This document shows positions 1 to 64,000 of a stretch of DNA of 64,000 bases, piece after piece (within the stretch, counting starts at the first letter, position 1; every line of letters starts with the position of its first letter). Both the position numbers and the translations under genes were made by a program. Source of the stretch: Arenibacter sp. F26102 (GTDB lineage Bacteria > Bacteroidota > Bacteroidia > Flavobacteriales > Flavobacteriaceae); contig NZ_JALKBC010000001.1 of NCBI RefSeq assembly GCF_023015865.1, forward strand, positions 1-64,000. Reading direction: 5' to 3'. Under the pieces are notes generated by a model. The model had not been told where the DNA came from and searched no databases. It worked only from the letters and a program-made list of their open reading frames with translations.

Positions 1-669
1 AAGAAAAGGGCAACGGTCAAGGAAATCACCCTGGATATGGCGAACTCGATGAAGACCATCGCCAAGAAGTGCTTCCCTAAGGCAATACAGGTCACCGATC
101 GCTTCCACGTACAGAAGCTGGCACTGGAAGCCCTTCAGGATATCCGGATCAAGCACAGATGGGACGCCATAGACCTAGAGAACGAACAGATAAAACGGGC
201 AAGGGCAAAGAACGGGACATTCGTCCCAAAAGAATTCAGCAATGGGGACACCAGAAAACAACTCTTGGCCAGAAGTAGGTACCTCCTTTATAAATCGCCC
301 AACAATTGGACCCGGAACCAATCCGAGAGAAGTAAAATATTGTTCGATCAATATCCCGATATAAAAATTGCCTTTGACCTGGTCCAGGGGCTCAGAAACA
401 TATTCAATACGGCAACCTCTATACAAACGGCATATACCAAGCTGGCACATTGGTACAAGGACGTGGAAAACACAGGCTTCAGGGCCTTCAATACCATTGC
501 CAACACAATATCCCTCAACTATAGGTCTATCCTCAATTATTTTATAAACAGGAGCACCAATGCTTCGGCAGAATCATTCAATGCAAAAATAAAAGCCTTT
601 AGGGCTCAATTCAGAGGAGTCAAAAACATAGAATTCTTCCTTTATAGATTAACTACAATATTTGCATAA
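1..669 (+). CDS. ISL3-family-like DDE transposase, 5' part missing
   Basis: The C-terminal part of an IS transposase that would cut and rejoin the ends of its own element. The frame is open at base 1, so the N-terminal DNA-binding region lies outside the window. Visible residues include a first Asp (ITLDMA, visible residue 12), a second Asp in TDRFHVQK (33) and a Glu in ASAESFNAK (about 191). These give a complete DDE triad in the spacing and wording typical of ISL3-type transposases of Bacteroidota. About 222 residues are visible. It lies outside the integrative element that follows, because the left att repeat comes after its stop. Its base composition is richer in G+C than the element next to it. 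The family name is recalled from motif wording, not from a search. Confidence 0.8.
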   Translation, partial: KKRATVKEITLDMANSMKTIAKKCFPKAIQVTDRFHVQKLALEALQDIRIKHRWDAIDLENEQIKRARAKNGTFVPKEFSNGDTRKQLLARSRYLLYKSPNNWTRNQSERSKILFDQYPDIKIAFDLVQGLRNIFNTATSIQTAYTKLAHWYKDVENTGFRAFNTIANTISLNYRSILNYFINRSTNASAESFNAKIKAFRAQFRGVKNIEFFLYRLTTIFA

Positions 670-738
670 ACACAACAATTGTTCTTGATCCTATACTATT
701 CTCCCCAAAACCCTATGTTTACTGGGCTAAAAAGAAAA

Positions 739-767
739 AGTCCAACCTAAATTAATAAGTTGGACTT
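739..767 (-). terminator. Hairpin terminator, probably the original tRNA terminator
   Basis: A 9-bp perfect stem (AAGTCCAAC / GTTGGACTT) with an 11-nt loop. Read on the minus strand it is followed by a T-rich run, TTTTTCTTTTT. It sits just outside the left att repeat. Before integration it would therefore have lain directly downstream of the tRNA now at 8320-8393. That role is an inference from the att geometry. Confidence 0.55.
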
Positions 768-775
768 ATGGTCTG

Positions 776-789
776 GTGGTCCCACCTGG
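776..789. repeat. attL: left att direct repeat
   Basis: GTGGTCCCACCTGG, identical to 8319-8332, which covers the 3' end of the tRNA gene. The bases on either side differ between the two copies, so the repeat is exactly 14 bp. This is the usual signature of site-specific integration by a tyrosine recombinase into a tRNA gene. The integrase gene starts 170 bp inside this copy. Confidence 0.8.
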
Positions 790-902
790 ACCCCTTATAT
801 CTTGATGCTATTTTATCATATTTTATTGTATACTAGGCTTTTAACCCCTATACACAGTAACTTTATACACAACCCGCAACAAGCCAAAAACAAACCAAAT
901 TA

Positions 903-932
903 AAATTATTCGTCCCCTTATTCGTCCCCTAA
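903..932. repeat. Left arm-type repeats (two CGTCCCCT copies)
   Basis: Two tandem copies of CGTCCCCT, spaced 12 bp start to start, preceded by AAATTAT. Nearly the same block recurs at 8236-8264, just inside the right end and in the same orientation. Paired repeats just inside both ends match the position of integrase arm-binding sites. The integrase keeps an N-terminal arm-binding-type region, which fits. The binding itself is inferred. Confidence 0.6.
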
Positions 933-946
933 CTTAGTTTTTTACA

Positions 947-954
947 TATATTTG
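947..954 (+). promoter_or_regulatory. -7 promoter element of the integrase gene
   Basis: TATATTTG matches the Bacteroidota -7 consensus TAnnTTTG. It ends 4 nt before the integrase ATG, so transcription would start at or next to the start codon and give a leaderless or nearly leaderless mRNA. No convincing -33 TTG was seen at the usual distance. The arm-type repeats lie immediately upstream, so integrase binding there could also repress its own gene. Confidence 0.4.
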
Positions 955-958
955 CTTC

Positions 959-2194
959 ATGGCAAAAGCGAAATTTATACTCAAAGAACCTTCTTCAAAA
1001 ATAGAAACATTAGTCTATATGTTTTACAATTATCAATACAAGAGGTTTAAATATTCGACAGGGGAAAAGATAAATCCAAAGTTTTGGAATCCTAAAGCGC
1101 AAAGAGCAAAAGAGTCTAAACAATTCATAGAATATCCCGAATTTAATTCCCGTTTGGATAAATTAGAAAATGGCATGAATAATGCCTTTCGAAGATTACT
1201 TAATGACGGGATACAGCCTAATAACGAAATCCTAAAAAAGGCTCTTGAAGCTGAATTATCAGGTAACATTCTACAGGGTAATAAAAAGACCTTTTTTGAT
1301 TTTGTTGAGGGCTACATAGAAGAGAGCAAATTAAACAAGAAATCAGGTACAATTAAAGTCTACAATACCATTTTCAAGTATCTAAAAGAATATGCTATAA
1401 AAATAAACAAGAGTGTAGATTTTGAATCTATCACATTGGAGTTTTATAATCAGTATACAGCATATTTGTCAGTTGATTCCAATCTTTCCGCCAACACCGT
1501 TGGCAAGCATATAAAGACAATTAAATCATTTATGAACGAAGCTACTGAAAGAGGTTATAATCAAAACCTAGAATTCAAGAAGCGAAAATTTAAAACCTTA
1601 AGGGAAGAAGCGGACACTATTTATTTAAATATTGAAGAATTAAAGCGAATGGAAAAAATAAATTTATCTTCTAGCCCTAGATTAGAAAAAGTTAGGGATT
1701 TATTTCTAATTGGCTGTTATACTGGCTTGCGTTTTTCTGATTTTACACAGATTAAACCCGAAAATATTGTTTCAGATAAATCTATGCTCCAAATTAGAAC
1801 ACAAAAGACTGGAGAACGAGTTTCAATTCCACTTCACCAAACTGTAAAAAACATCCTGAAAAAATACAATAATAATCTTCCTAGTGCGTATACTAATCAG
1901 GTTATGAACAAATATCTTAAAGACGTCGCTAGTTTAGCACAATTAAAGGATGAAGTAGAAACAACCATTACCAAAGGTGGTGTTATGAAAAAAGAAGCTG
2001 TAAAAAAGTTCAACTTAGTTACAACTCATACAGCGCGGAGAAGTTTTGCTACCAATTTATTTTTGGCAGATATTCCCGCAATTTCCATCATGAAGATTAC
2101 AGGACATAAAACAGAACGTTCCTTTATGCAATATATCCGGGTAACTCAAGAACAAAACGCAGATAAATTATTAAACCATCCATTTTTCAACTAA
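959..2194 (+). CDS. Tyrosine-type site-specific integrase
   Basis: A tyrosine recombinase, 411 residues, that would integrate and excise the surrounding element. The N-terminal ~90 residues look like the arm-DNA-binding domain of Bacteroidota integrases, including an NPKFWNPKAQRAK segment. A SAM-like core-binding region follows (about 105-200), then the catalytic domain. Catalytic residues visible: Arg in TGLRFSDF (about 257), His-x-x-Arg in THTARRSFATN (about 356), His in GHKTERSFMQY (about 382) and the nucleophile Tyr (about 393). The length is normal for the family. It is the first gene inside attL, and its TAA overlaps the ATG of the next ORF by one base. Its partner for excision is probably the HTH protein at 2961. 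Confidence 0.93.
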   Translation: MAKAKFILKEPSSKIETLVYMFYNYQYKRFKYSTGEKINPKFWNPKAQRAKESKQFIEYPEFNSRLDKLENGMNNAFRRLLNDGIQPNNEILKKALEAELSGNILQGNKKTFFDFVEGYIEESKLNKKSGTIKVYNTIFKYLKEYAIKINKSVDFESITLEFYNQYTAYLSVDSNLSANTVGKHIKTIKSFMNEATERGYNQNLEFKKRKFKTLREEADTIYLNIEELKRMEKINLSSSPRLEKVRDLFLIGCYTGLRFSDFTQIKPENIVSDKSMLQIRTQKTGERVSIPLHQTVKNILKKYNNNLPSAYTNQVMNKYLKDVASLAQLKDEVETTITKGGVMKKEAVKKFNLVTTHTARRSFATNLFLADIPAISIMKITGHKTERSFMQYIRVTQEQNADKLLNHPFFN

Positions 2195-2880
2195 TGCAAG
2201 AAGAAACCGAAAATTATTTTATAGAGGCTTTTGAAGAAAGATTAACCGAAGTAAAACACACTAAATATTTGATTAAAAATGAGATTAATCAAATTGAAGT
2301 CTTTACAAGCGATGGGCGCGATTTCAAGCCATTTGATAAAGACTATAATTATGATACAAGTTGTTTTTCCGATGTTGTGGACTTTGGAAATCGTGTTTCC
2401 TTTAATAATTATTTCCATCAATATTTAATGCACGGGGAATGTGAGCTTGGAATAATGGGAGTAACTGAAGAAAACGAACTTGTACCAATTGATATTGATG
2501 ATGATGAACCTCTAATTGCCGTAATGAAAGAAGCTATTCTATTCGCCCAATATTATGAATGGCTAATTAATCTACAATCTGCCCAAACCAAAAAACCTGC
2601 AAAAGAACCACTATCCCAAAAAGAAAAATTATTGGCACTCCATTATTTAAAAATTGACTTTGGGGAAAATCAAAATAATAAAAACATGGCCAAAGTCCTT
2701 TCTCTTATTTTAGGACTGGGTGAAGAAAACATTAGAAAGAACCTATCTTATGTATCTGCTGGCAAAAATGAAGTTAGAACCGAAAACAATTTAAAAAAAG
2801 TTCTCCAATTATTTAAAAACGAGGGATTTAACGACCTTGCAACAACAATTAACCAAGACATAGAGAAAATAAAGAAATAA
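2194..2880 (+). CDS. Unknown protein of integrase-linked mobile elements
   Basis: A 228-residue soluble protein with no recognised catalytic motif. Its ATG shares a base with the integrase stop, so the two are translationally coupled. The N-terminal half is acidic, with an IDIDDDEP run. The C-terminal ~90 residues (from LSQKEKLLALHYL) are helical and resemble proteins often found beside integrases in Bacteroidota elements; that resemblance is remembered, not searched. A role in regulating or assisting recombination is possible but not shown. Confidence 0.7.
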   Translation: MQEETENYFIEAFEERLTEVKHTKYLIKNEINQIEVFTSDGRDFKPFDKDYNYDTSCFSDVVDFGNRVSFNNYFHQYLMHGECELGIMGVTEENELVPIDIDDDEPLIAVMKEAILFAQYYEWLINLQSAQTKKPAKEPLSQKEKLLALHYLKIDFGENQNNKNMAKVLSLILGLGEENIRKNLSYVSAGKNEVRTENNLKKVLQLFKNEGFNDLATTINQDIEKIKK

Positions 2881-2960
2881 GGTTGTGGCTACCCCACTAA
2901 CTACCACAGGTAATCATAAAATCATATTTGCGCCATTGTTTAATAAAATAGAATTAAATC

Positions 2961-3263
2961 ATGGCAAAATTAATGTTGAGTACTTTGGAGCTTTCCGACA
3001 TCAAAAAAGTTGTTGAGGAAGTTATTGAAAACAAGTTAAAGAACTTGAACCCACAACCTGAAAAGGAAGGGCTAAAACTCTTATCAAGAAAAGATACGGC
3101 AAAACTTCTCTGTATCTCCTTACCAACACTTCACGAATGGACAAAAACTGGGATAGTTAAAGCTCACAGAATAGGGAATAGAATTCTCTATAAACTGGAA
3201 GAGGTCAACGGTGCTTTGAACATGATTCAAACATCCAAAAAAGAAAGGGGGCTATCATGTTAA
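2961..3263 (+). CDS. Helix-turn-helix protein, excisionase-like
   Basis: A 100-residue DNA-binding protein. Residues 40-85 form a MerR/excisionase-type winged HTH: SRKDTAKLLCISLPTLHEWT, then a wing with RIGNRILYKLEEV. The first ~35 residues look like a helical dimerisation segment. Such proteins commonly act as recombination directionality factors or as regulators of element genes. Here it follows the integrase and precedes the Rep gene, which fits either job. It overlaps the next small ORF by 7 nt. Confidence 0.8.
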   Translation: MAKLMLSTLELSDIKKVVEEVIENKLKNLNPQPEKEGLKLLSRKDTAKLLCISLPTLHEWTKTGIVKAHRIGNRILYKLEEVNGALNMIQTSKKERGLSC

Positions 3264-3475
3264 AAAAGAAAAATGATTACTCCGCTATCGTATTTTTTGA
3301 AGAAGGAACCAAGCCAAAAAAATGGCAATATGTCCACAAATTGAACGGCTTTTCAATGTTCCTAAAAAAGAGCCATCCCAATTGGCAATATATGAACGTC
3401 TACAATAGAAGAACTGGCAGTTTTATGCGCAGATTCCAAAGGGATAGCTTCATTCCGCCGTTCATCACAGAATAG
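3257..3475 (+). CDS. Small unknown basic protein
   Basis: A 72-residue protein, rich in Lys, Arg and aromatic residues, starting inside the 3' end of the HTH gene. It has no recognised motif. The 7-nt overlap and shared direction argue that it is real and co-expressed with the HTH protein. It may contribute to replication or mobilisation, but nothing in the sequence shows this. Confidence 0.6.
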   Translation: MLKKKNDYSAIVFFEEGTKPKKWQYVHKLNGFSMFLKKSHPNWQYMNVYNRRTGSFMRRFQRDSFIPPFITE

Positions 3476-3571
3476 TTTCTTTTTTTTAACCTTTAAAACA
3501 ACGCACCTTCAATTAGAACCTTTAATAATTAACCTTTTAATGGTTTTAATTAATGTACAACGATTCAGATT

Positions 3572-4408
3572 ATGATAGTAAAGAATACATACGGAACAAG
3601 CGTAGCTTTTTCCACTAGGCAATTTGGGGTAGTTCCCAAGGATGAATTTTCAGGCTCTGCGCTTCAACGCAAAAAAAAAGAACCCGAAAAGGATAAGCCC
3701 AGGCCCAAGCCAAAAAAGGATGATGGCAAAATAAAACTGCGGTCCCTCTCTAGGCGGTCCAAGCAAAAAATCAGGAAGAAAATAACCTGCTTTGCACGAT
3801 GCTATAAACGATTAAGTTTTGTTACCCTCACCTTTCTGAACAAGGTAGAGGACAAACAAGCGGTCGATGTCCTTAGAAAATTCTTGGACAACGTTAAAAA
3901 ACGTAGTACCGATTTTCAATATGTGTGGGTAGCGGAAAGACAGACCAAAAACGCAGAATTCGAGGGCAATGTTCATTTCCATATCATCACCAATAAATAT
4001 TGGAAAATAGATAAATGGTGGAACTACTGGCTGGACTTGCAAAAAAAGAACGGGATAGAACCTAGGGAAAAAGAATTCAAGCCCTCTAGCGCATTTGATG
4101 TAAAACAATTAAATTCCAGTAACATCAGGTCAATCGCATCTTACGTAACAAAGTACGTTACAAAGAACAATGCAAAATTTAAATGTCAGGTCTGGAACTG
4201 TTCTAGGCGCGTTTCTGAACTGTATACAGACTTTTACACTACTACGGAGTTTACGGACCAATTTAAGCGCCTAAAAGCCGTAATAAAGGAGACTGTGATT
4301 ATTGGGGAAAGAAACCAACCCGCCCTAAACATAAAAATGATTGACCTGAACAGACAAACTTTGCCCCTTTATAAAAGATTGGACGATAAAAACAAAGCAA
4401 TAAAATAA
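3572..4408 (+). CDS. HUH rolling-circle replication initiator (Rep)
   Basis: A 278-residue protein with the motifs of HUH endonucleases that nick one strand to start rolling-circle replication. Motif 1 is FVTLTFLNK (about residues 84-92). The metal-binding HUH motif is HFHIITN (about 134-140). The catalytic Tyr/Lys segment is ASYVTKYVTKN (about 189-199), with YxxxY/K spacing. The N-terminus is highly basic, rich in KKK and KPKP runs, which suits DNA binding. Motif 3 recalls plasmid and small ssDNA-phage Rep proteins. Its presence beside an integrase implies that the excised element can replicate as a circle. The next ORF begins 4 nt downstream. Confidence 0.82.
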   Translation: MIVKNTYGTSVAFSTRQFGVVPKDEFSGSALQRKKKEPEKDKPRPKPKKDDGKIKLRSLSRRSKQKIRKKITCFARCYKRLSFVTLTFLNKVEDKQAVDVLRKFLDNVKKRSTDFQYVWVAERQTKNAEFEGNVHFHIITNKYWKIDKWWNYWLDLQKKNGIEPREKEFKPSSAFDVKQLNSSNIRSIASYVTKYVTKNNAKFKCQVWNCSRRVSELYTDFYTTTEFTDQFKRLKAVIKETVIIGERNQPALNIKMIDLNRQTLPLYKRLDDKNKAIK

Positions 4409-4412
4409 CACT

Positions 4413-4805
4413 ATGAAACATATAAATTTTACAATAAAAAACGAATTCGGAGAACCAACAAGCTACAAAGCCAATAGCAAAATTATTAAAGGGCTTCATA
4501 TAACTACGGACTCCTCAAAAGTTCAGCATAATTGCGACAACCTGAAAATTATAGTGAGTAGGCCAAATTTAAAATTAGGGATATTTGATAACGTTAAAGT
4601 TACCGTAATAGGGGAAATTTGCATACTTACAATATTAGAATTGGGCAATACGCAAAGTCAATTTTTAATTCAAAAAGACTTAGATATAAACAAATTAAAA
4701 TGGTCGGTTTCTAAAAAACTAAATGGCTATTATCATAACGCTATTGAAAAAGCGTATGTAACTATGATGATATTTAATTTTAATAACCGTTTAACTTCAA
4801 GTTAA
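4413..4805 (+). CDS. Unknown protein downstream of Rep
   Basis: A 130-residue protein starting 4 nt after the Rep stop, so almost certainly in the same transcript. It is predicted beta-rich, with no signal peptide, membrane segment or recognised motif. A 140-bp gap with its own promoter-like element separates it from the cargo operon. It could belong to the replication module. Confidence 0.6.
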   Translation: MKHINFTIKNEFGEPTSYKANSKIIKGLHITTDSSKVQHNCDNLKIIVSRPNLKLGIFDNVKVTVIGEICILTILELGNTQSQFLIQKDLDINKLKWSVSKKLNGYYHNAIEKAYVTMMIFNFNNRLTSS

Positions 4806-4921
4806 ATAAGTTGTGGTTTCAAGATATCTATGGCATCATGAAACTTTAAGTTGCTTTTGGAAAAGTAAGTTTTCTGCATCAGCATACCCTTGGTTGTTAT
4901 AATACTTTATGAAATATTGTA

Positions 4922-4929
4922 TATGTTTG
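4922..4929 (+). promoter_or_regulatory. -7 promoter element for the cargo operon
   Basis: TATGTTTG fits the TAnnTTTG consensus and lies 16 nt before the ATG of the ParB-like gene. A TTG is present further upstream, but at longer than usual spacing. It would give the three-gene cargo its own transcript, separate from the replication genes. Confidence 0.4.
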
Positions 4930-4945
4930 TATAAACTCGTTTGTA

Positions 4946-6064
4946 ATGAATAATATTGACGCAATTCCTTTAAATAAATTACTTTTAGATAAGGAAAACC
5001 CTAGGATTCATCAAAACATATCAAACCACATTACTCAAGTTAGCCTTGCTGAATTCATATATGATAATTTTGGTATAAGTGACCTGAAAGATTCAATCCT
5101 AAAAAACGGCTACTTCCCTGTTGAGCCAATGGTCGCGATTCCGGCTAATGATGGTGAAGGAAATTTTATTGTTGTAGAAGGAAATCGAAGGCTAACCACA
5201 ATAAAAATATTGTGTGATGAAGAATACAGGAATAAGTGTATTTCACAGGGAAGAAGAGAAGATTATACAGCCTCAGCAAAACTAATCAAAAGCCTTCAAG
5301 CAATTCCCGTCGTTGTAGCTGCGAATAGGGCTAGTGTTACGGCATATTTAGGAGTTAGGCATTTAGGAGGTGTTGTTCGCTGGGAGCCTCTTGCGCAATC
5401 AAAATACGTTTATAAACAGATTTTATTAAAAAAAGAAAGTATTGTAAACGGTACAGTAACAGATGCCATTTCAGCATTTGTTGACGAAACAAATAATAAA
5501 AGGTCAGATGTCTTAAACCATTTTTACAAATATTGCATATATAAGGACATGCAAGAAATTATAGAGGCTGACCCAAGAATAGAGGCTTCAATTGACAATA
5601 AGTTTTCACTTCTTGAAGTGGCACTTGGCAAAACAGGAAGAGGACCTGTCGCAGATTATATAGGTATTTCTAGCTATGCAAGATTAGACCCCGAAGACTA
5701 CGAGAATATCATACCCGAGAATAAAGAAAATGAAATTAAAAACATCATAATTTGGGTTTTTTCTGTAAATCCACCAATAAAAGAAAGTAGGGAAATCAAT
5801 AAATATCTTAAACCTATTTTAAGTAGTATTACTTCTACAAAGGCTTTTGAATCAGGTGAGGATAAAGACACCGCCCTTTTACTGTCCGACTCTTATGATA
5901 ATATCGTTAGGAACTCAAGTTCTGCCGTGCACAAATCTCTGACTCATATCCAACAAAATTGGTCAAAAACTCAATCTGACAATAGAGAAGATTTACTTAG
6001 AATATATAAAGCCAACGTTATTGATAAAGTAGAGAGCACTAATATAGCTGTTGATTACAAATAG
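4946..6064 (+). CDS. ParB/Srx-fold domain protein, cargo gene 1
   Basis: A 372-residue protein. Residues 1-110 look like a ParB N-terminal domain: IPLNKLLLDKENPRIH, a segment with DLKDSILKNGYFPVEPMVA, then VVEGNRRLTTIKIL, which is the place of the ParB GERR motif. A second conserved-looking stretch is VRHLGGVVRWEPLAQSKYVY (about 132-151). The rest is helical and unrecognised. ParB-fold proteins bind or hydrolyse CTP or act as nucleases, and appear both in partition and in defence loci. With no ParA here, partition is unlikely. It starts the operon that continues into the possible nuclease and the methyltransferase, so a sensor, loader or nuclease role in a restriction-type system is inferred. 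Confidence 0.75.
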   Translation: MNNIDAIPLNKLLLDKENPRIHQNISNHITQVSLAEFIYDNFGISDLKDSILKNGYFPVEPMVAIPANDGEGNFIVVEGNRRLTTIKILCDEEYRNKCISQGRREDYTASAKLIKSLQAIPVVVAANRASVTAYLGVRHLGGVVRWEPLAQSKYVYKQILLKKESIVNGTVTDAISAFVDETNNKRSDVLNHFYKYCIYKDMQEIIEADPRIEASIDNKFSLLEVALGKTGRGPVADYIGISSYARLDPEDYENIIPENKENEIKNIIIWVFSVNPPIKESREINKYLKPILSSITSTKAFESGEDKDTALLLSDSYDNIVRNSSSAVHKSLTHIQQNWSKTQSDNREDLLRIYKANVIDKVESTNIAVDYK

Positions 6065-6071
6065 ATATTGT

Positions 6072-6917
6072 ATGGATAGTCCTATTGATGTTATAGAAAA
6101 CAGAATATCACTCCTAGATTCAATTATTGTTTTTGAAGATATAATTGATGAATATTTGAGTGAAACGTATACGGATGAAGAAATACAAGAAATGGATATT
6201 TTGAGCTTTAGAAAGCGTCAATTAGATTCTCTTCAATATAGATTCGCTGAATTATACAATCTAAATGTTTTAAGTCCTCAAAACGGATTTAGTATTTTAC
6301 AAGTAAAGGATAATGTAGACCTGAATATAAAGAAATATATACACAGGTTTTTATCTTACAAATCGGTAACTGGCGGTAGTAATGCAAATGCAGATGGTTC
6401 AGCTGAACTATTTGAAGATATTTCTGCAAACGCTGTGAAGAATTTTTTAGGTGATGGGTCGAAAGTAATTATGGTTGGTGAAGGAAGATCAAATCTTACC
6501 ATAGAGCGATTAAATGAAATCTCCAATCTAATTGTTGAAAAGCCAGGCGTTTATCACAATCTTCCAGGTAGGGCAAAGGATGATGGGGTTGATTTCATTG
6601 TATACAAGCCTCTAGATATAAGGAATACAGGCAATTTAATAATTTTAGGGCAAGCTTGTGTTGGAAAGCATTTCGAGGAGAAAAAAGTAATACATCAAAG
6701 GTGGCAAGATGAGTATATTACTTTTGCCATTAAGCCTCCAACGACGTTATTAAGCGTGGTTTATTTTTTAGAATCTGATAAATTGAGGTCTGTGCATTCA
6801 GAATTTGGAAATTCAATAGTTTTTGATAGAGGACGCATTTTGAAGTTTTATGATATCTCGGATGACCTACTAAATACTCGGATAATAGATTTTGTAATAG
6901 CAAATATAAATGACTGA
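6072..6917 (+). CDS. Possible PD-(D/E)XK-type nuclease, cargo gene 2
   Basis: A 281-residue protein. The ATG at 6072, 7 nt after the previous stop, is preferred over a TTG at 6051 that overlaps the ParB-like gene. The C-terminal half contains AELFEDISANAVKNFLG (about 118-134), then DDGVDFIVYKP and, after an IRNTGNLI strand, LGQACVGKHFEEKK. An Asp-containing strand followed by a strand ending in Gln and then Lys resembles degenerate PD-(D/E)XK cores, in which Gln can replace the acidic residue. This is inference and no close homologue is named. Its stop overlaps the methyltransferase start by 8 nt, the arrangement expected of a restriction enzyme and its protecting methylase. Confidence 0.6.
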   Translation: MDSPIDVIENRISLLDSIIVFEDIIDEYLSETYTDEEIQEMDILSFRKRQLDSLQYRFAELYNLNVLSPQNGFSILQVKDNVDLNIKKYIHRFLSYKSVTGGSNANADGSAELFEDISANAVKNFLGDGSKVIMVGEGRSNLTIERLNEISNLIVEKPGVYHNLPGRAKDDGVDFIVYKPLDIRNTGNLIILGQACVGKHFEEKKVIHQRWQDEYITFAIKPPTTLLSVVYFLESDKLRSVHSEFGNSIVFDRGRILKFYDISDDLLNTRIIDFVIANIND

Positions 6918-8232
6918 AAAAAAGTTGAAGTTTATTGACCTATTTGCGGGGATTGGTGCTTTTCACATTTCCCTGGAAAAACTTGGACATAAGTGTGTCT
7001 TTGCATCAGAATTAAGTTATGATTTAAGGTCTTTATATAAAGAAAATTATGGTATTGATTGCCAGGGTGACATAACTAAAATAAGTATTGAAAGCATCCC
7101 TAATCATGACGTATTGTGTGCTGGATTTCCGTGCCAGACATTTTCTAAAGCAGGGAATCAAAATGGAATGAAAGAGGCTAGAGGTAAACTTTTTGATGAA
7201 ATATTAAAAATTTTAAGCTACCACAAACCTAGATATTTTATTTTAGAAAATGTTAGAAATTTATTAATGCATGATTCTGGTAATACTTGGAATTATATAT
7301 CACATAAATTAGACGAATTAGGATATTTTTTTGATAAAAGAATTCTTTCACCACATCTAATAAATATTCCGCAACACAGGGAACGTATCTTTATTGTTGG
7401 AAGTCTGAAATCAATTGATATTGAGGAAATGCAATGGCCTCCAAAAGAAGATTATGTAAATTCTGTAGATTCAATATTGAATAATGACGAAATTGACTCA
7501 AATTTAGAGTTAGAAAAAATAAATGTATTAAATACATGGGGTGAGTTTTTAAATGAACTGCCTAAAGATGTTGAGCCATATAGACCTTTATGGTCTATGG
7601 AATTTGGTGCAAACTACCCCTTAGACGTTGAATGGGAATCTTTGCCATTAAATGAATGGCATAAATATAAAGGAATGTATGGGTATCCACTAAAAAGTTG
7701 CGATAGCTTGGAACTAGTGTTTGAAAAATTGCCCAACTATGTTAAAACTCAAAAAGGTATTCCCCCTACTTGGAAACAAAAATTTATTTACAATAACAGA
7801 ACATTCTATAAAGAGAATAAAAAATTTATTTCTAAAACAACTTTAAATAAGATTAAAGATTTTAAATTAGAAAGTTGGAAAAAATTCGAATGGAATTGCC
7901 CAGGCACCCAACGTATATTCTATGATAAACTAATTCAATTTAGAGGTTCTGGTGTTAGAATTAAGAAGAATAATTATCTGCCATCATTAGTAACTGTTTC
8001 AACTCAAATTCCAATTATCGGAAAATATATGAGATATATTCTTCCAGAAGAAGGAGCTAGAGTTCAATCACTTCCTGAACAAATAAAATTACCAGAAACT
8101 AAAACTGCCTCTTTTCGAGTTTTAGGTAATATGGTCAATGTTGAATTGGTTTATAGAGTTGCTTTTCAATTATTAAAGAACTACAATAAAGTACCTACAG
8201 AGGAAACAATTGATATATTTGAAGAAGTATAA
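6910..8232 (+). CDS. DNA (cytosine-5) methyltransferase, cargo gene 3
   Basis: A 440-residue C5-cytosine methyltransferase that would transfer a methyl group from S-adenosylmethionine to DNA. Motif I is FIDLFAGIGAFHISLE (8-23), motif IV GFPCQTFSKAG with the catalytic Cys (about 76), motif VI LENVRNL (about 114), motif VIII QHRERIFIVG (about 157) and motif X FRVLGNMVNVELVYRVA near the C-terminus. The ~200 residues between VIII and the C-terminal motifs form a large target-recognition region with no recognised specificity. The gene begins within the last 8 nt of the putative nuclease gene and is the last gene of the element. The coding sequence is AT-rich like the rest of the element. Confidence 0.93.
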   Translation: MTEKKLKFIDLFAGIGAFHISLEKLGHKCVFASELSYDLRSLYKENYGIDCQGDITKISIESIPNHDVLCAGFPCQTFSKAGNQNGMKEARGKLFDEILKILSYHKPRYFILENVRNLLMHDSGNTWNYISHKLDELGYFFDKRILSPHLINIPQHRERIFIVGSLKSIDIEEMQWPPKEDYVNSVDSILNNDEIDSNLELEKINVLNTWGEFLNELPKDVEPYRPLWSMEFGANYPLDVEWESLPLNEWHKYKGMYGYPLKSCDSLELVFEKLPNYVKTQKGIPPTWKQKFIYNNRTFYKENKKFISKTTLNKIKDFKLESWKKFEWNCPGTQRIFYDKLIQFRGSGVRIKKNNYLPSLVTVSTQIPIIGKYMRYILPEEGARVQSLPEQIKLPETKTASFRVLGNMVNVELVYRVAFQLLKNYNKVPTEETIDIFEEV

Positions 8233-8235
8233 AAT

Positions 8236-8264
8236 AAAATTATCGTCCCCTAATTCGTCCCCTA
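8236..8264. repeat. Right arm-type repeats (two CGTCCCCT copies)
   Basis: Two tandem CGTCCCCT copies in the same orientation as at 903-932, again preceded by AAATTAT and again close inside the element end. They start 3 bp after the methyltransferase stop. Their match to the left block is nearly perfect over 29 bases. Confidence 0.6.
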
Positions 8265-8273
8265 AAAAGAAAA

Positions 8274-8304
8274 AAGCCCCGTAAACTTAGTGTTTACAGG
8301 GCTT
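8274..8304 (-). terminator. Terminator of the tRNA gene
   Basis: A 13-bp stem with one mismatch (AAGCCCTGTAAAC / GTTTACGGGGCTT on the minus strand), then TTTTTTCTTTTT. It lies 15 nt beyond the 3' end of the tRNA, inside the element. The element therefore seems to bring a replacement terminator for the tRNA it interrupts. Read on the plus strand it could also stop cargo transcription. Confidence 0.7.
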
Positions 8305-8318
8305 ATCAAGCGTTTTCC

Positions 8319-8332
8319 GTGGTCCCACCTGG
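8319..8332. repeat. attR: att repeat within the tRNA 3' end
   Basis: The second copy of GTGGTCCCACCTGG. It spans the last 13 nt of the tRNA plus one base beyond, so integration leaves an intact tRNA on this side. The matching copy is at 776-789. Confidence 0.8.
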
Positions 8333-8393
8333 GCTCGAACCAGGGACCACCTGATTATGAGTCAGGTGCTCTAACCAACTGAGCTATAGGACC
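8320..8393 (-). tRNA. tRNA with CAT anticodon (Met, or Ile2)
   Basis: The minus strand folds as a cloverleaf: acceptor GGTCCTA / TGGGACC plus discriminator A, D-arm AGCTCAGTTGGTTAGAGC, anticodon arm CCTGACTCATAATCAGG with loop CTCATAA, and T-arm CCTGGTTCGAGCCCAGG. CCA is not encoded. CAT serves elongator Met, or Ile when the C is modified to lysidine, and this cannot be settled by reading. It is the attachment site of the adjacent element. Confidence 0.93.
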
Positions 8394-8395
8394 GT

Positions 8396-8442
8396 TTTAG
8401 TACTCTAACCTCCCGATAACTATCGGGATGAGCTATAGGACC
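8396..8442 (-). pseudogene. tRNA 5' fragment interrupted by a palindrome
   Basis: On the minus strand this reads GGTCCTATAGCTCA, then an 18-bp palindrome, then GGTTAGAGTAC. The two parts match the 5' acceptor and D-arm of the neighbouring CAT tRNA with one base change, GTT of the D-loop being replaced by the palindrome. There is no anticodon or T-arm, so it cannot be a working tRNA. It looks like a partial tandem copy that was hit by a small repeat. Confidence 0.65.
8411..8428. repeat. 18-bp palindrome in the tRNA fragment
   Basis: TCCCGATAACTATCGGGA: 8-bp perfect arms around a 2-base centre. Short palindromes of the CCCGATA...TATCGGG type are common extragenic repeats in Bacteroidota (recalled, not searched). 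Here it sits exactly inside the D-loop sequence of the tRNA fragment. Confidence 0.6.
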
Positions 8443-8594
8443 ATTTCCTTTTTTGCTTCTGCCTTCAAATACGCTTATCTGAAAAAGCAATCGGGAACCG
8501 CAAATTGCGGATGCAATATTACTACTTATTTTCCAACACTGCAAACAAAATTACAAGCTTAATTGGGCTTAATTATACACTACCTCCGCAAATA

Positions 8595-9023
8595 TCATTC
8601 CGTACCGCTTTGGGGAGTTGCCAAAAGATCTTCCTGGCAAAGCTCTATCAGCACCCCATTGGTACCCTTGGGATGTAAAAAGGCCACCAATTTATTGTCG
8701 GCACCCTTTTTGGGAGTTGCGTTTAAAATGGTAAATCCCTCCTTGGCCAAACGCTCTATCTCAGCTTCTATATCGTCTACAGCAAACGCAATATGGTGTA
8801 CCCCCTCTCCCCTTTTCTGCAAAAATTTTGCTATGGGGCTATCCTCATCTGTCGCTTGTAATAACTCTATCTTATTTGGACCTGCCTTAAAAAAGGACGT
8901 TTTAACTCCCTCTGAAGCCACCTCTTCAATTTTATAATGTGGCACACCCAGTATTTTTTCAAACAAAGCATTGGATGCTTCCAGATCATGTACCGCTATT
9001 CCCAGATGTTCAATTTTGTTCAT
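8595..9023 (-). CDS. mce: Methylmalonyl-CoA epimerase
   Basis: Interconverts (R)- and (S)-methylmalonyl-CoA in propionate and branched-chain metabolism, in the cytoplasm. It is about 142 residues of the vicinal-oxygen-chelate fold. The N-terminal half begins NKIEHLGIAVHDLEAS and the second half has GVHHIAFAVDDIEAEI. The metal-ligand positions are visible as His in IEHLGIAV, His in VHHIAF and Glu in VLIEL. The ATG at 9023 matches the usual family start; another ATG at 9032 would add three residues. Its neighbours are unrelated genes, so it appears monocistronic. Confidence 0.88.
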   Translation of the reverse strand: MNKIEHLGIAVHDLEASNALFEKILGVPHYKIEEVASEGVKTSFFKAGPNKIELLQATDEDSPIAKFLQKRGEGVHHIAFAVDDIEAEIERLAKEGFTILNATPKKGADNKLVAFLHPKGTNGVLIELCQEDLLATPQSGTE

Positions 9024-9197
9024 TTTTACCATATTTAACCTTTACCAATATATTTGGGTCTTGGCTATTTTCGCCGCCTCCCCATCAATTAATTGGATAG
9101 CCTAAAGGGCTTGCCCACCCCCTACCTCAAAAATACTACATTCCACATAATCCAAGGCTAATCCGGTCCCAATCATAGAATCTATATAAATATATCG

Positions 9198-9205
9198 TAT
9201 TTTTG
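9198..9205 (+). promoter_or_regulatory. -7 promoter element of rbfA
   Basis: TATTTTTG matches TAnnTTTG and ends 4 nt before the rbfA ATG. As with the integrase gene, this predicts a nearly leaderless transcript. No clear -33 element was seen. Confidence 0.4.
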
Positions 9206-9209
9206 CCCT

Positions 9210-9602
9210 ATGGAAACACAACGACAGAAGAAAATAGGCGGGGTAATACAAAAAGATATCGCGGATATTTTACAACGTGCGGCAACCGATGGTGGACTAA
9301 AAGGTACGCTTCTTTCCGTATCCAAGGTATCGGTCACCTCTGACCTTTCCATTGCCAAAATATATGTGAGCATATTTCCTGCTACCAAAGGCAAGGAATT
9401 AATGGAAGGAATTAAATCCAACCAGCCCATGATCAAGCACGAACTGGCTCAACGTACTAGGCATCAGTTAAGAAGGGTTCCAGAACTTTTATTCTTTTTG
9501 GATGATTCCTTGGAATATATAGACGGCATTGAAAAATCGCTTAAGGGCGAAGAAAATCCTGTTAAGAATCCTGACCTGTTGGAGAAAAGGAAAAAATCAT
9601 AA
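9210..9602 (+). CDS. rbfA: 30S ribosome-binding factor A
   Basis: Helps mature the 5' end of 16S rRNA in the small ribosomal subunit. It is 130 residues of the KH-like fold. It shows ETQRQKKIGGVIQKDIADIL at the N-terminus, the VSVTSDLSIAKIYVSIFP strand region (about 45-62), and a C-terminal RVPELLFFLDDSLEYIDGI, which is typical of RbfA. The length is normal. The next gene starts 2 nt after its stop, so rbfA and the permease are co-transcribed. Confidence 0.93.
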   Translation: METQRQKKIGGVIQKDIADILQRAATDGGLKGTLLSVSKVSVTSDLSIAKIYVSIFPATKGKELMEGIKSNQPMIKHELAQRTRHQLRRVPELLFFLDDSLEYIDGIEKSLKGEENPVKNPDLLEKRKKS

Positions 9603-9604
9603 GA

Positions 9605-10813
9605 TTGAACTTCCCTTTATACATAGCAAAGCGGTACTTACGTTCCAAGAGTAGCCAAAATGCCGTAAACATCATCAATTTTATTACTTTTCTGGTCATC
9701 GTTATTGGATCGGCAGCCTTATTTATTGTGCTCTCCGGTTTTGCGGGACTGAAAACCTTTAGCCTTTCCTATACCAACATGGTTGATCCAGATCTAAAGG
9801 CTTTACCACTAACTGGTAAATTCTTTAGCGTTTCGGAATCCCAGGACAAAGAACTTCAGCAACTACAGGGTGTTGTTGCCTATTCCAAGGAAATTGAGGA
9901 AAAGGTATACCTGACCCACGACCAAAAAGCACATATTGCCTATATAAAAGGAATAGATTCAACCTTTATAAAAACCACACCTATTGATAGTAGCCTGTAT
10001 TTTTACGGAGATTGGGCCATAAACGGATTACAAGGGGTTGCCGGACAAGGAATCGTTAATCTTTTGGGATTGAGCATCAATAATTTTAGAAGTCCACTAA
10101 TTATTCGTGTTCCTAAACCAGGTAAGGGACTCCTAGGACAGCGCCTATTAAAGGACAGCTATAATGAAACCTCTCTTATCATAAGTGGCATATATCAAAT
10201 TGAAGAGGAGTTAGATCGAAAATATATTTTTGCGGATCTGCCATTGGTCCGGGCTTTACTGGAAAAAGATAGTACCCAGATATCCGGCATAAACTTTAAA
10301 TTGAACAATGATGCCAATATTCCTGATCTGAGGCAACAAATCGAAGCTATTTTTTCTGGTCAAATAATTCTCAAGGATCGCCGGGAATTGAATAGTACCC
10401 TTCACCGGATGTTAAATACGGAGAATCTGGCCACCTATCTCATCTTTACACTTGTACTTATCATTGCCCTATTTAATGTGGTAGGTGCCATTATTATGAT
10501 GATTTTGGACAAACAGCAAAACTCCAAGACCTTGTATAATTTGGGTACGACCATAAAGTCTCTTAGAAAAATATATTTTGTACAAGGTATTTTGGTAACA
10601 GGACTGGGCGGCCTTATTGGCGTGTTTCTGGGTTCCTTGTTAATATGGTCACAATTGGCCTTTGGATGGTTAAAAATAACGCCTAGCTTGTCCTATCCTG
10701 TAGAATACGGATTGATCAACGTATTTATTGTTTTGGCCACTATTATTGTATTGGGGATAATTGCTTCCCTGATTGCCAGTAGTAGAATCAATAAAAAATT
10801 AATAGCACATTAA
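9605..10813 (+). CDS. FtsX-type ABC transporter permease (LolC/E-like)
   Basis: A 402-residue inner-membrane permease. One membrane segment is near the N-terminus (about 20-45, INFITFLVIVIGSAALFIVL). A large extracytoplasmic domain follows (about 50-270). Three C-terminal segments complete the FtsX fold: LATYLIFTLVLIIALFNVV, LVTGLGGLIGVFLGSLLIW and VFIVLATIIVLGIIASLIA. This layout fits lipoprotein-releasing LolC/E or MacB-like permeases. No ATPase gene lies beside it. The start is TTG, 2 nt after rbfA, because no ATG is available before the conserved NFPLYIAKRYL start. Its end overlaps the convergent dus gene by 4 nt. Confidence 0.85.
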   Translation: MNFPLYIAKRYLRSKSSQNAVNIINFITFLVIVIGSAALFIVLSGFAGLKTFSLSYTNMVDPDLKALPLTGKFFSVSESQDKELQQLQGVVAYSKEIEEKVYLTHDQKAHIAYIKGIDSTFIKTTPIDSSLYFYGDWAINGLQGVAGQGIVNLLGLSINNFRSPLIIRVPKPGKGLLGQRLLKDSYNETSLIISGIYQIEEELDRKYIFADLPLVRALLEKDSTQISGINFKLNNDANIPDLRQQIEAIFSGQIILKDRRELNSTLHRMLNTENLATYLIFTLVLIIALFNVVGAIIMMILDKQQNSKTLYNLGTTIKSLRKIYFVQGILVTGLGGLIGVFLGSLLIWSQLAFGWLKITPSLSYPVEYGLINVFIVLATIIVLGIIASLIASSRINKKLIAH

Positions 10814-11805
10814 ACCATAAATTCGAAATCGCCGAATTTTTCCATAACCTCATCAAAAGCTTCAAACACATCAACTGAATGATCACTGGTGACCATTTTC
10901 ATGCGGTACTCCTTAAAATTGGGAATTCCCTTGAAATAGTTGGTATAATGCCTTCGGGTTTCAAAAACGCCCAATTGCTCCCCTTTCCAATCTATGGCCA
11001 TTTGTAAATGCCTACGGGCTGCCTGTACTCGTTCCTCCATAGTTGGAGGGGCGGCATGGGTCCCTGTTTTAAAATAATGCTTCACCTCTTTGAAGAACCA
11101 AGGATATCCAATGCTAGCACGACCTATCATGGCTCCGTCCAATCCGTATTCATCCCTCATTTTCATGGCCATTTCAGGAGTATCCACGTCACCATTTCCA
11201 AAAACCGGAATATGCATGCGTTGGTTGTTCTTTACCTCAGCAATAGGCCTCCAATCGGCTTCCCCCTTGTACATTTGTACCCTGGTTCTCCCATGAATGG
11301 ATATGGCCTTGCAGCCAACATCCTGTAAGCGTTCCGCTACTTCCACAATTTTAATGGAATCGGAATCCCATCCCAAACGGGTTTTTACCGTAATTGGCAG
11401 CTTGGTATGTTCTACCATGGCCTTGGTCAGCGATACCATTAAGTCGATATCCTTCAGGATGCCGGCTCCAGCTCCTTTGCTCACCACTTTTTTTACAGGA
11501 CATCCAAAATTGATATCGATAATATCGGGCCCTGACTTTTCCACGATCTCTACAGACTGTAACATGGAGTCTAGGTTGGCCCCAAAAATTTGTATCCCCA
11601 CCGGACGTTCCTTTTCATAAATATCCAATTTCATGACGCTTTTGGCGGCATCACGAATAAGGCCTTCCGAAGAGATAAATTCGGTATACACCACATCTGC
11701 TCCCTGCTCCTTGCACAAGGCGCGGAAGGGTGGGTCACTAACATCTTCCATTGGTGCAAGCAACAATGGGAAATCCGGTAATTGAATGTCTCCTATTTTA
11801 GGCAC
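10810..11805 (-). CDS. dusB: tRNA-dihydrouridine synthase
   Basis: An FMN enzyme that reduces specific uridines in tRNA to dihydrouridine. It is 331 residues long. The N-terminus has FPLLLAPMEDVSDPPFRALC, typical of the family. The catalytic Cys is in INFGCPVKKV (about 100), followed by GAGAGILKD. PITVKTRLGWD and GNGDVDTPEMA belong to the flavin-binding barrel. It starts with GTG, since no in-frame ATG precedes the conserved start. The DusB label rests on motif wording and length; another Dus subfamily is possible. Confidence 0.9.
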   Translation of the reverse strand: MPKIGDIQLPDFPLLLAPMEDVSDPPFRALCKEQGADVVYTEFISSEGLIRDAAKSVMKLDIYEKERPVGIQIFGANLDSMLQSVEIVEKSGPDIIDINFGCPVKKVVSKGAGAGILKDIDLMVSLTKAMVEHTKLPITVKTRLGWDSDSIKIVEVAERLQDVGCKAISIHGRTRVQMYKGEADWRPIAEVKNNQRMHIPVFGNGDVDTPEMAMKMRDEYGLDGAMIGRASIGYPWFFKEVKHYFKTGTHAAPPTMEERVQAARRHLQMAIDWKGEQLGVFETRRHYTNYFKGIPNFKEYRMKMVTSDHSVDVFEAFDEVMEKFGDFEFMV

Positions 11806-12027
11806 AGTATATATCCTTTAAATTTTGGGACTGCAAAACTACTGAAAAAATCGCTAATCCAATATTAGGAAGCTGAAAATCAGTATTTAGTATTAAGATA
11901 TTAGGCAATTGCAATCAAGAAAGAATTATGAACAGTAAGCAATGGCAGCGGGCAAATTCCAAAATAGACTATGGTTAAAGAACTACTGATTAAGCCCCGT
12001 AGAAAACTAATTCCTTTAAATTTAATG

Positions 12028-12190
12028 TTGGGCGTTCCCCTAATGGGTCGCTCTTTCCACTATATCTTTTTTGGTCGCAACCCTGTTTGTTCCGGTTTAG
12101 ATTATTATCCACTCTAGGATTTGGGAAACCTTGCGGGACAAGGCAATAAAACGCCAAAAAAGGATACCGCTGCAATAGCTAACGCAAAAA
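12028..12190. repeat. Candidate dispersed extragenic repeat
   Basis: A block with an inverted repeat: TATCTTTTTTGG (12063-12074) against CCAAAAAAGGATA (12154-12166), pairing with a one-base bulge. It begins near GGGCGTTCCCC and ends near GCAATAGCTAACGC. The wording resembles a repeat seen between genes in flavobacterial genomes; that is memory, not a search. No reading frame in it looks coding. Confidence 0.4.
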
Positions 12191-12353
12191 TCAGTTTTAA
12201 TTACAAAACCCCGGGTTTTAATATGAGCCAAAAATCTGCCTTCTACCCTTCGGATAGGGCTTAGGGAGGGGAATAGAAAAAGGTTCAAGCAGGTTGTTAC
12301 AAAAAATATATCACCTTTAAGGAACCATTAACCTATAGGACTTTTATATAGAG

Positions 12354-12361
12354 TATCTTTG
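12354..12361 (+). promoter_or_regulatory. -7 promoter element of the MFS gene
   Basis: TATCTTTG matches TAnnTTTG and lies 30 nt before the ATG at 12392. It follows the repeat-like block directly, so the block is upstream of, not inside, the transcript. Confidence 0.45.
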
Positions 12362-12391
12362 CCGGTCCAAAAATGAATAAATAATTCTACA

Positions 12392-13600
12392 ATGAAAGGG
12401 CAAACCAATGTTAGTTTATCTGATAAATGGGCCAAAAAATTAAATATTGATGTTGTTGTAATAATATTGGGAATCCTTTTTATTGCAGCTAATTTGCGGG
12501 CTCCTATCACTTCGGTAGGACCGGTAATCACAGAAATATCCGAAAACCTAAATCTTTCACCTGCCTTTATCGGACTGCTTACGGCCATACCACTAATTTC
12601 CTTTGCGGTACTATCGGCCTTTGCCCCTAAGGTAGCTAGGAAAACAGGTTTGGAAAGACTACTGCTATATTCCCTATTGGTCTTGGCCATAGGATTGTTT
12701 ATCCGTTCCGTAGGAAATGTTCCTTTGCTATTTACAGGAGCGGCCCTGATAGGGGCTGCCATTACCATGGCTAACGTACTGATGCCCGCTTACATAAAAA
12801 AGATGTTTCCTAACAAGGTAGGCCTTGTTACGGGCATGTATTTGGTTTCCATGAACTTTACCTCCGCCTTGGCCGCTGGCTTTAGTATCCGTATCGGGCA
12901 AGCTAGTGGAATGGGCTGGCAAGGTTCTATAGGTGTTTGGGGAGTATTGGCCGTGATATCCTTATTTATTTGGTATCCCCAGGTCAAAAATTCCCCTACA
13001 GTCGCTGTAGCAAGCAAGAAGACTTCCACTAAATCTCTTTGGAAGTCCGGATTGGCGTGGAATATAGCCGTATTTATGGGGCTTCAGTCTCTATTGTTCT
13101 TTAGTTTGGCCGCCTGGCTTCCCGCTGTTCTACAAAGTTGGGGAATGGCTGCAAGTCGTTCTGGATGGATGCTCTCATTTATACAAATGGCCCAATTGCC
13201 CATTATGCTCATTGGTCCCATCCTAGCGGCAAGAATGAAAGACCAGGTTATTTTGGTTTGGGTCTCCTTTACTTTACTGATTCTAGGATTGGCAGGTATT
13301 ATTTTTGGAAAGACCAGCTTTATTATTCCTTCCGTAATCATTATCGGGATTTCCCTTGGTCTGGCCTTTGCCCTGGCCATGATGTTTATGGTACTGCGTA
13401 CCAGGACCACCTCCGAATCGGCCGAGCTCTCTGGCATGTCGCAAACAGTAGGGTATATTATAGCAGCATGTGGACCTCCCCTATTTGGTGCGCTCTTTAG
13501 CCTTACAGGCAATTGGCATGTACCTTTGGCGTTATTGGTGGTATCGGCTATTGCTTTGTTCTTTGTAGGATTAAACTCCGCAAGGAACCGCTATATATAA
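12392..13600 (+). CDS. MFS transporter, CynX/NimT-like
   Basis: A 402-residue carrier with about 12 membrane segments. The first, LGILFIAANLRAPITSVGPV, carries the NLRAP..SVGP wording typical of the CynX/NimT branch (cyanate and 2-nitroimidazole transporters). A cytoplasmic loop with APKVARKTG follows the second segment. The gene stands alone between a repeat block and a convergent receptor gene. The substrate is unknown; family members are mostly uncharacterised. Confidence 0.85.
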   Translation: MKGQTNVSLSDKWAKKLNIDVVVIILGILFIAANLRAPITSVGPVITEISENLNLSPAFIGLLTAIPLISFAVLSAFAPKVARKTGLERLLLYSLLVLAIGLFIRSVGNVPLLFTGAALIGAAITMANVLMPAYIKKMFPNKVGLVTGMYLVSMNFTSALAAGFSIRIGQASGMGWQGSIGVWGVLAVISLFIWYPQVKNSPTVAVASKKTSTKSLWKSGLAWNIAVFMGLQSLLFFSLAAWLPAVLQSWGMAASRSGWMLSFIQMAQLPIMLIGPILAARMKDQVILVWVSFTLLILGLAGIIFGKTSFIIPSVIIIGISLGLAFALAMMFMVLRTRTTSESAELSGMSQTVGYIIAACGPPLFGALFSLTGNWHVPLALLVVSAIALFFVGLNSARNRYI

Positions 13601-13669
13601 GAATAGCAGAAAGGAAGTTTCGTGGAAAAACAGTAGGGTTTATAGAAAGTATGGATTGAGGTCGGATTA

Positions 13670-16072
13670 TTATAGTCGATCCCGTTCATCCGTATCCTTG
13701 GATTTATAATTGTCCCGAATCTTCATATTGCCAAAATTATATCTAAATCCAAGGGAAAATATTCTTCCATTCGGCCTGTAAATCGATATATTATCCTGGT
13801 TGCCATATTTACGGGTATTTTTTAGTTTAAACTGCTTAAAAATATCGGTCAATCCCATAGTTATGGTTCCTTTTTTCCCCCAAATATTCTTTTTTAGCGA
13901 AATCCCCCATTCATTGTAGTATTCCTGTCTGGAATTCCCAATAACTATCGGGGAAACATAGGAATAGTTAAGGCTGGCAGTTAAAGATCGGTCTTCCAGA
14001 AGGGTAAAATTATTGTTGAACTGCAACAAGAGGGTCCACAGTCCTTGATCCAAGGATTGTAGTGATAGAATATCGGTAAAGCGCTCTGTCCCGTAATAGT
14101 ATGAGGAAAGGAAATAGGTATCCCAAGAATTCGTTATCTCTTTCCTATAAATAAAATCCAGTCCATAGGCCAATTCCCTATCCGTATTGTCCGTTATAAA
14201 TCTCAGAAGTTTGCTTTCATTGTCCTGAAAGGTCAACAGTCTCATAACATTCCTATGATATCTATAAAAAAGCTCAAAGGTGTAATCCCTGTTATAGGTA
14301 TAGGACATTATTACAGAATTCTTAAAGGAAGGCTGAAGGTTTACATTGCCCTCCACCACCGAATTATTACTTTGAAATACCTGAAAAGGATTAATCTTAT
14401 TGTAACTGGGCCTAATGATACTTCTTTTGTAGCTAGCCCCGAATCTATGTTTTCTGTTCGGGTTAAATTGAAGAAATAAGGTAGGAAACAATTCCAAATA
14501 ATGATTCTGAATCTTGTTCGTACTATTGCTGAAATCCCCTTGTGTTTCAGTATACTCGGCCCTTATTCCAGATTTCATGGTCCAATTGTTCCAATTGGCA
14601 TCAAAGCTGGCGTAGCCGGCAAAAATTTCTTCATCGTAAAAAAATGTACCATCCTCTGTAGGTTCTATGCCTTCCTGATCTCGGTTAAAACCTTCCTGGG
14701 CAATATAACTTTCGGAGTCAATAAGTGCATATTTTATACCGGATTCAAAATTGGCATTTTCTCCTATGGGTGACGAATAATCTACTTGAACACTAAATAA
14801 TTTGGTATGCTGCTGATTAAAGGTGCTAAAGTCGTTCTCTCCTACTGTGGTCCCGGTCCCATCATAAAAATCGGTTTCCAAAGCTTGGTTTTTATCGTAG
14901 TCGTAGTAGGTGAAATGTGAATTAACCCCCAATTTAGACCCGAAATCATTGAATTTATGTACATAATCCAAATAAAAGGCGGCGTTGATCGCTTCAAACT
15001 TGGCATCGTTCACAGTTAAAAAACCAGAAGTACTGCCATTATTGGCATCCTGTATTTTAGTATCGGAAAAATCTCTGGTCAAATAAGATGGAGTAAAGGT
15101 ACTTATGGAAGAAAAACTGAGGGTATTATTGTCGTCTATGGCATAATCCAAAAAAGCGCTGGTATTGTGTTTCCTGCTTCTGTAGATAACCTCCAAGTCA
15201 GAAGTCCAGGTTTCCGTAATTTGGCCATCCTCCATAAAATTGGTGATATCCGTATAATTCGTTAATATCTTGTTCTGGGCATAACTATAATTAAATGAGG
15301 CCTCTAACCGCCTACTTTTAAAATAGTGACTGGTACCAAGCATTTGACGCGGAAATACACCTTGGCTATATCTGTTATATACGGCACCATTATACCCGGC
15401 TATTAAATTCTTTTTCATTTTAATATTGATCAAGGTACCACCCTCGGCATCATATTTTGCTGGTGGTGTAGTAATGACCTCAATAGATTGCACTCCCTTG
15501 GCTGAGGTACCACTTAGAAGATTTAGTACATCTTCAGGTGGTAGATTTACCTTTTTATCGTTGATCATTATTTGTACCCCACCTTCACCCTTTACCGTAA
15601 TCTCATCATTCTTTACAAATACGGTTGGGGTACTCTTTAGAACATCCCAAATATCGGAATCGGAAAGCGCCGTATTTTCTATATTAAATACCAAACGATC
15701 CACCTTTTGTTCCAAGGTCGGCTTTTTGGAGATTACTACCACCTCATTTAATTCCTGCCCAATGGCATCTATAAAGAAGGTATCAACCATTAAATCAGAA
15801 TTAACATCCACCAATTTGTAGCTAGAATAGTTCCCTATATAACTGGCCCGAATTAAGTATTGGTTGTGGATTACGTTATCGAAATAAAAAAAACCTTTTT
15901 CGTCAGAAGCGGCACCCTTGACAAAACTGGTATCCGATACTTTATAAAGCAGTATATTTGCAAAGGCAACATCTGCTCCGTCAGTTTGCTTAACATGTCC
16001 TGAAACCTTGTATTCCTGACCCGTAGCAGGGATGCTTAATAGAAGAAGGAATAAGGTAGAAACCTTTGACAT
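13670..16072 (-). CDS. Outer membrane beta-barrel receptor (TonB-dependent type)
   Basis: About 800 residues. A signal peptide (KVSTLFLLLLSIPATGQ) is followed by a CarboxypepD-like domain (about 20-100), a plug domain with LEQKVDRLVFNIENTALS and GGVQIMINDKKV (about 115-225), then a long C-terminal barrel rich in alternating aromatic and polar strands. This is the architecture of Bacteroidota outer membrane beta-barrel proteins related to TonB receptors but without the SusC signature. No SusD gene is adjacent. The ATG at 16072 gives a clean signal peptide; an ATG at 16090 would add six residues. The ligand is unknown. Confidence 0.85.
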   Translation of the reverse strand: MSKVSTLFLLLLSIPATGQEYKVSGHVKQTDGADVAFANILLYKVSDTSFVKGAASDEKGFFYFDNVIHNQYLIRASYIGNYSSYKLVDVNSDLMVDTFFIDAIGQELNEVVVISKKPTLEQKVDRLVFNIENTALSDSDIWDVLKSTPTVFVKNDEITVKGEGGVQIMINDKKVNLPPEDVLNLLSGTSAKGVQSIEVITTPPAKYDAEGGTLINIKMKKNLIAGYNGAVYNRYSQGVFPRQMLGTSHYFKSRRLEASFNYSYAQNKILTNYTDITNFMEDGQITETWTSDLEVIYRSRKHNTSAFLDYAIDDNNTLSFSSISTFTPSYLTRDFSDTKIQDANNGSTSGFLTVNDAKFEAINAAFYLDYVHKFNDFGSKLGVNSHFTYYDYDKNQALETDFYDGTGTTVGENDFSTFNQQHTKLFSVQVDYSSPIGENANFESGIKYALIDSESYIAQEGFNRDQEGIEPTEDGTFFYDEEIFAGYASFDANWNNWTMKSGIRAEYTETQGDFSNSTNKIQNHYLELFPTLFLQFNPNRKHRFGASYKRSIIRPSYNKINPFQVFQSNNSVVEGNVNLQPSFKNSVIMSYTYNRDYTFELFYRYHRNVMRLLTFQDNESKLLRFITDNTDRELAYGLDFIYRKEITNSWDTYFLSSYYYGTERFTDILSLQSLDQGLWTLLLQFNNNFTLLEDRSLTASLNYSYVSPIVIGNSRQEYYNEWGISLKKNIWGKKGTITMGLTDIFKQFKLKNTRKYGNQDNISIYRPNGRIFSLGFRYNFGNMKIRDNYKSKDTDERDRL

Positions 16073-16412
16073 TGTCACAAACGGCGGCATATTCGTTATA
16101 AAAATTTTAAAGTTAACTTTTTATTAACTACCCACAATGTTTTCTCTAAACTTTGTAGTAAAAATCTACCAACCGGGAATTAGCCTCTAGAAATTCCCTA
16201 TAGTTAGCTACCAAATTGAATCCCAGCCCTTGCATATAAACGAGACTGGAGATTTTTACTTTAAAAATCATGGATAAAACCTATCTTTGCAGTTGCTTTG
16301 GTTTGCAATGATGGTTCATTGGAGCGCAAATCATGGAAAATGGGAAACTGAATTGCCTTTGGCATCTATTTATTTTGTTAAGGGAATTTCAGTCCAAGTA
16401 AATACAGCATAA
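16073..16412. other. Divergent intergenic region upstream of lepA
   Basis: About 340 bp between the receptor and lepA starts, so it holds promoters for both. A 7-bp inverted repeat (GGGAATT 16175-16181 / AATTCCC 16192-16198) is visible and could be an operator or a small hairpin. No small gene is supported. Confidence 0.4.
16282..16289 (+). promoter_or_regulatory. -7 promoter element upstream of lepA
   Basis: TATCTTTG fits TAnnTTTG and lies 123 nt before the lepA ATG. That gives a long 5' leader, unlike the rbfA and rnpA promoters in this window. The match could be fortuitous. Confidence 0.35.
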
Positions 16413-18209
16413 ATGAAAAACATAAGGAATTTCTGCATTATTGCACATATTGATCACGGTAAAAGTACATTGGCGGATAGGTTATTGGAATTTACCGGTT
16501 CGGTGACAGATCGCGAAAAGCAAGACCAGTTATTGGATAGCATGGATCTTGAACGGGAGCGTGGAATTACCATTAAGAGCCACGCCATCCAAATGGATTA
16601 TGAATATAATGGCGAAAAATATGTACTTAATCTTATAGATACTCCGGGACACGTGGATTTTTCCTATGAAGTATCGCGATCCATAGCCGCCTGCGAAGGA
16701 GCCTTATTAATAGTGGATGCCGCGCAGAGCATCCAAGCCCAGACCATTTCCAATCTTTATTTGGCTTTGGAAAATGATTTGGAGATTATTCCCGTTTTAA
16801 ATAAAGTAGACCTACCAAGTGCCAACCCAGAAGAGGTTACCGATGATATAGTTGATTTATTAGGTTGCAAGCCAGAGGACGTTATCCCAGCAAGTGCTAA
16901 AACTGGCTTGGGTATACAGGAAATTTTGACCGCCATTATAGAACGCATTCCGGCGCCCAAGGGCAATGTGGATGAATCCCTACAAGCTTTGGTGTTCGAT
17001 TCTGTTTACAATCCGTTTAGAGGGGTAGAAACCTATTTTAGGGTTATAAATGGTGAAATAAAGAAAGGTCAAAAAATAAAATTTGTAGCTACAGACAAAA
17101 ACTATTACGCAGATGAGGTGGGTACCCTCAAATTGATACAACACCCAAAACAAAGTATAAAAGCCGGAGACGTTGGCTATCTTATAACCGGAATCAAAGA
17201 TGCAAGGGAGGTAAAAGTGGGTGACACCATTACGGATGCCGCCAGCCCTACGAAAAATCCTATCGGAGGATTTGAAGATGTTAAGCCCATGGTATTTGCT
17301 GGTATATACCCAGTTGATACTGAAGACTACGAAGAACTCCGTTCTTCTATGGAAAAATTACAGCTAAATGATGCGTCCTTGGTATTTACACCAGAGAGTA
17401 GTGCTGCACTTGGGTTTGGATTTCGTTGTGGTTTCCTTGGGATGTTGCACATGGAGATCATCCAAGAACGTTTGGAGCGCGAGTTTGATATGACGGTAAT
17501 CACAACCGTACCCAACGTAAGTTACCACGCCTTTACCCGCAAGAATCCAGATGTGCCCATTATTGTTAACAATCCATCAGATTTACCAGACCCTTCTACT
17601 TTAGATCATGTAGAGGAACCTTATATCAAGGCCACAATTATAACAAAGGCCGATTTTGTGGGTAACGTTATGTCCTTATGTATTGATAAAAGAGGGCTGA
17701 TTACGAACCAAACCTACTTAACCACAGAAAGGGTTGAATTAAATTTTGATATGCCCCTGGCAGAAATTGTATTCGACTTTTACGACAGGTTAAAAACAGT
17801 ATCCAAAGGCTATGCCTCATTTGATTATACCCCAATTGGTCTGCGAACCTCAAAATTAGTGAGGGTAGACATACTTCTGAATGCCCAGCCAGTGGATGCT
17901 TTGTCCGCATTAATACATGCAGACAATGCCGCCAATATTGGTAAAAAAATGTGCGAGAAGCTCCGGGAACTAATTCCAAGACAACAATTTGACATTCCTA
18001 TTCAAGCTGCTATCGGTGCCAAAATAATATCCAGGGAAACCATAAAAGCCTTGAGAAAGGATGTAACTGCCAAATGTTATGGTGGAGATATTTCACGAAA
18101 GAGAAAATTGTTGGAAAAACAAAAGAAAGGTAAAAAACGTATGCGTCAGGTTGGAAATGTAGAAATACCCCAGCAGGCATTTATGGCGGTGCTTAAACTG
18201 AACGACTAA
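16413..18209 (+). CDS. lepA: Elongation factor 4 (LepA GTPase)
   Basis: A 598-residue translational GTPase that acts on stalled or initiating ribosomes. G1 is [13 protein letters not shown] (10-22), then the switch motif [12 protein letters not shown]3 [13 protein letters not shown]4 NKVDLPSA and G5 SAKTGLGI. The EF-G-like domains follow, and the LepA-specific C-terminal domain ends in the basic [20 protein letters not shown] segment. The length is standard. It is probably monocistronic, with a hairpin after the stop. Confidence 0.97.
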
Positions 18210-18248
18210 TCAGGTTATATAGGGCTGAAATATTGCCCAAGATTATTA

Positions 18249-18270
18249 TATTGGCAACTCCTTGCCAATA
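18249..18270 (+). terminator. Hairpin terminator after lepA
   Basis: A perfect 9-bp stem (TATTGGCAA / TTGCCAATA) with a 4-nt loop, 40 nt after the lepA stop, followed by an AT-rich but not pure T tail. It could also serve the convergent symporter gene. Confidence 0.55.
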
Positions 18271-18329
18271 ATTTTAATATAGATTTTTTATTTGAAGAAT
18301 TCCCCAATAGAATAGAATAGAATACTATC

Positions 18330-19802
18330 CTATTGGGATTTGGCGGTTTCTCCCTTGCGCTTTACCAATAACAATCCCAATATGGTAAGTCCGGCATTGA
18401 CGGCTATATTAATAAACCCGAAATCGAAATTAAAGGTCTGGGAAAAGTAGACGCTCAGTAGATAAGTAAGTACCGGTGCCATTAGGCAGATAATAGGTAC
18501 CCATTTATCCTTAACCGCTATCTTGGTGAACATTCCCAACATATAAAGTCCCAAAAGAGGTCCATAGGTATACCCGGCAACTTTAAAAATAAGCGAAACA
18601 ACATCGCCCCTACTGTTGGAAAACAACATAATTATTATAAATAGTACTGCAGAAAAACCAAGCAAAACCCAATTTTTAAGCCTTTTTTTGTCAGCACTGG
18701 ACTTGTGTGAAATATCCAGAAAATCATAGGTAAATGAGGTGGTTAGAGCCGTAAGGGAGGAATCCACACTGGAAAATGAAGCTGCAATGATCCCTAATAA
18801 AAAACTGATTCCGGCAAAGACTCCCAAGTGGTTCAATGCCAAATCGGGAAACAGATTGTCCGTATCCAAAAGTGCTCCATTTTCACCTACGGCCAAACTA
18901 ATGCCATTACTCTCAGCATAACTGTATAATAAAATTCCCAAACCTAAAAACAAGAATTGGGTCATGGCCAGAATTAAGCTATAGGTCAGGGTGTTTTTTT
19001 GAGCATCCCATTGATTTTTACAGGTTAACGTTTTTTGCATCATATTCTGATCTAATCCGATCATGGCAATAGCCACCAGAATACCGGCTATAAACTGTTT
19101 AAAAAAATTATTGCTCGATTTACTCTCCCAATTGAACACTTTAAAATACTTATGCTCCGTAACCTGTTGTACCGATTCTGAAAAGGACAAATTTAGGGAG
19201 GTAGTAATTGTATATATGGTAATTATAGCGCCCAAGACCAAAAAGGTTGTCTGCAAAGTATCGGTCCAAACAATGGTCTTTATACCAGACTTATTGGTAT
19301 ATAGCCAAACCAAAAGAAGGATAATTATTACCGTAATGGGAAAAGGGATGTTGAGCTTATCGAAAAGTGCAAACTGAAGAATTTTTGAGGCCAGTAATAA
19401 CCGTAGTGCAGCTCCAAAGGATTGGGATACCAAAAAGAACAAAGACCCCGTCTTATATGTTTTAACCCCATACCGCTGATCTAAATAACCATAAATGGAG
19501 ACCAATCTTAATCTATAGTACAGCGGAATCAGGACGAAGGTAATGAACAAATAGCCCACAACATTCCCTAGAATAAATTGGTAAAAATAGAAATTGTTGT
19601 TGCCGACCATCCCGGGCAGGGAAACAAAGGTAACTCCTGAAAGCCCGGCCCCCACCATTCCAAAAGCAACCAAAAACCAAGGCGATTGCCGGTCCCCTGT
19701 AAAATAAGACTCATCACTTCTATTTCTTGAAGTGAAATATGATATGGTCATCAATAAGACAAAATAGATGATAATGATGGCTAAAACGAAAAGTGGATTC
19801 AA
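18330..19802 (-). CDS. Sodium:solute symporter (SSS family)
   Basis: A 490-residue inner-membrane symporter with about 13 membrane segments. The N-terminus has SYFTSRNRSDESYFTGDRQS and the GMVGAGLSGVTFVSLPG segment typical of the SSS family. IIAASFSSVDSSLTALTTS (about 335-353) carries the conserved Ser-rich sodium site of segment 8. It starts with TTG, since an in-frame stop lies a few codons upstream and the next ATG would remove the first helix. The substrate is unknown. Confidence 0.88.
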   Translation of the reverse strand: MNPLFVLAIIIIYFVLLMTISYFTSRNRSDESYFTGDRQSPWFLVAFGMVGAGLSGVTFVSLPGMVGNNNFYFYQFILGNVVGYLFITFVLIPLYYRLRLVSIYGYLDQRYGVKTYKTGSLFFLVSQSFGAALRLLLASKILQFALFDKLNIPFPITVIIILLLVWLYTNKSGIKTIVWTDTLQTTFLVLGAIITIYTITTSLNLSFSESVQQVTEHKYFKVFNWESKSSNNFFKQFIAGILVAIAMIGLDQNMMQKTLTCKNQWDAQKNTLTYSLILAMTQFLFLGLGILLYSYAESNGISLAVGENGALLDTDNLFPDLALNHLGVFAGISFLLGIIAASFSSVDSSLTALTTSFTYDFLDISHKSSADKKRLKNWVLLGFSAVLFIIIMLFSNSRGDVVSLIFKVAGYTYGPLLGLYMLGMFTKIAVKDKWVPIICLMAPVLTYLLSVYFSQTFNFDFGFINIAVNAGLTILGLLLVKRKGETAKSQ

Positions 19803-19898
19803 TACAGTTGGATTTTATTTTAATTTAAAGTACGGTCCTTAGTGCTACAATTTTATGACTGTAAATACAAGGGCATATTAGCCAGGCAATCTTAAATA

Positions 19899-21761
19899 TT
19901 AAGTTGAAAGCTTATTTTTGGGCTTTTTTTCCCTATTATCAGCATCCAACAATTTACCAAGATACACTAACTTACATCCTTCTTGAATGTCTTCAAAATT
20001 CTTGCTAAACGATGAAATAATTTTCAGGTCCCCATCCGAGGTCTTAACAAAAATGGGAATAATATCCTTATCTGCCTTGGTAATTTCAATGAGGGCTTCA
20101 TAGTGTTCCTTGCCCTTTAATTCAATTTCATGTATCACTGGATTACTCCTGGCGGCCTCGGTCAACGTAATAAAGTCATCGGTATGTGAAAAAAGACCTT
20201 CTTGTGGATTATTGTCAGGGTCGTTCATCTCATCGGTATTAACCAGTCTAAATGAACCGTGTTCCCCAAATTCTTTTTTGAAGGTGTCGATCGCGTATTC
20301 GTTAATATCCGAGTTACCGGTCAATGCCATTAGGTAACCAACGTCGTTCAGTTCTATATTGTCCGTTAAATTATCGGAATATATGTTGGCGACAAAGGCT
20401 TCCAGACCTAGGTTTTTGGCCTTTTCAATATTATTTTGGTTGCTATCTATCAAAACCACATGTCTGTTGTTCTTCTTAAGATAGCTTGCTATTAATCTAG
20501 GGACCTTCGAAGCTCCAACGATGAGAATTCCTTCGGACTTTTCTAAAAACACCCCCAACAATTTCGCCATAATCCGTGCGGTGGAGGCATTTAGCAGTAC
20601 GGTGCCCAAAACGATCATAAAGACCAAGGGTGTAATATATTCCGCACCCGGTTCCTCTCTTAAAATCAATTTAGAACCAAAGAGGGATGCAATACCGGCA
20701 GCAACAATACCCCTAGGGCCAACCCAACTAATAAATAGCTTTTCCCTGAAGTTAAGTTTGGAGCCCATAGTACTCATAAATACCCCCAACGGTCTTACCA
20801 CAAAAACCACTATGGCAAAAAGCAATAGCGTGTTGGGACTATACAACAATTCCAGTTCGGGTAAATTCATACTGGCAGAAAGAAGTATGAAAAGCATAGA
20901 AATTAAAAGTATACTAAGCGACTCCTTAAAATAGAGCAGTTCCTTGATATTTGGCAGTTGGGTATTCCCCATGACCATGCCCATAACTACTACTGCCAAC
21001 AGCCCGGATTCATGTGCAAAAAGTTCGGAAATGACAAAAACCGAAAGCACTACGGACAACGATACCACATTTAACAAATAATGAGGAACATAATTTTTTT
21101 TAATAACCAAGGTCAAGGCATGTGCAAAGCTAAAACCAAAAGAAAACCCCAACAAAAGCACCTTTACAAACTCTAAAAGTCCGGTTTGTGTATAGCCTTG
21201 TCCTTCCCCGATGCTTATGAACTCAAAGACCAATACCGCCACTAGTGCACCAATGGGATCAATCAAAATGCCCTCCCATTTTAATACAGCTGATAAATCT
21301 TTCTTTAATGGAATATTCCTAAGAATAGGGGTAATAACAGTTGGTCCAGTTACAATTATAAGTGCAGAAAACAAAAAAGAAATTTGCCATGGAAGCTCAA
21401 AAATAAAATGAGCGGCCGTTCCCGCTAAAAAGAAGGTTACCGCACTGCCCACTGTAATCAATTTTGTAATTACGGGCCCCACTCTTGCTACCTCGGATCT
21501 TTTCAGGGTAAGTCCGCCCTCAAATAAGATAACACCAATAGCTAGGGATACAAAATGATAAAGGCTCTCCCCTAAAAACAAACCCTCGGTCTTATTCCAG
21601 ATTGGTCTGATCAATTTAGTGCCGTCCTCCGTAAACAAAGTAGATATTGGTCCTACCAATAAACCTATAAGTATAAGGGGCAAAATAGCTGGTAATTTAA
21701 ACCGCCATGCAACCCATTGTGCAATGATACCTAGAACGATTATTCCCGCAAGTTCTACCAT
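19899..21761 (-). CDS. Cation/proton antiporter with RCK (TrkA-N) domain
   Basis: A 620-residue membrane protein. Residues 1-395 hold about 12 membrane segments of the monovalent cation:proton antiporter fold, with LFEGGLTLKRSEVAR and the SWVGPRGIVAAGIASLFGSK segment typical of NhaP-like CPA1 carriers. From about 405 a Rossmann RCK domain follows (ILIVGASKVPRLIASYL, then VLIDSNQNNIEKAKN), and from about 540 an RCK_C-like tail. Such proteins extrude Na+ or K+ for protons, gated by a nucleotide or ligand. It is divergent from another antiporter at 21998. Confidence 0.88.
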   Translation of the reverse strand: MVELAGIIVLGIIAQWVAWRFKLPAILPLILIGLLVGPISTLFTEDGTKLIRPIWNKTEGLFLGESLYHFVSLAIGVILFEGGLTLKRSEVARVGPVITKLITVGSAVTFFLAGTAAHFIFELPWQISFLFSALIIVTGPTVITPILRNIPLKKDLSAVLKWEGILIDPIGALVAVLVFEFISIGEGQGYTQTGLLEFVKVLLLGFSFGFSFAHALTLVIKKNYVPHYLLNVVSLSVVLSVFVISELFAHESGLLAVVVMGMVMGNTQLPNIKELLYFKESLSILLISMLFILLSASMNLPELELLYSPNTLLLFAIVVFVVRPLGVFMSTMGSKLNFREKLFISWVGPRGIVAAGIASLFGSKLILREEPGAEYITPLVFMIVLGTVLLNASTARIMAKLLGVFLEKSEGILIVGASKVPRLIASYLKKNNRHVVLIDSNQNNIEKAKNLGLEAFVANIYSDNLTDNIELNDVGYLMALTGNSDINEYAIDTFKKEFGEHGSFRLVNTDEMNDPDNNPQEGLFSHTDDFITLTEAARSNPVIHEIELKGKEHYEALIEITKADKDIIPIFVKTSDGDLKIISSFSKNFEDIQEGCKLVYLGKLLDADNREKKPKNKLST

Positions 21762-21997
21762 AAAAAAATTTGAAGCAATATAGGTTTTAATCTAGAAAAA
21801 ATCCATCTATGATAAAAAAACCTTGGACACGGCTTTAAAATTGACCGCTTTTCCTATCCAAAAGAAACTTATTCATTGAGTATGGTTTAGGATATTAACC
21901 CTTTTCTAAACTTGGGAATATAATATGGTTCTTACTTGCCAATTTACTAATATTTGGTTATTTTTTCATCTGTTTCCCCGCAAACAAATTTAATCCT

Positions 21998-23779
21998 ATG
22001 GTAGAACTAAATATAGTAAACCTGCTAATGGTATTGTTGGCCGCTTGGCTTGGAGGAATATTTGCCAATCGAATAGGTTTCCCGTCTATTTTAGGTGAAC
22101 TTCTAATAGGAATCATGCTGGGCCCGGCTTTGTTCGGAATTTTGGAAACTTCCGATGCCCTGAACATTTTGGCCGAGGTAGGAATCCTTTTTCTCATGGC
22201 CTACATTGGAATGGAAATCAATTTTAAGGATCTGGGAAAAGCGTCATGGGCCGGTTTTCTTGCAGCTATTGGAGGATTCGTGGTCCCCTTCGCACTTGGC
22301 TATTATACCATACTATTTTTTGATGGTACACCTATAGCGGGTCTATTTGTGGGTATTGCAGTTGGGGTTACTTCCCTGGCCACCAAAAGTAGGATTTTAG
22401 TAGACCTAAAGCTTTTGGATACACGAATAGCCTATGTTCTTATGGCCGGCGCCCTTATTTCAGATACCTTGGCACTTATCATTTTTGCAGGAATTATTGG
22501 TTTTGTCGATGCTGGCAGCGTAGATTCCATTGGTCTTGCCTGGGTGGCTGGCAAGGCCATTCTATATTTCTGCTTGGCAGTATCAATAGGTATTTACATA
22601 TTTCCCCTGTTGGGAAAATTACTCACGAAGGCCAAGTTAACGGGGCGGACCTTGCTTTTTGGCATTTTGGTCATTATTGTGTTGGGTTTTTCCGAATTGG
22701 CCGAACTTGCTGGATTGCACGGTATATTGGGATCGTTTATGGCCGGACTGTTCATAAGGGAAGGTATATTTTCCAGACAGGTTCTCAAGGATGTTACCGT
22801 GGTCTTCCACGATGTCTCCATCGGATTTCTAGCGCCCATATTTTTTGTTACCGCTGGCTTTCATGTTACCCTAGAAGTTTTTCAGACAGATCTGGCCCTA
22901 TTGATATTGATAATCGTAGGGGCCGTTGTTGGTAAAATTTTTGGAACCACCTTGTTTTACCTGCCAAGTGGTTACGGTTGGCGTGAAGGTTTCACCATAG
23001 GGACCGGTATGAACGGAAGGGGAGCTGTAGAGATAATTATTGCCGGTATCGGCCTTCAAATGAATATAATTTCCCAGGAAATTTTTTCAATATTGGTGTT
23101 TATGGCCATTTCCACGACCCTAACCGTACCCATATTTCTCACTTGGACCACAAAATGGCTTAAAAAACGTGGTGAACTTGTAAAACAGGCTGCACGAAAT
23201 GGATATCTGATTCTTGGAGCAAATCCGTTGGGACTATACATCGCCAAGCAACTTGCCGAACAGAGCGAAGTAATCCTTATCGACTACAATAAGGATCTGG
23301 TGAACGAGGCCAATGCACACGGATTAAAAGCAATCTATGGAAATGGATTAAGGGAGGATGCGTTCGAAGAAGCCGATGCCCTATCCAAAAATACGTTTAT
23401 AGCACTGACCGGCAATAGTGAAATTAATCTACTCTCCGCTCAATTGGCCTACAACTCATTTTATATCCCCAACAGAATAGTCCTTGTTTCGCCCCTTGAA
23501 GATGGGGCTGGCCTAAATCTACTGGATCATATGGATGCCTCTTCCATGTTTGCCAATAAGACCGATCTGGTTCCCTGGTCCTATAAAATTTCTACCAATG
23601 ATTTTATGGAACATTTAGAAAAGGTTGATAAGGAAATTACCCCTCGCAATTGGGTCAAGAATAATTCCAATAGCAAGGATATCCTACCGATACTAATTCT
23701 TGATGAATCCGGGATTAAACGTCCATTTCATTACAAGGAGATTATTCGACCAAAGGAAAGTGTCATATATCTTCAATAG
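21998..23779 (+). CDS. CPA2-type cation/proton antiporter with RCK domain
   Basis: A 593-residue protein. Residues 1-385 form the KefB/NapA-like membrane part: FPSILGELLIGIMLGPALFG in segment 2, and GTGMNGRGAVEIIIAG near segment 10, a conserved region of CPA2 carriers. The RCK domain begins about 400 with GYLILGANPLGLYIAKQL. It differs in subfamily from the divergent antiporter at 19899, so the pair is not a recent duplication. The two starts are 236 bp apart and may share control. The transported ion is not visible from sequence. Confidence 0.88.
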   Translation: MVELNIVNLLMVLLAAWLGGIFANRIGFPSILGELLIGIMLGPALFGILETSDALNILAEVGILFLMAYIGMEINFKDLGKASWAGFLAAIGGFVVPFALGYYTILFFDGTPIAGLFVGIAVGVTSLATKSRILVDLKLLDTRIAYVLMAGALISDTLALIIFAGIIGFVDAGSVDSIGLAWVAGKAILYFCLAVSIGIYIFPLLGKLLTKAKLTGRTLLFGILVIIVLGFSELAELAGLHGILGSFMAGLFIREGIFSRQVLKDVTVVFHDVSIGFLAPIFFVTAGFHVTLEVFQTDLALLILIIVGAVVGKIFGTTLFYLPSGYGWREGFTIGTGMNGRGAVEIIIAGIGLQMNIISQEIFSILVFMAISTTLTVPIFLTWTTKWLKKRGELVKQAARNGYLILGANPLGLYIAKQLAEQSEVILIDYNKDLVNEANAHGLKAIYGNGLREDAFEEADALSKNTFIALTGNSEINLLSAQLAYNSFYIPNRIVLVSPLEDGAGLNLLDHMDASSMFANKTDLVPWSYKISTNDFMEHLEKVDKEITPRNWVKNNSNSKDILPILILDESGIKRPFHYKEIIRPKESVIYLQ

Positions 23780-23894
23780 GCAGGTTTGGCAGAAAATTAT
23801 TGACAAAGTGTTAAAAAACCTCTAATAAACCCAAGTTTCAAGAAATATCCTTAGTGCTTTTCTTAATTTGCACATACTTTAGGCTAGGTTATTT

Positions 23895-24755
23895 ATGAAA
23901 TTATACCCTATAGAATCAGGAAATTTTAAATTGGATGGAGGGGCTATGTTTGGCGTAGTACCAAAATCGATATGGAACAGAACCAATCCTGCAGATTCCA
24001 ACAATTTGATAGATATGGCCGCCAGGTGCCTATTAATAGAGAATGGTGATCGGCTTACTTTAATAGATAATGGGATGGGCAATAAACAGTCCGATAAATT
24101 CTTCGGATATTATTACAGATGGGGAGACCATTCCTTGGATAAATCATTAAACCAATACGGCTTTCACAGAGATGATATCACAGATGTGTTCCTGACGCAT
24201 CTCCATTTTGACCATTGTGGGGGAAGCATTCAATGGAACAAAGATAAAACCGGATATGAACCGGCCTTTAAAAATGCCGTCTTTTGGACCAATGAGGACC
24301 ATTGGAAATGGGCCACAGAACCTAATGAACGGGAAAAGGCATCCTTTCTAAAAGAAAATTTACTCCCTATGCAAGAAAGCGGTCAGTTGCAATTTATTGC
24401 TAGGAACAACAACCCTTTCATGGACCAATCCGAAATGGACTTTGGAATTCTATTCGTGGACGGACATACTGAAAAACAAATGATTCCCCATATTCAATAT
24501 AAGGATAGGACTTTGGTCTTTGCTGCGGACCTACTACCTACAGCTGGTCATATTCCTCTACCCTATATTATGGGTTATGATACACGACCCTTATTAACTC
24601 TTGCAGAGAAGGCCCTGTTCTTGGAAAACGCAGAGAAAAACAATCATTACCTGTTTTTGGAACACGATGCCCACAACCAAATCTGTACCCTTCAAACCAC
24701 CGAAAAAGGTATACGTTTAAAAGAAATACATACCTTTGCCCAGCTTTTTGAATAA
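23895..24755 (+). CDS. Metallo-beta-lactamase-fold hydrolase
   Basis: A 286-residue hydrolase with the zinc motif THLHFDHCGG (about 99-108), a second ligand His in VDGHTEKQ (about 190) and Asp in FAADLLPTAGHI (about 213), then a final His in LEHDAHNQ. There is no signal peptide. The layout fits quorum-quenching-lactonase-like or general MBL hydrolases, but the substrate is unknown. It precedes the subtilase gene by 115 bp and may be independent. Confidence 0.85.
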   Translation: MKLYPIESGNFKLDGGAMFGVVPKSIWNRTNPADSNNLIDMAARCLLIENGDRLTLIDNGMGNKQSDKFFGYYYRWGDHSLDKSLNQYGFHRDDITDVFLTHLHFDHCGGSIQWNKDKTGYEPAFKNAVFWTNEDHWKWATEPNEREKASFLKENLLPMQESGQLQFIARNNNPFMDQSEMDFGILFVDGHTEKQMIPHIQYKDRTLVFAADLLPTAGHIPLPYIMGYDTRPLLTLAEKALFLENAEKNNHYLFLEHDAHNQICTLQTTEKGIRLKEIHTFAQLFE

Positions 24756-24870
24756 TATGATCAATTATACACTCCTATAAACGGCAAACCATTATTGCAT
24801 AGCAAGTTTTGAAGCCACATAACCCTGAAATACATTTAATAAGACATTCTAATTTTAACACTATAAATAA

Positions 24871-26502
24871 ATGACACTAACATTAAACAGAACTTTTTTG
24901 GCCGTATCGGCCTCTATTTTACTTTATGGGTGTGGCAGTACTGCCCTAATTTCCACACCAATTGGCAATATTGATACGCTTCCCCTTAAAATATCTGAAT
25001 TGACCGAAACCCAAAAAAAGAATTGGGGTCATGCGGATTTAATTACGGATACCATTCCTGGAATGAGCATAGATAAGGCTTATGAAGAGATCATTAAGAA
25101 TAAAAAAGGTGAAAAGGTAATAGTAGCAGTGTTGGATTCCGGAATGGACCTTACCCATGAGGATTTAGTAGATGTGTTATGGACCAACAAAGGAGAAATT
25201 GCTGGGAATAACATAGATGATGATAATAATGGCTATATAGACGACATACACGGCTACAATTTCTTAGGGGAATCCTATAACGAACAATTGGAAATGGCCC
25301 GTATAGTAAGTAAGAAATTAGGAGATGCATCCTTACAAGCCAAGGCCAAAAGTAACTTGGAAAAAGATTATCAGAAAGCAATTCAAAACAAGGGACAGTA
25401 CGAACAAATACTTCAAGCAGTACAGAATGCGGATAAAGAAGTAAAGGCCCATTTAGGGAAGGATGACTATACTAAAAAAGACCTGACCGAAATTAAAACA
25501 GAGGACGAGACAATGCAAAGAAATGTTAGTATTTTGATGCAAATGTTGAGTATCAAGGATACGATCCCAGAAGTACTTTCAGAGCTTAAGGATGGCATTA
25601 AACATTTTACAGACCAACTTAACTATAATCTAAATGTAGATTTTGATGGCAGAAAAATCGTTGGTGATGATCCATATAATTTTGACGATAGGGGTTACGG
25701 CAATGGCAATCCTAATAATAGGGTTGATGATGAAAGCCATGGAACCCATGTTGCCGGTATTATAGCTGCAAAAAGAAATAACGGCCTTGGTGCCAATGGG
25801 GTTGCAAACAATGTAGAAATTATGAATATCAGGGCAGTTCCAAATGGGGATGAGTACGATAAGGATATTGCCTTGGGTATCCGTTATGCCGTGGATAACG
25901 GTGCCAAAATTATTAATGGAAGTTTTGGAAAAGCCTACTCTCCAAATGCCCAATGGGTATATGATGCCATTAAATACGCAGCTGACAACGATGTTATTTT
26001 TGTGCATGCGGCAGGAAACTCCGGAGAAGATCTTGATGACCCAAACAACCCAAATTTCCCCAACGACCAAATTAATAATGGTCCTGAAATGGCCGATAAT
26101 GTTATAACTGTAGGGGCTTTAGCAAGTAAATATGGTTCAGAAATGGTGGCCACCTTTTCCAATTATGGCTTTATAAATGTAGATATTTTTGCCCCTGGTG
26201 ATGATATCTATTCTACCATGCCCAACAATGAATATGATTTTCAGGGAGGTACTTCCATGGCTGCACCAGCTGTTGCAGGAGTAGCTGCCCTGGTAAGATC
26301 TTATTATCCAAAATTAACCGCCTCCCAAGTAAAGGCCATATTGATGAATTCTGGCCTTACTACTAAATCCAAAGTAGTAGTTGCAGGCGATTCCTCCAAG
26401 GCAATGGATTTTCAAAAAATATCGAAATCCGGTAAAATGATCAATGCTTATAACGCCTTAATAATGGCAGATGCAGTATCTAGAGGTAAAATAAACCTTT
26501 AA
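24871..26502 (+). CDS. Subtilisin-family (S8) serine peptidase, lipoprotein
   Basis: A 543-residue protease exported as a lipoprotein (lipobox LLYGCGS, Cys about 21). The catalytic triad is Asp in VAVLDSGMD (about 89), His in ESHGTHVAG (290) and Ser in GGTSMAAP (462). About 200 residues separate Asp and His, far more than in plain subtilisins. This insert is charged and helical (about 130-255). There is no T9SS C-terminal domain, so it is probably anchored in the membrane. A terminator follows. Confidence 0.92.
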   Translation: MTLTLNRTFLAVSASILLYGCGSTALISTPIGNIDTLPLKISELTETQKKNWGHADLITDTIPGMSIDKAYEEIIKNKKGEKVIVAVLDSGMDLTHEDLVDVLWTNKGEIAGNNIDDDNNGYIDDIHGYNFLGESYNEQLEMARIVSKKLGDASLQAKAKSNLEKDYQKAIQNKGQYEQILQAVQNADKEVKAHLGKDDYTKKDLTEIKTEDETMQRNVSILMQMLSIKDTIPEVLSELKDGIKHFTDQLNYNLNVDFDGRKIVGDDPYNFDDRGYGNGNPNNRVDDESHGTHVAGIIAAKRNNGLGANGVANNVEIMNIRAVPNGDEYDKDIALGIRYAVDNGAKIINGSFGKAYSPNAQWVYDAIKYAADNDVIFVHAAGNSGEDLDDPNNPNFPNDQINNGPEMADNVITVGALASKYGSEMVATFSNYGFINVDIFAPGDDIYSTMPNNEYDFQGGTSMAAPAVAGVAALVRSYYPKLTASQVKAILMNSGLTTKSKVVVAGDSSKAMDFQKISKSGKMINAYNALIMADAVSRGKINL

Positions 26503-26588
26503 TACAACGGACTAGGCCAAAACAATCATAATGTACAAAGATGTACGATAGTTTTTGTCATCCAAAGTGAATAAATAAAATTCTTAAT

Positions 26589-26623
26589 GGGGAGCGCAGT
26601 GGTTATCAACGTTCCCCTTTTTT
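26589..26623 (+). terminator. Terminator after the S8 peptidase gene
   Basis: An 8-bp stem (GGGGAGCG / CGTTCCCC, one G-T pair) with a 13-nt loop followed by TTTTTT. It ends the subtilase transcript and isolates the M1 peptidase gene that starts at 26646. Confidence 0.75.
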
Positions 26624-26645
26624 ATAATTATAAAGTTTTAAACGT

Positions 26646-28514
26646 ATGAAATATAACAAGGGACTTTTTATAGGTTTAGTTGTAGCGATCCTAAGCTTAA
26701 CATCTACATTGGAAGCACAAAACAATACTTCTTACTGGCAGCAACATGTAGATTATGCAATGGAAGTAGACGTGGACGTTAAAAATTACCAATATAGCGG
26801 TACCCAAAAATTGGTCTATACCAATAACTCTCCAGATGAACTGAGCCGAGTATATTATCATCTATTTTTCAACGCCTTTCAACCGGGCAGTGAAATGGAC
26901 ATGCGTTTACAAAGCATCGCTGACCCAGACGGTAGAATGATGGAAGAAGGGAAAAGCCGAATAGCAAGCCTCTCCCCTGATGAAATAGGATATCTCCGGG
27001 TTACTTCCCTTACTCAGGACAACCTAGCGGTTTCCTATGTGGAAGAAGGTACCGTTTTGGTTGTTGAATTAAATAAACCTATTGCCGCAGGCGGAAAAAC
27101 TACCTTTGAAATGACCTTTAACGGACAAATACCTTTGCAAATAAGACGAGGTGGTAGAAACAGCAGTGAGGGTGTGGCGTTATCCATGAGTCAGTGGTAT
27201 CCAAAAATGGCCGAATACGACTTTGAAGGCTGGCATGCCGATCCCTATATAGCCCGTGAATTTCATGGGGTATGGGGCAATTTTGATGTGAAACTGACCT
27301 TGGACAAAAAATATGTAGTAGGTGGAACTGGATATTTACAAAATGCCCAAGAAATAGGTCATGGTTATGAAGCTCCAGGGTCAAAAATAAAAAAGACCAA
27401 GGGAAAAACACTTACTTGGCATTTTAAAGCCCCAATGGTCCACGATTTTATGTGGGCTGCCGACCCAGATTACATACACGATACCCTACAGGTAGAAAAT
27501 GGCCCGATGCTACATTTTTTCTACAAGAACGATAAGGATATCATAGAAAATTGGAAAAAACTACAGCCTAAAACGGCTGAGGCCATGCAGTTTTTCAATA
27601 AAAATATCGGCGATTATCCTTATGAGCAATACTCAGTAATACAAGGGGGCGACGGTGGCATGGAATACGCAATGAGTACCCTGATCACCGGAGGCAGAAA
27701 TTTTGGAAGTCTGGTAGGCGTTATGGTCCACGAAATGGCCCATTCCTGGTTTCAGCATGTACTGGCAAGCAACGAATCCAAACACGAATGGATGGACGAA
27801 GGCTTCACCAGCTTTATCTCGACCTTATGTATGAACCAAATCATGAACCAAAATAAGGATAACCCCTTTGAAAGTTCCTATCAAGGGTACTACAATTTGG
27901 TGGCTTCCGGTAAAGAACAGCCCCAAACTACCCACGCTGATAGGTATGAACTAAATTTTGCCTATGGGGTTGCCGCATATAGCAAGGGTGCAATATTCTT
28001 ATCGCAATTAGGCTATATCATTGGGCAGGATAAGCTTATGGAGACCCTAAGAAAGTATTATCAGGACTTTAAATTTAAACACCCTACGCCAAACGATATT
28101 AAAAGAACCGCCGAAAAGGTATCCGGTATAGAGTTGGACTGGTATCTTACCGATTGGACGCAAACGACCAATACCATAGATTATGGCATTAAGGCCGTGG
28201 AGGCAGAGGGGCAAAAGACAAAGGTAAGCTTGGAGCGCCTTGGTCTTATGCCCATGCCCATAGATGTTTTGGTATTGTACAAGGATGGTACACAAGAAAC
28301 GTTTTACGCACCCTTACGTATGATGCGCGGAGAAAAAGAGAATCCGTATGCCAATTTAAAGAGGACTACATTGCCGGATTGGCCTTGGGCATATCCCAAC
28401 TATGATTTTATCTTGGATAAATCACTTAACAATATTAAGGCCATTGTATTGGATCCATCCCAACTTATGGCCGATATAGATCCCGAAAATAATGTTTGGC
28501 AAGGACAGGAGTAA
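26646..28514 (+). CDS. M1-family metallopeptidase, secreted
   Basis: A 622-residue zinc aminopeptidase-like enzyme with a cleavable signal peptide (LFIGLVVAILSLTSTLEAQ). The N-terminal domain is M1-type beta-sandwich. The zinc motif is HEMAHSW (His 362, Glu 363, His 366), with the third ligand Glu in HEWMDEGF (about 385). The GAMEN-like segment appears as GGMEYAM (about 337). It is expected in the periplasm or on the surface. There is no T9SS sorting tail. Confidence 0.9.
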   Translation: MKYNKGLFIGLVVAILSLTSTLEAQNNTSYWQQHVDYAMEVDVDVKNYQYSGTQKLVYTNNSPDELSRVYYHLFFNAFQPGSEMDMRLQSIADPDGRMMEEGKSRIASLSPDEIGYLRVTSLTQDNLAVSYVEEGTVLVVELNKPIAAGGKTTFEMTFNGQIPLQIRRGGRNSSEGVALSMSQWYPKMAEYDFEGWHADPYIAREFHGVWGNFDVKLTLDKKYVVGGTGYLQNAQEIGHGYEAPGSKIKKTKGKTLTWHFKAPMVHDFMWAADPDYIHDTLQVENGPMLHFFYKNDKDIIENWKKLQPKTAEAMQFFNKNIGDYPYEQYSVIQGGDGGMEYAMSTLITGGRNFGSLVGVMVHEMAHSWFQHVLASNESKHEWMDEGFTSFISTLCMNQIMNQNKDNPFESSYQGYYNLVASGKEQPQTTHADRYELNFAYGVAAYSKGAIFLSQLGYIIGQDKLMETLRKYYQDFKFKHPTPNDIKRTAEKVSGIELDWYLTDWTQTTNTIDYGIKAVEAEGQKTKVSLERLGLMPMPIDVLVLYKDGTQETFYAPLRMMRGEKENPYANLKRTTLPDWPWAYPNYDFILDKSLNNIKAIVLDPSQLMADIDPENNVWQGQE

Positions 28515-28530
28515 AAATCAATAAAGTGCT

Positions 28531-28577
28531 AAATCCGTTTAAAATGACTTTTAATAGACATCTTGAACGGATTTTTT
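28531..28577 (+). terminator. Terminator after the M1 peptidase gene
   Basis: A 9-bp perfect stem (AAATCCGTT / AACGGATTT) with a 26-nt loop, then a T-rich run. It separates the M1 gene from the convergent aspartoacylase-like gene. Confidence 0.65.
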
Positions 28578-28581
28578 ATTT

Positions 28582-29769
28582 TTAATACCACCATGTGCCA
28601 CTGTACATCTTATTCTTGGCTGTAGCTTCCCTGCTGCTCATTAAGATTTCATTTTTATTGATCTGCCTATTCCTATAACCCAGTAAGTGAAATAATGGTT
28701 TTGCCAAAAATCTGGCAGTTCTTTCATTTACCAACAAGGTTCCCTTTTTCTTATCTGCCCACGAAACCCCCGGTAAAATTGGAAGCAAGGCCGGTATCCT
28801 TATTTTTCGCAATACCGCGGATAACCATAGGGCCAATTTGGGAATCCTCCGTATCAGAAAAAATCCATCCTCTCCCTGACTTTGATACAAAGGCATAAAA
28901 ATGCTCGATTTTTGCAGGGCCAATACTGCCCTTTTATTATGTTCGGCCAATACTTTTCCTTTGTTTACAATATCAAAACTCTTAAATCCGGGCAACATGG
29001 AGAATTGGTCCTTGGAACCAATTGGATGTCTGTAAATTATTTCATAAAAACTGCCGTTTTTCATGGCAGAGTTTTGAAGTTGAAGGTAATATTCTTCAAA
29101 CCCCTTAACATCCAACCTTTTTAGTGCATCACTATAAACCAGTGCCAACCACATAAAAGCTATACTATTATCTACCGATTCCCTTGCGGTGTGCTGGCCG
29201 GATTCAAAACCCACAGAAAGATAACCCTGTTCGTTGATATAACTAAGTAAAGGGCCCTCTAGATACTCCTCTATCCCCAAAACTATAGGGACCGGAAAAA
29301 GCTTGGAAAATTTCCTGTTGATCAAGGCATCGTTGATAGTAATAAAAGGCAAGGTCTTGCTGGAGGTGGTATGGAAATCAATAAAATAGTAAGGCCCGGA
29401 TTCTGTTTTTAAAATATCCGACAAGACTTGGTGTATGGATAACAACTCCTTGTCCTCGTTAAGCAGTTCATTTTTTGCTTTGCCTTTAATTATTTCAATT
29501 TTTTCATCGGTCCATAACCGGTTTAAGTCACAATCCATAAATCTATTCCCTGCCAAAAGAGCCTCGATATTTCCCCGAATACCATAAATGCTACCATTTA
29601 TAGGTATTTCTTCTTCCTCAATTCTAAGGAAAACCTCATGTATAGCCATTTCTCCAGAGGGCTCATTGCCATGAATACCACCAAAGAATACCAAGGTAGG
29701 ACCATTGTTGCTACCGTTTAATTGACCTATGATCCGGTTATTGCCAGTTTGGTTTGCCAAGTTGGTCAT
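28582..29769 (-). CDS. Succinylglutamate desuccinylase/aspartoacylase-family hydrolase
   Basis: A 395-residue zinc amidohydrolase of the M14 AstE/AspA type. Zinc ligands are visible as His-x-x-Glu in GGIHGNEPSGE (about 34-37) and His in FIDFHTTS (about 125). DCDLNRLW carries the substrate-binding Asn-Arg. About 100 extra C-terminal residues follow the usual fold. It starts in an ATGA overlap with the upstream GCS2-CBS gene, so the two are coupled. The hydrolase may cleave the amide bond made by that ligase, or act on a related N-acyl amino acid; both are inference. Confidence 0.85.
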   Translation of the reverse strand: MTNLANQTGNNRIIGQLNGSNNGPTLVFFGGIHGNEPSGEMAIHEVFLRIEEEEIPINGSIYGIRGNIEALLAGNRFMDCDLNRLWTDEKIEIIKGKAKNELLNEDKELLSIHQVLSDILKTESGPYYFIDFHTTSSKTLPFITINDALINRKFSKLFPVPIVLGIEEYLEGPLLSYINEQGYLSVGFESGQHTARESVDNSIAFMWLALVYSDALKRLDVKGFEEYYLQLQNSAMKNGSFYEIIYRHPIGSKDQFSMLPGFKSFDIVNKGKVLAEHNKRAVLALQKSSIFMPLYQSQGEDGFFLIRRIPKLALWLSAVLRKIRIPALLPILPGVSWADKKKGTLLVNERTARFLAKPLFHLLGYRNRQINKNEILMSSREATAKNKMYSGTWWY

Positions 29770-31616
29770 AAGTCCTTTGTAGTAATAATACCCACCAATT
29801 TTTTACCGTGGACAACAGGTAAACAATTTATACCATTCTCTTCCATTAAGGTTCTTGCCCTGTTCATACTTTCATCTTCAGTTATGGTAATGAGTTCTGT
29901 TTTCATCATGTCCCTTATACGGTCTTCAACTTTATTCGGATTCTTCAAATACTCCTTGAGATCGGTCCAAGTTAACAATCCAACCAGATCCAAATCATCA
30001 TTGAGTATGGGTATATGATGAATATTTTTCCACTGCATCATTTTCAATACCAATTCCGAACTATCGCTATCTTGCGCAGTTATGGTCTTTGTGTTCATGT
30101 TTTGGTAAACTTTTTTATCCTTTTTATTTAGAACAAATTCATCTCCTCTTGGCAATTGCCAAGCATCTACCGGATAACCCTTTTGTTGACTCTTATACAT
30201 TTTGGCCGTTAAGATGGTCAACGCCTCGGGTAGCTTATATTCCTTTCTAAGTTTTCTATAACTTTTAACCATCCATCTGGAACCATTGGCCGATCCGATC
30301 CTTTTTTCAATAATTTTTAAATAATGCTCAGCATCCTTTGGTGCCACCCCCATACTATACAAACCCTTAAAAGCCATCGGCAATAAGTGATCCAACAATA
30401 ATTGCTGACTGGATAGAAGTTGTCCATCCCAATAAAACTGGGCTGCCATACCATATCTTGCGGCACTGAAAAAATTGCCTTTAACATCGTTGAAATCCAT
30501 CTTGGTGTGGATGGAATCATACTTTTTAGGCCTACCCAGCATAACGCCTACCCATAGCATCATATTCGCAATTTCATCTTCCGTAGTGGGTCCGGATGGG
30601 ATATACCTGTTCTCAATTCTAATGTGAGGCTTGCCATTTGTAATGCCATAGCAGATACGGTTCCAGGTATACACCGTACCGTTATGGAGTGCCAGTGCCT
30701 TTAACTTAGGTATTTTTCCCTGTTTCAATTCGCTTAGGCTGTCCACTTGGACATTGGAGGTAAGAAGGCTTCTAAATCCCGTTATGGATTCTTTAAAATA
30801 ATCCACAACTGTGCCCCTTGCCCAGTTATTACCAAAATTGACCCTTGGTTCCCGCTCATTCAATAAAAAGGAGCTGGCCCTGGTATCCACACTTTGTGTA
30901 AATAGGGCAATTCTGGTTTCTTCCCACAACTCCCTACCAAAAAGCATAGGGGAATTGGTACAAATGGACAGAATTGGTCCTGCTATGGCTTGGGACCAAT
31001 TATAAGTGTCCACAAAATCATACGGATCTATCTGTAAGTGCGATTGGAAACTGGTATTGCATCCTTCATATAAAACGGAGTCGTGGTGAATGTTTAATTC
31101 ATCCACCCCTTTAATATGAAGTTCTATATCCTTGTTTCTTATTTCCTTAATAACCTCGTTCAGTACCTGATAGCGGGCAATTGGAGTCATATACCCAATA
31201 TCCAAATGCCTTTTTGAAATGGTCGGCAAAATTCCGCAGAGTATTATCTTATTGCCATATTCCTCAGCTGCCTTGTCGGCCTTTGCCAATAAATGATCTA
31301 GCTGTAAATGCATTTCCGAAAAGCAATTCCCGGTCAACAGAATTGGATCTAAATTAATTTCCAGATTGTATAGGGCCAATTCGGTGGTAAAATGAGGGTC
31401 ATCTATATCTTTAAGAATTTCCAATGCCTTGTTGGACGGCTGCCATGAGCTATCTACCAAACAAAATTCCTGTTCGGCACCAATTCTAATCGGACTTCGT
31501 TCAAACAACTTGTTTTCCAGTATTTGTTCCAAGGCCGTGATGTCTGCCAACAATTGTTTTATATACCTAGCCTTAAGAGGATTGTTCCTTAATTTTTCAA
31601 CTTGCAATTCTCCCAT
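29766..31616 (-). CDS. Glutamate-cysteine ligase-family (GCS2) protein with CBS pair
   Basis: A 616-residue protein. Residues 15-400 match the GCS2 carboxylate-amine ligase family (IGAEQEFCLVD, ELALYNLEINLDP, HIRIENRYIPSGPTTEDEI). The family joins amino acids through gamma-glutamyl or similar amide bonds with ATP. From about 480 two CBS domains follow (HHIPILNDDLDLVGLLTWTD, then NCLPVVHGKKLVGIITTKDL), which usually bind adenine nucleotides and regulate. The CBS fusion is unusual for glutathione enzymes, so true gamma-glutamylcysteine synthesis is uncertain. It overlaps the hydrolase gene at 28582 by 4 nt. Confidence 0.85.
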   Translation of the reverse strand: MGELQVEKLRNNPLKARYIKQLLADITALEQILENKLFERSPIRIGAEQEFCLVDSSWQPSNKALEILKDIDDPHFTTELALYNLEINLDPILLTGNCFSEMHLQLDHLLAKADKAAEEYGNKIILCGILPTISKRHLDIGYMTPIARYQVLNEVIKEIRNKDIELHIKGVDELNIHHDSVLYEGCNTSFQSHLQIDPYDFVDTYNWSQAIAGPILSICTNSPMLFGRELWEETRIALFTQSVDTRASSFLLNEREPRVNFGNNWARGTVVDYFKESITGFRSLLTSNVQVDSLSELKQGKIPKLKALALHNGTVYTWNRICYGITNGKPHIRIENRYIPSGPTTEDEIANMMLWVGVMLGRPKKYDSIHTKMDFNDVKGNFFSAARYGMAAQFYWDGQLLSSQQLLLDHLLPMAFKGLYSMGVAPKDAEHYLKIIEKRIGSANGSRWMVKSYRKLRKEYKLPEALTILTAKMYKSQQKGYPVDAWQLPRGDEFVLNKKDKKVYQNMNTKTITAQDSDSSELVLKMMQWKNIHHIPILNDDLDLVGLLTWTDLKEYLKNPNKVEDRIRDMMKTELITITEDESMNRARTLMEENGINCLPVVHGKKLVGIITTKDL

Positions 31617-31719
31617 ATATCCATGTTTAGCGTTTTAATAAAAATGTAACCTAAGATAAGGGCTAAGGAGATTTTGTACTATGATGATTGTCATATCCCA
31701 TAACTGTGGTTTTTATTTT

Positions 31720-31727
31720 TACTTTTG
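31720..31727 (+). promoter_or_regulatory. -7 promoter element of rnpA
   Basis: TACTTTTG matches TAnnTTTG and ends 6 nt before the preferred ATG of rnpA at 31734. It predicts a nearly leaderless transcript carrying rnpA and the S41 protease gene. No clear -33 TTG at standard spacing. Confidence 0.45.
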
Positions 31728-31733
31728 CGGAGA

Positions 31734-32117
31734 ATGTCGTTTAGATTCCCAAAAACAGAAAAGCTAAAGAGCAAAAAACTAATTGAGCAGTTGTTTGCCG
31801 AAGGGGTTGGTATTACCAATTATCCCATTAAACTTGTATACCTTAAAACCACCTTTGAAGATGCTTCCAAATGTAAGGTAGGGGTAACCGTTTCAAAAAG
31901 AAACTTTAAAAGTGCCGTAAAAAGAAACCGTATTAAAAGATTGATGCGCGAAAGCTACAGGCTGAACAAACACCTAATTTTTAACAACATAGAGGGCGAC
32001 TTTGCGTTTATGTTTTTATACCTTGGCAAGGAGATACCATCGCAATCCAGAATAACGGATGCTATGGTTCCCCTTATGCAGAAATTTGTTGGTCAATTGG
32101 CAAAGGGTAGCAAATAA
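31734..32117 (+). CDS. rnpA: Ribonuclease P protein component
   Basis: The basic protein subunit of RNase P, which trims tRNA 5' ends. It is about 127 residues. The N-terminus has SFRFPKTEKLKSKKLIEQLF, and the diagnostic RNR-type motif appears as KRNFKSAVKRNRIKRLMRE (about 58-76). The ATG at 31734 is preferred to a TTG at 31725 that overlaps the promoter element. No rpmH gene is upstream, unlike the classical order in many bacteria. The S41 protease gene follows after 11 nt. Confidence 0.93.
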   Translation: MSFRFPKTEKLKSKKLIEQLFAEGVGITNYPIKLVYLKTTFEDASKCKVGVTVSKRNFKSAVKRNRIKRLMRESYRLNKHLIFNNIEGDFAFMFLYLGKEIPSQSRITDAMVPLMQKFVGQLAKGSK

Positions 32118-32128
32118 ATTATGAACTA

Positions 32129-33757
32129 ATGAAAGAGATATTAAAGAAGAGGGTACTTATTCCCATTATCGCAATTACCCTATTAATTGCAGGAAGTAGT
32201 TTTAAGGGCGATTTTTTTGAGATTGCCAAACAGATCGAAATTTTTACTACCCTATTCAAAGAGTTGAACATGAACTATGTGGATGAGACCAATCCAGCAG
32301 AACTAATGGATACGGCCATTAAAAACATGTTGGAAGAGCTTGATCCCTATACCAAATTCCTTAACGAACAAGACGTAGAATCCTTCAAAATAAACAATGC
32401 CGGGGAATATTCCGGTATTGGGGCAATAGTAAGAAGTTACAAGGATAAAATAGTTATTGTTGAACCTTACAAGGGCTATCCAGCCGATAAGGCGGGACTT
32501 AAGGCAGGGGACGAAATTATTAAGATTGGTGATATTGCCATAGCAGATGTTAAGGATGATGCGGACGAACTTTTAAAGGGTGCCAGCAACACAAGTGTGG
32601 GCATTACCTATGTTAGACAGGGAGAGACCAAATCTACCACTGTAAATAGGGAATCCATAGAAGTAGACGCTGTTCCTTATTATAAAATGATCAACGGTAA
32701 TACAGGTTATATTGTTCTATTAAAATTTAATAAGAAAGCTACGGAGCAAACAAAAAAAGCACTCCTTGATCTTAAAAACGATGGAGCCAATAAAATTATT
32801 CTGGACCTAAGGGATAATCCTGGAGGCCTATTGAGTGAAGCCATAAACGTTACCAATCTTTTTATCCCTAAAGGAGAACTTGTGGTAACCACTAAATCCA
32901 AAGTAAAAAAATTCAATCGGGAATATAAAACTACCAACCAGCCAGTGGATACCGAAATACCATTGGTAGTATTGGTCAACGGCAGAAGTGCCTCGGCCAG
33001 TGAAATTGTCTCGGGCAGTCTACAGGATTTGGACCGTGCCGTGATAGTAGGGGCAAGAAGCTTTGGCAAGGGATTGGTACAGCGTCCTTTAAAACTTACT
33101 TATGGCACCCAATTAAAAGTAACCATCTCCAGATATTATACGGCATCCGGAAGATGTATTCAATCTTTGGATTATTGGAATAGGGATGAGAATGGAAATG
33201 CAGTTAAAAATACCCAATTTAGGGATTTCAAAACCAAAAATGGACGTAAAGTACAAGATGGAGGCGGTGTTTTACCCGATATAGAAATTGCTGCCGCCAA
33301 AACAAATACACTTACCCAAGCCCTGCTATCGGGTAACGTTATTTTTGATTTCGCCACCGACTATTATTATAACAATACCTTAGAAAAGGTAATGGATTTC
33401 AGCTTTAACGATGTTAATTTCACATCATTTAAGAATTATGTGTCCAAAAGTAATTTTGACTTTGAAACCAAAGCTGAAAAAGCGCTTAAGGAAGCCATGG
33501 CGGGAGAGGACAGCGCCCTTTATAGCAATTCCGTTACCGCAAACTATAAATCACTTTTGTTGGAAATGGACAAAAGCAAGATTATGGCCTTGGATAAATA
33601 CAAAGCGGAAATACAAAAGAATTTGGAGGATGAGATTCTGAAACGTTATTTCTACAGGGAAGGACTTTATGATTATCATCTACAAAATGACGAAGCCATA
33701 ATGACTGCTTCCGTCCTATTAAATGATAATGGTAAGTATCGGGATATCCTAAAATAA
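32129..33757 (+). CDS. S41-family C-terminal processing peptidase
   Basis: A 542-residue periplasmic protease with an N-terminal membrane anchor or signal (LIPIIAITLLIAGSSF). A PDZ domain spans about 85-170 (GIGAIVRSYKDKIVIVEPYK, then KAGLKAGDEIIKIGD). The catalytic Ser is in GRSASASEIVSG (about 291) and the Lys in RSFGKGLVQ (about 314). It is co-transcribed with rnpA, an arrangement common in flavobacteria. The ~190-residue C-terminal extension is helical and unassigned. Confidence 0.93.
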   Translation: MKEILKKRVLIPIIAITLLIAGSSFKGDFFEIAKQIEIFTTLFKELNMNYVDETNPAELMDTAIKNMLEELDPYTKFLNEQDVESFKINNAGEYSGIGAIVRSYKDKIVIVEPYKGYPADKAGLKAGDEIIKIGDIAIADVKDDADELLKGASNTSVGITYVRQGETKSTTVNRESIEVDAVPYYKMINGNTGYIVLLKFNKKATEQTKKALLDLKNDGANKIILDLRDNPGGLLSEAINVTNLFIPKGELVVTTKSKVKKFNREYKTTNQPVDTEIPLVVLVNGRSASASEIVSGSLQDLDRAVIVGARSFGKGLVQRPLKLTYGTQLKVTISRYYTASGRCIQSLDYWNRDENGNAVKNTQFRDFKTKNGRKVQDGGGVLPDIEIAAAKTNTLTQALLSGNVIFDFATDYYYNNTLEKVMDFSFNDVNFTSFKNYVSKSNFDFETKAEKALKEAMAGEDSALYSNSVTANYKSLLLEMDKSKIMALDKYKAEIQKNLEDEILKRYFYREGLYDYHLQNDEAIMTASVLLNDNGKYRDILK

Positions 33758-33789
33758 TCGCTACTCCGAGAACCAATGTTCTTTACTCC

Positions 33790-34896
33790 TTATATCTTAA
33801 AATATACCTTCTTTTGATCTAAAAAGTAGGTTAAATACCAAAACATAAATAGTACAAATAAGGAATTTATTACCCATATTAATCCTTCCTGTACACCTAA
33901 AGGAGCCAATATTCCTTCGGTAAAAATATGCCCAAAATCTCTAAACCATTGAGCCCCCACTGTTTCGGCAAACAAATAAATAAAAATGGAATTGGTCCCC
34001 ACAACAGAAAAGATCTTCAACCATTTGTTCTTATGGTCCTTAATGTCTATCCACCAGTAAAATAATGCCAATGCCAGCAATGCCCATCCTCCCGATGCCA
34101 GGGTAAATGAGGTCGTTGCTATTCTTTTTATGATTGGTGTTATTCCTAATAAATCCATCCCATAGCCCACAACAAGTAAGGCTGCTCCCCACATTAATAT
34201 GGGACTTAACTTTTCCTTGCCCGATTTATTGGAAAGCAACAATTGGCCACAGATAACACCAATTACCGTATGGACCGCAGTAGGCAGAAAATTGATGAAA
34301 ACCCAGCCTCCGCTATTAATTTTACCCATCACCAACATATCTATCCAAGATCCAAAACTTTGTCCTTGATTATAAGGATCCTGTGGGTTATAAACCCGAT
34401 ATAGAATTTCGGTTAGTATTAAAATCCCAAGACAAATTATTATCTGGGTGCGGTGCGGAAGATTCATAATGGCGTACGCGATAAGGATTGTAAAAGCCAA
34501 TTGGACCAAAACGTTCCACAGTTCCCATACCAAAGCCTGGCTATATACGCAGTGCAACAATACTCCAAAACTAAAAAGCAAAAAACATCTTCTTAAAATA
34601 TGTTGGGTAGCGGCCTTTCTACTTCCAGTAGCCAAGCGTTTTTTTAGTGAAAATGGCATGGCCACTCCCACAATAAACATAAAGAAAGGCTGTATAAGAT
34701 CCCAAAACCGCAATCCGTTCCAAGGATGATGGTGCAACTGTTCCGCCAATGGGTGCAAAACGGCGTTGTTTTCCGCATAGTCCCCAAAACTCCCGTGAAA
34801 CCCTGCGGCCTCTGCAATGAGTAAAAACATGGTTAATCCTCGAAATACGTCTAGGGAAAATAACCTTTTGGAAAGGTTGGTAGCTTCGTTGGTCAT
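33790..34896 (-). CDS. DUF5009-like membrane acyltransferase
   Basis: A 368-residue protein with about 10 membrane segments, resembling the bacterial relatives of heparan-alpha-glucosaminide N-acetyltransferase. The N-terminus has KRLFSLDVFRGLTMFLLI, and a conserved-looking FWDLIQPFFMFIVGVAMPFS follows (about 65-84). Such proteins sit in carbohydrate loci of Bacteroidota. It is divergent from the sugar-acid cluster starting at 35323, which fits a role with sugars, but the reaction is not known. Confidence 0.8.
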   Translation of the reverse strand: MTNEATNLSKRLFSLDVFRGLTMFLLIAEAAGFHGSFGDYAENNAVLHPLAEQLHHHPWNGLRFWDLIQPFFMFIVGVAMPFSLKKRLATGSRKAATQHILRRCFLLFSFGVLLHCVYSQALVWELWNVLVQLAFTILIAYAIMNLPHRTQIIICLGILILTEILYRVYNPQDPYNQGQSFGSWIDMLVMGKINSGGWVFINFLPTAVHTVIGVICGQLLLSNKSGKEKLSPILMWGAALLVVGYGMDLLGITPIIKRIATTSFTLASGGWALLALALFYWWIDIKDHKNKWLKIFSVVGTNSIFIYLFAETVGAQWFRDFGHIFTEGILAPLGVQEGLIWVINSLFVLFMFWYLTYFLDQKKVYFKI

Positions 34897-35322
34897 TTTG
34901 TATGTGGTTGCTTATTTGGTAGGAACAATGTAGTGATTTTCTAATGACATTCATAAAATATCAAGAATGTTGTCAAATTGCCCCATCCCCATTGGAATAG
35001 TAGAAGCCACTCTTTTTCCCACGGACCAAAATAGTTTAGGCATTAAAGTGTTGCCGCCATGCCGCTTATGAATATTTTAATTAATTTTCGCTTTTTTGAA
35101 GATCTAGGAAAACTAATTTTTCCTGTCCTTCAAAAAACGATGAATAAGTTATAGTACAAATAATTATTTGCTTTATAAACCCTATCCTCTTTCGGGATAT
35201 TTTAAACAGTGCTAAACTGAGCCTTCTTACTATCCAACCAAAATAAAAGAATTTGGTACAAGCAAGAAATATCACCTTTATTCCTTAAAAATTAATTAAT
35301 TTAAGCGATAAAACCACCACCA
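34897..35322. other. Intergenic region upstream of the sugar-acid cluster
   Basis: A 426-bp AT-rich gap between divergent genes. It holds a strong inverted repeat at 35092-35137. No TAnnTTTG element at a convincing distance was found for either gene, and no small gene is supported. Confidence 0.5.
35092..35137. repeat. Long imperfect hairpin
   Basis: Outer arms TTTTTTGAAG / CTTCAAAAAA and inner arms GGAAAA / TTTTCC with short unpaired parts. It is symmetrical with T or A runs on both sides, so it could act as a bidirectional terminator, although it lies between two diverging starts. That position makes a regulatory role possible. Confidence 0.45.
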
Positions 35323-37446
35323 ATGTCGCTTCAAATTGCCAAATATTTATTGCTCATAACCGCAGCGGCCCTTTTTTTAACAGGCTGCAAGGATGTTACT
35401 TCCACCAAGACCGATTCCAGTAGGTATACCAATTGGTCCTCCTATTTGGGCGGACCGGACCGCAACCACTATTCCACACTTTCACAAATAACCCCGGAAA
35501 ATGTTACCCAACTTAAGGTGGCCTGGTCTTACTCCGCCCCGGATAGCGGTCAGATGCAGATGAACCCCATTGTGGTAGATACCATCTTATACGGAGTTAC
35601 GGCCGCATTAAGGGCCGTGGCACTCGCCGCCAGAACTGGATCGGAAATATGGATATTTGGCGATTCTTTAAACCAGGAGAATTCCACCAGTCGAGGCGTA
35701 TCATATTGGAAAAAAGATGGTGATGAACGCATTCTGTTTACCCAAGGCGCCAATCTTTTTGCCCTAAATGCCAAGACAGGCGAACGTATTTCTTCATTCG
35801 GGAAAAGTGGAAAAATTGACCTTCACTCCGGATTACCGTCAAACGCAAAAGATAAATTTGTAGTATCCAACACTCCGGGAACGGTTTACAAGGACTTAAT
35901 TGTAATGCCCATTCGGCTGTCTGAGGGAAGTGGTGCAGCGCCGGGAGACATTATGGCTTTTAATGTAATAACGGGGGCCCTGGAATGGGCATTCCATACC
36001 ATACCCTATCCTGGTGAACCTGGTAATGAAACATGGGAAGATCCCAACACCTATAAAAGTGACACCGTAGGCGCGGCCAACAATTGGGCCGGAATGGCCT
36101 TGGATGAGCAAACTGGAATCCTTTACGTGCCAACAGGATCTGCAGCTCCCGATTTTTATGGTGGCGATAGAAAGGGTAGTAATCTTTATGCCAATTCTTT
36201 ACTGGCATTGAATGCCAATACCGGAAAACTCCTTTGGCATTATCAATTCACACATCACGATCTATGGGATAGAGATCCTCCAGCACCCCCCAACCTGTTA
36301 ACAATTTCCAGAGCGGGAAAAAAGATTCCGGCCGTGGCACAGGTGACAAAGCAGGGATATGTGTTTCTTTTCGACAGGGCAACGGGAACCCCATTGTTCG
36401 ATATTGAAGAGATTGCCGTACCCGCCTCTACTTTAGAAGGTGAAAAAACATGGGACACGCAACCGTTTCCAACAAAACCCAAGCCTTTTGCAAGGCAATC
36501 CAATCTTTTGACCGAAAAAGACCTTAGTCCATATGCCGAAAATAAGGAGGAATTACTGACCCAGTTCAATGAAGCGGATAAAAGAATTTATGCTCCGCCT
36601 AGTTTAGAACCAGTACTTCTTCTTCCCGGATATGATGGGGCTGCGGAATGGGGAGGTGCCGCCGCCGATCCCGAGGAAGGTATTATTTACATAAATTCCA
36701 ATGAAATGGCCTGGTTTCTACAAATGAAAAAAGATACCTTGGATACAAGCCTGCCATTAGGGGAAAGTACCTATAACAAATATTGTGTTGTATGCCATCA
36801 AAAAAATCGTAAAGGACTCGTGGCCAGTGGATATCCATCCCTTCTAAATCTAAAATCCACTCATAAAAAAGACGCTGTTGCCTTGACTATTCAAAAGGGA
36901 AAAGGAATGATGACCGGGTTTCCACAGATTAAGAAAGAGGAAATGGACGCATTGCTTCAATTCTTGTATGGAGAGGAGAAATTAAAAAATGTAGCTGAAA
37001 ATAAGGCAAAACCTATAGAAACTATCTATAAACATACCGGGTATAAAAAATTCTTGGACAGTAATGGACTGCCTGCCATTTCCCCGCCATGGGGCACATT
37101 ACATGCCATTGACCTCAATACCGGGGATTACCTTTGGTCCATTCCTTTTGGAGAAACTTTGACTCTGAAAGAAAAAGGATTCCCTCAGACAGGATCGGAA
37201 AACTACGGCGGCGCCATAGTGACCAAAAATGGACTTTTGTTTATCGGGGCGACAAAGGATGGATATTTTAGAGCTTTTAATAAAAACAACGGTAAGTTAC
37301 TTTGGGAATACAAACTCCCAGCAGCAGCATTTGCCACTCCCGCCATGTATGAACTGGACGGCAAGCAGTATATAGCCATTGCATGTGGTGGTGAAAAATT
37401 AGGAACCGAAAAAGGGAATCAGATTATTGCTTTTGCCTTGGAATAA
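35323..37446 (+). CDS. PQQ-dependent dehydrogenase with cytochrome c domain, lipoprotein
   Basis: A 707-residue quinoprotein. The lipobox is LFLTGCKD (Cys about 24). A beta-propeller with repeated tryptophan-type blades binds PQQ and oxidises aldoses or alcohols in the periplasm. A cytochrome c domain is inserted before the last blades, with the haem motif CVVCH (Cys 488, Cys 491, His 492) and a probable axial Met in KGKGMMTGFP. Electrons would pass from PQQ to the haem. It heads a five-gene run that includes a lactonase and galactonate dehydratase, so an aldose such as galactose is a plausible substrate. Confidence 0.88.
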   Translation: MSLQIAKYLLLITAAALFLTGCKDVTSTKTDSSRYTNWSSYLGGPDRNHYSTLSQITPENVTQLKVAWSYSAPDSGQMQMNPIVVDTILYGVTAALRAVALAARTGSEIWIFGDSLNQENSTSRGVSYWKKDGDERILFTQGANLFALNAKTGERISSFGKSGKIDLHSGLPSNAKDKFVVSNTPGTVYKDLIVMPIRLSEGSGAAPGDIMAFNVITGALEWAFHTIPYPGEPGNETWEDPNTYKSDTVGAANNWAGMALDEQTGILYVPTGSAAPDFYGGDRKGSNLYANSLLALNANTGKLLWHYQFTHHDLWDRDPPAPPNLLTISRAGKKIPAVAQVTKQGYVFLFDRATGTPLFDIEEIAVPASTLEGEKTWDTQPFPTKPKPFARQSNLLTEKDLSPYAENKEELLTQFNEADKRIYAPPSLEPVLLLPGYDGAAEWGGAAADPEEGIIYINSNEMAWFLQMKKDTLDTSLPLGESTYNKYCVVCHQKNRKGLVASGYPSLLNLKSTHKKDAVALTIQKGKGMMTGFPQIKKEEMDALLQFLYGEEKLKNVAENKAKPIETIYKHTGYKKFLDSNGLPAISPPWGTLHAIDLNTGDYLWSIPFGETLTLKEKGFPQTGSENYGGAIVTKNGLLFIGATKDGYFRAFNKNNGKLLWEYKLPAAAFATPAMYELDGKQYIAIACGGEKLGTEKGNQIIAFALE

Positions 37447-37475
37447 AAAATAAAGAAACTATATAAATTAAGATT

Positions 37476-38537
37476 ATGAACAAACTAAAAACGCTTGTCG
37501 TAGGGTGCGGAAATATGGGTATTTCCCATTCCAGGGCCTATCATCGACTTCCTGAATTTGAAATTGTGGGACTTGTAAGCCGTAAGCCCCAAAGTAGGGA
37601 AAAATTATCCAAGGAATTGGGAGGCTTGCCCACCTATGATAACTTTGATACTGCCTTGAGGGAATCCAAACCAGATGTAGTATCAATTAATACCTATCCG
37701 GACACCCATGCCGACTATGTTAGAAAAAGTCTAAATGCAGGAGCCCATGTTTTTGTTGAAAAACCACTTGCCCTAACGGTTGAGGAAGCTGAAGAATTAG
37801 TGGCTTTGGCGAAGGCAAAAAACAGGAAAATGGTGGTTGGTTATATCCTTAGGGTACATCCTTCATGGACCAAGTTTGTGGAGATTGCGCGTACACTTGG
37901 CAAACCTTTGGTAATGCGAATGAACTTAAACCAACAAAGTTCTGGAGATATGTGGTATACCCATAAACAGTTAATGAATTCTATGTCGCCCATAGTGGAT
38001 TGTGGCGTTCACTACGTGGATATTATGTGTTTAATGACCCAATCCACACCCATTAGTGTCAGTGCCATTGGAGTTAATTTAACTAAAGAAATCGATGCCA
38101 AAATGTATAATTACGGCCAATTACAGGTGCGCTTTAAAGATGGGTCCGTTGGATGGTACGAGGCAGGTTGGGGACCCATGATGAGTGAAACAGCCGTTTT
38201 TATCAAAGATGTGATTGGCCCAAAAGGTGCCGTTTCCATCGCGGACAAACCAAAGAACGATTCCCAGGATATAGAGGGACATACCAAAACGGGCAGTCTA
38301 CAAATTCATTTCAGCGAATTGACCAAAGAGGGGAATTTCGTTAAAAAAGACGAATTTATTAGAACCGAAGATGAGCCAGATCATGACGAACTCTGTCTAT
38401 TGGAACAGGAATATTTGTTAAACGCGATTAAGAAGGATGTTGATCTGTCATCCCATTTGTTGGATGCCATCAATAGCCTGAAAATTGTATTGGCAGCCGA
38501 CGAGTCGGTTAAAACCGGAAAAACTGTTATACTTTAA
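37476..38537 (+). CDS. Gfo/Idh/MocA-family oxidoreductase
   Basis: A 353-residue NAD(P)-dependent oxidoreductase. The Rossmann motif VVGCGNMGISHSRAY is at 8-22, the family EKP motif in HVFVEKPLALTVEEAEE (about 90-106), and YILRVHPSW leads into the C-terminal domain. It lies 29 nt after the PQQ gene and is probably in the same operon. It could oxidise or epimerise a sugar or sugar acid; the substrate is not shown. Confidence 0.9.
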   Translation: MNKLKTLVVGCGNMGISHSRAYHRLPEFEIVGLVSRKPQSREKLSKELGGLPTYDNFDTALRESKPDVVSINTYPDTHADYVRKSLNAGAHVFVEKPLALTVEEAEELVALAKAKNRKMVVGYILRVHPSWTKFVEIARTLGKPLVMRMNLNQQSSGDMWYTHKQLMNSMSPIVDCGVHYVDIMCLMTQSTPISVSAIGVNLTKEIDAKMYNYGQLQVRFKDGSVGWYEAGWGPMMSETAVFIKDVIGPKGAVSIADKPKNDSQDIEGHTKTGSLQIHFSELTKEGNFVKKDEFIRTEDEPDHDELCLLEQEYLLNAIKKDVDLSSHLLDAINSLKIVLAADESVKTGKTVIL

Positions 38538-38721
38538 TTAAATCGGTTAAAAAATTACGATATTCTAAATATTCATAACAATTAGTTATATTTAATTCGA
38601 AAATACTTTATGGAGTCATGGGCCGGTTAAATGGCTTTCATCCATTTAAAAACCAACCAGCAGAAAATAAAAACAAATTCTATAATACCCTACAAAGGGC
38701 TGAAGTTTTTGTAAAACCACT

Positions 38722-39882
38722 ATGAAGGAACAACTTATTATCGAAAAAATTGAACTGTTTAAAGTGCCTCCAAGGTGGCTTTTTGTTAAAGTGACCACTA
38801 GAGAGGGGATTATTGGCTGGGGCGAACCCGTAGTGGAAGGAAAGGCAGATACGGTGGCCGCCTGCGTAATGGAACTACAACAATACCTCATCGGGAAGTC
38901 GGCCTCAAATATTGAAGACATATGGCAAATACTCTATCGTGGAGGGTTTTACCGCGGTGGCCCCATTCTTATGAGTGCCATTTCAGGTATAGACCAGGCA
39001 CTTTGGGATATAAAGGGAAAATTCCTTGGTGTTCCTGTTTACGATTTATTGGGTGGAGCGGTGCGACATAAAATGAAAATGTACTGCTGGATAGGAGGAG
39101 ATCATCCGGAAGTGTTATTGGAGCAGGCACACGAAAAGGTAAAGGCCGGGTTCCAGGCCGTAAAAATGAACGCTACTGGGGGTATGGACTGGATTTCCAC
39201 CTTAAAGGATGTTAAACTGGTAGCCAACAACATTAGATTATTAAGGGAGGAATTTGGAAGCGATTTGGATATAGGATTGGATTTTCATGGCCGCGTACAT
39301 AAAGGCATGGTAAAAAGGCTAATAGATGAACTGGCGCCATATGAACCTATGTTTATTGAAGAACCTGTACTTAGCGAAAATAACGATGCCTTAAAACATA
39401 TTTACTCTTACACCAGTATACCTATTGCCACAGGGGAGCGTATGTTTTCCCGTTGGGATTTTAAGAAAATTCTGGAAGAGGGTGTGGTAGACATTATCCA
39501 GCCAGATCTAAGTCACGCTGGAGGTATTTCCGAGGTAAGGAGAATAGCGACTATGGCCGAGGCCTATGATGTAGCATTGGCTCCCCATTGTCCATTAGGC
39601 CCTATATCATTGGCTTCTGCATTACATGTCGATTTTGTCTCTGCAAATGCCTTTATCCAGGAAAACAGTATCGGAATCCATTACAATCAGGGCTTTGATC
39701 TGTTGGACTATGTACTGAATCCCGAAATTTTCGATATCAGGGATGGGTATATTGAATTGTTTCAAAAACCGGGACTAGGCGTTGAAATGAATGAAGAAAA
39801 ATTAAGGGAGGGTCAAAAAATAGGTCATAATTGGGCAAATCCAATATGGCGTGGCAGTGATGGAAACTTTACCGAATGGTAA
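38722..39882 (+). CDS. dgoD: D-galactonate dehydratase
   Basis: A 386-residue enolase-superfamily enzyme that would convert D-galactonate to 2-keto-3-deoxygalactonate. Metal ligands are visible as Asp in IGLDFHGRVH (about 193), Glu in FIEEPVLSEN (about 215) and Glu in ATGERMFSRWDF (about 241). The catalytic His appears in LAPHCPLGPISLA (about 291). The C-terminal WRGSDGNFTEW matches galactonate dehydratases. A gluconate dehydratase is a less likely alternative. It follows the oxidoreductase after 184 bp. Confidence 0.87.
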   Translation: MKEQLIIEKIELFKVPPRWLFVKVTTREGIIGWGEPVVEGKADTVAACVMELQQYLIGKSASNIEDIWQILYRGGFYRGGPILMSAISGIDQALWDIKGKFLGVPVYDLLGGAVRHKMKMYCWIGGDHPEVLLEQAHEKVKAGFQAVKMNATGGMDWISTLKDVKLVANNIRLLREEFGSDLDIGLDFHGRVHKGMVKRLIDELAPYEPMFIEEPVLSENNDALKHIYSYTSIPIATGERMFSRWDFKKILEEGVVDIIQPDLSHAGGISEVRRIATMAEAYDVALAPHCPLGPISLASALHVDFVSANAFIQENSIGIHYNQGFDLLDYVLNPEIFDIRDGYIELFQKPGLGVEMNEEKLREGQKIGHNWANPIWRGSDGNFTEW

Positions 39883-39923
39883 GTATATATAACTGAATAA
39901 CACCATTAACCAACCAAAAAACC

Positions 39924-41246
39924 ATGACCTACCTTATTGCTTTAGTTCTTTCACTCGCCCTATTGATTATAGGTATCATTAAATTTAAAATACATCCTTT
40001 TTTTGTGCTCCTTTTTTCGGCCATCGCCTATGGGTTTATGACAGGAATGGATATTGAAGCCATTATCAATTCCATCAACAACGGATTTGGGGATATAATG
40101 GGTAAAATAGGACTTATAATCCTGTTTGGAGTTACCATTGGTAAGGTCCTGGAAAAATCGGGTGGAGCGTTTGTTATCGCCTCCAAAATTTTACAATTAA
40201 TAGGGGCAAAATCCATCCACTTGGCCATGCTCCTTACGGGATATATACTTTCTATTCCAGTATTTGCAGATAGTGCACTTTTAATAATGAACCCTTTAAA
40301 CAAAGTGCTCTCCTCCAAGGCAGGTGTTTCCTTTGCAGGTACCACCGCGGCCCTGGCATTAGGTTTAACAGCTTCGCATACCATGGTGCCACCTACCCCT
40401 GGACCTATTGCCGCCGCAGGTATTTTGGGGGCAGATTTGGGGAGTGTAATGATTTGGGGTTTGCTGATAAGTAGTATTTCCTTAATTGCCTGTTATTTCT
40501 TTGCAACCAAATTCGCATCCCGAATTCATGTTCCTATAATCCTCGAGGCTGTGACTACCAAACAGGAACAACCGGCCCTTTGGAAATCCTTATTGGCCAT
40601 TGTAATTCCCATTTTGCTGATTATTTTTAAATCGGTCATGGATTACCCGGAATTCACCTTTCAACCTTCAATATTTAAAACAGTTATATCATTTTTGGGT
40701 ACTCCAGTAATTGCCCTTTTGGTAGGGGTTTTATTGTCCCTTGTTTTACCTAAGAAGTTGGATGAAAAGATTTTCTCCGCCACAGGTTGGTTTGGAGAAT
40801 CGTTAAGGGAGGCCGCTCCAATTATTTTTATTACCGGTGCAGGTGGTATTTTTGGAAAGATGTTGCAAAATTCGGGAATTGCCGATACCATTACTTCAGA
40901 GTTTACGGGTATGGAGTTAGGTTTGTTTCTACCCTTTCTATTGGCTGCCTGTCTTAAGACCACTCAGGGATCCTCTACTGTGGCTTTGGTAACCACTGCC
41001 TCCATAATAGCCCCGTTAATGCCCGCATTAGGACTTAGCGAGCCATTTATGGCTACAATGACCGTTTTGGCAATAGGTGCAGGAGCATCAGTAGTATCCC
41101 ACGTAAACGACAGTTTCTTTTGGGTACTGACCCAACTTACCGGAATGAATGTAAAACAAGGCTATCAGATTCAATCTGCCGGAACTTTTGTTTTAGGTGT
41201 CACTTCCATGACCGTTATCACTATAATCGTTAAAATAATGACCTAA
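39924..41246 (+). CDS. GntP-family gluconate/sugar-acid permease
   Basis: A 440-residue inner-membrane symporter with about 12 segments. LTGYILSIPVFADSALLIMN, ALGLTASHTMVPPTPGPIAA and AACLKTTQGSSTVALVTTAS carry the conserved regions of GntP-type gluconate:H+ symporters. It sits 41 nt after the dehydratase and one base before the lactonase gene, so uptake of galactonate or a related aldonate is the natural reading. Confidence 0.9.
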   Translation: MTYLIALVLSLALLIIGIIKFKIHPFFVLLFSAIAYGFMTGMDIEAIINSINNGFGDIMGKIGLIILFGVTIGKVLEKSGGAFVIASKILQLIGAKSIHLAMLLTGYILSIPVFADSALLIMNPLNKVLSSKAGVSFAGTTAALALGLTASHTMVPPTPGPIAAAGILGADLGSVMIWGLLISSISLIACYFFATKFASRIHVPIILEAVTTKQEQPALWKSLLAIVIPILLIIFKSVMDYPEFTFQPSIFKTVISFLGTPVIALLVGVLLSLVLPKKLDEKIFSATGWFGESLREAAPIIFITGAGGIFGKMLQNSGIADTITSEFTGMELGLFLPFLLAACLKTTQGSSTVALVTTASIIAPLMPALGLSEPFMATMTVLAIGAGASVVSHVNDSFFWVLTQLTGMNVKQGYQIQSAGTFVLGVTSMTVITIIVKIMT

Positions 41247-41247
41247 A

Positions 41248-42276
41248 ATGAATAAAATAACATATGCTATCATAAGCTCCATTCTTCTCTTGGGGTCTTG
41301 CAAGGAAGTGAGCAAAAAATCAATGCCTGATAAAGATATTTCTTCATCATTTTCAATAGAAATACTTGATGACGAAGCGCTGGAGATTATTGATCCAAAA
41401 TCGAAAATTGAGGTACTTGCAAGCGGCTTTGCCTGGACCGAAGGACCACTTTGGATAAAAGAGGGCAACTATTTATTGTTTTCGGACATCCCAAATAATA
41501 AGGTCTACAAGCTAGATCCAAAAAATAATGATACGGTTACCTACCTACATCCCTCAGGGTTTTCGGGAACCAACTTTACCGGAGAAGAACCGGGTTCCAA
41601 TGGTCTTTTGCTTAACAAGCAGGGTGACCTAGTTCTTATGCAACACGGCAATCGTCAGGTAGCCAAAATGAATACGCCCTTAAATTCTCCTAAACCAGAC
41701 TTCTCCTCCTTGGTTTCCTCTTATATGGGCAAGAAATTGAATAGTCCCAATGACGGCACTTACGATAACAATGGCAACTTATATTTTACCGATCCCCCAT
41801 ATGGCTTGCCAAAAAGAATGAATGATCCCGCCAAAGAGCTGGATTTTCAAGGAATTTATTGCCTGTTGTCGTCGGGTGAATTAATATTATTGGATTCCCT
41901 TTCAAGACCTAACGGAATTGGAATATCAACCGATGGCAACACGCTATATGTGGCAAATTCTGACGAGGAACATGCGGCTTGGTACCAATATAACATAGTG
42001 GAACCAGGAAAAGTAAGCGATAAGAAGCTTTTCTATGAGGTAACCGATCTTATAGGAAAAAAAGGGCAACAGGGCTTTCCGGACGGTTTAAAAATAAATA
42101 GTAAGGGAATTATTTTTGCTACAGGACCTGGCGGTGTTTGGATCTTTAATCCCATGGGGGAAGCTTTGGCAAGAATCCATACGGGACAGGCCACCGCAAA
42201 TTGCGCTTTTGATACGGAGGAAAAAAGACTCTACATGACTGCAGATGACTATATTTTAGCGGTCAACTTAAAATAA
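41248..42276 (+). CDS. SMP-30/gluconolactonase-family lactonase, lipoprotein
   Basis: A 342-residue beta-propeller hydrolase with a lipobox (LLLGSC, Cys about 18). Metal-site residues appear in FAWTEGPLWI (Glu about 70), KLNSPNDGTYD (Asn about 168) and ISRPNGIG-like SRPNGIGIS, with Asp in GFPDGLKINS (about 277). It would open sugar lactones produced by the PQQ enzyme in the periplasm. One base separates it from the permease gene. Confidence 0.88.
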   Translation: MNKITYAIISSILLLGSCKEVSKKSMPDKDISSSFSIEILDDEALEIIDPKSKIEVLASGFAWTEGPLWIKEGNYLLFSDIPNNKVYKLDPKNNDTVTYLHPSGFSGTNFTGEEPGSNGLLLNKQGDLVLMQHGNRQVAKMNTPLNSPKPDFSSLVSSYMGKKLNSPNDGTYDNNGNLYFTDPPYGLPKRMNDPAKELDFQGIYCLLSSGELILLDSLSRPNGIGISTDGNTLYVANSDEEHAAWYQYNIVEPGKVSDKKLFYEVTDLIGKKGQQGFPDGLKINSKGIIFATGPGGVWIFNPMGEALARIHTGQATANCAFDTEEKRLYMTADDYILAVNLK

Positions 42277-42283
42277 TCTGGGC

Positions 42284-43486
42284 TTAGTCCTTGAAAACAG
42301 GTGTTTTTGCGAGCTCAATTAATCCGTCTTTGGATTCCTCGAGATATCGATTGGAACGCAAATATCTATTTAAATTATACGCGTCATAATTAGGTGCATT
42401 TTTGTCCATACTACTAATATGCACCCTTCCGGCAGAGTGGATAAATTCATTGTTCCCTATCCACATACCCACATGGATTACACGTTCTTTGGTCGTATCC
42501 GTTGCCGGTTTGCCAAAAAATAATAAATCGCCAGGAACCAACTTATCAAAATCCTTCTCAGTATCTACCTGTTTACCGGTATGGATTTGTTGTGAAGCGT
42601 CTCTTGGTAAAACAATACCGTTTAAAAAATATATTGTTTTTGTGAATCCACTACAATCTACCCCCTTGGTAGAAGTACCTCCCCACAGATATGGGACACC
42701 CATTAAGGTTTTGGAAGTTTCCACCAAAGATTCCTGACTGGGATCCAAAGCGGCCAACCAAGTATCATAATCCATGGCTTCATTTTTGGAAATATAAGCC
42801 TTTCTTTCGTCTGGATAAGCTACAAAAAAGAACTCCCCTTCTTCTCCAATAAGTTCCAATACGCCTCCTGCCACCATGTCGGAAACCACTTGAGTATCCT
42901 TATCCGGTTCTGAATAGGAGTGTCCTATGGTATTAATGTAAATAACTTTTGGTGTGGATTTCCAAGCAGTATATCTCTCACTGGAAAGTGCCACTATTCC
43001 TCCCCCGTCTACCCATGATAAATATTTATCCGGAGTTTGAATCAAATACCAGTCATCCTCTTCCTTCAATACTTTTACAGGCGTTCCCAAAGTGGCCTGG
43101 GTCACCAATTCGGACGAATGTGCAGGCTTACCCCTTAAATTTGCCACGGAGATGGTAATTAAGCCGTGGTTAGAGCCCTCTAAATGGGAAGCTGGCAATA
43201 ATTGAATACTATCTATAAAGTTGATTTTATTTTCTACCAACCTATCTTTGAAGGTAGCAACGGCCACCGGCAAATCGGACTCCCCTTTCAAAATATTTTC
43301 ATTCCCACTTTTAACTAATTCAACATTAAAAAGGGCCACCCTTTTGTCCGGAGCATATTCTTGTTTTATATCTTCCAACAAGGTATTAATGGCAAGCTCA
43401 CCTTGGTCAACTTTGGGTTCACAGGAAAGGAATAATAATACTCCTGAAATAAATGGAAAAAATATTCCCTTAAGGCGACAATTCAT
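42284..43486 (-). CDS. NlpC/P60 cell-wall peptidase with SH3 domains, lipoprotein
   Basis: A 400-residue lipoprotein (lipobox LLFLSC, Cys about 22). The middle part (about 110-250) holds bacterial SH3-like repeats, for example ANLRGKPAHSSEL and TPVKVLKEEDDWYLIQ. The C-terminal NlpC/P60 domain has the catalytic Cys in KGVDCSGFTK (about 274) and His in RVIHVGMWIG (about 337). It would cut peptidoglycan stem peptides, probably D-Glu-Dap bonds. It converges on the sugar-acid cluster with a 7-bp gap. Confidence 0.9.
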   Translation of the reverse strand: MNCRLKGIFFPFISGVLLFLSCEPKVDQGELAINTLLEDIKQEYAPDKRVALFNVELVKSGNENILKGESDLPVAVATFKDRLVENKINFIDSIQLLPASHLEGSNHGLITISVANLRGKPAHSSELVTQATLGTPVKVLKEEDDWYLIQTPDKYLSWVDGGGIVALSSERYTAWKSTPKVIYINTIGHSYSEPDKDTQVVSDMVAGGVLELIGEEGEFFFVAYPDERKAYISKNEAMDYDTWLAALDPSQESLVETSKTLMGVPYLWGGTSTKGVDCSGFTKTIYFLNGIVLPRDASQQIHTGKQVDTEKDFDKLVPGDLLFFGKPATDTTKERVIHVGMWIGNNEFIHSAGRVHISSMDKNAPNYDAYNLNRYLRSNRYLEESKDGLIELAKTPVFKD

Positions 43487-43620
43487 GTAAACTATTTTAG
43501 GCTTGTGAAACGAAAATCATTTTGGAATCCGGAAAATTATAAAAATTTAAGGATTGTGAGGTACTACAATTCGTAAAATTAAATTTATGACTTATTTTTT
43601 GTCTAATTTTAGACACTGCA

Positions 43621-44850
43621 ATGACGAAAAAATTAAAAACCATAGAATTATTTGCCGGAGTTGGAGGCTTTCGATTGGGCTTGGAAAGAACGAGAAACTA
43701 CGAGATAATTTGGTCCAACCAATGGGAGCCATCTACCAAAATCCAACACGCTTCTTTGGTATATGAACATAACTTTGGTAAGGAGAATCACTGCAATAAA
43801 GATATATCGGAAGTTCCTGTTACCGATATTCCTGATCACGACATTTTGGTGGGAGGGTTTCCCTGCCAGGACTATTCGGTAGCCACCTCCCTAAAGAATT
43901 CCAAAGGTCTAATTGGAAAAAAAGGGGTGCTATGGTGGAGTATACACAACATATTGAAGGAGAAGAAAAGCAAACCAAAATACCTCTTTTTGGAAAATGT
44001 AGACCGGTTGTTAAAATCGCCCTCTAACCAAAGAGGGAGAGACTTCGCTGTAATGCTGAAAAGTTTGGACGACTTGGGCTATGCTGTAGAATGGCGCGTT
44101 ATTAATGCCGCGGATTATGGAATGCCACAACGCAGGAGACGGGTATTTATTTTGGCTTATCATAAAACAACGGCAATCTACAAATCCCTTAAATCATTAG
44201 ATCCATTAACATGGCTAATTAAAAATGGAACAATTGCCCAATCCTTCCCAGCTAATTTGGTATCGTCTCAAATAACCAATTTAAACTTGGACGGTGATTT
44301 GATTACTATTTCCAATAATTTCAATTTAGAAGAGAAGCTGTCACCATTTCAAAATACAGGAATCTGTATTGATGGTACTATTACCACTACAAAGACTACT
44401 GCCAATTATATAGGACCAAAAACAACTCTTGGTGATATTCTTCATAATGGTAAAATAACCGATGACTTTTTAATTGCTCCTGAAGATATAGACAAATGGG
44501 AATATCTTAAAGGTGCAAAAAAGGAATTACGCCAGGCTAAAAACGGATTTCAATATCAGTATGGGGAAGGGAAAATGGTATTTCCAGATAATCTTGACAA
44601 TGCTTCCAGAACAATAATTACAGGTGAAGGAGGAAAAAGTCCCTCACGATTTAAACATGTTGTTAAAACCCAAAAAGGATTAAGAAGGTTGACCCCCGTA
44701 GAACTGGAACGCTTAAATATGTTTCCGGACAATCATACAAAACTCCAAGGAATAAGTGATACCAAACGCGCTTTTTTTATGGGAAATGCGCTTGTAATCG
44801 GCGTTGTAGAACAAATAGGCAAAACCCTATTCGATAAAATTAATATGTAA
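43621..44850 (+). CDS. DNA (cytosine-5) methyltransferase, chromosomal
   Basis: A 409-residue C5 methyltransferase. Motif I is TIELFAGVGGFRLGLE (7-22), motif IV GGFPCQDYSVA with catalytic Cys (about 84), motif VI LENVDRLLKSP (about 124), motif VIII MPQRRRRVFILAY (about 170) and motif X FFMGNALVIGVVEQIG near the end. It is not closely similar to the element-borne enzyme at 6910: the motifs differ in wording and the target-recognition region differs. No full-size restriction gene is adjacent. A 124-residue nuclease-like ORF follows after 180 bp. It could be a solitary methylase or the modification half of a compact system. Confidence 0.93.
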   Translation: MTKKLKTIELFAGVGGFRLGLERTRNYEIIWSNQWEPSTKIQHASLVYEHNFGKENHCNKDISEVPVTDIPDHDILVGGFPCQDYSVATSLKNSKGLIGKKGVLWWSIHNILKEKKSKPKYLFLENVDRLLKSPSNQRGRDFAVMLKSLDDLGYAVEWRVINAADYGMPQRRRRVFILAYHKTTAIYKSLKSLDPLTWLIKNGTIAQSFPANLVSSQITNLNLDGDLITISNNFNLEEKLSPFQNTGICIDGTITTTKTTANYIGPKTTLGDILHNGKITDDFLIAPEDIDKWEYLKGAKKELRQAKNGFQYQYGEGKMVFPDNLDNASRTIITGEGGKSPSRFKHVVKTQKGLRRLTPVELERLNMFPDNHTKLQGISDTKRAFFMGNALVIGVVEQIGKTLFDKINM

Positions 44851-45030
44851 CCTGCAGTTATTAATTAAATATTCTCAACTACATGGTCTACACCTTTAAT
44901 TACATTTTAGGCTAGTCCTTTTTACAATAAATTATCCTAGTCCTGTTTTTTTTTGTTAAACTCCACATAAATAACTGTTAATCAGCGTATTTATTTGCTT
45001 TTTGTCGATTTTTTTTCGTAAATTACGACT

Positions 45031-45405
45031 ATGATAAAAATTGAAAAGTCAGCTAACGAGGAGTTCATAAAGAAATCCATTAACCATTTGGAAGCGCACG
45101 GTTTTGAAAAAATCAAGGCGGATTTAGAAGGTTATGATTGTCCAAAATCCTATTTAAAAAAGGGTAGTGACACCAAAATTACCCCAGATATTGTGGCCTT
45201 AAAAAATGGTAAAAAATACTATTTTGAAATCAGTTTAAAGTCCGATAGGCCTCTATTGTTAAAATCAAAATGGTTGTTTTTGGATACGCTAAGTAGAATG
45301 AATTCCAATCGCTTTAAAATTATAACCACAAAAGGGCACTATAAATTTACGGATAGTATGTTGGAGGACATTAATTTAAGTGACAAAACACCTATTAAAA
45401 TTTAA
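45031..45405 (+). CDS. Small PD-(D/E)XK-like protein of unknown function
   Basis: A 124-residue protein. The core TPDIVALKNGKKYYFEISLK (about 51-70) puts PD on one strand and ExS/K on the next, as in PD-(D/E)XK nucleases, with Lys replaced by Ser at the canonical spot and Lys two residues later. It is short for a restriction enzyme. It may bind rather than cut DNA, or be unrelated to the methylase upstream. A perfect terminator follows its stop. Confidence 0.6.
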   Translation: MIKIEKSANEEFIKKSINHLEAHGFEKIKADLEGYDCPKSYLKKGSDTKITPDIVALKNGKKYYFEISLKSDRPLLLKSKWLFLDTLSRMNSNRFKIITTKGHYKFTDSMLEDINLSDKTPIKI

Positions 45406-45431
45406 ATTTACATAGCTAGACTATATTCCAC

Positions 45432-45458
45432 AAGAGCTGTAATTACAGCTCTTTTTTA
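45432..45458 (+). terminator. Strong palindromic terminator
   Basis: Two perfect 11-base arms (AAGAGCTGTAA and its complement) directly abutting, followed by TTTTTT. It ends plus-strand transcription before the convergent GNAT gene. Confidence 0.8.
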
Positions 45459-45500
45459 TGGACTGAATCGAAATAACTTAAGAAACAATAATAAATTTAA

Positions 45501-45941
45501 CTACTCCTTGATCATCGCAAGATGCGGAATACCGTCTTCCAAATATTCCTCACCAATTTTCTTAAAACCAAGGGAAGTATAAAATTTGGTTAAGTATTTC
45601 TGAGCAGAAATATGTATTGGTGTTGAACCAAAATTTTGTTCTATAACAGCAATTGAAGCTTGCATAATTTGTAATCCAAAACCAAACTGACGTTCAGATT
45701 TTCTTACCACTACCCTACCTATACTCGCTTCCTTAAAATAGTCCCCAGCCTTAAAAACTCGGGTATATGCCACAACTTTTTTATTTTTAGACCCAATTAC
45801 ATGAAGGGCAAATTCATCTTTTCCGTCCAAATCCTGGTATACACAGTCCTGTTCAACAACAAATACTTCACTTCTTAATTGCAAAATATCATAAAGTTCC
45901 TGGACCCCAAGTTCATGAAACTTTTTTATTTCTACCTTCAT
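45501..45941 (-). CDS. GNAT-family N-acetyltransferase (ElaA-like)
   Basis: A 146-residue acetyltransferase. The N-terminal LYDILQLRSEVFVVEQDCVY is typical of the ElaA/YjcF-like branch. The acetyl-CoA site is in IGRVVVRKSERQFGFGLQIM (V then R/Q-x-x-G-x-G/A, with Phe and Gly replacing some loop residues). The ATG at 45941 is preferred to a TTG at 45953. The substrate is unknown. It follows rpiB on the minus strand after 30 bp and may be co-transcribed with it. Confidence 0.85.
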   Translation of the reverse strand: MKVEIKKFHELGVQELYDILQLRSEVFVVEQDCVYQDLDGKDEFALHVIGSKNKKVVAYTRVFKAGDYFKEASIGRVVVRKSERQFGFGLQIMQASIAVIEQNFGSTPIHISAQKYLTKFYTSLGFKKIGEEYLEDGIPHLAMIKE

Positions 45942-45971
45942 AAATAAGGACAATACTTTATAACAATTATT

Positions 45972-46403
45972 TTACTTACAGGCAATCTTCTCTATTCTTC
46001 TTTCATGACGACCACCTTCGAAAGAGGTATTCAAAAATGTTTTCACCATCTCCAACGCCTGAGGTAAGGAAATAAACCGTGCAGGTAGGCTTAAAATATT
46101 GGCATCATTGTGTTCCTTGGCCAATTGTACAATCTCGGTGGTCCAACATAAGGCTGCCCTAATTTTCTGATGCTTGTTAGCCGTCATGGAAACTCCATTA
46201 CCACTTCCACAAATTATAATTCCTAAATCCACATTGCCTTCCTCCACTTCCCTGGCCACGGGATGTACAAAATCGGCATAATCAACACTATCAGTGCCAT
46301 CAGTACCATGATTTACTACATCTACATCCATAGATTTCAGTAAACCAATTATTGCAAGTTTATACTCGGTTCCAGCATGATCATTACCTATAGCTATTTT
46401 CAT
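45972..46403 (-). CDS. rpiB: Ribose 5-phosphate isomerase B
   Basis: Interconverts ribose 5-phosphate and ribulose 5-phosphate in the pentose phosphate pathway. It is 143 residues. It shows IGNDHAGTEYK (5-15, the phosphate-binding start), DYADFVHPVA, the CGSGNG loop with GVSMTANK, and the EHNDANILSLPARFIS segment. It faces rnr across a ~650-bp AT-rich gap. Confidence 0.94.
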   Translation of the reverse strand: MKIAIGNDHAGTEYKLAIIGLLKSMDVDVVNHGTDGTDSVDYADFVHPVAREVEEGNVDLGIIICGSGNGVSMTANKHQKIRAALCWTTEIVQLAKEHNDANILSLPARFISLPQALEMVKTFLNTSFEGGRHERRIEKIACK

Positions 46404-47058
46404 TGTTTAAGGTTGCTTATTGATGAATAAAGTAACACAATACATATATGAAATAAGTACTCATATATACACAAATGTACAAATACCCGTGGTTTCACCA
46501 CAAAAATGAGGTTATTAACAACATTAATTTTAGAAAAAAAGAAAACCGTTGTTATTTAGTGGTTTAATAACAATGGCTTATTGTTAACAAACTACTTATA
46601 AAAAGTAAATATTAAATTTTGATTATCCACTTTAATTTTGCTTTACAAAATGTTATCCTAAATGAATAATTTACTTCTTAGAAACTAATAGAAAGATATT
46701 AAATAATTAAACGAAGTAATTAACATTCCCATTACATTAACTTTTCAATAATTTTATGTTGATATAGGTTGTCAACAAATATTAATAACCCATTTAAGTC
46801 ATTGATTTATAATAATTACTTGCTGTATAAATTGTCAATAAACTTATTTAATGGTTCAAAGCAAATTAATACGTGCTTTTTTATATCCACTATAAACACA
46901 CCATTATAATCACCATTTTATTTTAAATTTAAGAAAAAAGAAAACATATATATATAATAGATGTTGATAACAAGATTTATTAAAGAAGATGGAAACTTAA
47001 AATTTGAAATAATAGACAATGGATTATAATTCGTAATTTTCCAAAAATAAAAGTGTTA
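46404..47058. other. AT-rich intergenic region, candidate replication origin
   Basis: About 650 bp without a gene between the divergent rpiB and rnr. It is very AT-rich. It holds sequences one mismatch from the DnaA box TTATNCACA: TTATCCACT (46623-46631), ATATACACA (46465-46473), TTATTAACA (46512-46520) and, on the other strand, TTATCAACA (46962-46970). An alternating AT run lies near 46945-46958. The genes on either side run away from the gap. A rough hand tally of coding-strand G versus C suggests the skew changes here. No dnaA gene is in the window. The region could also simply hold promoters. Confidence 0.35.
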
Positions 47059-49248
47059 ATGTCAAAGAATAATAAAAGAAACAAAAATCAACGAAAAAAC
47101 GAAATAACCAGAGGTATATTCACTGTTCTAGAAAAGGAGCCCGAGAAATCTTTTAACTATAAGCAAATTGCTGCTAAAATTGGTGTTGTAGAGGCCAATG
47201 ATAGGAACACTCTTATTAAAAGATTGGTAGAATTAAAGGAAAAGAAGCGGATTTTGGAAGAAGGAAGAGGTGCTTATAAGGCCATAGCTTCAAATAAGAC
47301 ATACCATACCGGAACGGTCGATATAACAGGTAGGGGAAATGCCTACATTGTGGTTGAAGGTTTGGATGATGATGTTTTTGTTCCCTTTAATAAATTAAAA
47401 AAGGCTTTCCACAAAGATGTGGTGGAGGTATATATTTTTCCTAGAAGAAAGGGAAAAAAATTGGAAGGGGAAATTACAAAGCTAGTATCCAGAAATAAGA
47501 ATGCATTTGTTGGTATTGTGGATATGCAAAAGGATTTTGCCTTTGTACGGCCTACGGACTATAGAATGTATACCGATATTTTTATACCAAAAAATAAAAT
47601 TTCCACGGCCGAAGATGGGGATAAAGTGATTGCAGAAATAAATGAATGGCCAGATAATGCGGATTCCCCATTTGGGACTATAACCCAAGTATTGGGGAAA
47701 CCAGGGGAGCACAATACAGAAATACATTCCATTTTAGCGCAATATGGCCTGCCTTACGAATTTCCTACAGAGGTAGAAATGTTTGCCGACACACTGGATA
47801 CCAGTATAAAAGAGGAAGAAATAGCGAAGAGAAGAGATCTTAGGGATACTTTGACGTTTACTATTGATCCCAAGGACGCCAAGGATTTTGATGATGCCCT
47901 TTCCTTTAAGACATTGGAAAATGGCAATTATGAGATTGGTATTCATATAGCCGATGTTTCCCATTATTTGGAAACCGGTACTATCCTGGATGAAGAGGCC
48001 TATGACAGGGCAACATCCGTTTATTTAGTAGATAGGGTAGTTCCCATGTTACCGGAGGTATTATCCAATAATGCTTGTTCACTGCGTCCGAATGAGGAAA
48101 AATATACATTTTCCGCGATTTTTGAAATTGATGATAAAGCGGTAATTAAAAACGAATGGTTTGGACGTACTGTAATAAATTCGGATGAACGATTTGCCTA
48201 TGAAGAAGCACAGCATATTATTGAGACAGGTAATGGTAATATTCCACTGGAAATATCTATTAGGGAGGAAGCTTATACCGTTAGTGATGAAGTAGTTGAT
48301 GCTACCTTGAACATGGACCGACTTGCTAAAATAATGCGTAATCAGCGTATGCGGGAAGGGGCTATTTCCTTTGATAAAATAGAAGTTCGTTTTAATCTTA
48401 ATGAAAAAATGGAGCCTGAAGGTGTTTACTTTAAGGAATCCAAGGATGCCAATAAACTAATTGAAGAATTTATGTTGTTGGCCAATAGAAAAGTGGCCCG
48501 TTTTATAGGCAAGCAAAAACCGGTAAAAACATTTATTTATAGGGTTCATGATGAACCTAATGAGGATAAATTAATGGCTCTTAATGGTATTATTTCACGT
48601 TTTGGACATCAGTTGGATTTTAAGGACAAAAAATCTATAAGTAATTCCTTAAATCAACTTTTGGAGGATGTAAAAGGGAAGAAGGAACAGAATTTAGTAG
48701 ACACCTTGGCCATACGAAGTATGAGCAAGGCTATTTATACTGTGAACAATATTGGCCATTATGGTCTGGCTTTTGATTATTATACACATTTTACCTCTCC
48801 TATTAGAAGATATCCGGATGTGATGGTTCACCGATTGCTACAGTATTATTTGGACGGTGGTGAGAGCCCAAAGGCAGAATCTTATGAAGAAAAATGCAAG
48901 CATTCCTCTGATATGGAAAGTTTGGCTGCAAATGCGGAACGCGATTCCATTAAATATATGCAGATAAAATTTATGGAAGATCATCAGGACCAGGAATTTG
49001 TAGGTGTAATTTCCGGGGTTACCGAATGGGGTCTATATGTTGAGATTATTGAGAATAAGTGTGAAGGAATGGTAAGGATTAGGGATATAAAGGATGATTA
49101 TTATACCTTTGATGAAAAGGAATATGCCATTGTTGGTGAAAAAACCAAGAAATCCTATCAATTGGGAGACGAGGTTGTAGTGATGGTTAAGAGTACAGAT
49201 TTAATAAAGCGCCATTTGGATTTTTCCCTATTGGGAAAAAACGATTAA
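47059..49248 (+). CDS. rnr: Ribonuclease R
   Basis: A 3'-5' exoribonuclease of 729 residues that degrades structured RNA. The N-terminal winged-helix and OB/cold-shock domains come first, followed by the RNB catalytic domain with TFTIDPKDAKDFDDALSF (about 270-287), which holds the metal-binding Asp cluster, and IHIADVSHYL. HFTSPIRRYPDVMVHRLLQ is the family signature near the end of RNB, and the S1 domain (about 645-725) follows. The ATG at 47059 is preferred to a GTG two codons earlier. Confidence 0.95.
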   Translation: MSKNNKRNKNQRKNEITRGIFTVLEKEPEKSFNYKQIAAKIGVVEANDRNTLIKRLVELKEKKRILEEGRGAYKAIASNKTYHTGTVDITGRGNAYIVVEGLDDDVFVPFNKLKKAFHKDVVEVYIFPRRKGKKLEGEITKLVSRNKNAFVGIVDMQKDFAFVRPTDYRMYTDIFIPKNKISTAEDGDKVIAEINEWPDNADSPFGTITQVLGKPGEHNTEIHSILAQYGLPYEFPTEVEMFADTLDTSIKEEEIAKRRDLRDTLTFTIDPKDAKDFDDALSFKTLENGNYEIGIHIADVSHYLETGTILDEEAYDRATSVYLVDRVVPMLPEVLSNNACSLRPNEEKYTFSAIFEIDDKAVIKNEWFGRTVINSDERFAYEEAQHIIETGNGNIPLEISIREEAYTVSDEVVDATLNMDRLAKIMRNQRMREGAISFDKIEVRFNLNEKMEPEGVYFKESKDANKLIEEFMLLANRKVARFIGKQKPVKTFIYRVHDEPNEDKLMALNGIISRFGHQLDFKDKKSISNSLNQLLEDVKGKKEQNLVDTLAIRSMSKAIYTVNNIGHYGLAFDYYTHFTSPIRRYPDVMVHRLLQYYLDGGESPKAESYEEKCKHSSDMESLAANAERDSIKYMQIKFMEDHQDQEFVGVISGVTEWGLYVEIIENKCEGMVRIRDIKDDYYTFDEKEYAIVGEKTKKSYQLGDEVVVMVKSTDLIKRHLDFSLLGKND

Positions 49249-49398
49249 GTTTTTGTTTTGGAATGGAATTTGTTTAACTAATGGAGTTAGCTCGATAAAG
49301 TTGAAAGAATTATTTCAAATACATAAATACGTGTTACGGAATTTGTCCGGAAAGAATGTTTTTGGGTTAGTTAATAGTGACCTAAAAACTATAGCTCT

Positions 49399-50088
49399 AT
49401 GATAATGGATCAAAAATTAATAGTGATGCTTTTGTTTGTGATTGCGACCCATTCATTGAGCTCGCAAAACGAAAAGGTAACTCAGAATTTACAGCCATTT
49501 AAAGAAGTTAAGGCTTTTGATGGTTTGTCTGTGAACCTCATAAAATCAGACGTTAACAAGGCTGTAATTACCGGTGCCAATACCAGTAATGTGGCTATTG
49601 TTAACAATGATGGTGTATTAAAGATTCGCATGGAAGTTAACAAGTTATTTAGCGGTTATAGAACTTTTGTGGATCTGCACTATACAGAAAAACTGGTTAT
49701 TATTGATACTAATGAAGACGCTAGAATTTCATCCAAAGAGCCTATAAAACAGGATATTTTGGAGCTTAAGGCACAGGAAGGCGGAGAATTGATTATAAGC
49801 GCCCAAGTAGATCAAATGCTAATAAAAAGTGTCACAGGTGGTATTATTTCTGCATCTGGTGCATCTAATATTCAAGATGTACAGATAAATACCGGAGGTA
49901 TATATAAGGGAAAGGATTTTAAAACTAAATTCAGTACCATTAATGTAAACGCTGGCTCTAGGGCAGAGGTGTTTGCAACGGATTATGTGAAGGCGGCGGT
50001 AAAGGCCGGTGGAGAGGTAATGGTATACGGTAATCCCGCTAAAATGGAAGAGAAAACGGTTTTTGGTGGTAAAATTACCAGAATGTAA
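49399..50088 (+). CDS. Exported DUF2807-type (head GIN domain) protein
   Basis: A 229-residue secreted protein with a signal peptide (LIVMLLFVIATHSLSSQN). The mature part is a repetitive beta-solenoid-like fold (FKEVKAFDGLSVNLIKS, then short GG- and SGAS-containing turns such as GGIISASGASNIQDVQINTG), as in DUF2807 proteins of Bacteroidota. The function is unknown. It starts 150 bp after rnr and 13 bp before the LysE gene, so it may share a transcript with the latter. Confidence 0.8.
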   Translation: MIMDQKLIVMLLFVIATHSLSSQNEKVTQNLQPFKEVKAFDGLSVNLIKSDVNKAVITGANTSNVAIVNNDGVLKIRMEVNKLFSGYRTFVDLHYTEKLVIIDTNEDARISSKEPIKQDILELKAQEGGELIISAQVDQMLIKSVTGGIISASGASNIQDVQINTGGIYKGKDFKTKFSTINVNAGSRAEVFATDYVKAAVKAGGEVMVYGNPAKMEEKTVFGGKITRM

Positions 50089-50101
50089 GTAACAGAACTT
50101 T

Positions 50102-50767
50102 ATGATCGAGGATATACAGGCGGCAATTCCATTGGGCTTTTTATTGAGCTTTATGATTGGGCCTGTTTTTTTTGTTCTTCTGGAAACTAGTGCAATAAAG
50201 GGGTTTAGAGCCGCATTATGCTTTGATATTGGTGTTATTGTTGCCGATATTATTTTTATTTCCTTAGCCTATTTTAGTAGTTTTCAACTGTTGGAAAATC
50301 TTAGTAATCATCCTGGACTATATGTTTTTGGAGGTACTATCCTATTGGTTTACGGACTTACCAATGTCTTTAAAAAAGAATCACTTAAAAAAGAAACTAA
50401 AATTAGAATTACCAAGGGCGACTACCTTAGTTTGTGCGTTAAGGGATTCTTATTGAATTTTATAAATATTGGGGTTCTGGTATTTTGGTTGGGTATTATT
50501 ATTGTAGTAGGGCCAAGTTTGGATAATGATTCAAATAGAATAATACTTTTCTTTTCCGCCATGATTGGTGCTTATTTTGTTACCGATATATTTAAAATTT
50601 TATTAGCTAAACAATTGCGAAAAAAACTGACCAAAAGACGAATTCTTTTGGTTAAAAAAGGACTTGGAATTATCCTGGTTATTTGTGGGTTGGTCTTAAT
50701 AGTAAAAGGCTTTCTACCTAAAGATCAATTGAATATAGAAAAGGGTATAGAGCTTATGAGGGATTAG
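50102..50767 (+). CDS. LysE-family translocator
   Basis: A 221-residue inner-membrane exporter with about 6 segments. The N-terminus AIPLGFLLSFMIGPVFFVLL and the ETSAIKGFRAALCFDIGVIV loop fit the LysE/RhtB amino-acid exporter family. FLLNFINIGVLVFWLGIIIV forms a later conserved segment. The substrate is not known. Confidence 0.85.
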   Translation: MIEDIQAAIPLGFLLSFMIGPVFFVLLETSAIKGFRAALCFDIGVIVADIIFISLAYFSSFQLLENLSNHPGLYVFGGTILLVYGLTNVFKKESLKKETKIRITKGDYLSLCVKGFLLNFINIGVLVFWLGIIIVVGPSLDNDSNRIILFFSAMIGAYFVTDIFKILLAKQLRKKLTKRRILLVKKGLGIILVICGLVLIVKGFLPKDQLNIEKGIELMRD

Positions 50768-50820
50768 ATCGTTGTTTTTTCGCACTTATATTTATCTATA
50801 TAAACACTGTTTAAAACAAA

Positions 50821-50848
50821 AAACCTTCATCGGTTAAGATGAAGGTTT
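50821..50848 (-). terminator. Terminator of tRNA-Cys
   Basis: An 11-bp perfect stem (AAACCTTCATC / GATGAAGGTTT) with a 6-nt loop. On the minus strand it is followed by a T run and lies just beyond the 3' end of the tRNA. Confidence 0.8.
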
Positions 50849-50850
50849 AG

Positions 50851-50921
50851 AGGCATCGAGCGGATTCGAACCGCTGTACAAGCTTTTGCAGAGCTCTGCC
50901 TAGCCACTCGGCCACAATGCC
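50851..50921 (-). tRNA. tRNA-Cys (GCA)
   Basis: The minus strand folds as a cloverleaf: acceptor GGCATTG / CGATGCC, discriminator T, anticodon loop CTGCAAA with GCA, and T-arm AGCGGTTCGAATCCGCT. CCA is not encoded. It is an isolated tRNA between the LysE and folB genes. Confidence 0.94.
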
Positions 50922-50963
50922 TTTTTGCAGTGCAAAGGTAATACTTTTTTTATGTTTCAAAAA

Positions 50964-51332
50964 CTATAACCCTGATCTTTTGGATTTAAGTATTATGGTT
51001 ACTTCTTTAACATCCCCACCAATGGGAGGATTGATTTTGGAGACGGCAACTTCTACCTTTTTTGCTATAGTTATTTCTTCAAAAATTCTATGAAGTATAC
51101 GTTGTGCAACATGTTCCAATAGTTTTGAAGGAATAGCCATTTCTTCTTTTACAATTTGGTTTATGTGAACATAATCAACAGTTTCACTAAGATTATCTGA
51201 TTGGGATGCTTTGTTTAAATCGGCACTTACCTCAACATTTACTTGATAATCGCTCCCAATTATGGTCTCTTCTTTAAGACAACCATGATTTGCATAAACT
51301 TTTATATTGCTGACCCTTACTTTCCCCACCAT
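50964..51332 (-). CDS. folB: Dihydroneopterin aldolase
   Basis: Cleaves dihydroneopterin to the pterin precursor of folate. It is 122 residues of the tunnelling fold. It shows VRVSNIKVYANHGCLKEE (5-22), with the conserved Tyr/His-Gly region, the active-site Glu in that segment, DNLSETVDYVHINQIV, LLEHVAQRIL with catalytic residues, and VAVSKINPPIGGDVKEVTI with the conserved Lys and Pro. The length is standard. Confidence 0.92.
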   Translation of the reverse strand: MVGKVRVSNIKVYANHGCLKEETIIGSDYQVNVEVSADLNKASQSDNLSETVDYVHINQIVKEEMAIPSKLLEHVAQRILHRIFEEITIAKKVEVAVSKINPPIGGDVKEVTIILKSKRSGL

Positions 51333-51469
51333 ACCAATAATTTCTTCAAAATTAAATCAATCTAAGCGCAAAAGAACGGAAATTATATAAAATTTAAAGG
51401 GTAATGCCGATCTTGAGCTTAAGTAGCGGATATTTTATGTAGATATTTTGATATGATTTATGCTTTGAA

Positions 51470-52420
51470 TTAATAAGTACATCTACAATTACTAATTCCT
51501 TGGAATAGGTCTACCCCGATGGTTACAACGTGTGTACCTGTACTATATCCTAATATTTCGTTTAATATAATTTGATAGGAATATCCGAAATAGAAATTGC
51601 TTTTTTTAAGTCCGGCCAAGGGAGCTATATATAAGGGCCTTCCAATTTGGTCATTTAAAAAGCGGTAGGTAACACCTGCATAATAGTAATCCTCAAAATC
51701 ATACCATCGGAATTTCAGGTTTAAATCGGCTTCCGATCTACCATCACTTTCAAATATTTTGTATAAGATGGAAGGTTCTATTTCCATATTACTGTTTCTG
51801 GATTTTTTGTATCGGTATCCAGAATAGACATAGAAATTTCTAAGTTTGCTGGGTTCGTATATGGGATCAAATATGTAAACGTCCTTGTTAATAACGTTGG
51901 AGGCATTTAAACTGAGATAAAAGGCATTTTTCCGGTACAAAAGACCTACATCAAAATTATGGTTGGATGTGGACCGGTCATTGGTAACGCCCGGATCAAA
52001 ACCTGCGTCAATAAATTCATTTACATCTAACCTAAATTGATTAAAATTATAGGAAAGGCCAAAGGATAAAAACTCATCCTCATAACGATTTAGTGTTAAA
52101 TGGTGGGCGAAGGAAATTCGTGCTCCCTGTTGTTTTGTATACCCGTTGGAGTCGTTGTACAGGAATAGGCCTACTCCGGATTTTTCCCCTATTCGCATAT
52201 CCGCGGCAAGGGATTGGGTTCTAGGTGCATCCTTTATTCCAACCCATTGCGCAAGTCCGTTCAACCTAATTTTCACATGATCGCCGATACCGGCGTAGGT
52301 TGGCGATAGCACAAAAGGATTATCAGCCAAATATTGTGAAAGCTGGGGCGAATTAAGCTCTTGGGCACTGGTGACCACGGTACTTAAAAGCAACACAAAG
52401 ATTAATAGTTTACTGCGCAT
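51470..52420 (-). CDS. PorP/SprF-family type IX secretion protein
   Basis: A 316-residue outer membrane beta-barrel protein with a signal peptide (LLIFVLLLSTVVTSAQ). The N-terminus SPQLSQYLADNPFVLSPTYA is typical of PorP/SprF proteins, which help T9SS export or attach type B-tailed proteins. It starts 21 bp after the stop of the giant SprB-like gene. The same order, adhesin then SprF, is known for sprB-sprF in gliding flavobacteria. A partner role for the adhesin is therefore a strong inference. Confidence 0.9.
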   Translation of the reverse strand: MRSKLLIFVLLLSTVVTSAQELNSPQLSQYLADNPFVLSPTYAGIGDHVKIRLNGLAQWVGIKDAPRTQSLAADMRIGEKSGVGLFLYNDSNGYTKQQGARISFAHHLTLNRYEDEFLSFGLSYNFNQFRLDVNEFIDAGFDPGVTNDRSTSNHNFDVGLLYRKNAFYLSLNASNVINKDVYIFDPIYEPSKLRNFYVYSGYRYKKSRNSNMEIEPSILYKIFESDGRSEADLNLKFRWYDFEDYYYAGVTYRFLNDQIGRPLYIAPLAGLKKSNFYFGYSYQIILNEILGYSTGTHVVTIGVDLFQGISNCRCTY

Positions 52421-52441
52421 TTTTTATTTAGGTTAAGTTCT

Positions 52442-55400
52442 TCATCTATAAAGGGTGAAATGTCCAACAAACTCCCTGTCATCTTCCTCTCCTTTAAGTT
52501 TTATTACGTACCAATAATCCCCGGTTGGAAGCTCTGTTTGGTGGTATAGTCCATCCCATCCTTGGTCATTCATACCCATTCTGTATACCTCCCTACCATA
52601 ACGGTCAAATATTATGGTTAGTATCTTTGGGAAGCCTTCTTGATTTCTAGGTTTCCAGAAATCATTTTGTCCATCACCGTCAGGGGTAAAGAAATTAGGG
52701 ATTTCAATATCAATGAACTCCATAAAGATTTCCGCAATGGCTTCACATCCGTTCTCATCTACCACCCTTACGGTATGGGTTTTTGTTTCTGTAATGTAAT
52801 GGGTGTTATCCGTACCATTGTCCTTGTCGTTAAAATAGAAGGTATACTCTTGTTGTCCTCCTGTGGCGACAGCCGAGATTTCGTTGATATTCCCTGGTGC
52901 TAAGGTAAGTACCAAAGGTTCAAAGTTTTCTATTTCAAAATCTACGGTTAGTACACAACCATTGGCATGGGCTATGGCAATGTAGTGGTTCCCAGGAGCA
53001 ATATTTGTAAAATTAGGCTCCAATACCATGTCATTTGGATCGGTAGAGTCCAACGCATACATCACATCCGGGGCAACCGTTGGATCTTCCAATAGAAGTT
53101 CAATTGAATTGTTGGGGATGTTCCCGGTACATTCATATACGGGCGTTACCGTTGCATTCAAAATAACTCCTGGATCAATTGTTACTGCCATGTTGATCAT
53201 ACATCCCTGAGCATCTTTTACAAAAATGGCGTAAGTACCGGCAGCCAGATTACTGAACAAGGTCCTGTCCAATACAAAATCGCTGTCCGTAGTAGAATTT
53301 ATACTTGTACTATACGGCGCTGTTCCTCCAGAAATATCCAAGGATATGGTTCCATCGGCACTTCCGATACAAATTTCAGGTGTGGTGGTTGGTACCGCCA
53401 TTATAATTGCAGGTTCTGTTATGGTATATCTCAATTGCTCAAAACATCCATTTATATCCTGTGCAATTATAGTATAGTTACCAGGAGCTAGATCGGTAAA
53501 TGTATTTACTGTATCAAATTTGTCAAGGTTGGGCGAAATGGCATATTGATATCCGCCGGAACCACCACTTAAGGAAACGGTAATACTACCATCACTGGCG
53601 CCATTACAGCTAACGTTCGTAAAGGAATCGTCAACAACCAATGGAGTAGGTTCAGTTATTCTGTTTACTGTGGATACTACTACACAGTCGTCGCTGGTTA
53701 CCCTAACATAGTAGCTACCGACCGTTAGGTTACTAAATTGGCGGCTTGTTTGAGGTCCGGCAATACTATTGGTCAATGCTGCATCTGTGAACAATTCATA
53801 TCTGTAATTACCCAATCCTCCATCTGCGTTGGCAATCAAGATGGCGGTATTATCGCCATTACAATTGATGACTGCAGCGGAAGTATCCATAGTTACAGTT
53901 AAGGGTTCAATGGCATCCTCTTTTATTTCGTTGGATAAAATTGATTTACACCCAAAGGAATCCCGTACGTAATATCTATAGGTTCCGGCAGGAACAGTGA
54001 AGGTATGTGTATTTCCTCCACTCATTGGGAAATAATTGATACCATCCACACTATACTCATAATTTGGTGTACCTCCATAAGCCGTTAACAACAATTCTGC
54101 TTCATTTAAACAGGTTAATGGACTTGTCCTTATTAAAGATGCATAAACTTCGGTAGGATCAATTATAGTGGCCTGTACGGTTTCTACATCACATCCCCAA
54201 CCATCCGATACGGTAATGGTATAGATACCAGATTTTAAGTTGTTGAAATTAGGATTGGTCTGTCCACCTGAGGTATAAACTATTGAGGTTCCAGTGGAAT
54301 CATAAACATTCAACTGATATTGATATACACCTTCACCTCCAGCCATATTAATGGCGGTCAATGCTCCATCACTATCCCCATAACAATCCAATGTTGTGGA
54401 AAGTGGTGTGATATCTGCAGTAATAGGTGCAGGTTGTACTAAAATTTCAGTAGCATCTAGGACACAACCATTGGCATCGGTAATCTGTACGGTGTAATTC
54501 CCAGCGGAAAGTTCGTTAAATGCCATTACGTTAACATCAGTGGCATTGTATACCTCTGAGGTTGTAGTATTGGTAAGTACTATATCATAAGGAGCATATC
54601 CACCGCTTGGGTCTACAATTATTTCACCTTGATCATTGGAGCAGGTAACATTGGCAATTGGATCAACAATTGCAGTCAGAGCCCTATCAGGAGAAATTAT
54701 TTTTATAGTATTTGAATTCTCGAAACACAATGGAACATTGGTTTCTGTTACCCTAACATAGTAATTTCCGCCAGTTAATCCGTTGATGGTAAGTGGGTTG
54801 GTGGATGTGTTGGCCGATCCTGTAATAGCCGTTGCCACTCCTGCACCGGTATATACGGTATAATTATAAGGACCTGAATAGCCGCTTACATTTATTTGCA
54901 AGGCACCATTGTTATCTCCAAAACAGGTTACAGGTGTAATTGCTGTAGCGCTTACCTTGATCAAATCATAAGGAGCAATATTATAGGCCGCAGTATCCAC
55001 ATAACATCCTGTTGTGGTGTCGGTAACCCTAAAGGTATAACTTCCAACGGCGGTTAAATCAAAGGTGGCAGTATTATAAGTTGGATTTCCTGTTAGTGAG
55101 GCATTGGTATTGCCAACAGGTAACAACTGATAGGTATAAACATTGGCCGTATTGCCATTATCGTTAACCGTTATGGTTACTTCTTCCGGTCCAGTACAAG
55201 AGATAGCAGTATCTTGGGATAGTGTAGGCGTAAATTTATTGATGGTACTAATGTCAACATCATAATCCGCAGTACATCCATTATCGTCTTTCACGGTTAC
55301 CGTAATAGTTCTATCAGACCCATTATCGGTTATATTAAAGGTATTGGAAGCAAAGAAATTAACTCCGTTAATGCTATAGGTATATGGAGCTGTTCCATTT

Positions 55401-58400
55401 GAACCCACTGCAGTTATTATAGCTTGTGATGCCTTGTTGTTGGCATTACATGCAAAACTGGTAGCAGTTGCCGTTACATCCACTGGGTTTGGTTGCCCAA
55501 TAGTCACGGTTTCCGTGGTAAAGCATCCCCTATCCGATGTAACAGTAATGTCGTATGTACCTGCCGCCAAGTCCGTGAACAGGTTGCTGTTCTGTGTTGT
55601 CGGCGGATTGGTCCCGTCGTTGATTGTAAAGGTGTATGGCGGGTTGTCGTTGGATGCATCCAGGATGACCTGTATGGTCCCGTCGGCACCTCCGTTACAG
55701 GAAACGTCCTCTTTGGTAGAGGTAAACATGACCGGTGTTGGTGTTTCCAGGGAAACGGGCACCTGAGCTTCACAATTGGATCCCGAGGTATCGTATACCA
55801 TGGCGGTATAGTTTCCCGGGGCAAGCCCGCTAAACACATTTGAAGCTTGTGGGGTACCAACAACACTTATACCGCTACTATTTAAAAGGTCGTACTCGTA
55901 GTTTCCGGCACCTGCCCCACCGCTGGCGGTGATGGTGATCACGCCGTCGTCCACTGGACAGGATGGCTGTGTAGTGGCCACAGCGGCTGCGCCCAATGGG
56001 GGGAGGATGGTAATGGTATCGGTCACGGTACACCCGTTGGCGTCCCGTACGGTCACGGTATAGGTTCCCGGAGCGGATACGGTAAATATGCCGCTGTTCT
56101 GGAATCCGTTCCCGATACTGTATTTTATTGGGGCCATTCCGTTACCTGTCGCGGTAAAGGTATATGAGTTCCCATTGGAGGTACATTGGTCTGCAGCATA
56201 TGCTGGAACCGTTACCGTTGGTAATGGGTCCTCTTCTACGGTTATGGTTATAACAGAGGTACAACCTTTGGAATCCCGTACGTGGATATCATAATCCGAT
56301 GGGTACGACGCCGGTGTCAAAACAGCGCTTGCACTTGAAGTGAACAATCCCGTAGGCGAGGTCGTTGTGGGGACAAACGCATAGGTATATCCGCTGTTCC
56401 CGCCAGTGGCCAGAACGGTCACCTGGGCGCCGATGTTACAGTTTGCCTTGATATTCTTGGTCACTGTCAGGTTCAGGTCCGCAGCCGGGGACGCAATTGT
56501 CACCGTTTTGGAGTTGTCGTCACAGAAAGGGGTATCGGTAGCGGTAAGTACCACATAGAAATTCCCTGCCGGCAATCCTGAGATTGTTCTAGGGTTGGAT
56601 GAGGTATCGGAACTTATAACTGCTGTAACGTTGGCTCCACTGCTGTCAAATACCTGATAATCGTAATTGCCTAAGTAATTATTGACCTGGATCTGCAGTT
56701 GACCATCGGAGTCCCCATAACAGGTTACCGGGGTCATGGCGGTTGCCACCACTTCGATCAGGTCATAAGGGGCCACTTTATATGGCGCTGTAATGAAATA
56801 GCACCCAGTCACATTATCGGTCACCCTAAAGGTATAATCTCCTACCTGACTCAATTCATAAACTGCAGTAGTTCCTGCTACAGATGTTTGAGTACCGTTA
56901 GGGTTGCCCATCGGTAACAATTCAAAGGTAAAATCACCCGATCCTCCAATTACCGTTAATTCCACCTCTTCGTCATTATTACAGGTAATGGCAGTCTGTT
57001 GGGCAAAGGTAACATCTGTAATCACTGGAAGTGGATCAATTGTTTGAGTTAATGGCGCTACAATGGAACATCCCTTGTTATCCTTAACATCCACGGAAAA
57101 TGTGCCAGAGGTATTGGTCACATAGGTATATACATTTTTAGAGACTCCGGTTCCTTCAAAATAGGCACCTCCGTCTATACTGAAAAAGTATGGTCCAGTA
57201 CCTGTTGTTGCATCGGCAGTGATATCAAAAGAAGCCGTTTGTGCAGAATTGTTGACATCACAAGCGAATTCAACCACATTGCTAATGGAAGCAACTAATT
57301 GTGCAGGCTCATAAATAGTTTCGCTGGAAGTAGCCACGCAGTTCCTGTTGGAAGTTACGGTTATTACATAATTTCCTGGATTCAACCCTGAAAAGAACCC
57401 ATTACTTTGGGTAATTGCAGGATCTAATCCATTATTTATGGTAAAGGAATATGGTGGATTATCATTGACTCCGGCACTTGGAGCAACCAAACTAACTTGG
57501 ATGGTGCCATCGGCTGCACCAAAACAGCTAATATCTGTTTTTTGGGTAGCCTGTAAGGTTACTGGTGTTGGCTCTTCCAAAGTAAGCTGTATTTCCTTGG
57601 TACAGTTGGTAGGGTTGCCTAGAGTGTTATCCGTTACCCGAACAATATAAGTCCCAAAGGCCACACTTGTAAATTGGTTCCCGACAGGAGCATTTCCTGT
57701 AGGAGTGATTCCATCCGATTCGAATAATTCTACAGTATTTACTCCAGATCCACCCGTTACGGCAAAGTCTATAACCCCGTCATTGGCAGCACATGTAGGC
57801 TGAGTATTTACGGTAGCTATAAATTCCAATTCAGGGTTAATGGTAATCGATTCAATTTCTCCACAACCATTGGCATCCAGCACTTCTATATCGTATGATC
57901 CAGAAGAAAGGTTGCTGAATATATATGGGAATGATGCTATGTTTTGGAAAGCATTACCAACAATTCTAATTCTATATGGAGCTACACCAGTATTGATAGC
58001 ATCCAAACTCACTTCTACCGAGAAACTACCCTCATCCTCACATTCATCAACTAAAGTCAATGAAATATCAGGGCTCGTATCCTCAGTGATGGTAATATCC
58101 AAGACTTGGGAAATACATCCATTGGAATCCTGGGCATACACATCCCAATTGGCACCAAGACTATAATCCAAACGAAGTGTTTCGTTCTCTGGAAAAGCTC
58201 CTGGGATAGCTGCACCATCCAATACATACGCATAGGAATAAGGTCCTGTTCCCCCACTGGCCTGTACTACAACAACAGCATCTTCATTACAGTTGTCAGG
58301 AGTATTGCTTATCTGAACCACAACCACTTCTTCCGGGGCATCAATGGTCACTGAATTGGATACTGCATTACAGAATGGAGTTTGTGTTTCTATTACCTCA

Positions 58401-61400
58401 ACGGTGTACATACCTGCTGGTAATGTCTGTGGTATTACATAATTAAAAGGATCTGAAATAGCATCTGAATTTCCAAATGCACCAGCCACTGGGTTCCCTG
58501 CATTATCCAAAACTTGATAATCAAAAGTACCTAGATAGCCTGCAATATTAATTTGAATCCTCCCATCAGAACTATCACTGCAGGTTGCATCGGAAACTAA
58601 GGATGATGTTACTTGAATGAAATTATAAGGGGCAATGTTGTGTTCAACAACAACTGTACAATTGGTAATATTATCCAATATCTCGTATACATAGTTTCCA
58701 GGAGCTGACAAAACAATATTTAATGGATCCGCAACGGCATTTCCACTCGGCAATTCAGTATAGGTATAGTCCCCTGAGCCACTGGCAGGAATAATTTGAA
58801 TAATTTCGGAACCATTGGAACAATCAATAGCCTGAGCTTGGTTTATGGAAGCTGTAACCAACTGTTTAGCCGGTACAGGTACTGAAACAGACCTGGTACA
58901 TCCGTTGTCATCCTTAACGATAACATTTACATTGGGGGAGCCATAGGCTACCATATAAGTGTTATCTGATTGGAAAGAACTACCGTTGTAACTGTACAAA
59001 TACGGAGCGGTTCCAGAAGGATTTCCCGAGCCATCATTGCCAATTGTAACGGTTATTGTACTGGCATTGTCATCACAGGTGTAATCTGAGGCGGTAGCAC
59101 TAAATAAAAGCTCTGATGGCTGATTTATGGTGATGGACTCATCATGGGTACATCCTTTTCCAGATAGTACAGTTACCGTATAGTTTCCTTGTGGTAACCC
59201 GGCAAATACGTTGGAATTTTGGGTAGTAGTACCACCATCTAAGCTATATTGATAGGGTGTATCCAAATTTCCTGCGTCTAAAGCAACTGTAATGGAACCA
59301 TCTGATCCTCCAAAACAACTCACATCCGTTGCAGAAAGAGTAAAAGTTGGATTGGTAGGGGCTTCAATGGTTATAGTAACACTCTTGCTACAACCAGTTA
59401 TGTTATCTACAATATCAAAATCATAGGTACCACTGGTAAGTCCCGTGAATATAGGATCGTTCACCTGAGTAGGTCCAGCAGGGCTTGTTTGAATAAAATT
59501 AAAATCCAAAGATCCGCCACTCGTAGAAATTGTAACTTCAGCATTATTGGCAGGGTTACAAAATTCTTCTTGGGTAATTTTGGCTTGGGCCAATAATGGA
59601 GGATATATCGTTATGGATTCTGCCGCTTCCCCGCATCCACTGGAATCTACTACTCTTATAGTATGTGTACCGGAGGAAAGGTTGGGAATTAATACAGAAT
59701 CTCCTGAAACGGACAGGTTGACCGGCTCTAAGCTTCCACCATCTACGCTCATGAAATATGGGGAAATTCCATCATTATCCAAGGTAACCATAATTTCAAA
59801 AGCTCCTTCATTGGCACAAGCCGTTGTCAAGGCTATGGAAATTGTGGATTCTGGCTCCAAATTATTGGTGACGGCATCAGATTGAATACAGTTGTTGGCA
59901 TCCTTTACGTAAACGATATAATCTCCATTTTCTACATTAGCATAATTTTGCGATACCCATCCCGGGCTTGATGCTGTAGGGGCTGGAGTTGCAGTTGTAA
60001 GAAATTGATATAGGTAAGGAGAAGTACCGTACTTTGCTGTGGCGGTAATTACCCCGGCATTAGTTGTACAGTTGTCATCTTTAATTGAAGATGCCGTTAC
60101 TTCCAGCAAAACTGAAGATTCATTTATAGTGAAACTTTCTGTTCCTACCGTACAACCATCAACGGACAAATTAGTACTATTTTCCGTGAAAAGAACATAA
60201 TATATTCCAGGGGCCAATGGGCCTAAATCGGTAACACTAACAGAACCTGGATGTGGAAGTGGACCTGAATTTCCTGAAATGCCTGTGGACGCGTTAGATT
60301 GGGAATTGTATATTTCATAATCAACACTCGTTGTACCCGCATCATAATTATCGAAGGTAAAAGAAACGGCTCCATTTGCCATACCTTTACAGCTAACGTT
60401 GGTAATTGCATCCCAAGTAGAGGTTAAATTGGATGGTGAATCTATAGGCGCTAACGCAGATTCAAAATAATAACAATTATTATCCAAATCATGAACGACA
60501 AAGGTATAAGTTACCCCTGGAGTCAAGCCAGTGAACGTTGTGGTTTCTGGAGTAAGCGCATCTGCAGGTTGGTAAACACTGGCGTAAGGCGAAGTATATG
60601 TATCCAATATACCAAACTCGTAATTACCACTTCCTGCTGCAGAAGAAACGGTTACAACCGCAGTACCTCCTAAAGAGCAATCAGCTGTAATGGCAGATAC
60701 ATCTATATCCAGATCATCTGGCGGAGAAGCAATTATATCTGTTTTACTCAATGAACACCCATTGGCATCCACAACATCTATTTCATAGATACCAAATTCT
60801 AAAATTGTAAAGGCATGATCCTCCCCTCCAGCGGTGGTGGTGTATGTTGCAGAATAACCATTATTACCAGTTAGGAAGTAGGTATATTCGGCAGTGCCTC
60901 CTGTTAGGTTCTCAACTGTTATACTACCTGGGGTAATTCCTCCAACATCACATCGTATGGGAGTAACCGAATAATCATAGGCTATTGGATCTGGTTGGGC
61001 AATTGTAATTGGAAACGGAACAGACGCACACCCTTTACTATCGGTGATGGTCACTTCATAATTACCTGCAGGTAAACCTTCTGTCTGACTTCCGTAATTT
61101 ACAGTAGTACTTACATTTATTACTTCGGTGGTAAAAGGTCCAATTCCTTTAGAGGTATCAATGGAAACATGTATAATTCCTGTTTCATCCCCATTACACA
61201 AAGGATCTGTTGCCGTTGTTGTTAATTCTGGTTGTTCCGTAGGATTAACAGTTATTGGGTTGGATAAAGCCTCACAGCCCGAGTCGTCATAGACCTTAAA
61301 AATATAATTCCCTGCAGTGCTGGTGCTGAAACTAAAGCTTGTACCTGCCATAGCTGCTCCAGGATTAAACGTAGCTCCCCCATCAGTACTTACCTCGTAA

Positions 61401-64000
61401 CGATCATATGGAGGATATCCTCCATCTACAACTACATCAATAACGGCATCCGTTGGGGCAGAACAAGTTAGATCTTTACTTACTATGGCACTGGCAAAAA
61501 TTAGCCTTTCTGGAACTACTACCTGTAATGTAGTGGAAGTACAACCATATGCATCGGTTGCCTCAAAATCAAAGGTTCCAGGAATTATCCCTGAAAAGGT
61601 ATTACTAAGTTGATAAGGCCCTCCGTTTACCCTATATCTATATGGAGCTTGTCCTCCCGTTATACTCAAGATAATCTGTGCTCCATTATCATCATAGCAT
61701 AGATCTGAGCTCGGGTCCAAGGTTAAAACTGGAATACTTGCTGGAGCAATGGAAAGAGGCTTGTTTACAACACATCCATTGGCATCCATTACATAAATAG
61801 TATAATCACCAGCAGGAATATTACTGAAAACCCTATTCCCTTGGTAGGGGACTACGGTTACAGTGTTTGTGGCATCCATCAACTGGTATTGGTAGGAATT
61901 CCACCCTCCAGTAGCTGTTACTGTTATCGCGGCATTGTTTGTACAGGTTACATCCGTATTTGTATAAGTAAAATCTAACGGTGTAATTGGTTCACTTATC
62001 AATGCCGGAGCAGAAGCTGTACAGGTTGTGGTATCATCCGTAACATATACGCTATAGGCGCCCATTGCAATATTTGGTACCGAAATAGGTGTGGTCGTAG
62101 TAATATTATTTTCAAACTGTACGGTTACTCCTGAGCTATTTTTTACTGTATAACTAAAGGTTGAGACAAAATCGCTTGCCGTGAAGGCAAACTCACCATC
62201 GGCATCCCCTTTACAGGTTACGTTGTTTACCAATTGGTACAATACGCTTACCTTGGGAATGGTATTGATGGTATAATTTTTTTGAATGGAACACCCCTTG
62301 GAATCTGTAACTTCAAAAGTGTATGTTCCAGGTGTTAATCCAACGAATGTTGCATTATTACCGTTGTTGGTAGTCTCAAGGAAAGGGGCTACAATTTTAT
62401 AGATAAAAGGCCCAGTACCATTAGTTACATTCACAGTAACATTACTAAGTATAGCCGGACAGGTCAATGCCGATGGAGCAAATGATAAATCTGTAGGTGC
62501 ATTCAAAGGGGCGATAGTCTGAGTACTTGTTGTTGTACATCCTTTTGCATCCCTTGCCGTAATGGTATAGGTTCCGGCCATTAAGCCTGAAAATGTCGTG
62601 GAAGCTCCGAAAGTGACCCCGTCAATGCTGTATTGATATGGAGCAGCACCTCCATTTGTACTCGTCACGGTAATTGTCGCTGAACCGGAAATACAGGTAT
62701 AGTCTTGCGAAACCGAGGTTGTTGATGTCAATGCTGGAGGATCCGTTAGGGTTACCGTACCTGTTATTTCACACCCTTTGGTGTCGGTAACGGAATAATT
62801 ATAAGTTCCTGCAGTTAACCCGCTATAGACCATTTGGGTAGAAGGGGCACTGCCATTGAACACTATTTGGTATGGAGGAGTTCCACCAGTTACGTTTAAA
62901 TTAACAGAACCATCTGCAGAGCCTGCACAATTTGGGTCTGATATGACTGGACTCACCGTCGGTGGGGTGTTGCTGCTTACAATTATGGCATTGGATGTAA
63001 CGGTACAGCTGGAGGCATCTGTAATTACAAATTCATAGGAACCTGCTGTTGTTGGGGTATAAGTAAATGGAGTACCAGGAACCACAGTGCTGGATTGATG
63101 AATTGCTCCGTCTAAATATACTTCGTAATTATAGGGTGTTGTTCCATCTGAAACTTCAACACTGATTTCAGCATCTGGACTAACACTACAATCCAAATCT
63201 TTAACAAGAGATGCATTTACGATAAGTGTAGGATTAACAGTAAGGGTTTCGGTGTCGGTACAGTTCTTATTATCTATTACGTCCAACGTGTAGGTCCCAG
63301 GGGCCAATCCGCTAAAAACGTTGTTGGACTGGTAAGCACCACCGTTGATTCTAAACTGAAATGGAGCTTGTCCACCTGAGCTTACAGAAGCCGTTATGGT
63401 TAAACCAACGGCTGCATCATAACATAGGTTGTTGGCACTTATGGCCAAGTCTGGTGCAACGGCTGGGGTTAAGGTAAATGTTGTGGAAACAGTACACCCA
63501 TTCATATCGGTAACATCAACACTGTAAGGTGCCGAGGTGTCCAAAAGACCACCAAAGGCTCCAGATGTATTGGAAGTAGTAGCGGCACTTGGGTCTGTAA
63601 TTTGGTAAGTATAACCTCCCCATCCTCCGGAAACACTAATATTCACAGATCCTGGAACCGTGCCACTTGGGGAACAGCTTGGATCTGTTACTGCCACTGC
63701 ATCAATCACCAGAGGAGATGCAGGTTCATTTACTGTTATTGTTGTGGTGTCTGAACAACCTGTGGTCTCATCCGTTACTACGATAGTATAATTTCCTGCA
63801 ATGAGGCCAGCGATGGCGGTAGTTGCAGCTGATTGATTTGTTATTGGAGCACCTGCATTTACGGTATACTGATATGTTGTGGAAAAGCCAGAAGTGTCAA
63901 AAGAGATCACCCCGTCAGCGGCTCCCTTACAAGTAACATTACTTACCAAAGTGCCTACAATGCTAATAGGAGTTACCGGTAATATGGTATATGTTTCTGT
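52442..64000 (-). CDS. Giant SprB-like adhesin with T9SS type B tail, 5' end outside
   Basis: The frame runs open to the window edge, so the N-terminus and signal peptide are not visible; a TTG at 63949 is not the start. About 3,850 residues are visible. They form about 43 SprB-like modules of 75-90 residues. Each starts near a single Cys, often as VTCFGDxDG, passes through a GGxxPYxYS strand and an AGTYTVTVxDxNGC segment, and ends with Pro. The modules repeat as six blocks of seven, block starts lying near 63943, 62225, 60400, 58590, 56725 and 54930. The final ~90 residues (from IEIPNFFTPDGDGQNDFW) are the gliding-motility/type B C-terminal domain that sends proteins through the T9SS. A surface adhesin for gliding or attachment is the likely role. 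Modules differ enough that the sequence is not a simple tandem repeat. Confidence 0.93.
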   Translation of the reverse strand, partial: TETYTILPVTPISIVGTLVSNVTCKGAADGVISFDTSGFSTTYQYTVNAGAPITNQSAATTAIAGLIAGNYTIVVTDETTGCSDTTTITVNEPASPLVIDAVAVTDPSCSPSGTVPGSVNISVSGGWGGYTYQITDPSAATTSNTSGAFGGLLDTSAPYSVDVTDMNGCTVSTTFTLTPAVAPDLAISANNLCYDAAVGLTITASVSSGGQAPFQFRINGGAYQSNNVFSGLAPGTYTLDVIDNKNCTDTETLTVNPTLIVNASLVKDLDCSVSPDAEISVEVSDGTTPYNYEVYLDGAIHQSSTVVPGTPFTYTPTTAGSYEFVITDASSCTVTSNAIIVSSNTPPTVSPVISDPNCAGSADGSVNLNVTGGTPPYQIVFNGSAPSTQMVYSGLTAGTYNYSVTDTKGCEITGTVTLTDPPALTSTTSVSQDYTCISGSATITVTSTNGGAAPYQYSIDGVTFGASTTFSGLMAGTYTITARDAKGCTTTSTQTIAPLNAPTDLSFAPSALTCPAILSNVTVNVTNGTGPFIYKIVAPFLETTNNGNNATFVGLTPGTYTFEVTDSKGCSIQKNYTINTIPKVSVLYQLVNNVTCKGDADGEFAFTASDFVSTFSYTVKNSSGVTVQFENNITTTTPISVPNIAMGAYSVYVTDDTTTCTASAPALISEPITPLDFTYTNTDVTCTNNAAITVTATGGWNSYQYQLMDATNTVTVVPYQGNRVFSNIPAGDYTIYVMDANGCVVNKPLSIAPASIPVLTLDPSSDLCYDDNGAQIILSITGGQAPYRYRVNGGPYQLSNTFSGIIPGTFDFEATDAYGCTSTTLQVVVPERLIFASAIVSKDLTCSAPTDAVIDVVVDGGYPPYDRYEVSTDGGATFNPGAAMAGTSFSFSTSTAGNYIFKVYDDSGCEALSNPITVNPTEQPELTTTATDPLCNGDETGIIHVSIDTSKGIGPFTTEVINVSTTVNYGSQTEGLPAGNYEVTITDSKGCASVPFPITIAQPDPIAYDYSVTPIRCDVGGITPGSITVENLTGGTAEYTYFLTGNNGYSATYTTTAGGEDHAFTILEFGIYEIDVVDANGCSLSKTDIIASPPDDLDIDVSAITADCSLGGTAVVTVSSAAGSGNYEFGILDTYTSPYASVYQPADALTPETTTFTGLTPGVTYTFVVHDLDNNCYYFESALAPIDSPSNLTSTWDAITNVSCKGMANGAVSFTFDNYDAGTTSVDYEIYNSQSNASTGISGNSGPLPHPGSVSVTDLGPLAPGIYYVLFTENSTNLSVDGCTVGTESFTINESSVLLEVTASSIKDDNCTTNAGVITATAKYGTSPYLYQFLTTATPAPTASSPGWVSQNYANVENGDYIVYVKDANNCIQSDAVTNNLEPESTISIALTTACANEGAFEIMVTLDNDGISPYFMSVDGGSLEPVNLSVSGDSVLIPNLSSGTHTIRVVDSSGCGEAAESITIYPPLLAQAKITQEEFCNPANNAEVTISTSGGSLDFNFIQTSPAGPTQVNDPIFTGLTSGTYDFDIVDNITGCSKSVTITIEAPTNPTFTLSATDVSCFGGSDGSITVALDAGNLDTPYQYSLDGGTTTQNSNVFAGLPQGNYTVTVLSGKGCTHDESITINQPSELLFSATASDYTCDDNASTITVTIGNDGSGNPSGTAPYLYSYNGSSFQSDNTYMVAYGSPNVNVIVKDDNGCTRSVSVPVPAKQLVTASINQAQAIDCSNGSEIIQIIPASGSGDYTYTELPSGNAVADPLNIVLSAPGNYVYEILDNITNCTVVVEHNIAPYNFIQVTSSLVSDATCSDSSDGRIQINIAGYLGTFDYQVLDNAGNPVAGAFGNSDAISDPFNYVIPQTLPAGMYTVEVIETQTPFCNAVSNSVTIDAPEEVVVVQISNTPDNCNEDAVVVVQASGGTGPYSYAYVLDGAAIPGAFPENETLRLDYSLGANWDVYAQDSNGCISQVLDITITEDTSPDISLTLVDECEDEGSFSVEVSLDAINTGVAPYRIRIVGNAFQNIASFPYIFSNLSSGSYDIEVLDANGCGEIESITINPELEFIATVNTQPTCAANDGVIDFAVTGGSGVNTVELFESDGITPTGNAPVGNQFTSVAFGTYIVRVTDNTLGNPTNCTKEIQLTLEEPTPVTLQATQKTDISCFGAADGTIQVSLVAPSAGVNDNPPYSFTINNGLDPAITQSNGFFSGLNPGNYVITVTSNRNCVATSSETIYEPAQLVASISNVVEFACDVNNSAQTASFDITADATTGTGPYFFSIDGGAYFEGTGVSKNVYTYVTNTSGTFSVDVKDNKGCSIVAPLTQTIDPLPVITDVTFAQQTAITCNNDEEVELTVIGGSGDFTFELLPMGNPNGTQTSVAGTTAVYELSQVGDYTFRVTDNVTGCYFITAPYKVAPYDLIEVVATAMTPVTCYGDSDGQLQIQVNNYLGNYDYQVFDSSGANVTAVISSDTSSNPRTISGLPAGNFYVVLTATDTPFCDDNSKTVTIASPAADLNLTVTKNIKANCNIGAQVTVLATGGNSGYTYAFVPTTTSPTGLFTSSASAVLTPASYPSDYDIHVRDSKGCTSVITITVEEDPLPTVTVPAYAADQCTSNGNSYTFTATGNGMAPIKYSIGNGFQNSGIFTVSAPGTYTVTVRDANGCTVTDTITILPPLGAAAVATTQPSCPVDDGVITITASGGAGAGNYEYDLLNSSGISVVGTPQASNVFSGLAPGNYTAMVYDTSGSNCEAQVPVSLETPTPVMFTSTKEDVSCNGGADGTIQVILDASNDNPPYTFTINDGTNPPTTQNSNLFTDLAAGTYDITVTSDRGCFTTETVTIGQPNPVDVTATATSFACNANNKASQAIITAVGSNGTAPYTYSINGVNFFASNTFNITDNGSDRTITVTVKDDNGCTADYDVDISTINKFTPTLSQDTAISCTGPEEVTITVNDNGNTANVYTYQLLPVGNTNASLTGNPTYNTATFDLTAVGSYTFRVTDTTTGCYVDTAAYNIAPYDLIKVSATAITPVTCFGDNNGALQINVSGYSGPYNYTVYTGAGVATAITGSANTSTNPLTINGLTGGNYYVRVTETNVPLCFENSNTIKIISPDRALTAIVDPIANVTCSNDQGEIIVDPSGGYAPYDIVLTNTTTSEVYNATDVNVMAFNELSAGNYTVQITDANGCVLDATEILVQPAPITADITPLSTTLDCYGDSDGALTAINMAGGEGVYQYQLNVYDSTGTSIVYTSGGQTNPNFNNLKSGIYTITVSDGWGCDVETVQATIIDPTEVYASLIRTSPLTCLNEAELLLTAYGGTPNYEYSVDGINYFPMSGGNTHTFTVPAGTYRYYVRDSFGCKSILSNEIKEDAIEPLTVTMDTSAAVINCNGDNTAILIANADGGLGNYRYELFTDAALTNSIAGPQTSRQFSNLTVGSYYVRVTSDDCVVVSTVNRITEPTPLVVDDSFTNVSCNGASDGSITVSLSGGSGGYQYAISPNLDKFDTVNTFTDLAPGNYTIIAQDINGCFEQLRYTITEPAIIMAVPTTTPEICIGSADGTISLDISGGTAPYSTSINSTTDSDFVLDRTLFSNLAAGTYAIFVKDAQGCMINMAVTIDPGVILNATVTPVYECTGNIPNNSIELLLEDPTVAPDVMYALDSTDPNDMVLEPNFTNIAPGNHYIAIAHANGCVLTVDFEIENFEPLVLTLAPGNINEISAVATGGQQEYTFYFNDKDNGTDNTHYITETKTHTVRVVDENGCEAIAEIFMEFIDIEIPNFFTPDGDGQNDFWKPRNQEGFPKILTIIFDRYGREVYRMGMNDQGWDGLYHQTELPTGDYWYVIKLKGEEDDREFVGHFTLYR
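55500..56540. other. G+C-rich patch within the giant adhesin gene
   Basis: About 1 kb, covering modules 2-5 of the fifth block, is much richer in G+C than the rest of the gene. By hand count the line at 55981 is 39/60 G+C, and the one at 57241 is 23/60. The reading frame and module pattern continue unbroken through it. Codons ending in G or C dominate there, which also creates long false frames on other strands. Import of modules from another genome, or gene conversion from another locus, is inferred. Confidence 0.7.

Follow-up and report, generated by a model that had tools for sequence, protein, structure and literature searches.

The pairing of a ParB-type protein with a DNA methyltransferase is not a wholly new theme, since PD-lambda-5 (Vassallo 2022) has it and a 2013 survey (PMC3710099) lists 'ParB nuclease and DNA methylase genes' that share an operon with a HEPN gene; the PADLOC candidate PDC-M38A also has a ParB-like half. 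PD-lambda-5 joins an A protein with ParB-like N-terminal and HTH domains to a D12 adenine methyltransferase, and its authors describe it as the prophage-borne, compacted form of an RM+Abi system (PMC9519451). GmrSD, in which a ParB/Srx-fold protein acts with a nuclease, has an HNH/DUF1524 nuclease and a DGQQR-type motif according to the available parts of PMC10952713 and PMC4619093. How does an operon of a ParB-like gene, a gene without a family name and a methyltransferase compare with these?

The window analysed here, a stretch of 64,000 nucleotides from Arenibacter sp. F26102, contains a 7.4 kb integrative element bounded by repeats, whose cargo (4946-8232) is such a trio:

903..932, forward strand: left boundary repeat, att-like, with two CGTCCCC units; 30-nt imperfect direct repeat with 8236-8265, 87% identical
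959..2194, forward strand: tyrosine recombinase (integrase); PF00589 E 1.8e-13, PF13102 E 2.1e-17
3572..4408, forward strand: the element's replication-associated protein; PF23343 E 2.3e-13
4946..6064, forward strand: ParB-like protein, 372 aa; ParB/Srx N domain (LxxDxxNPR, EGNRR), HTH domain, helical C-terminus
6072..6917, forward strand: gene 2, predicted Mrr-like PD-(D/E)XK nuclease, 281 aa; from conservation, profile comparison and a model with weak fold matches
6910..8232, forward strand: C5-cytosine DNA methyltransferase, 440 aa; PF00145 E 4.7e-68, TIGR00675 E 2.7e-65
8236..8265, forward strand: right boundary repeat, att-like; direct repeat with 903-932
8319..8393, reverse strand: tRNA-Met adjoining the insertion site (ARAGORN)

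The original prediction had described the three genes as cargo of an integrative element, and this is borne out by the integrase, the flanking repeats and the counterpart in a sister genome (G003), where that integrase recurs (95%) at the corresponding position and similar repeats again bound the element, with different cargo between them. Insertion within the tRNA-Met was also considered and ruled out, because both repeats lie outside the tRNA. The reading frames were reproduced, with a gap of 7 nt between the ParB-like gene and gene 2 and an overlap of 8 nt between gene 2 and the methyltransferase, as was the C5 class of the third product; gene 2 is started here at ATG 6072, the alternative TTG at 6051 giving 288 aa. 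The promoter-like element that had been ascribed to the trio did not hold up: 4700-8500 has no more sigma-70-like sites than chance would give (17 observed, 17.4 expected), and TAnnTTTG boxes, which we take to be the Bacteroidetes -7 consensus, are likewise at the chance frequency across the window (88 against 83.3 expected). One such box lies at 4922-4929, upstream of the ParB-like gene; a two-part promoter pattern has five matches, none of them at 4922-4929.

Is the second protein a nuclease, as its supposed PD-(D/E)XK core would have it? Homologues were obtained from genome searches, and the key positions are E115, D170, D174, Q194, the lysines after Q194 and D252-R253-x-R255. D174, Q194 and R253 are each present in 68/68 clusters of the gene 2 alignment, and in 69/69 once a Pedobacter trio (L010/L042) was added afterwards; E115 is replaced by Q or A in 16 of the 68. 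A lysine stands at Q+2 in 11/68 clusters and at Q+9..11 in 56 of the remaining 57, and the claim made here is limited to a lysine at one of two positions in 67/68, because L117 has both and L167 has neither, so that the two places are not mutually exclusive. Within a viral subfamily of 20 members, picked after its motif had been seen, gene 2 has the Mrr-like GDxGxD motif (GDGGID...Q) of Mrr_cat (PF04471), and the alignment of this subfamily with five Mrr_cat proteins places the motif in register (hhalign 73%, E 3.1e-5), with E 0.14 or worse for the methylase and ParB controls of the same subfamily. Against the Mrr set, hhalign gave 26% for all 68 clusters, 12% for the 48 clusters outside the viral subfamily and 0.7% for the first 24-row alignment, and two further Mrr_cat comparisons had no match at the motif. 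The structural model (pLDDT 65.6) has the order alpha-beta-beta-beta-alpha, in which D174 precedes one strand and Q194 follows the next one. Restriction nucleases lead its weak Foldseek matches, with BstEII and MspJI as the top solved structures; none reaches E <=0.001, and the best two PDB matches have TM-scores near 0.3 and rmsd of 8-11.5 A.

Gene 2 matches phrog_14650 (E 2.3e-10). Pfam, NCBIfam and PADLOC (11 gene 2 proteins for PADLOC) returned nothing significant and no nuclease name, PDB sequences gave no match, and the Mrr_cat Pfam model was not reached by any gene 2 protein scanned. At one locus (L187) the slot of gene 2, adjoining a divergent ParB, is occupied by an Mrr_cat protein (Pfam E 1.1e-5). 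The gene 2 of the window is itself divergent, at 18-26% identity to the other members, which explains why single-sequence scans with it of viral contigs, plasmids and phages gave no matches. Thus the nuclease core stands as a moderately supported prediction, upheld by the conservation of D174, Q194 and the lysine and by the subfamily match to Mrr; the model is of moderate confidence and its fold matches are weak.

The three-gene order recurs among several phyla and on viral contigs. When viral contigs were scanned with an alignment of ParB genes adjoining gene 2, 121 loci were confirmed; among the best 80, gene 2 lies directly downstream in 77 (median gap -4 nt), a figure that is no census of ParB relatives because of this gene-2-adjacent query, the choice of the best 80 of 121 and the 6/80 contigs already known through gene 2; the other three loci end at a contig edge. 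All 77 untruncated loci have a methyltransferase (57 C5, 19 D12 adenine, one N4/N6 type), counting L171, where it is a 99-aa piece at the end of the contig; this figure is not set against the frequency of methylases within 1.2 kb of random viral genes. Regular association of the ParB-like gene with unrelated partners was thus not found, with one cellular exception (L185), where gene 2 is absent and ParB accompanies an Eco57I-type methylase. Starting from the gene 2 alignment, a ParB gene lies within 150 nt in 18/21 genome loci; L049 is without ParB. A methyltransferase is present in 17/21 of these loci (12 D12, five PF01555; L056 holds a fragment), and none was detected near L038, L039, L048 and L049; L009 and L044 are cut on one side. 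Neighbours of the trio loci include Wadjet JetA, GmrSD_N and PD-lambda-5_A.

The methylase is co-inherited with the other two genes and swaps of its class are rare. On a ParB plus gene 2 tree of 68 clusters (incomplete trios, hand-removed duplicate loci and the Pedobacter trio excluded) the class changes four times against a shuffled mean of 25.9, and 0/200 shuffles are as low. Over these same clusters, distances correlate between ParB and gene 2 with r 0.95-0.97, and between ParB and methylase with 0.47 (36 C5 clusters) and 0.78 (24 D12 clusters), with 0/2000 permutations in each case. A related trio sits in an E. coli P2-like prophage, between the replication endonuclease and portal genes; at least 80% of it is present in 37/5426 complete E. 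coli genomes, at about 71% DNA identity among the matches listed. Rousset et al. mention that the P2 locus carries 169 genetic systems, of which the trio may be one.

The ParB N-terminal domain proposed for the first protein was recovered by structure prediction: the predicted N-terminal and HTH domains share the fold of KorB, ParB and Noc, to which the model has 16 matches (Foldseek, E 9.1e-6 to 6.5e-4, best probability 1.00). The protein differs from these in that EGNRR stands where box II, canonically GERR, would be, and in giving no PF02195 match in Pfam; TIGR00180 scores 13.3 bits, its cut-off of 58.45 not being reached. Among phage families it matches phrog_3694 (E 7.7e-52). Its ParB/Srx domain probably binds NTP.

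From these sequence comparisons it seems likely that the trio is a three-gene, restriction-modification-like system against invaders, the ParB-like protein and the nuclease restricting and the methylase protecting. The methyltransferase would mark host DNA and protect it by methylation; the ParB-like protein would recognise, or be licensed by, unmarked target DNA and would recruit or activate gene 2, possibly by forming a complex with it; and gene 2, as a putative Mrr-type PD-(D/E)XK nuclease, would cut the target. Phage defence is its presumed role. As in type II restriction-modification, a methylase is co-inherited with a separate putative PD-(D/E)XK nuclease; the trio differs in its added, conserved ParB-like gene, in a nuclease that matched no known family, and in a methylase class that swaps on one ParB-nuclease lineage. 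The original prediction also called the system a candidate undescribed one, which applies less to the ParB-methylase theme, already partly known. Neither a description nor a defence assay of the trio was found in the open-licence literature (for the description, supplements aside), and the available parts of PMC9519451, PMC12704722, PMC12839542, PMC12629846, PMC12373910, PMC9122126, PMC10952713, PMC4619093, PMC3710099, PMC5587805, PMC10853773, PMC6471742 and PMC13190303 do not describe it.

The best reading of its relationships is that the trio would be a sister architecture of PD-lambda-5. Residues 1-157 of the ParB-like protein match PADLOC PD-Lambda-5_A (E 8.5e-22, profile 1-161 of 466), and against seven PADLOC-called PD-Lambda-5_A proteins hhalign gives 99.8% and E 3e-29 over 207 columns, covering the N-terminal and HTH domains. 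Both systems have a partner DNA methyltransferase, which is C5 and not D12 adenine in the window, and D12 in some clades of the trio family (L010, L013); that of L010 matches PD-Lambda-5_B with E 1e-110, and this Pedobacter locus has a full PD-lambda-5_A (E 3e-170) plus the trio. PDC-M38A shares the ParB half (residues 41-172 in the window protein, E 6.1e-13; residues 45-338 in L010) and is the best match of the divergent ParB of L187 (E 2.1e-46); it differs in its profile of 715 positions, and 0/11 gene 2 proteins scanned match it. Could the trio then be an abortive variant, in which loss of methylation or a sensor trigger leads to broad DNA cutting and the infected cell dies, the phage not being cleared? 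The homology of the ParB-like protein, the D12 methylase common to some clades and the RM+Abi wording of the PD-lambda-5 authors all speak for it. However, the PD-lambda-5_A profiles encountered run to 428-613 positions, apart from one of 169, and include a C-terminal half that the ParB-like protein lacks, and gene 2 does not resemble PD-lambda-5_A (hhalign 0.1-0.4%); sequence does not distinguish death from clearance, and we regard this variant as unlikely.

A ParB fold with an HTH domain, in a trio borne by an integrative element, plasmids and a prophage, could also suggest a role for the ParB-like protein and the methylase in regulating or partitioning the element, with gene 2 as an accessory DNA-binding protein and defence playing no part. 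This is improbable. No ParA ATPase is present among the nine proteins of the element, as had been predicted and unlike in ParABS, and the partition reading was dropped because of it; moreover, ParB and gene 2 persist across clades whose methylase chemistry differs, which partition does not explain, and gene 2 has invariant nuclease-type residues. Modification-dependent (type IV-like) restriction, in which gene 2 and ParB would act on modified DNA of foreign origin, with the methylase as an independent passenger or an anti-restriction gene, is the least credible account and a very remote one: the sole Pfam match of the ParB-like protein (E 1.6e-4, 22.3 bits, below the cut-off of 33.2) is GmrSD_N, a domain with the ParB/Srx fold that occurs in type IV enzymes, and the pairing with a nuclease is similar, but type IV enzymes to our knowledge need no methylase, nor do we know of one belonging to GmrSD, whereas here it is co-inherited and present in every untruncated viral locus counted above, and neither an HNH/DUF1524 match to the ParB-like or the gene 2 protein (Pfam) nor a DGQQR-type motif was found.

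Within the favoured restriction-modification reading, a bolder version can be put forward tentatively, as possible and on balance doubtful: a distinct type in which a ParB-family, NTP-driven clamp would discriminate self from non-self by loading at unmethylated sites, closing, sliding and handing the Mrr-like nuclease to the invader, with exchangeable C5, N6-adenine or N4-type methylases rewriting the mark and PD-lambda-5 as the shared ParB-methylase platform with a second effector. The trio could be tested in laboratory E. coli, because a related trio sits in the P2-like prophage of that species. If the proposal is true, a probable nuclease family, nameless in the libraries scanned, would form together with a ParB-type protein the restriction half of a multi-phylum system, and a fold known from DNA segregation would sit where a restriction system makes its decision. 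PD-lambda-5 would be explained as a relative with a different effector, and the family would offer a natural experiment: one ParB-nuclease lineage with three methylase chemistries.

The window carries at 4946-8232 three genes in the same direction, joined by a 7-nt gap and then an 8-nt overlap. The first is ParB-like and the third a C5 methyltransferase (PF00145, E 4.7e-68), while the second, gene 2, has no significant match in Pfam (best E 0.18), NCBIfam or PADLOC. The trio is the cargo of a ~7.4-kb element with a tyrosine integrase and a replication protein.

4946-6064 (+), ParB-like gene (372 aa)
6072-6917 (+), gene 2 (281 aa)
6910-8232 (+), C5 methyltransferase gene (440 aa)
903-932 and 8236-8265, imperfect boundary repeats of the element, just outside tRNA-Met
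2085-12280 of locus L195, the version of the element in the sister genome G003

Is this cargo fixed? G003 has the same integrase (95%) at the same site, with like repeats on both sides and other cargo. This consists of an EcoRI-type methylase, a pair of GmrSD_N proteins of which one also has HNH, a DUF4062 protein and a protein of 208 aa that has no database match. The cargo of the element is therefore exchangeable, and it is defence-like. The G003 cargo again combines a ParB-fold protein, a nuclease and a methylase. In the window, a transposase-like reading frame (37-669, identity judged by eye) lies immediately left of the element, and 4413-4805, which separates the replication gene from the trio, encodes a 130-aa protein with no Pfam, PADLOC or NCBIfam match.

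Relatives of gene 2 occur in 2/198 near relatives, in 7/395 phylum genomes and, by an 8-row alignment, in 9/296 genomes, the window's own genome being counted each time. Scanning genome contigs with a four-row gene 2 alignment gave 21 loci (the duplicate L042 is read as L010), whose titles name Bacteroidota, Balneolales, Chloroflexota, Binatota, Acidobacteria/Bryobacterales, Nitrospira, Planctomycetota, Gemmatimonadota, Deltaproteobacteria and Bradyrhizobium. In 18 of the 21 a ParB gene sits no more than 150 nt from gene 2; at L048 a shortened ParB gene is 224 nt off, the contig end truncates L044, and L049 has gene 2 without a ParB gene. A methylase is present in 17/21 (12 D12, 5 of PF01555 type), L056 has a methylase fragment at the contig edge, and none was seen at L048, L049 or the truncated L044.

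And which partners does the ParB-like gene keep? Viral contigs scanned with a ParB alignment yielded 121 confirmed loci, of which the best 80 were kept, six of them on contigs previously found via gene 2. The original note asked whether unrelated partners regularly accompany the ParB-like gene: among these best 80 of 121, gene 2 lies directly downstream of ParB in 77 and the remaining three (L113, L146, L177) stop at the contig edge, with a query whose ParB rows were drawn from loci having gene 2. All 77 have a methylase (57 C5, 19 D12, one of N4/N6 type; that of L171 is a 99-aa piece at the contig end), which is at most 77 nt from gene 2 in 73, just upstream of ParB in L117, L134 and L157, and 863 nt away in L119. 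Many contigs are near copies, and the 97 complete trios, viral and cellular, collapse into 68 clusters when grouped at 80% identity of gene 2. In the phylum genomes nine places reach at least 150 bits for the ParB model; gene 2 adjoins in eight, one of them interrupted (G400 contig 52), and the ninth (G461) has an Eco57I-type methylase in its place. Nine of the 14 lower-scoring places were scanned with PADLOC: seven hold proteins that it labels PD-Lambda-5_A, the A protein of the anti-phage system PD-lambda-5, along almost the whole chain, another matches this in part, and L091/L187 has a divergent ParB whose best match is the PADLOC candidate PDC-M38A. Given the origin of the query rows, this establishes retention of the trio among close ParB relatives and does not extend to all ParB-like proteins. 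At L185 (7240-9390) an Eco57I-type methylase comes after the ParB-like gene and gene 2 is missing. A phage contig from human faeces (L041 1020-9423) has two convergent ParB-gene 2 pairs and one C5 methylase gene.

A quick-method tree of the 68 clusters, built from ParB plus gene 2 and with the window on a long branch of unsure placement, shows 4 changes of methylase class; the minimum possible is 2, and shuffled classes give 25.9 changes (0/200 shuffles as low as 4). ParB and gene 2 distances correlate at 0.95-0.97, ParB and methylase distances at 0.47 (36 C5 clusters, L171 left out) and 0.78 (24 D12). The few class changes and the correlated distances mark the methylase as an inherited partner, now and then exchanged for another chemistry. 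Such inheritance would be expected of a protecting methylase; a partition system would not need one.

What might gene 2 encode? D174, Q194 and R253 are invariant in the 68 clusters and D170 is kept in 66, and a lysine stands two residues past Q194 in 11/68; of the remaining 57, 56 have it nine to eleven residues past Q194. One sequence carries lysines at both places and one at neither. This resembles a D...QxK site in which the lysine may sit on the following helix; in the PD-(D/E)XK superfamily catalytic residues can migrate. The form GDxGxD occurs in twenty members, which come from viral contigs, and two of the Mrr proteins have it as GDGGID. Compared as a profile with five Mrr_cat proteins, this subfamily, picked after its motif had been seen, scored 73% (E 3.1e-5, motif in register), against 26% (E 7e-4) for all 68 clusters, 12% (E 0.0025) for the remaining 48 and 0.7% for the first 24-row alignment, each E-value being one comparison. 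Methylase and ParB controls (subfamily and all 68) gave E 0.10 or worse, and neither a set of five weaker Mrr_cat proteins nor one single protein matched gene 2 at the motif. AlphaFold2 yields a mediocre model (pLDDT 65.6), in which strands and helices nevertheless follow one another as in the PD-(D/E)XK core, with D174 preceding one strand and Q194 following the next. In Foldseek the leading matches are BstEII (0.016) and MspJI (0.041), whose TM-scores are about 0.3; Card1 and SdaI come lower down amid many unrelated matches, and a BFVD search returned several matches with nuclease names (best E 0.0016). At L187 Pfam names the protein in the slot beside the divergent ParB Mrr_cat (E 1.1e-5); a C5 methylase lies two genes further along, and gene 2 matches the Mrr_cat protein only weakly (about 10%). 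Gene 2 is a predicted nuclease, which is likely but unproven. The L187 layout (3605-8856), where the divergent ParB gene overlaps the Mrr_cat gene and an AriA/PARIS-like ATPase and the methylase follow, is like that of the trio but with a recognised nuclease.

The model of the ParB-like protein (pLDDT 83.4) aligns with KorB, ParB and Noc across ~270 columns. The best of these matches has E 9.1e-6, a probability of 1.00 and a TM-score of 0.32 by query and 0.52 by target. The N domain of the model also matches sulfiredoxin (0.013 and weaker). L12, D15, N18, R20, E60, E78-G-N-R-R82, L83, H139 and W146 are invariant in 68/68 clusters. Since an arginine of the corresponding box II is required for NTP binding in other ParB-fold proteins, according to PMC12704722, NTP binding may fairly be inferred by analogy. 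That survey queried with PF02195, TIGR00180 and a KEGG model; the window protein has no PF02195 match in a Pfam scan.

How does the trio relate to PD-lambda-5? PADLOC labels the N-terminal 157 residues of the window ParB-like protein PD-Lambda-5_A, a profile comparison carries the likeness on through the HTH domain (99.8%, E 3e-29), and PD-lambda-5_B is a D12 methylase, matched by the D12 partners of the trio family. However, the C-terminal half of PD-lambda-5_A is absent and gene 2 is unrelated to it, so the trio is a sister of PD-lambda-5, not a member; library searches could miscall D12 trios as PD-lambda-5. PDC-M38A (715 positions) has the ParB half in common with the trio, whereas 0/11 scanned gene 2 proteins match its profile. 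ParB and methylase with another effector have been seen before, as a 2013 survey (PMC3710099) places a HEPN family 'in operon with a ParB nuclease and DNA methylase genes'; no description of ParB with this predicted nuclease and a methylase was found in the open-licence papers searched. A Pedobacter locus (L010 6472-10907) has a D12 trio and a full-length PD-lambda-5_A on the other strand, and the two could share one methylase.

In E. coli, at least 80% of the viral-contig trio L018 is present in 37/5426 complete genomes. In the one genome whose surroundings were read, it sits inside a P2-like prophage, flanked by the replication endonuclease and portal genes, a region that Rousset et al. (PMC9122126) describe as a hotspot of anti-phage systems. 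Some of the cellular loci lie near Wadjet JetA (L056), GmrSD_N (L013), a full PD-lambda-5_A (L010) and an MzaD-like protein (L039). The trio is real and recurrent, and we infer that it is probably a restriction-modification-like system of three parts, one of them a ParB-type component.
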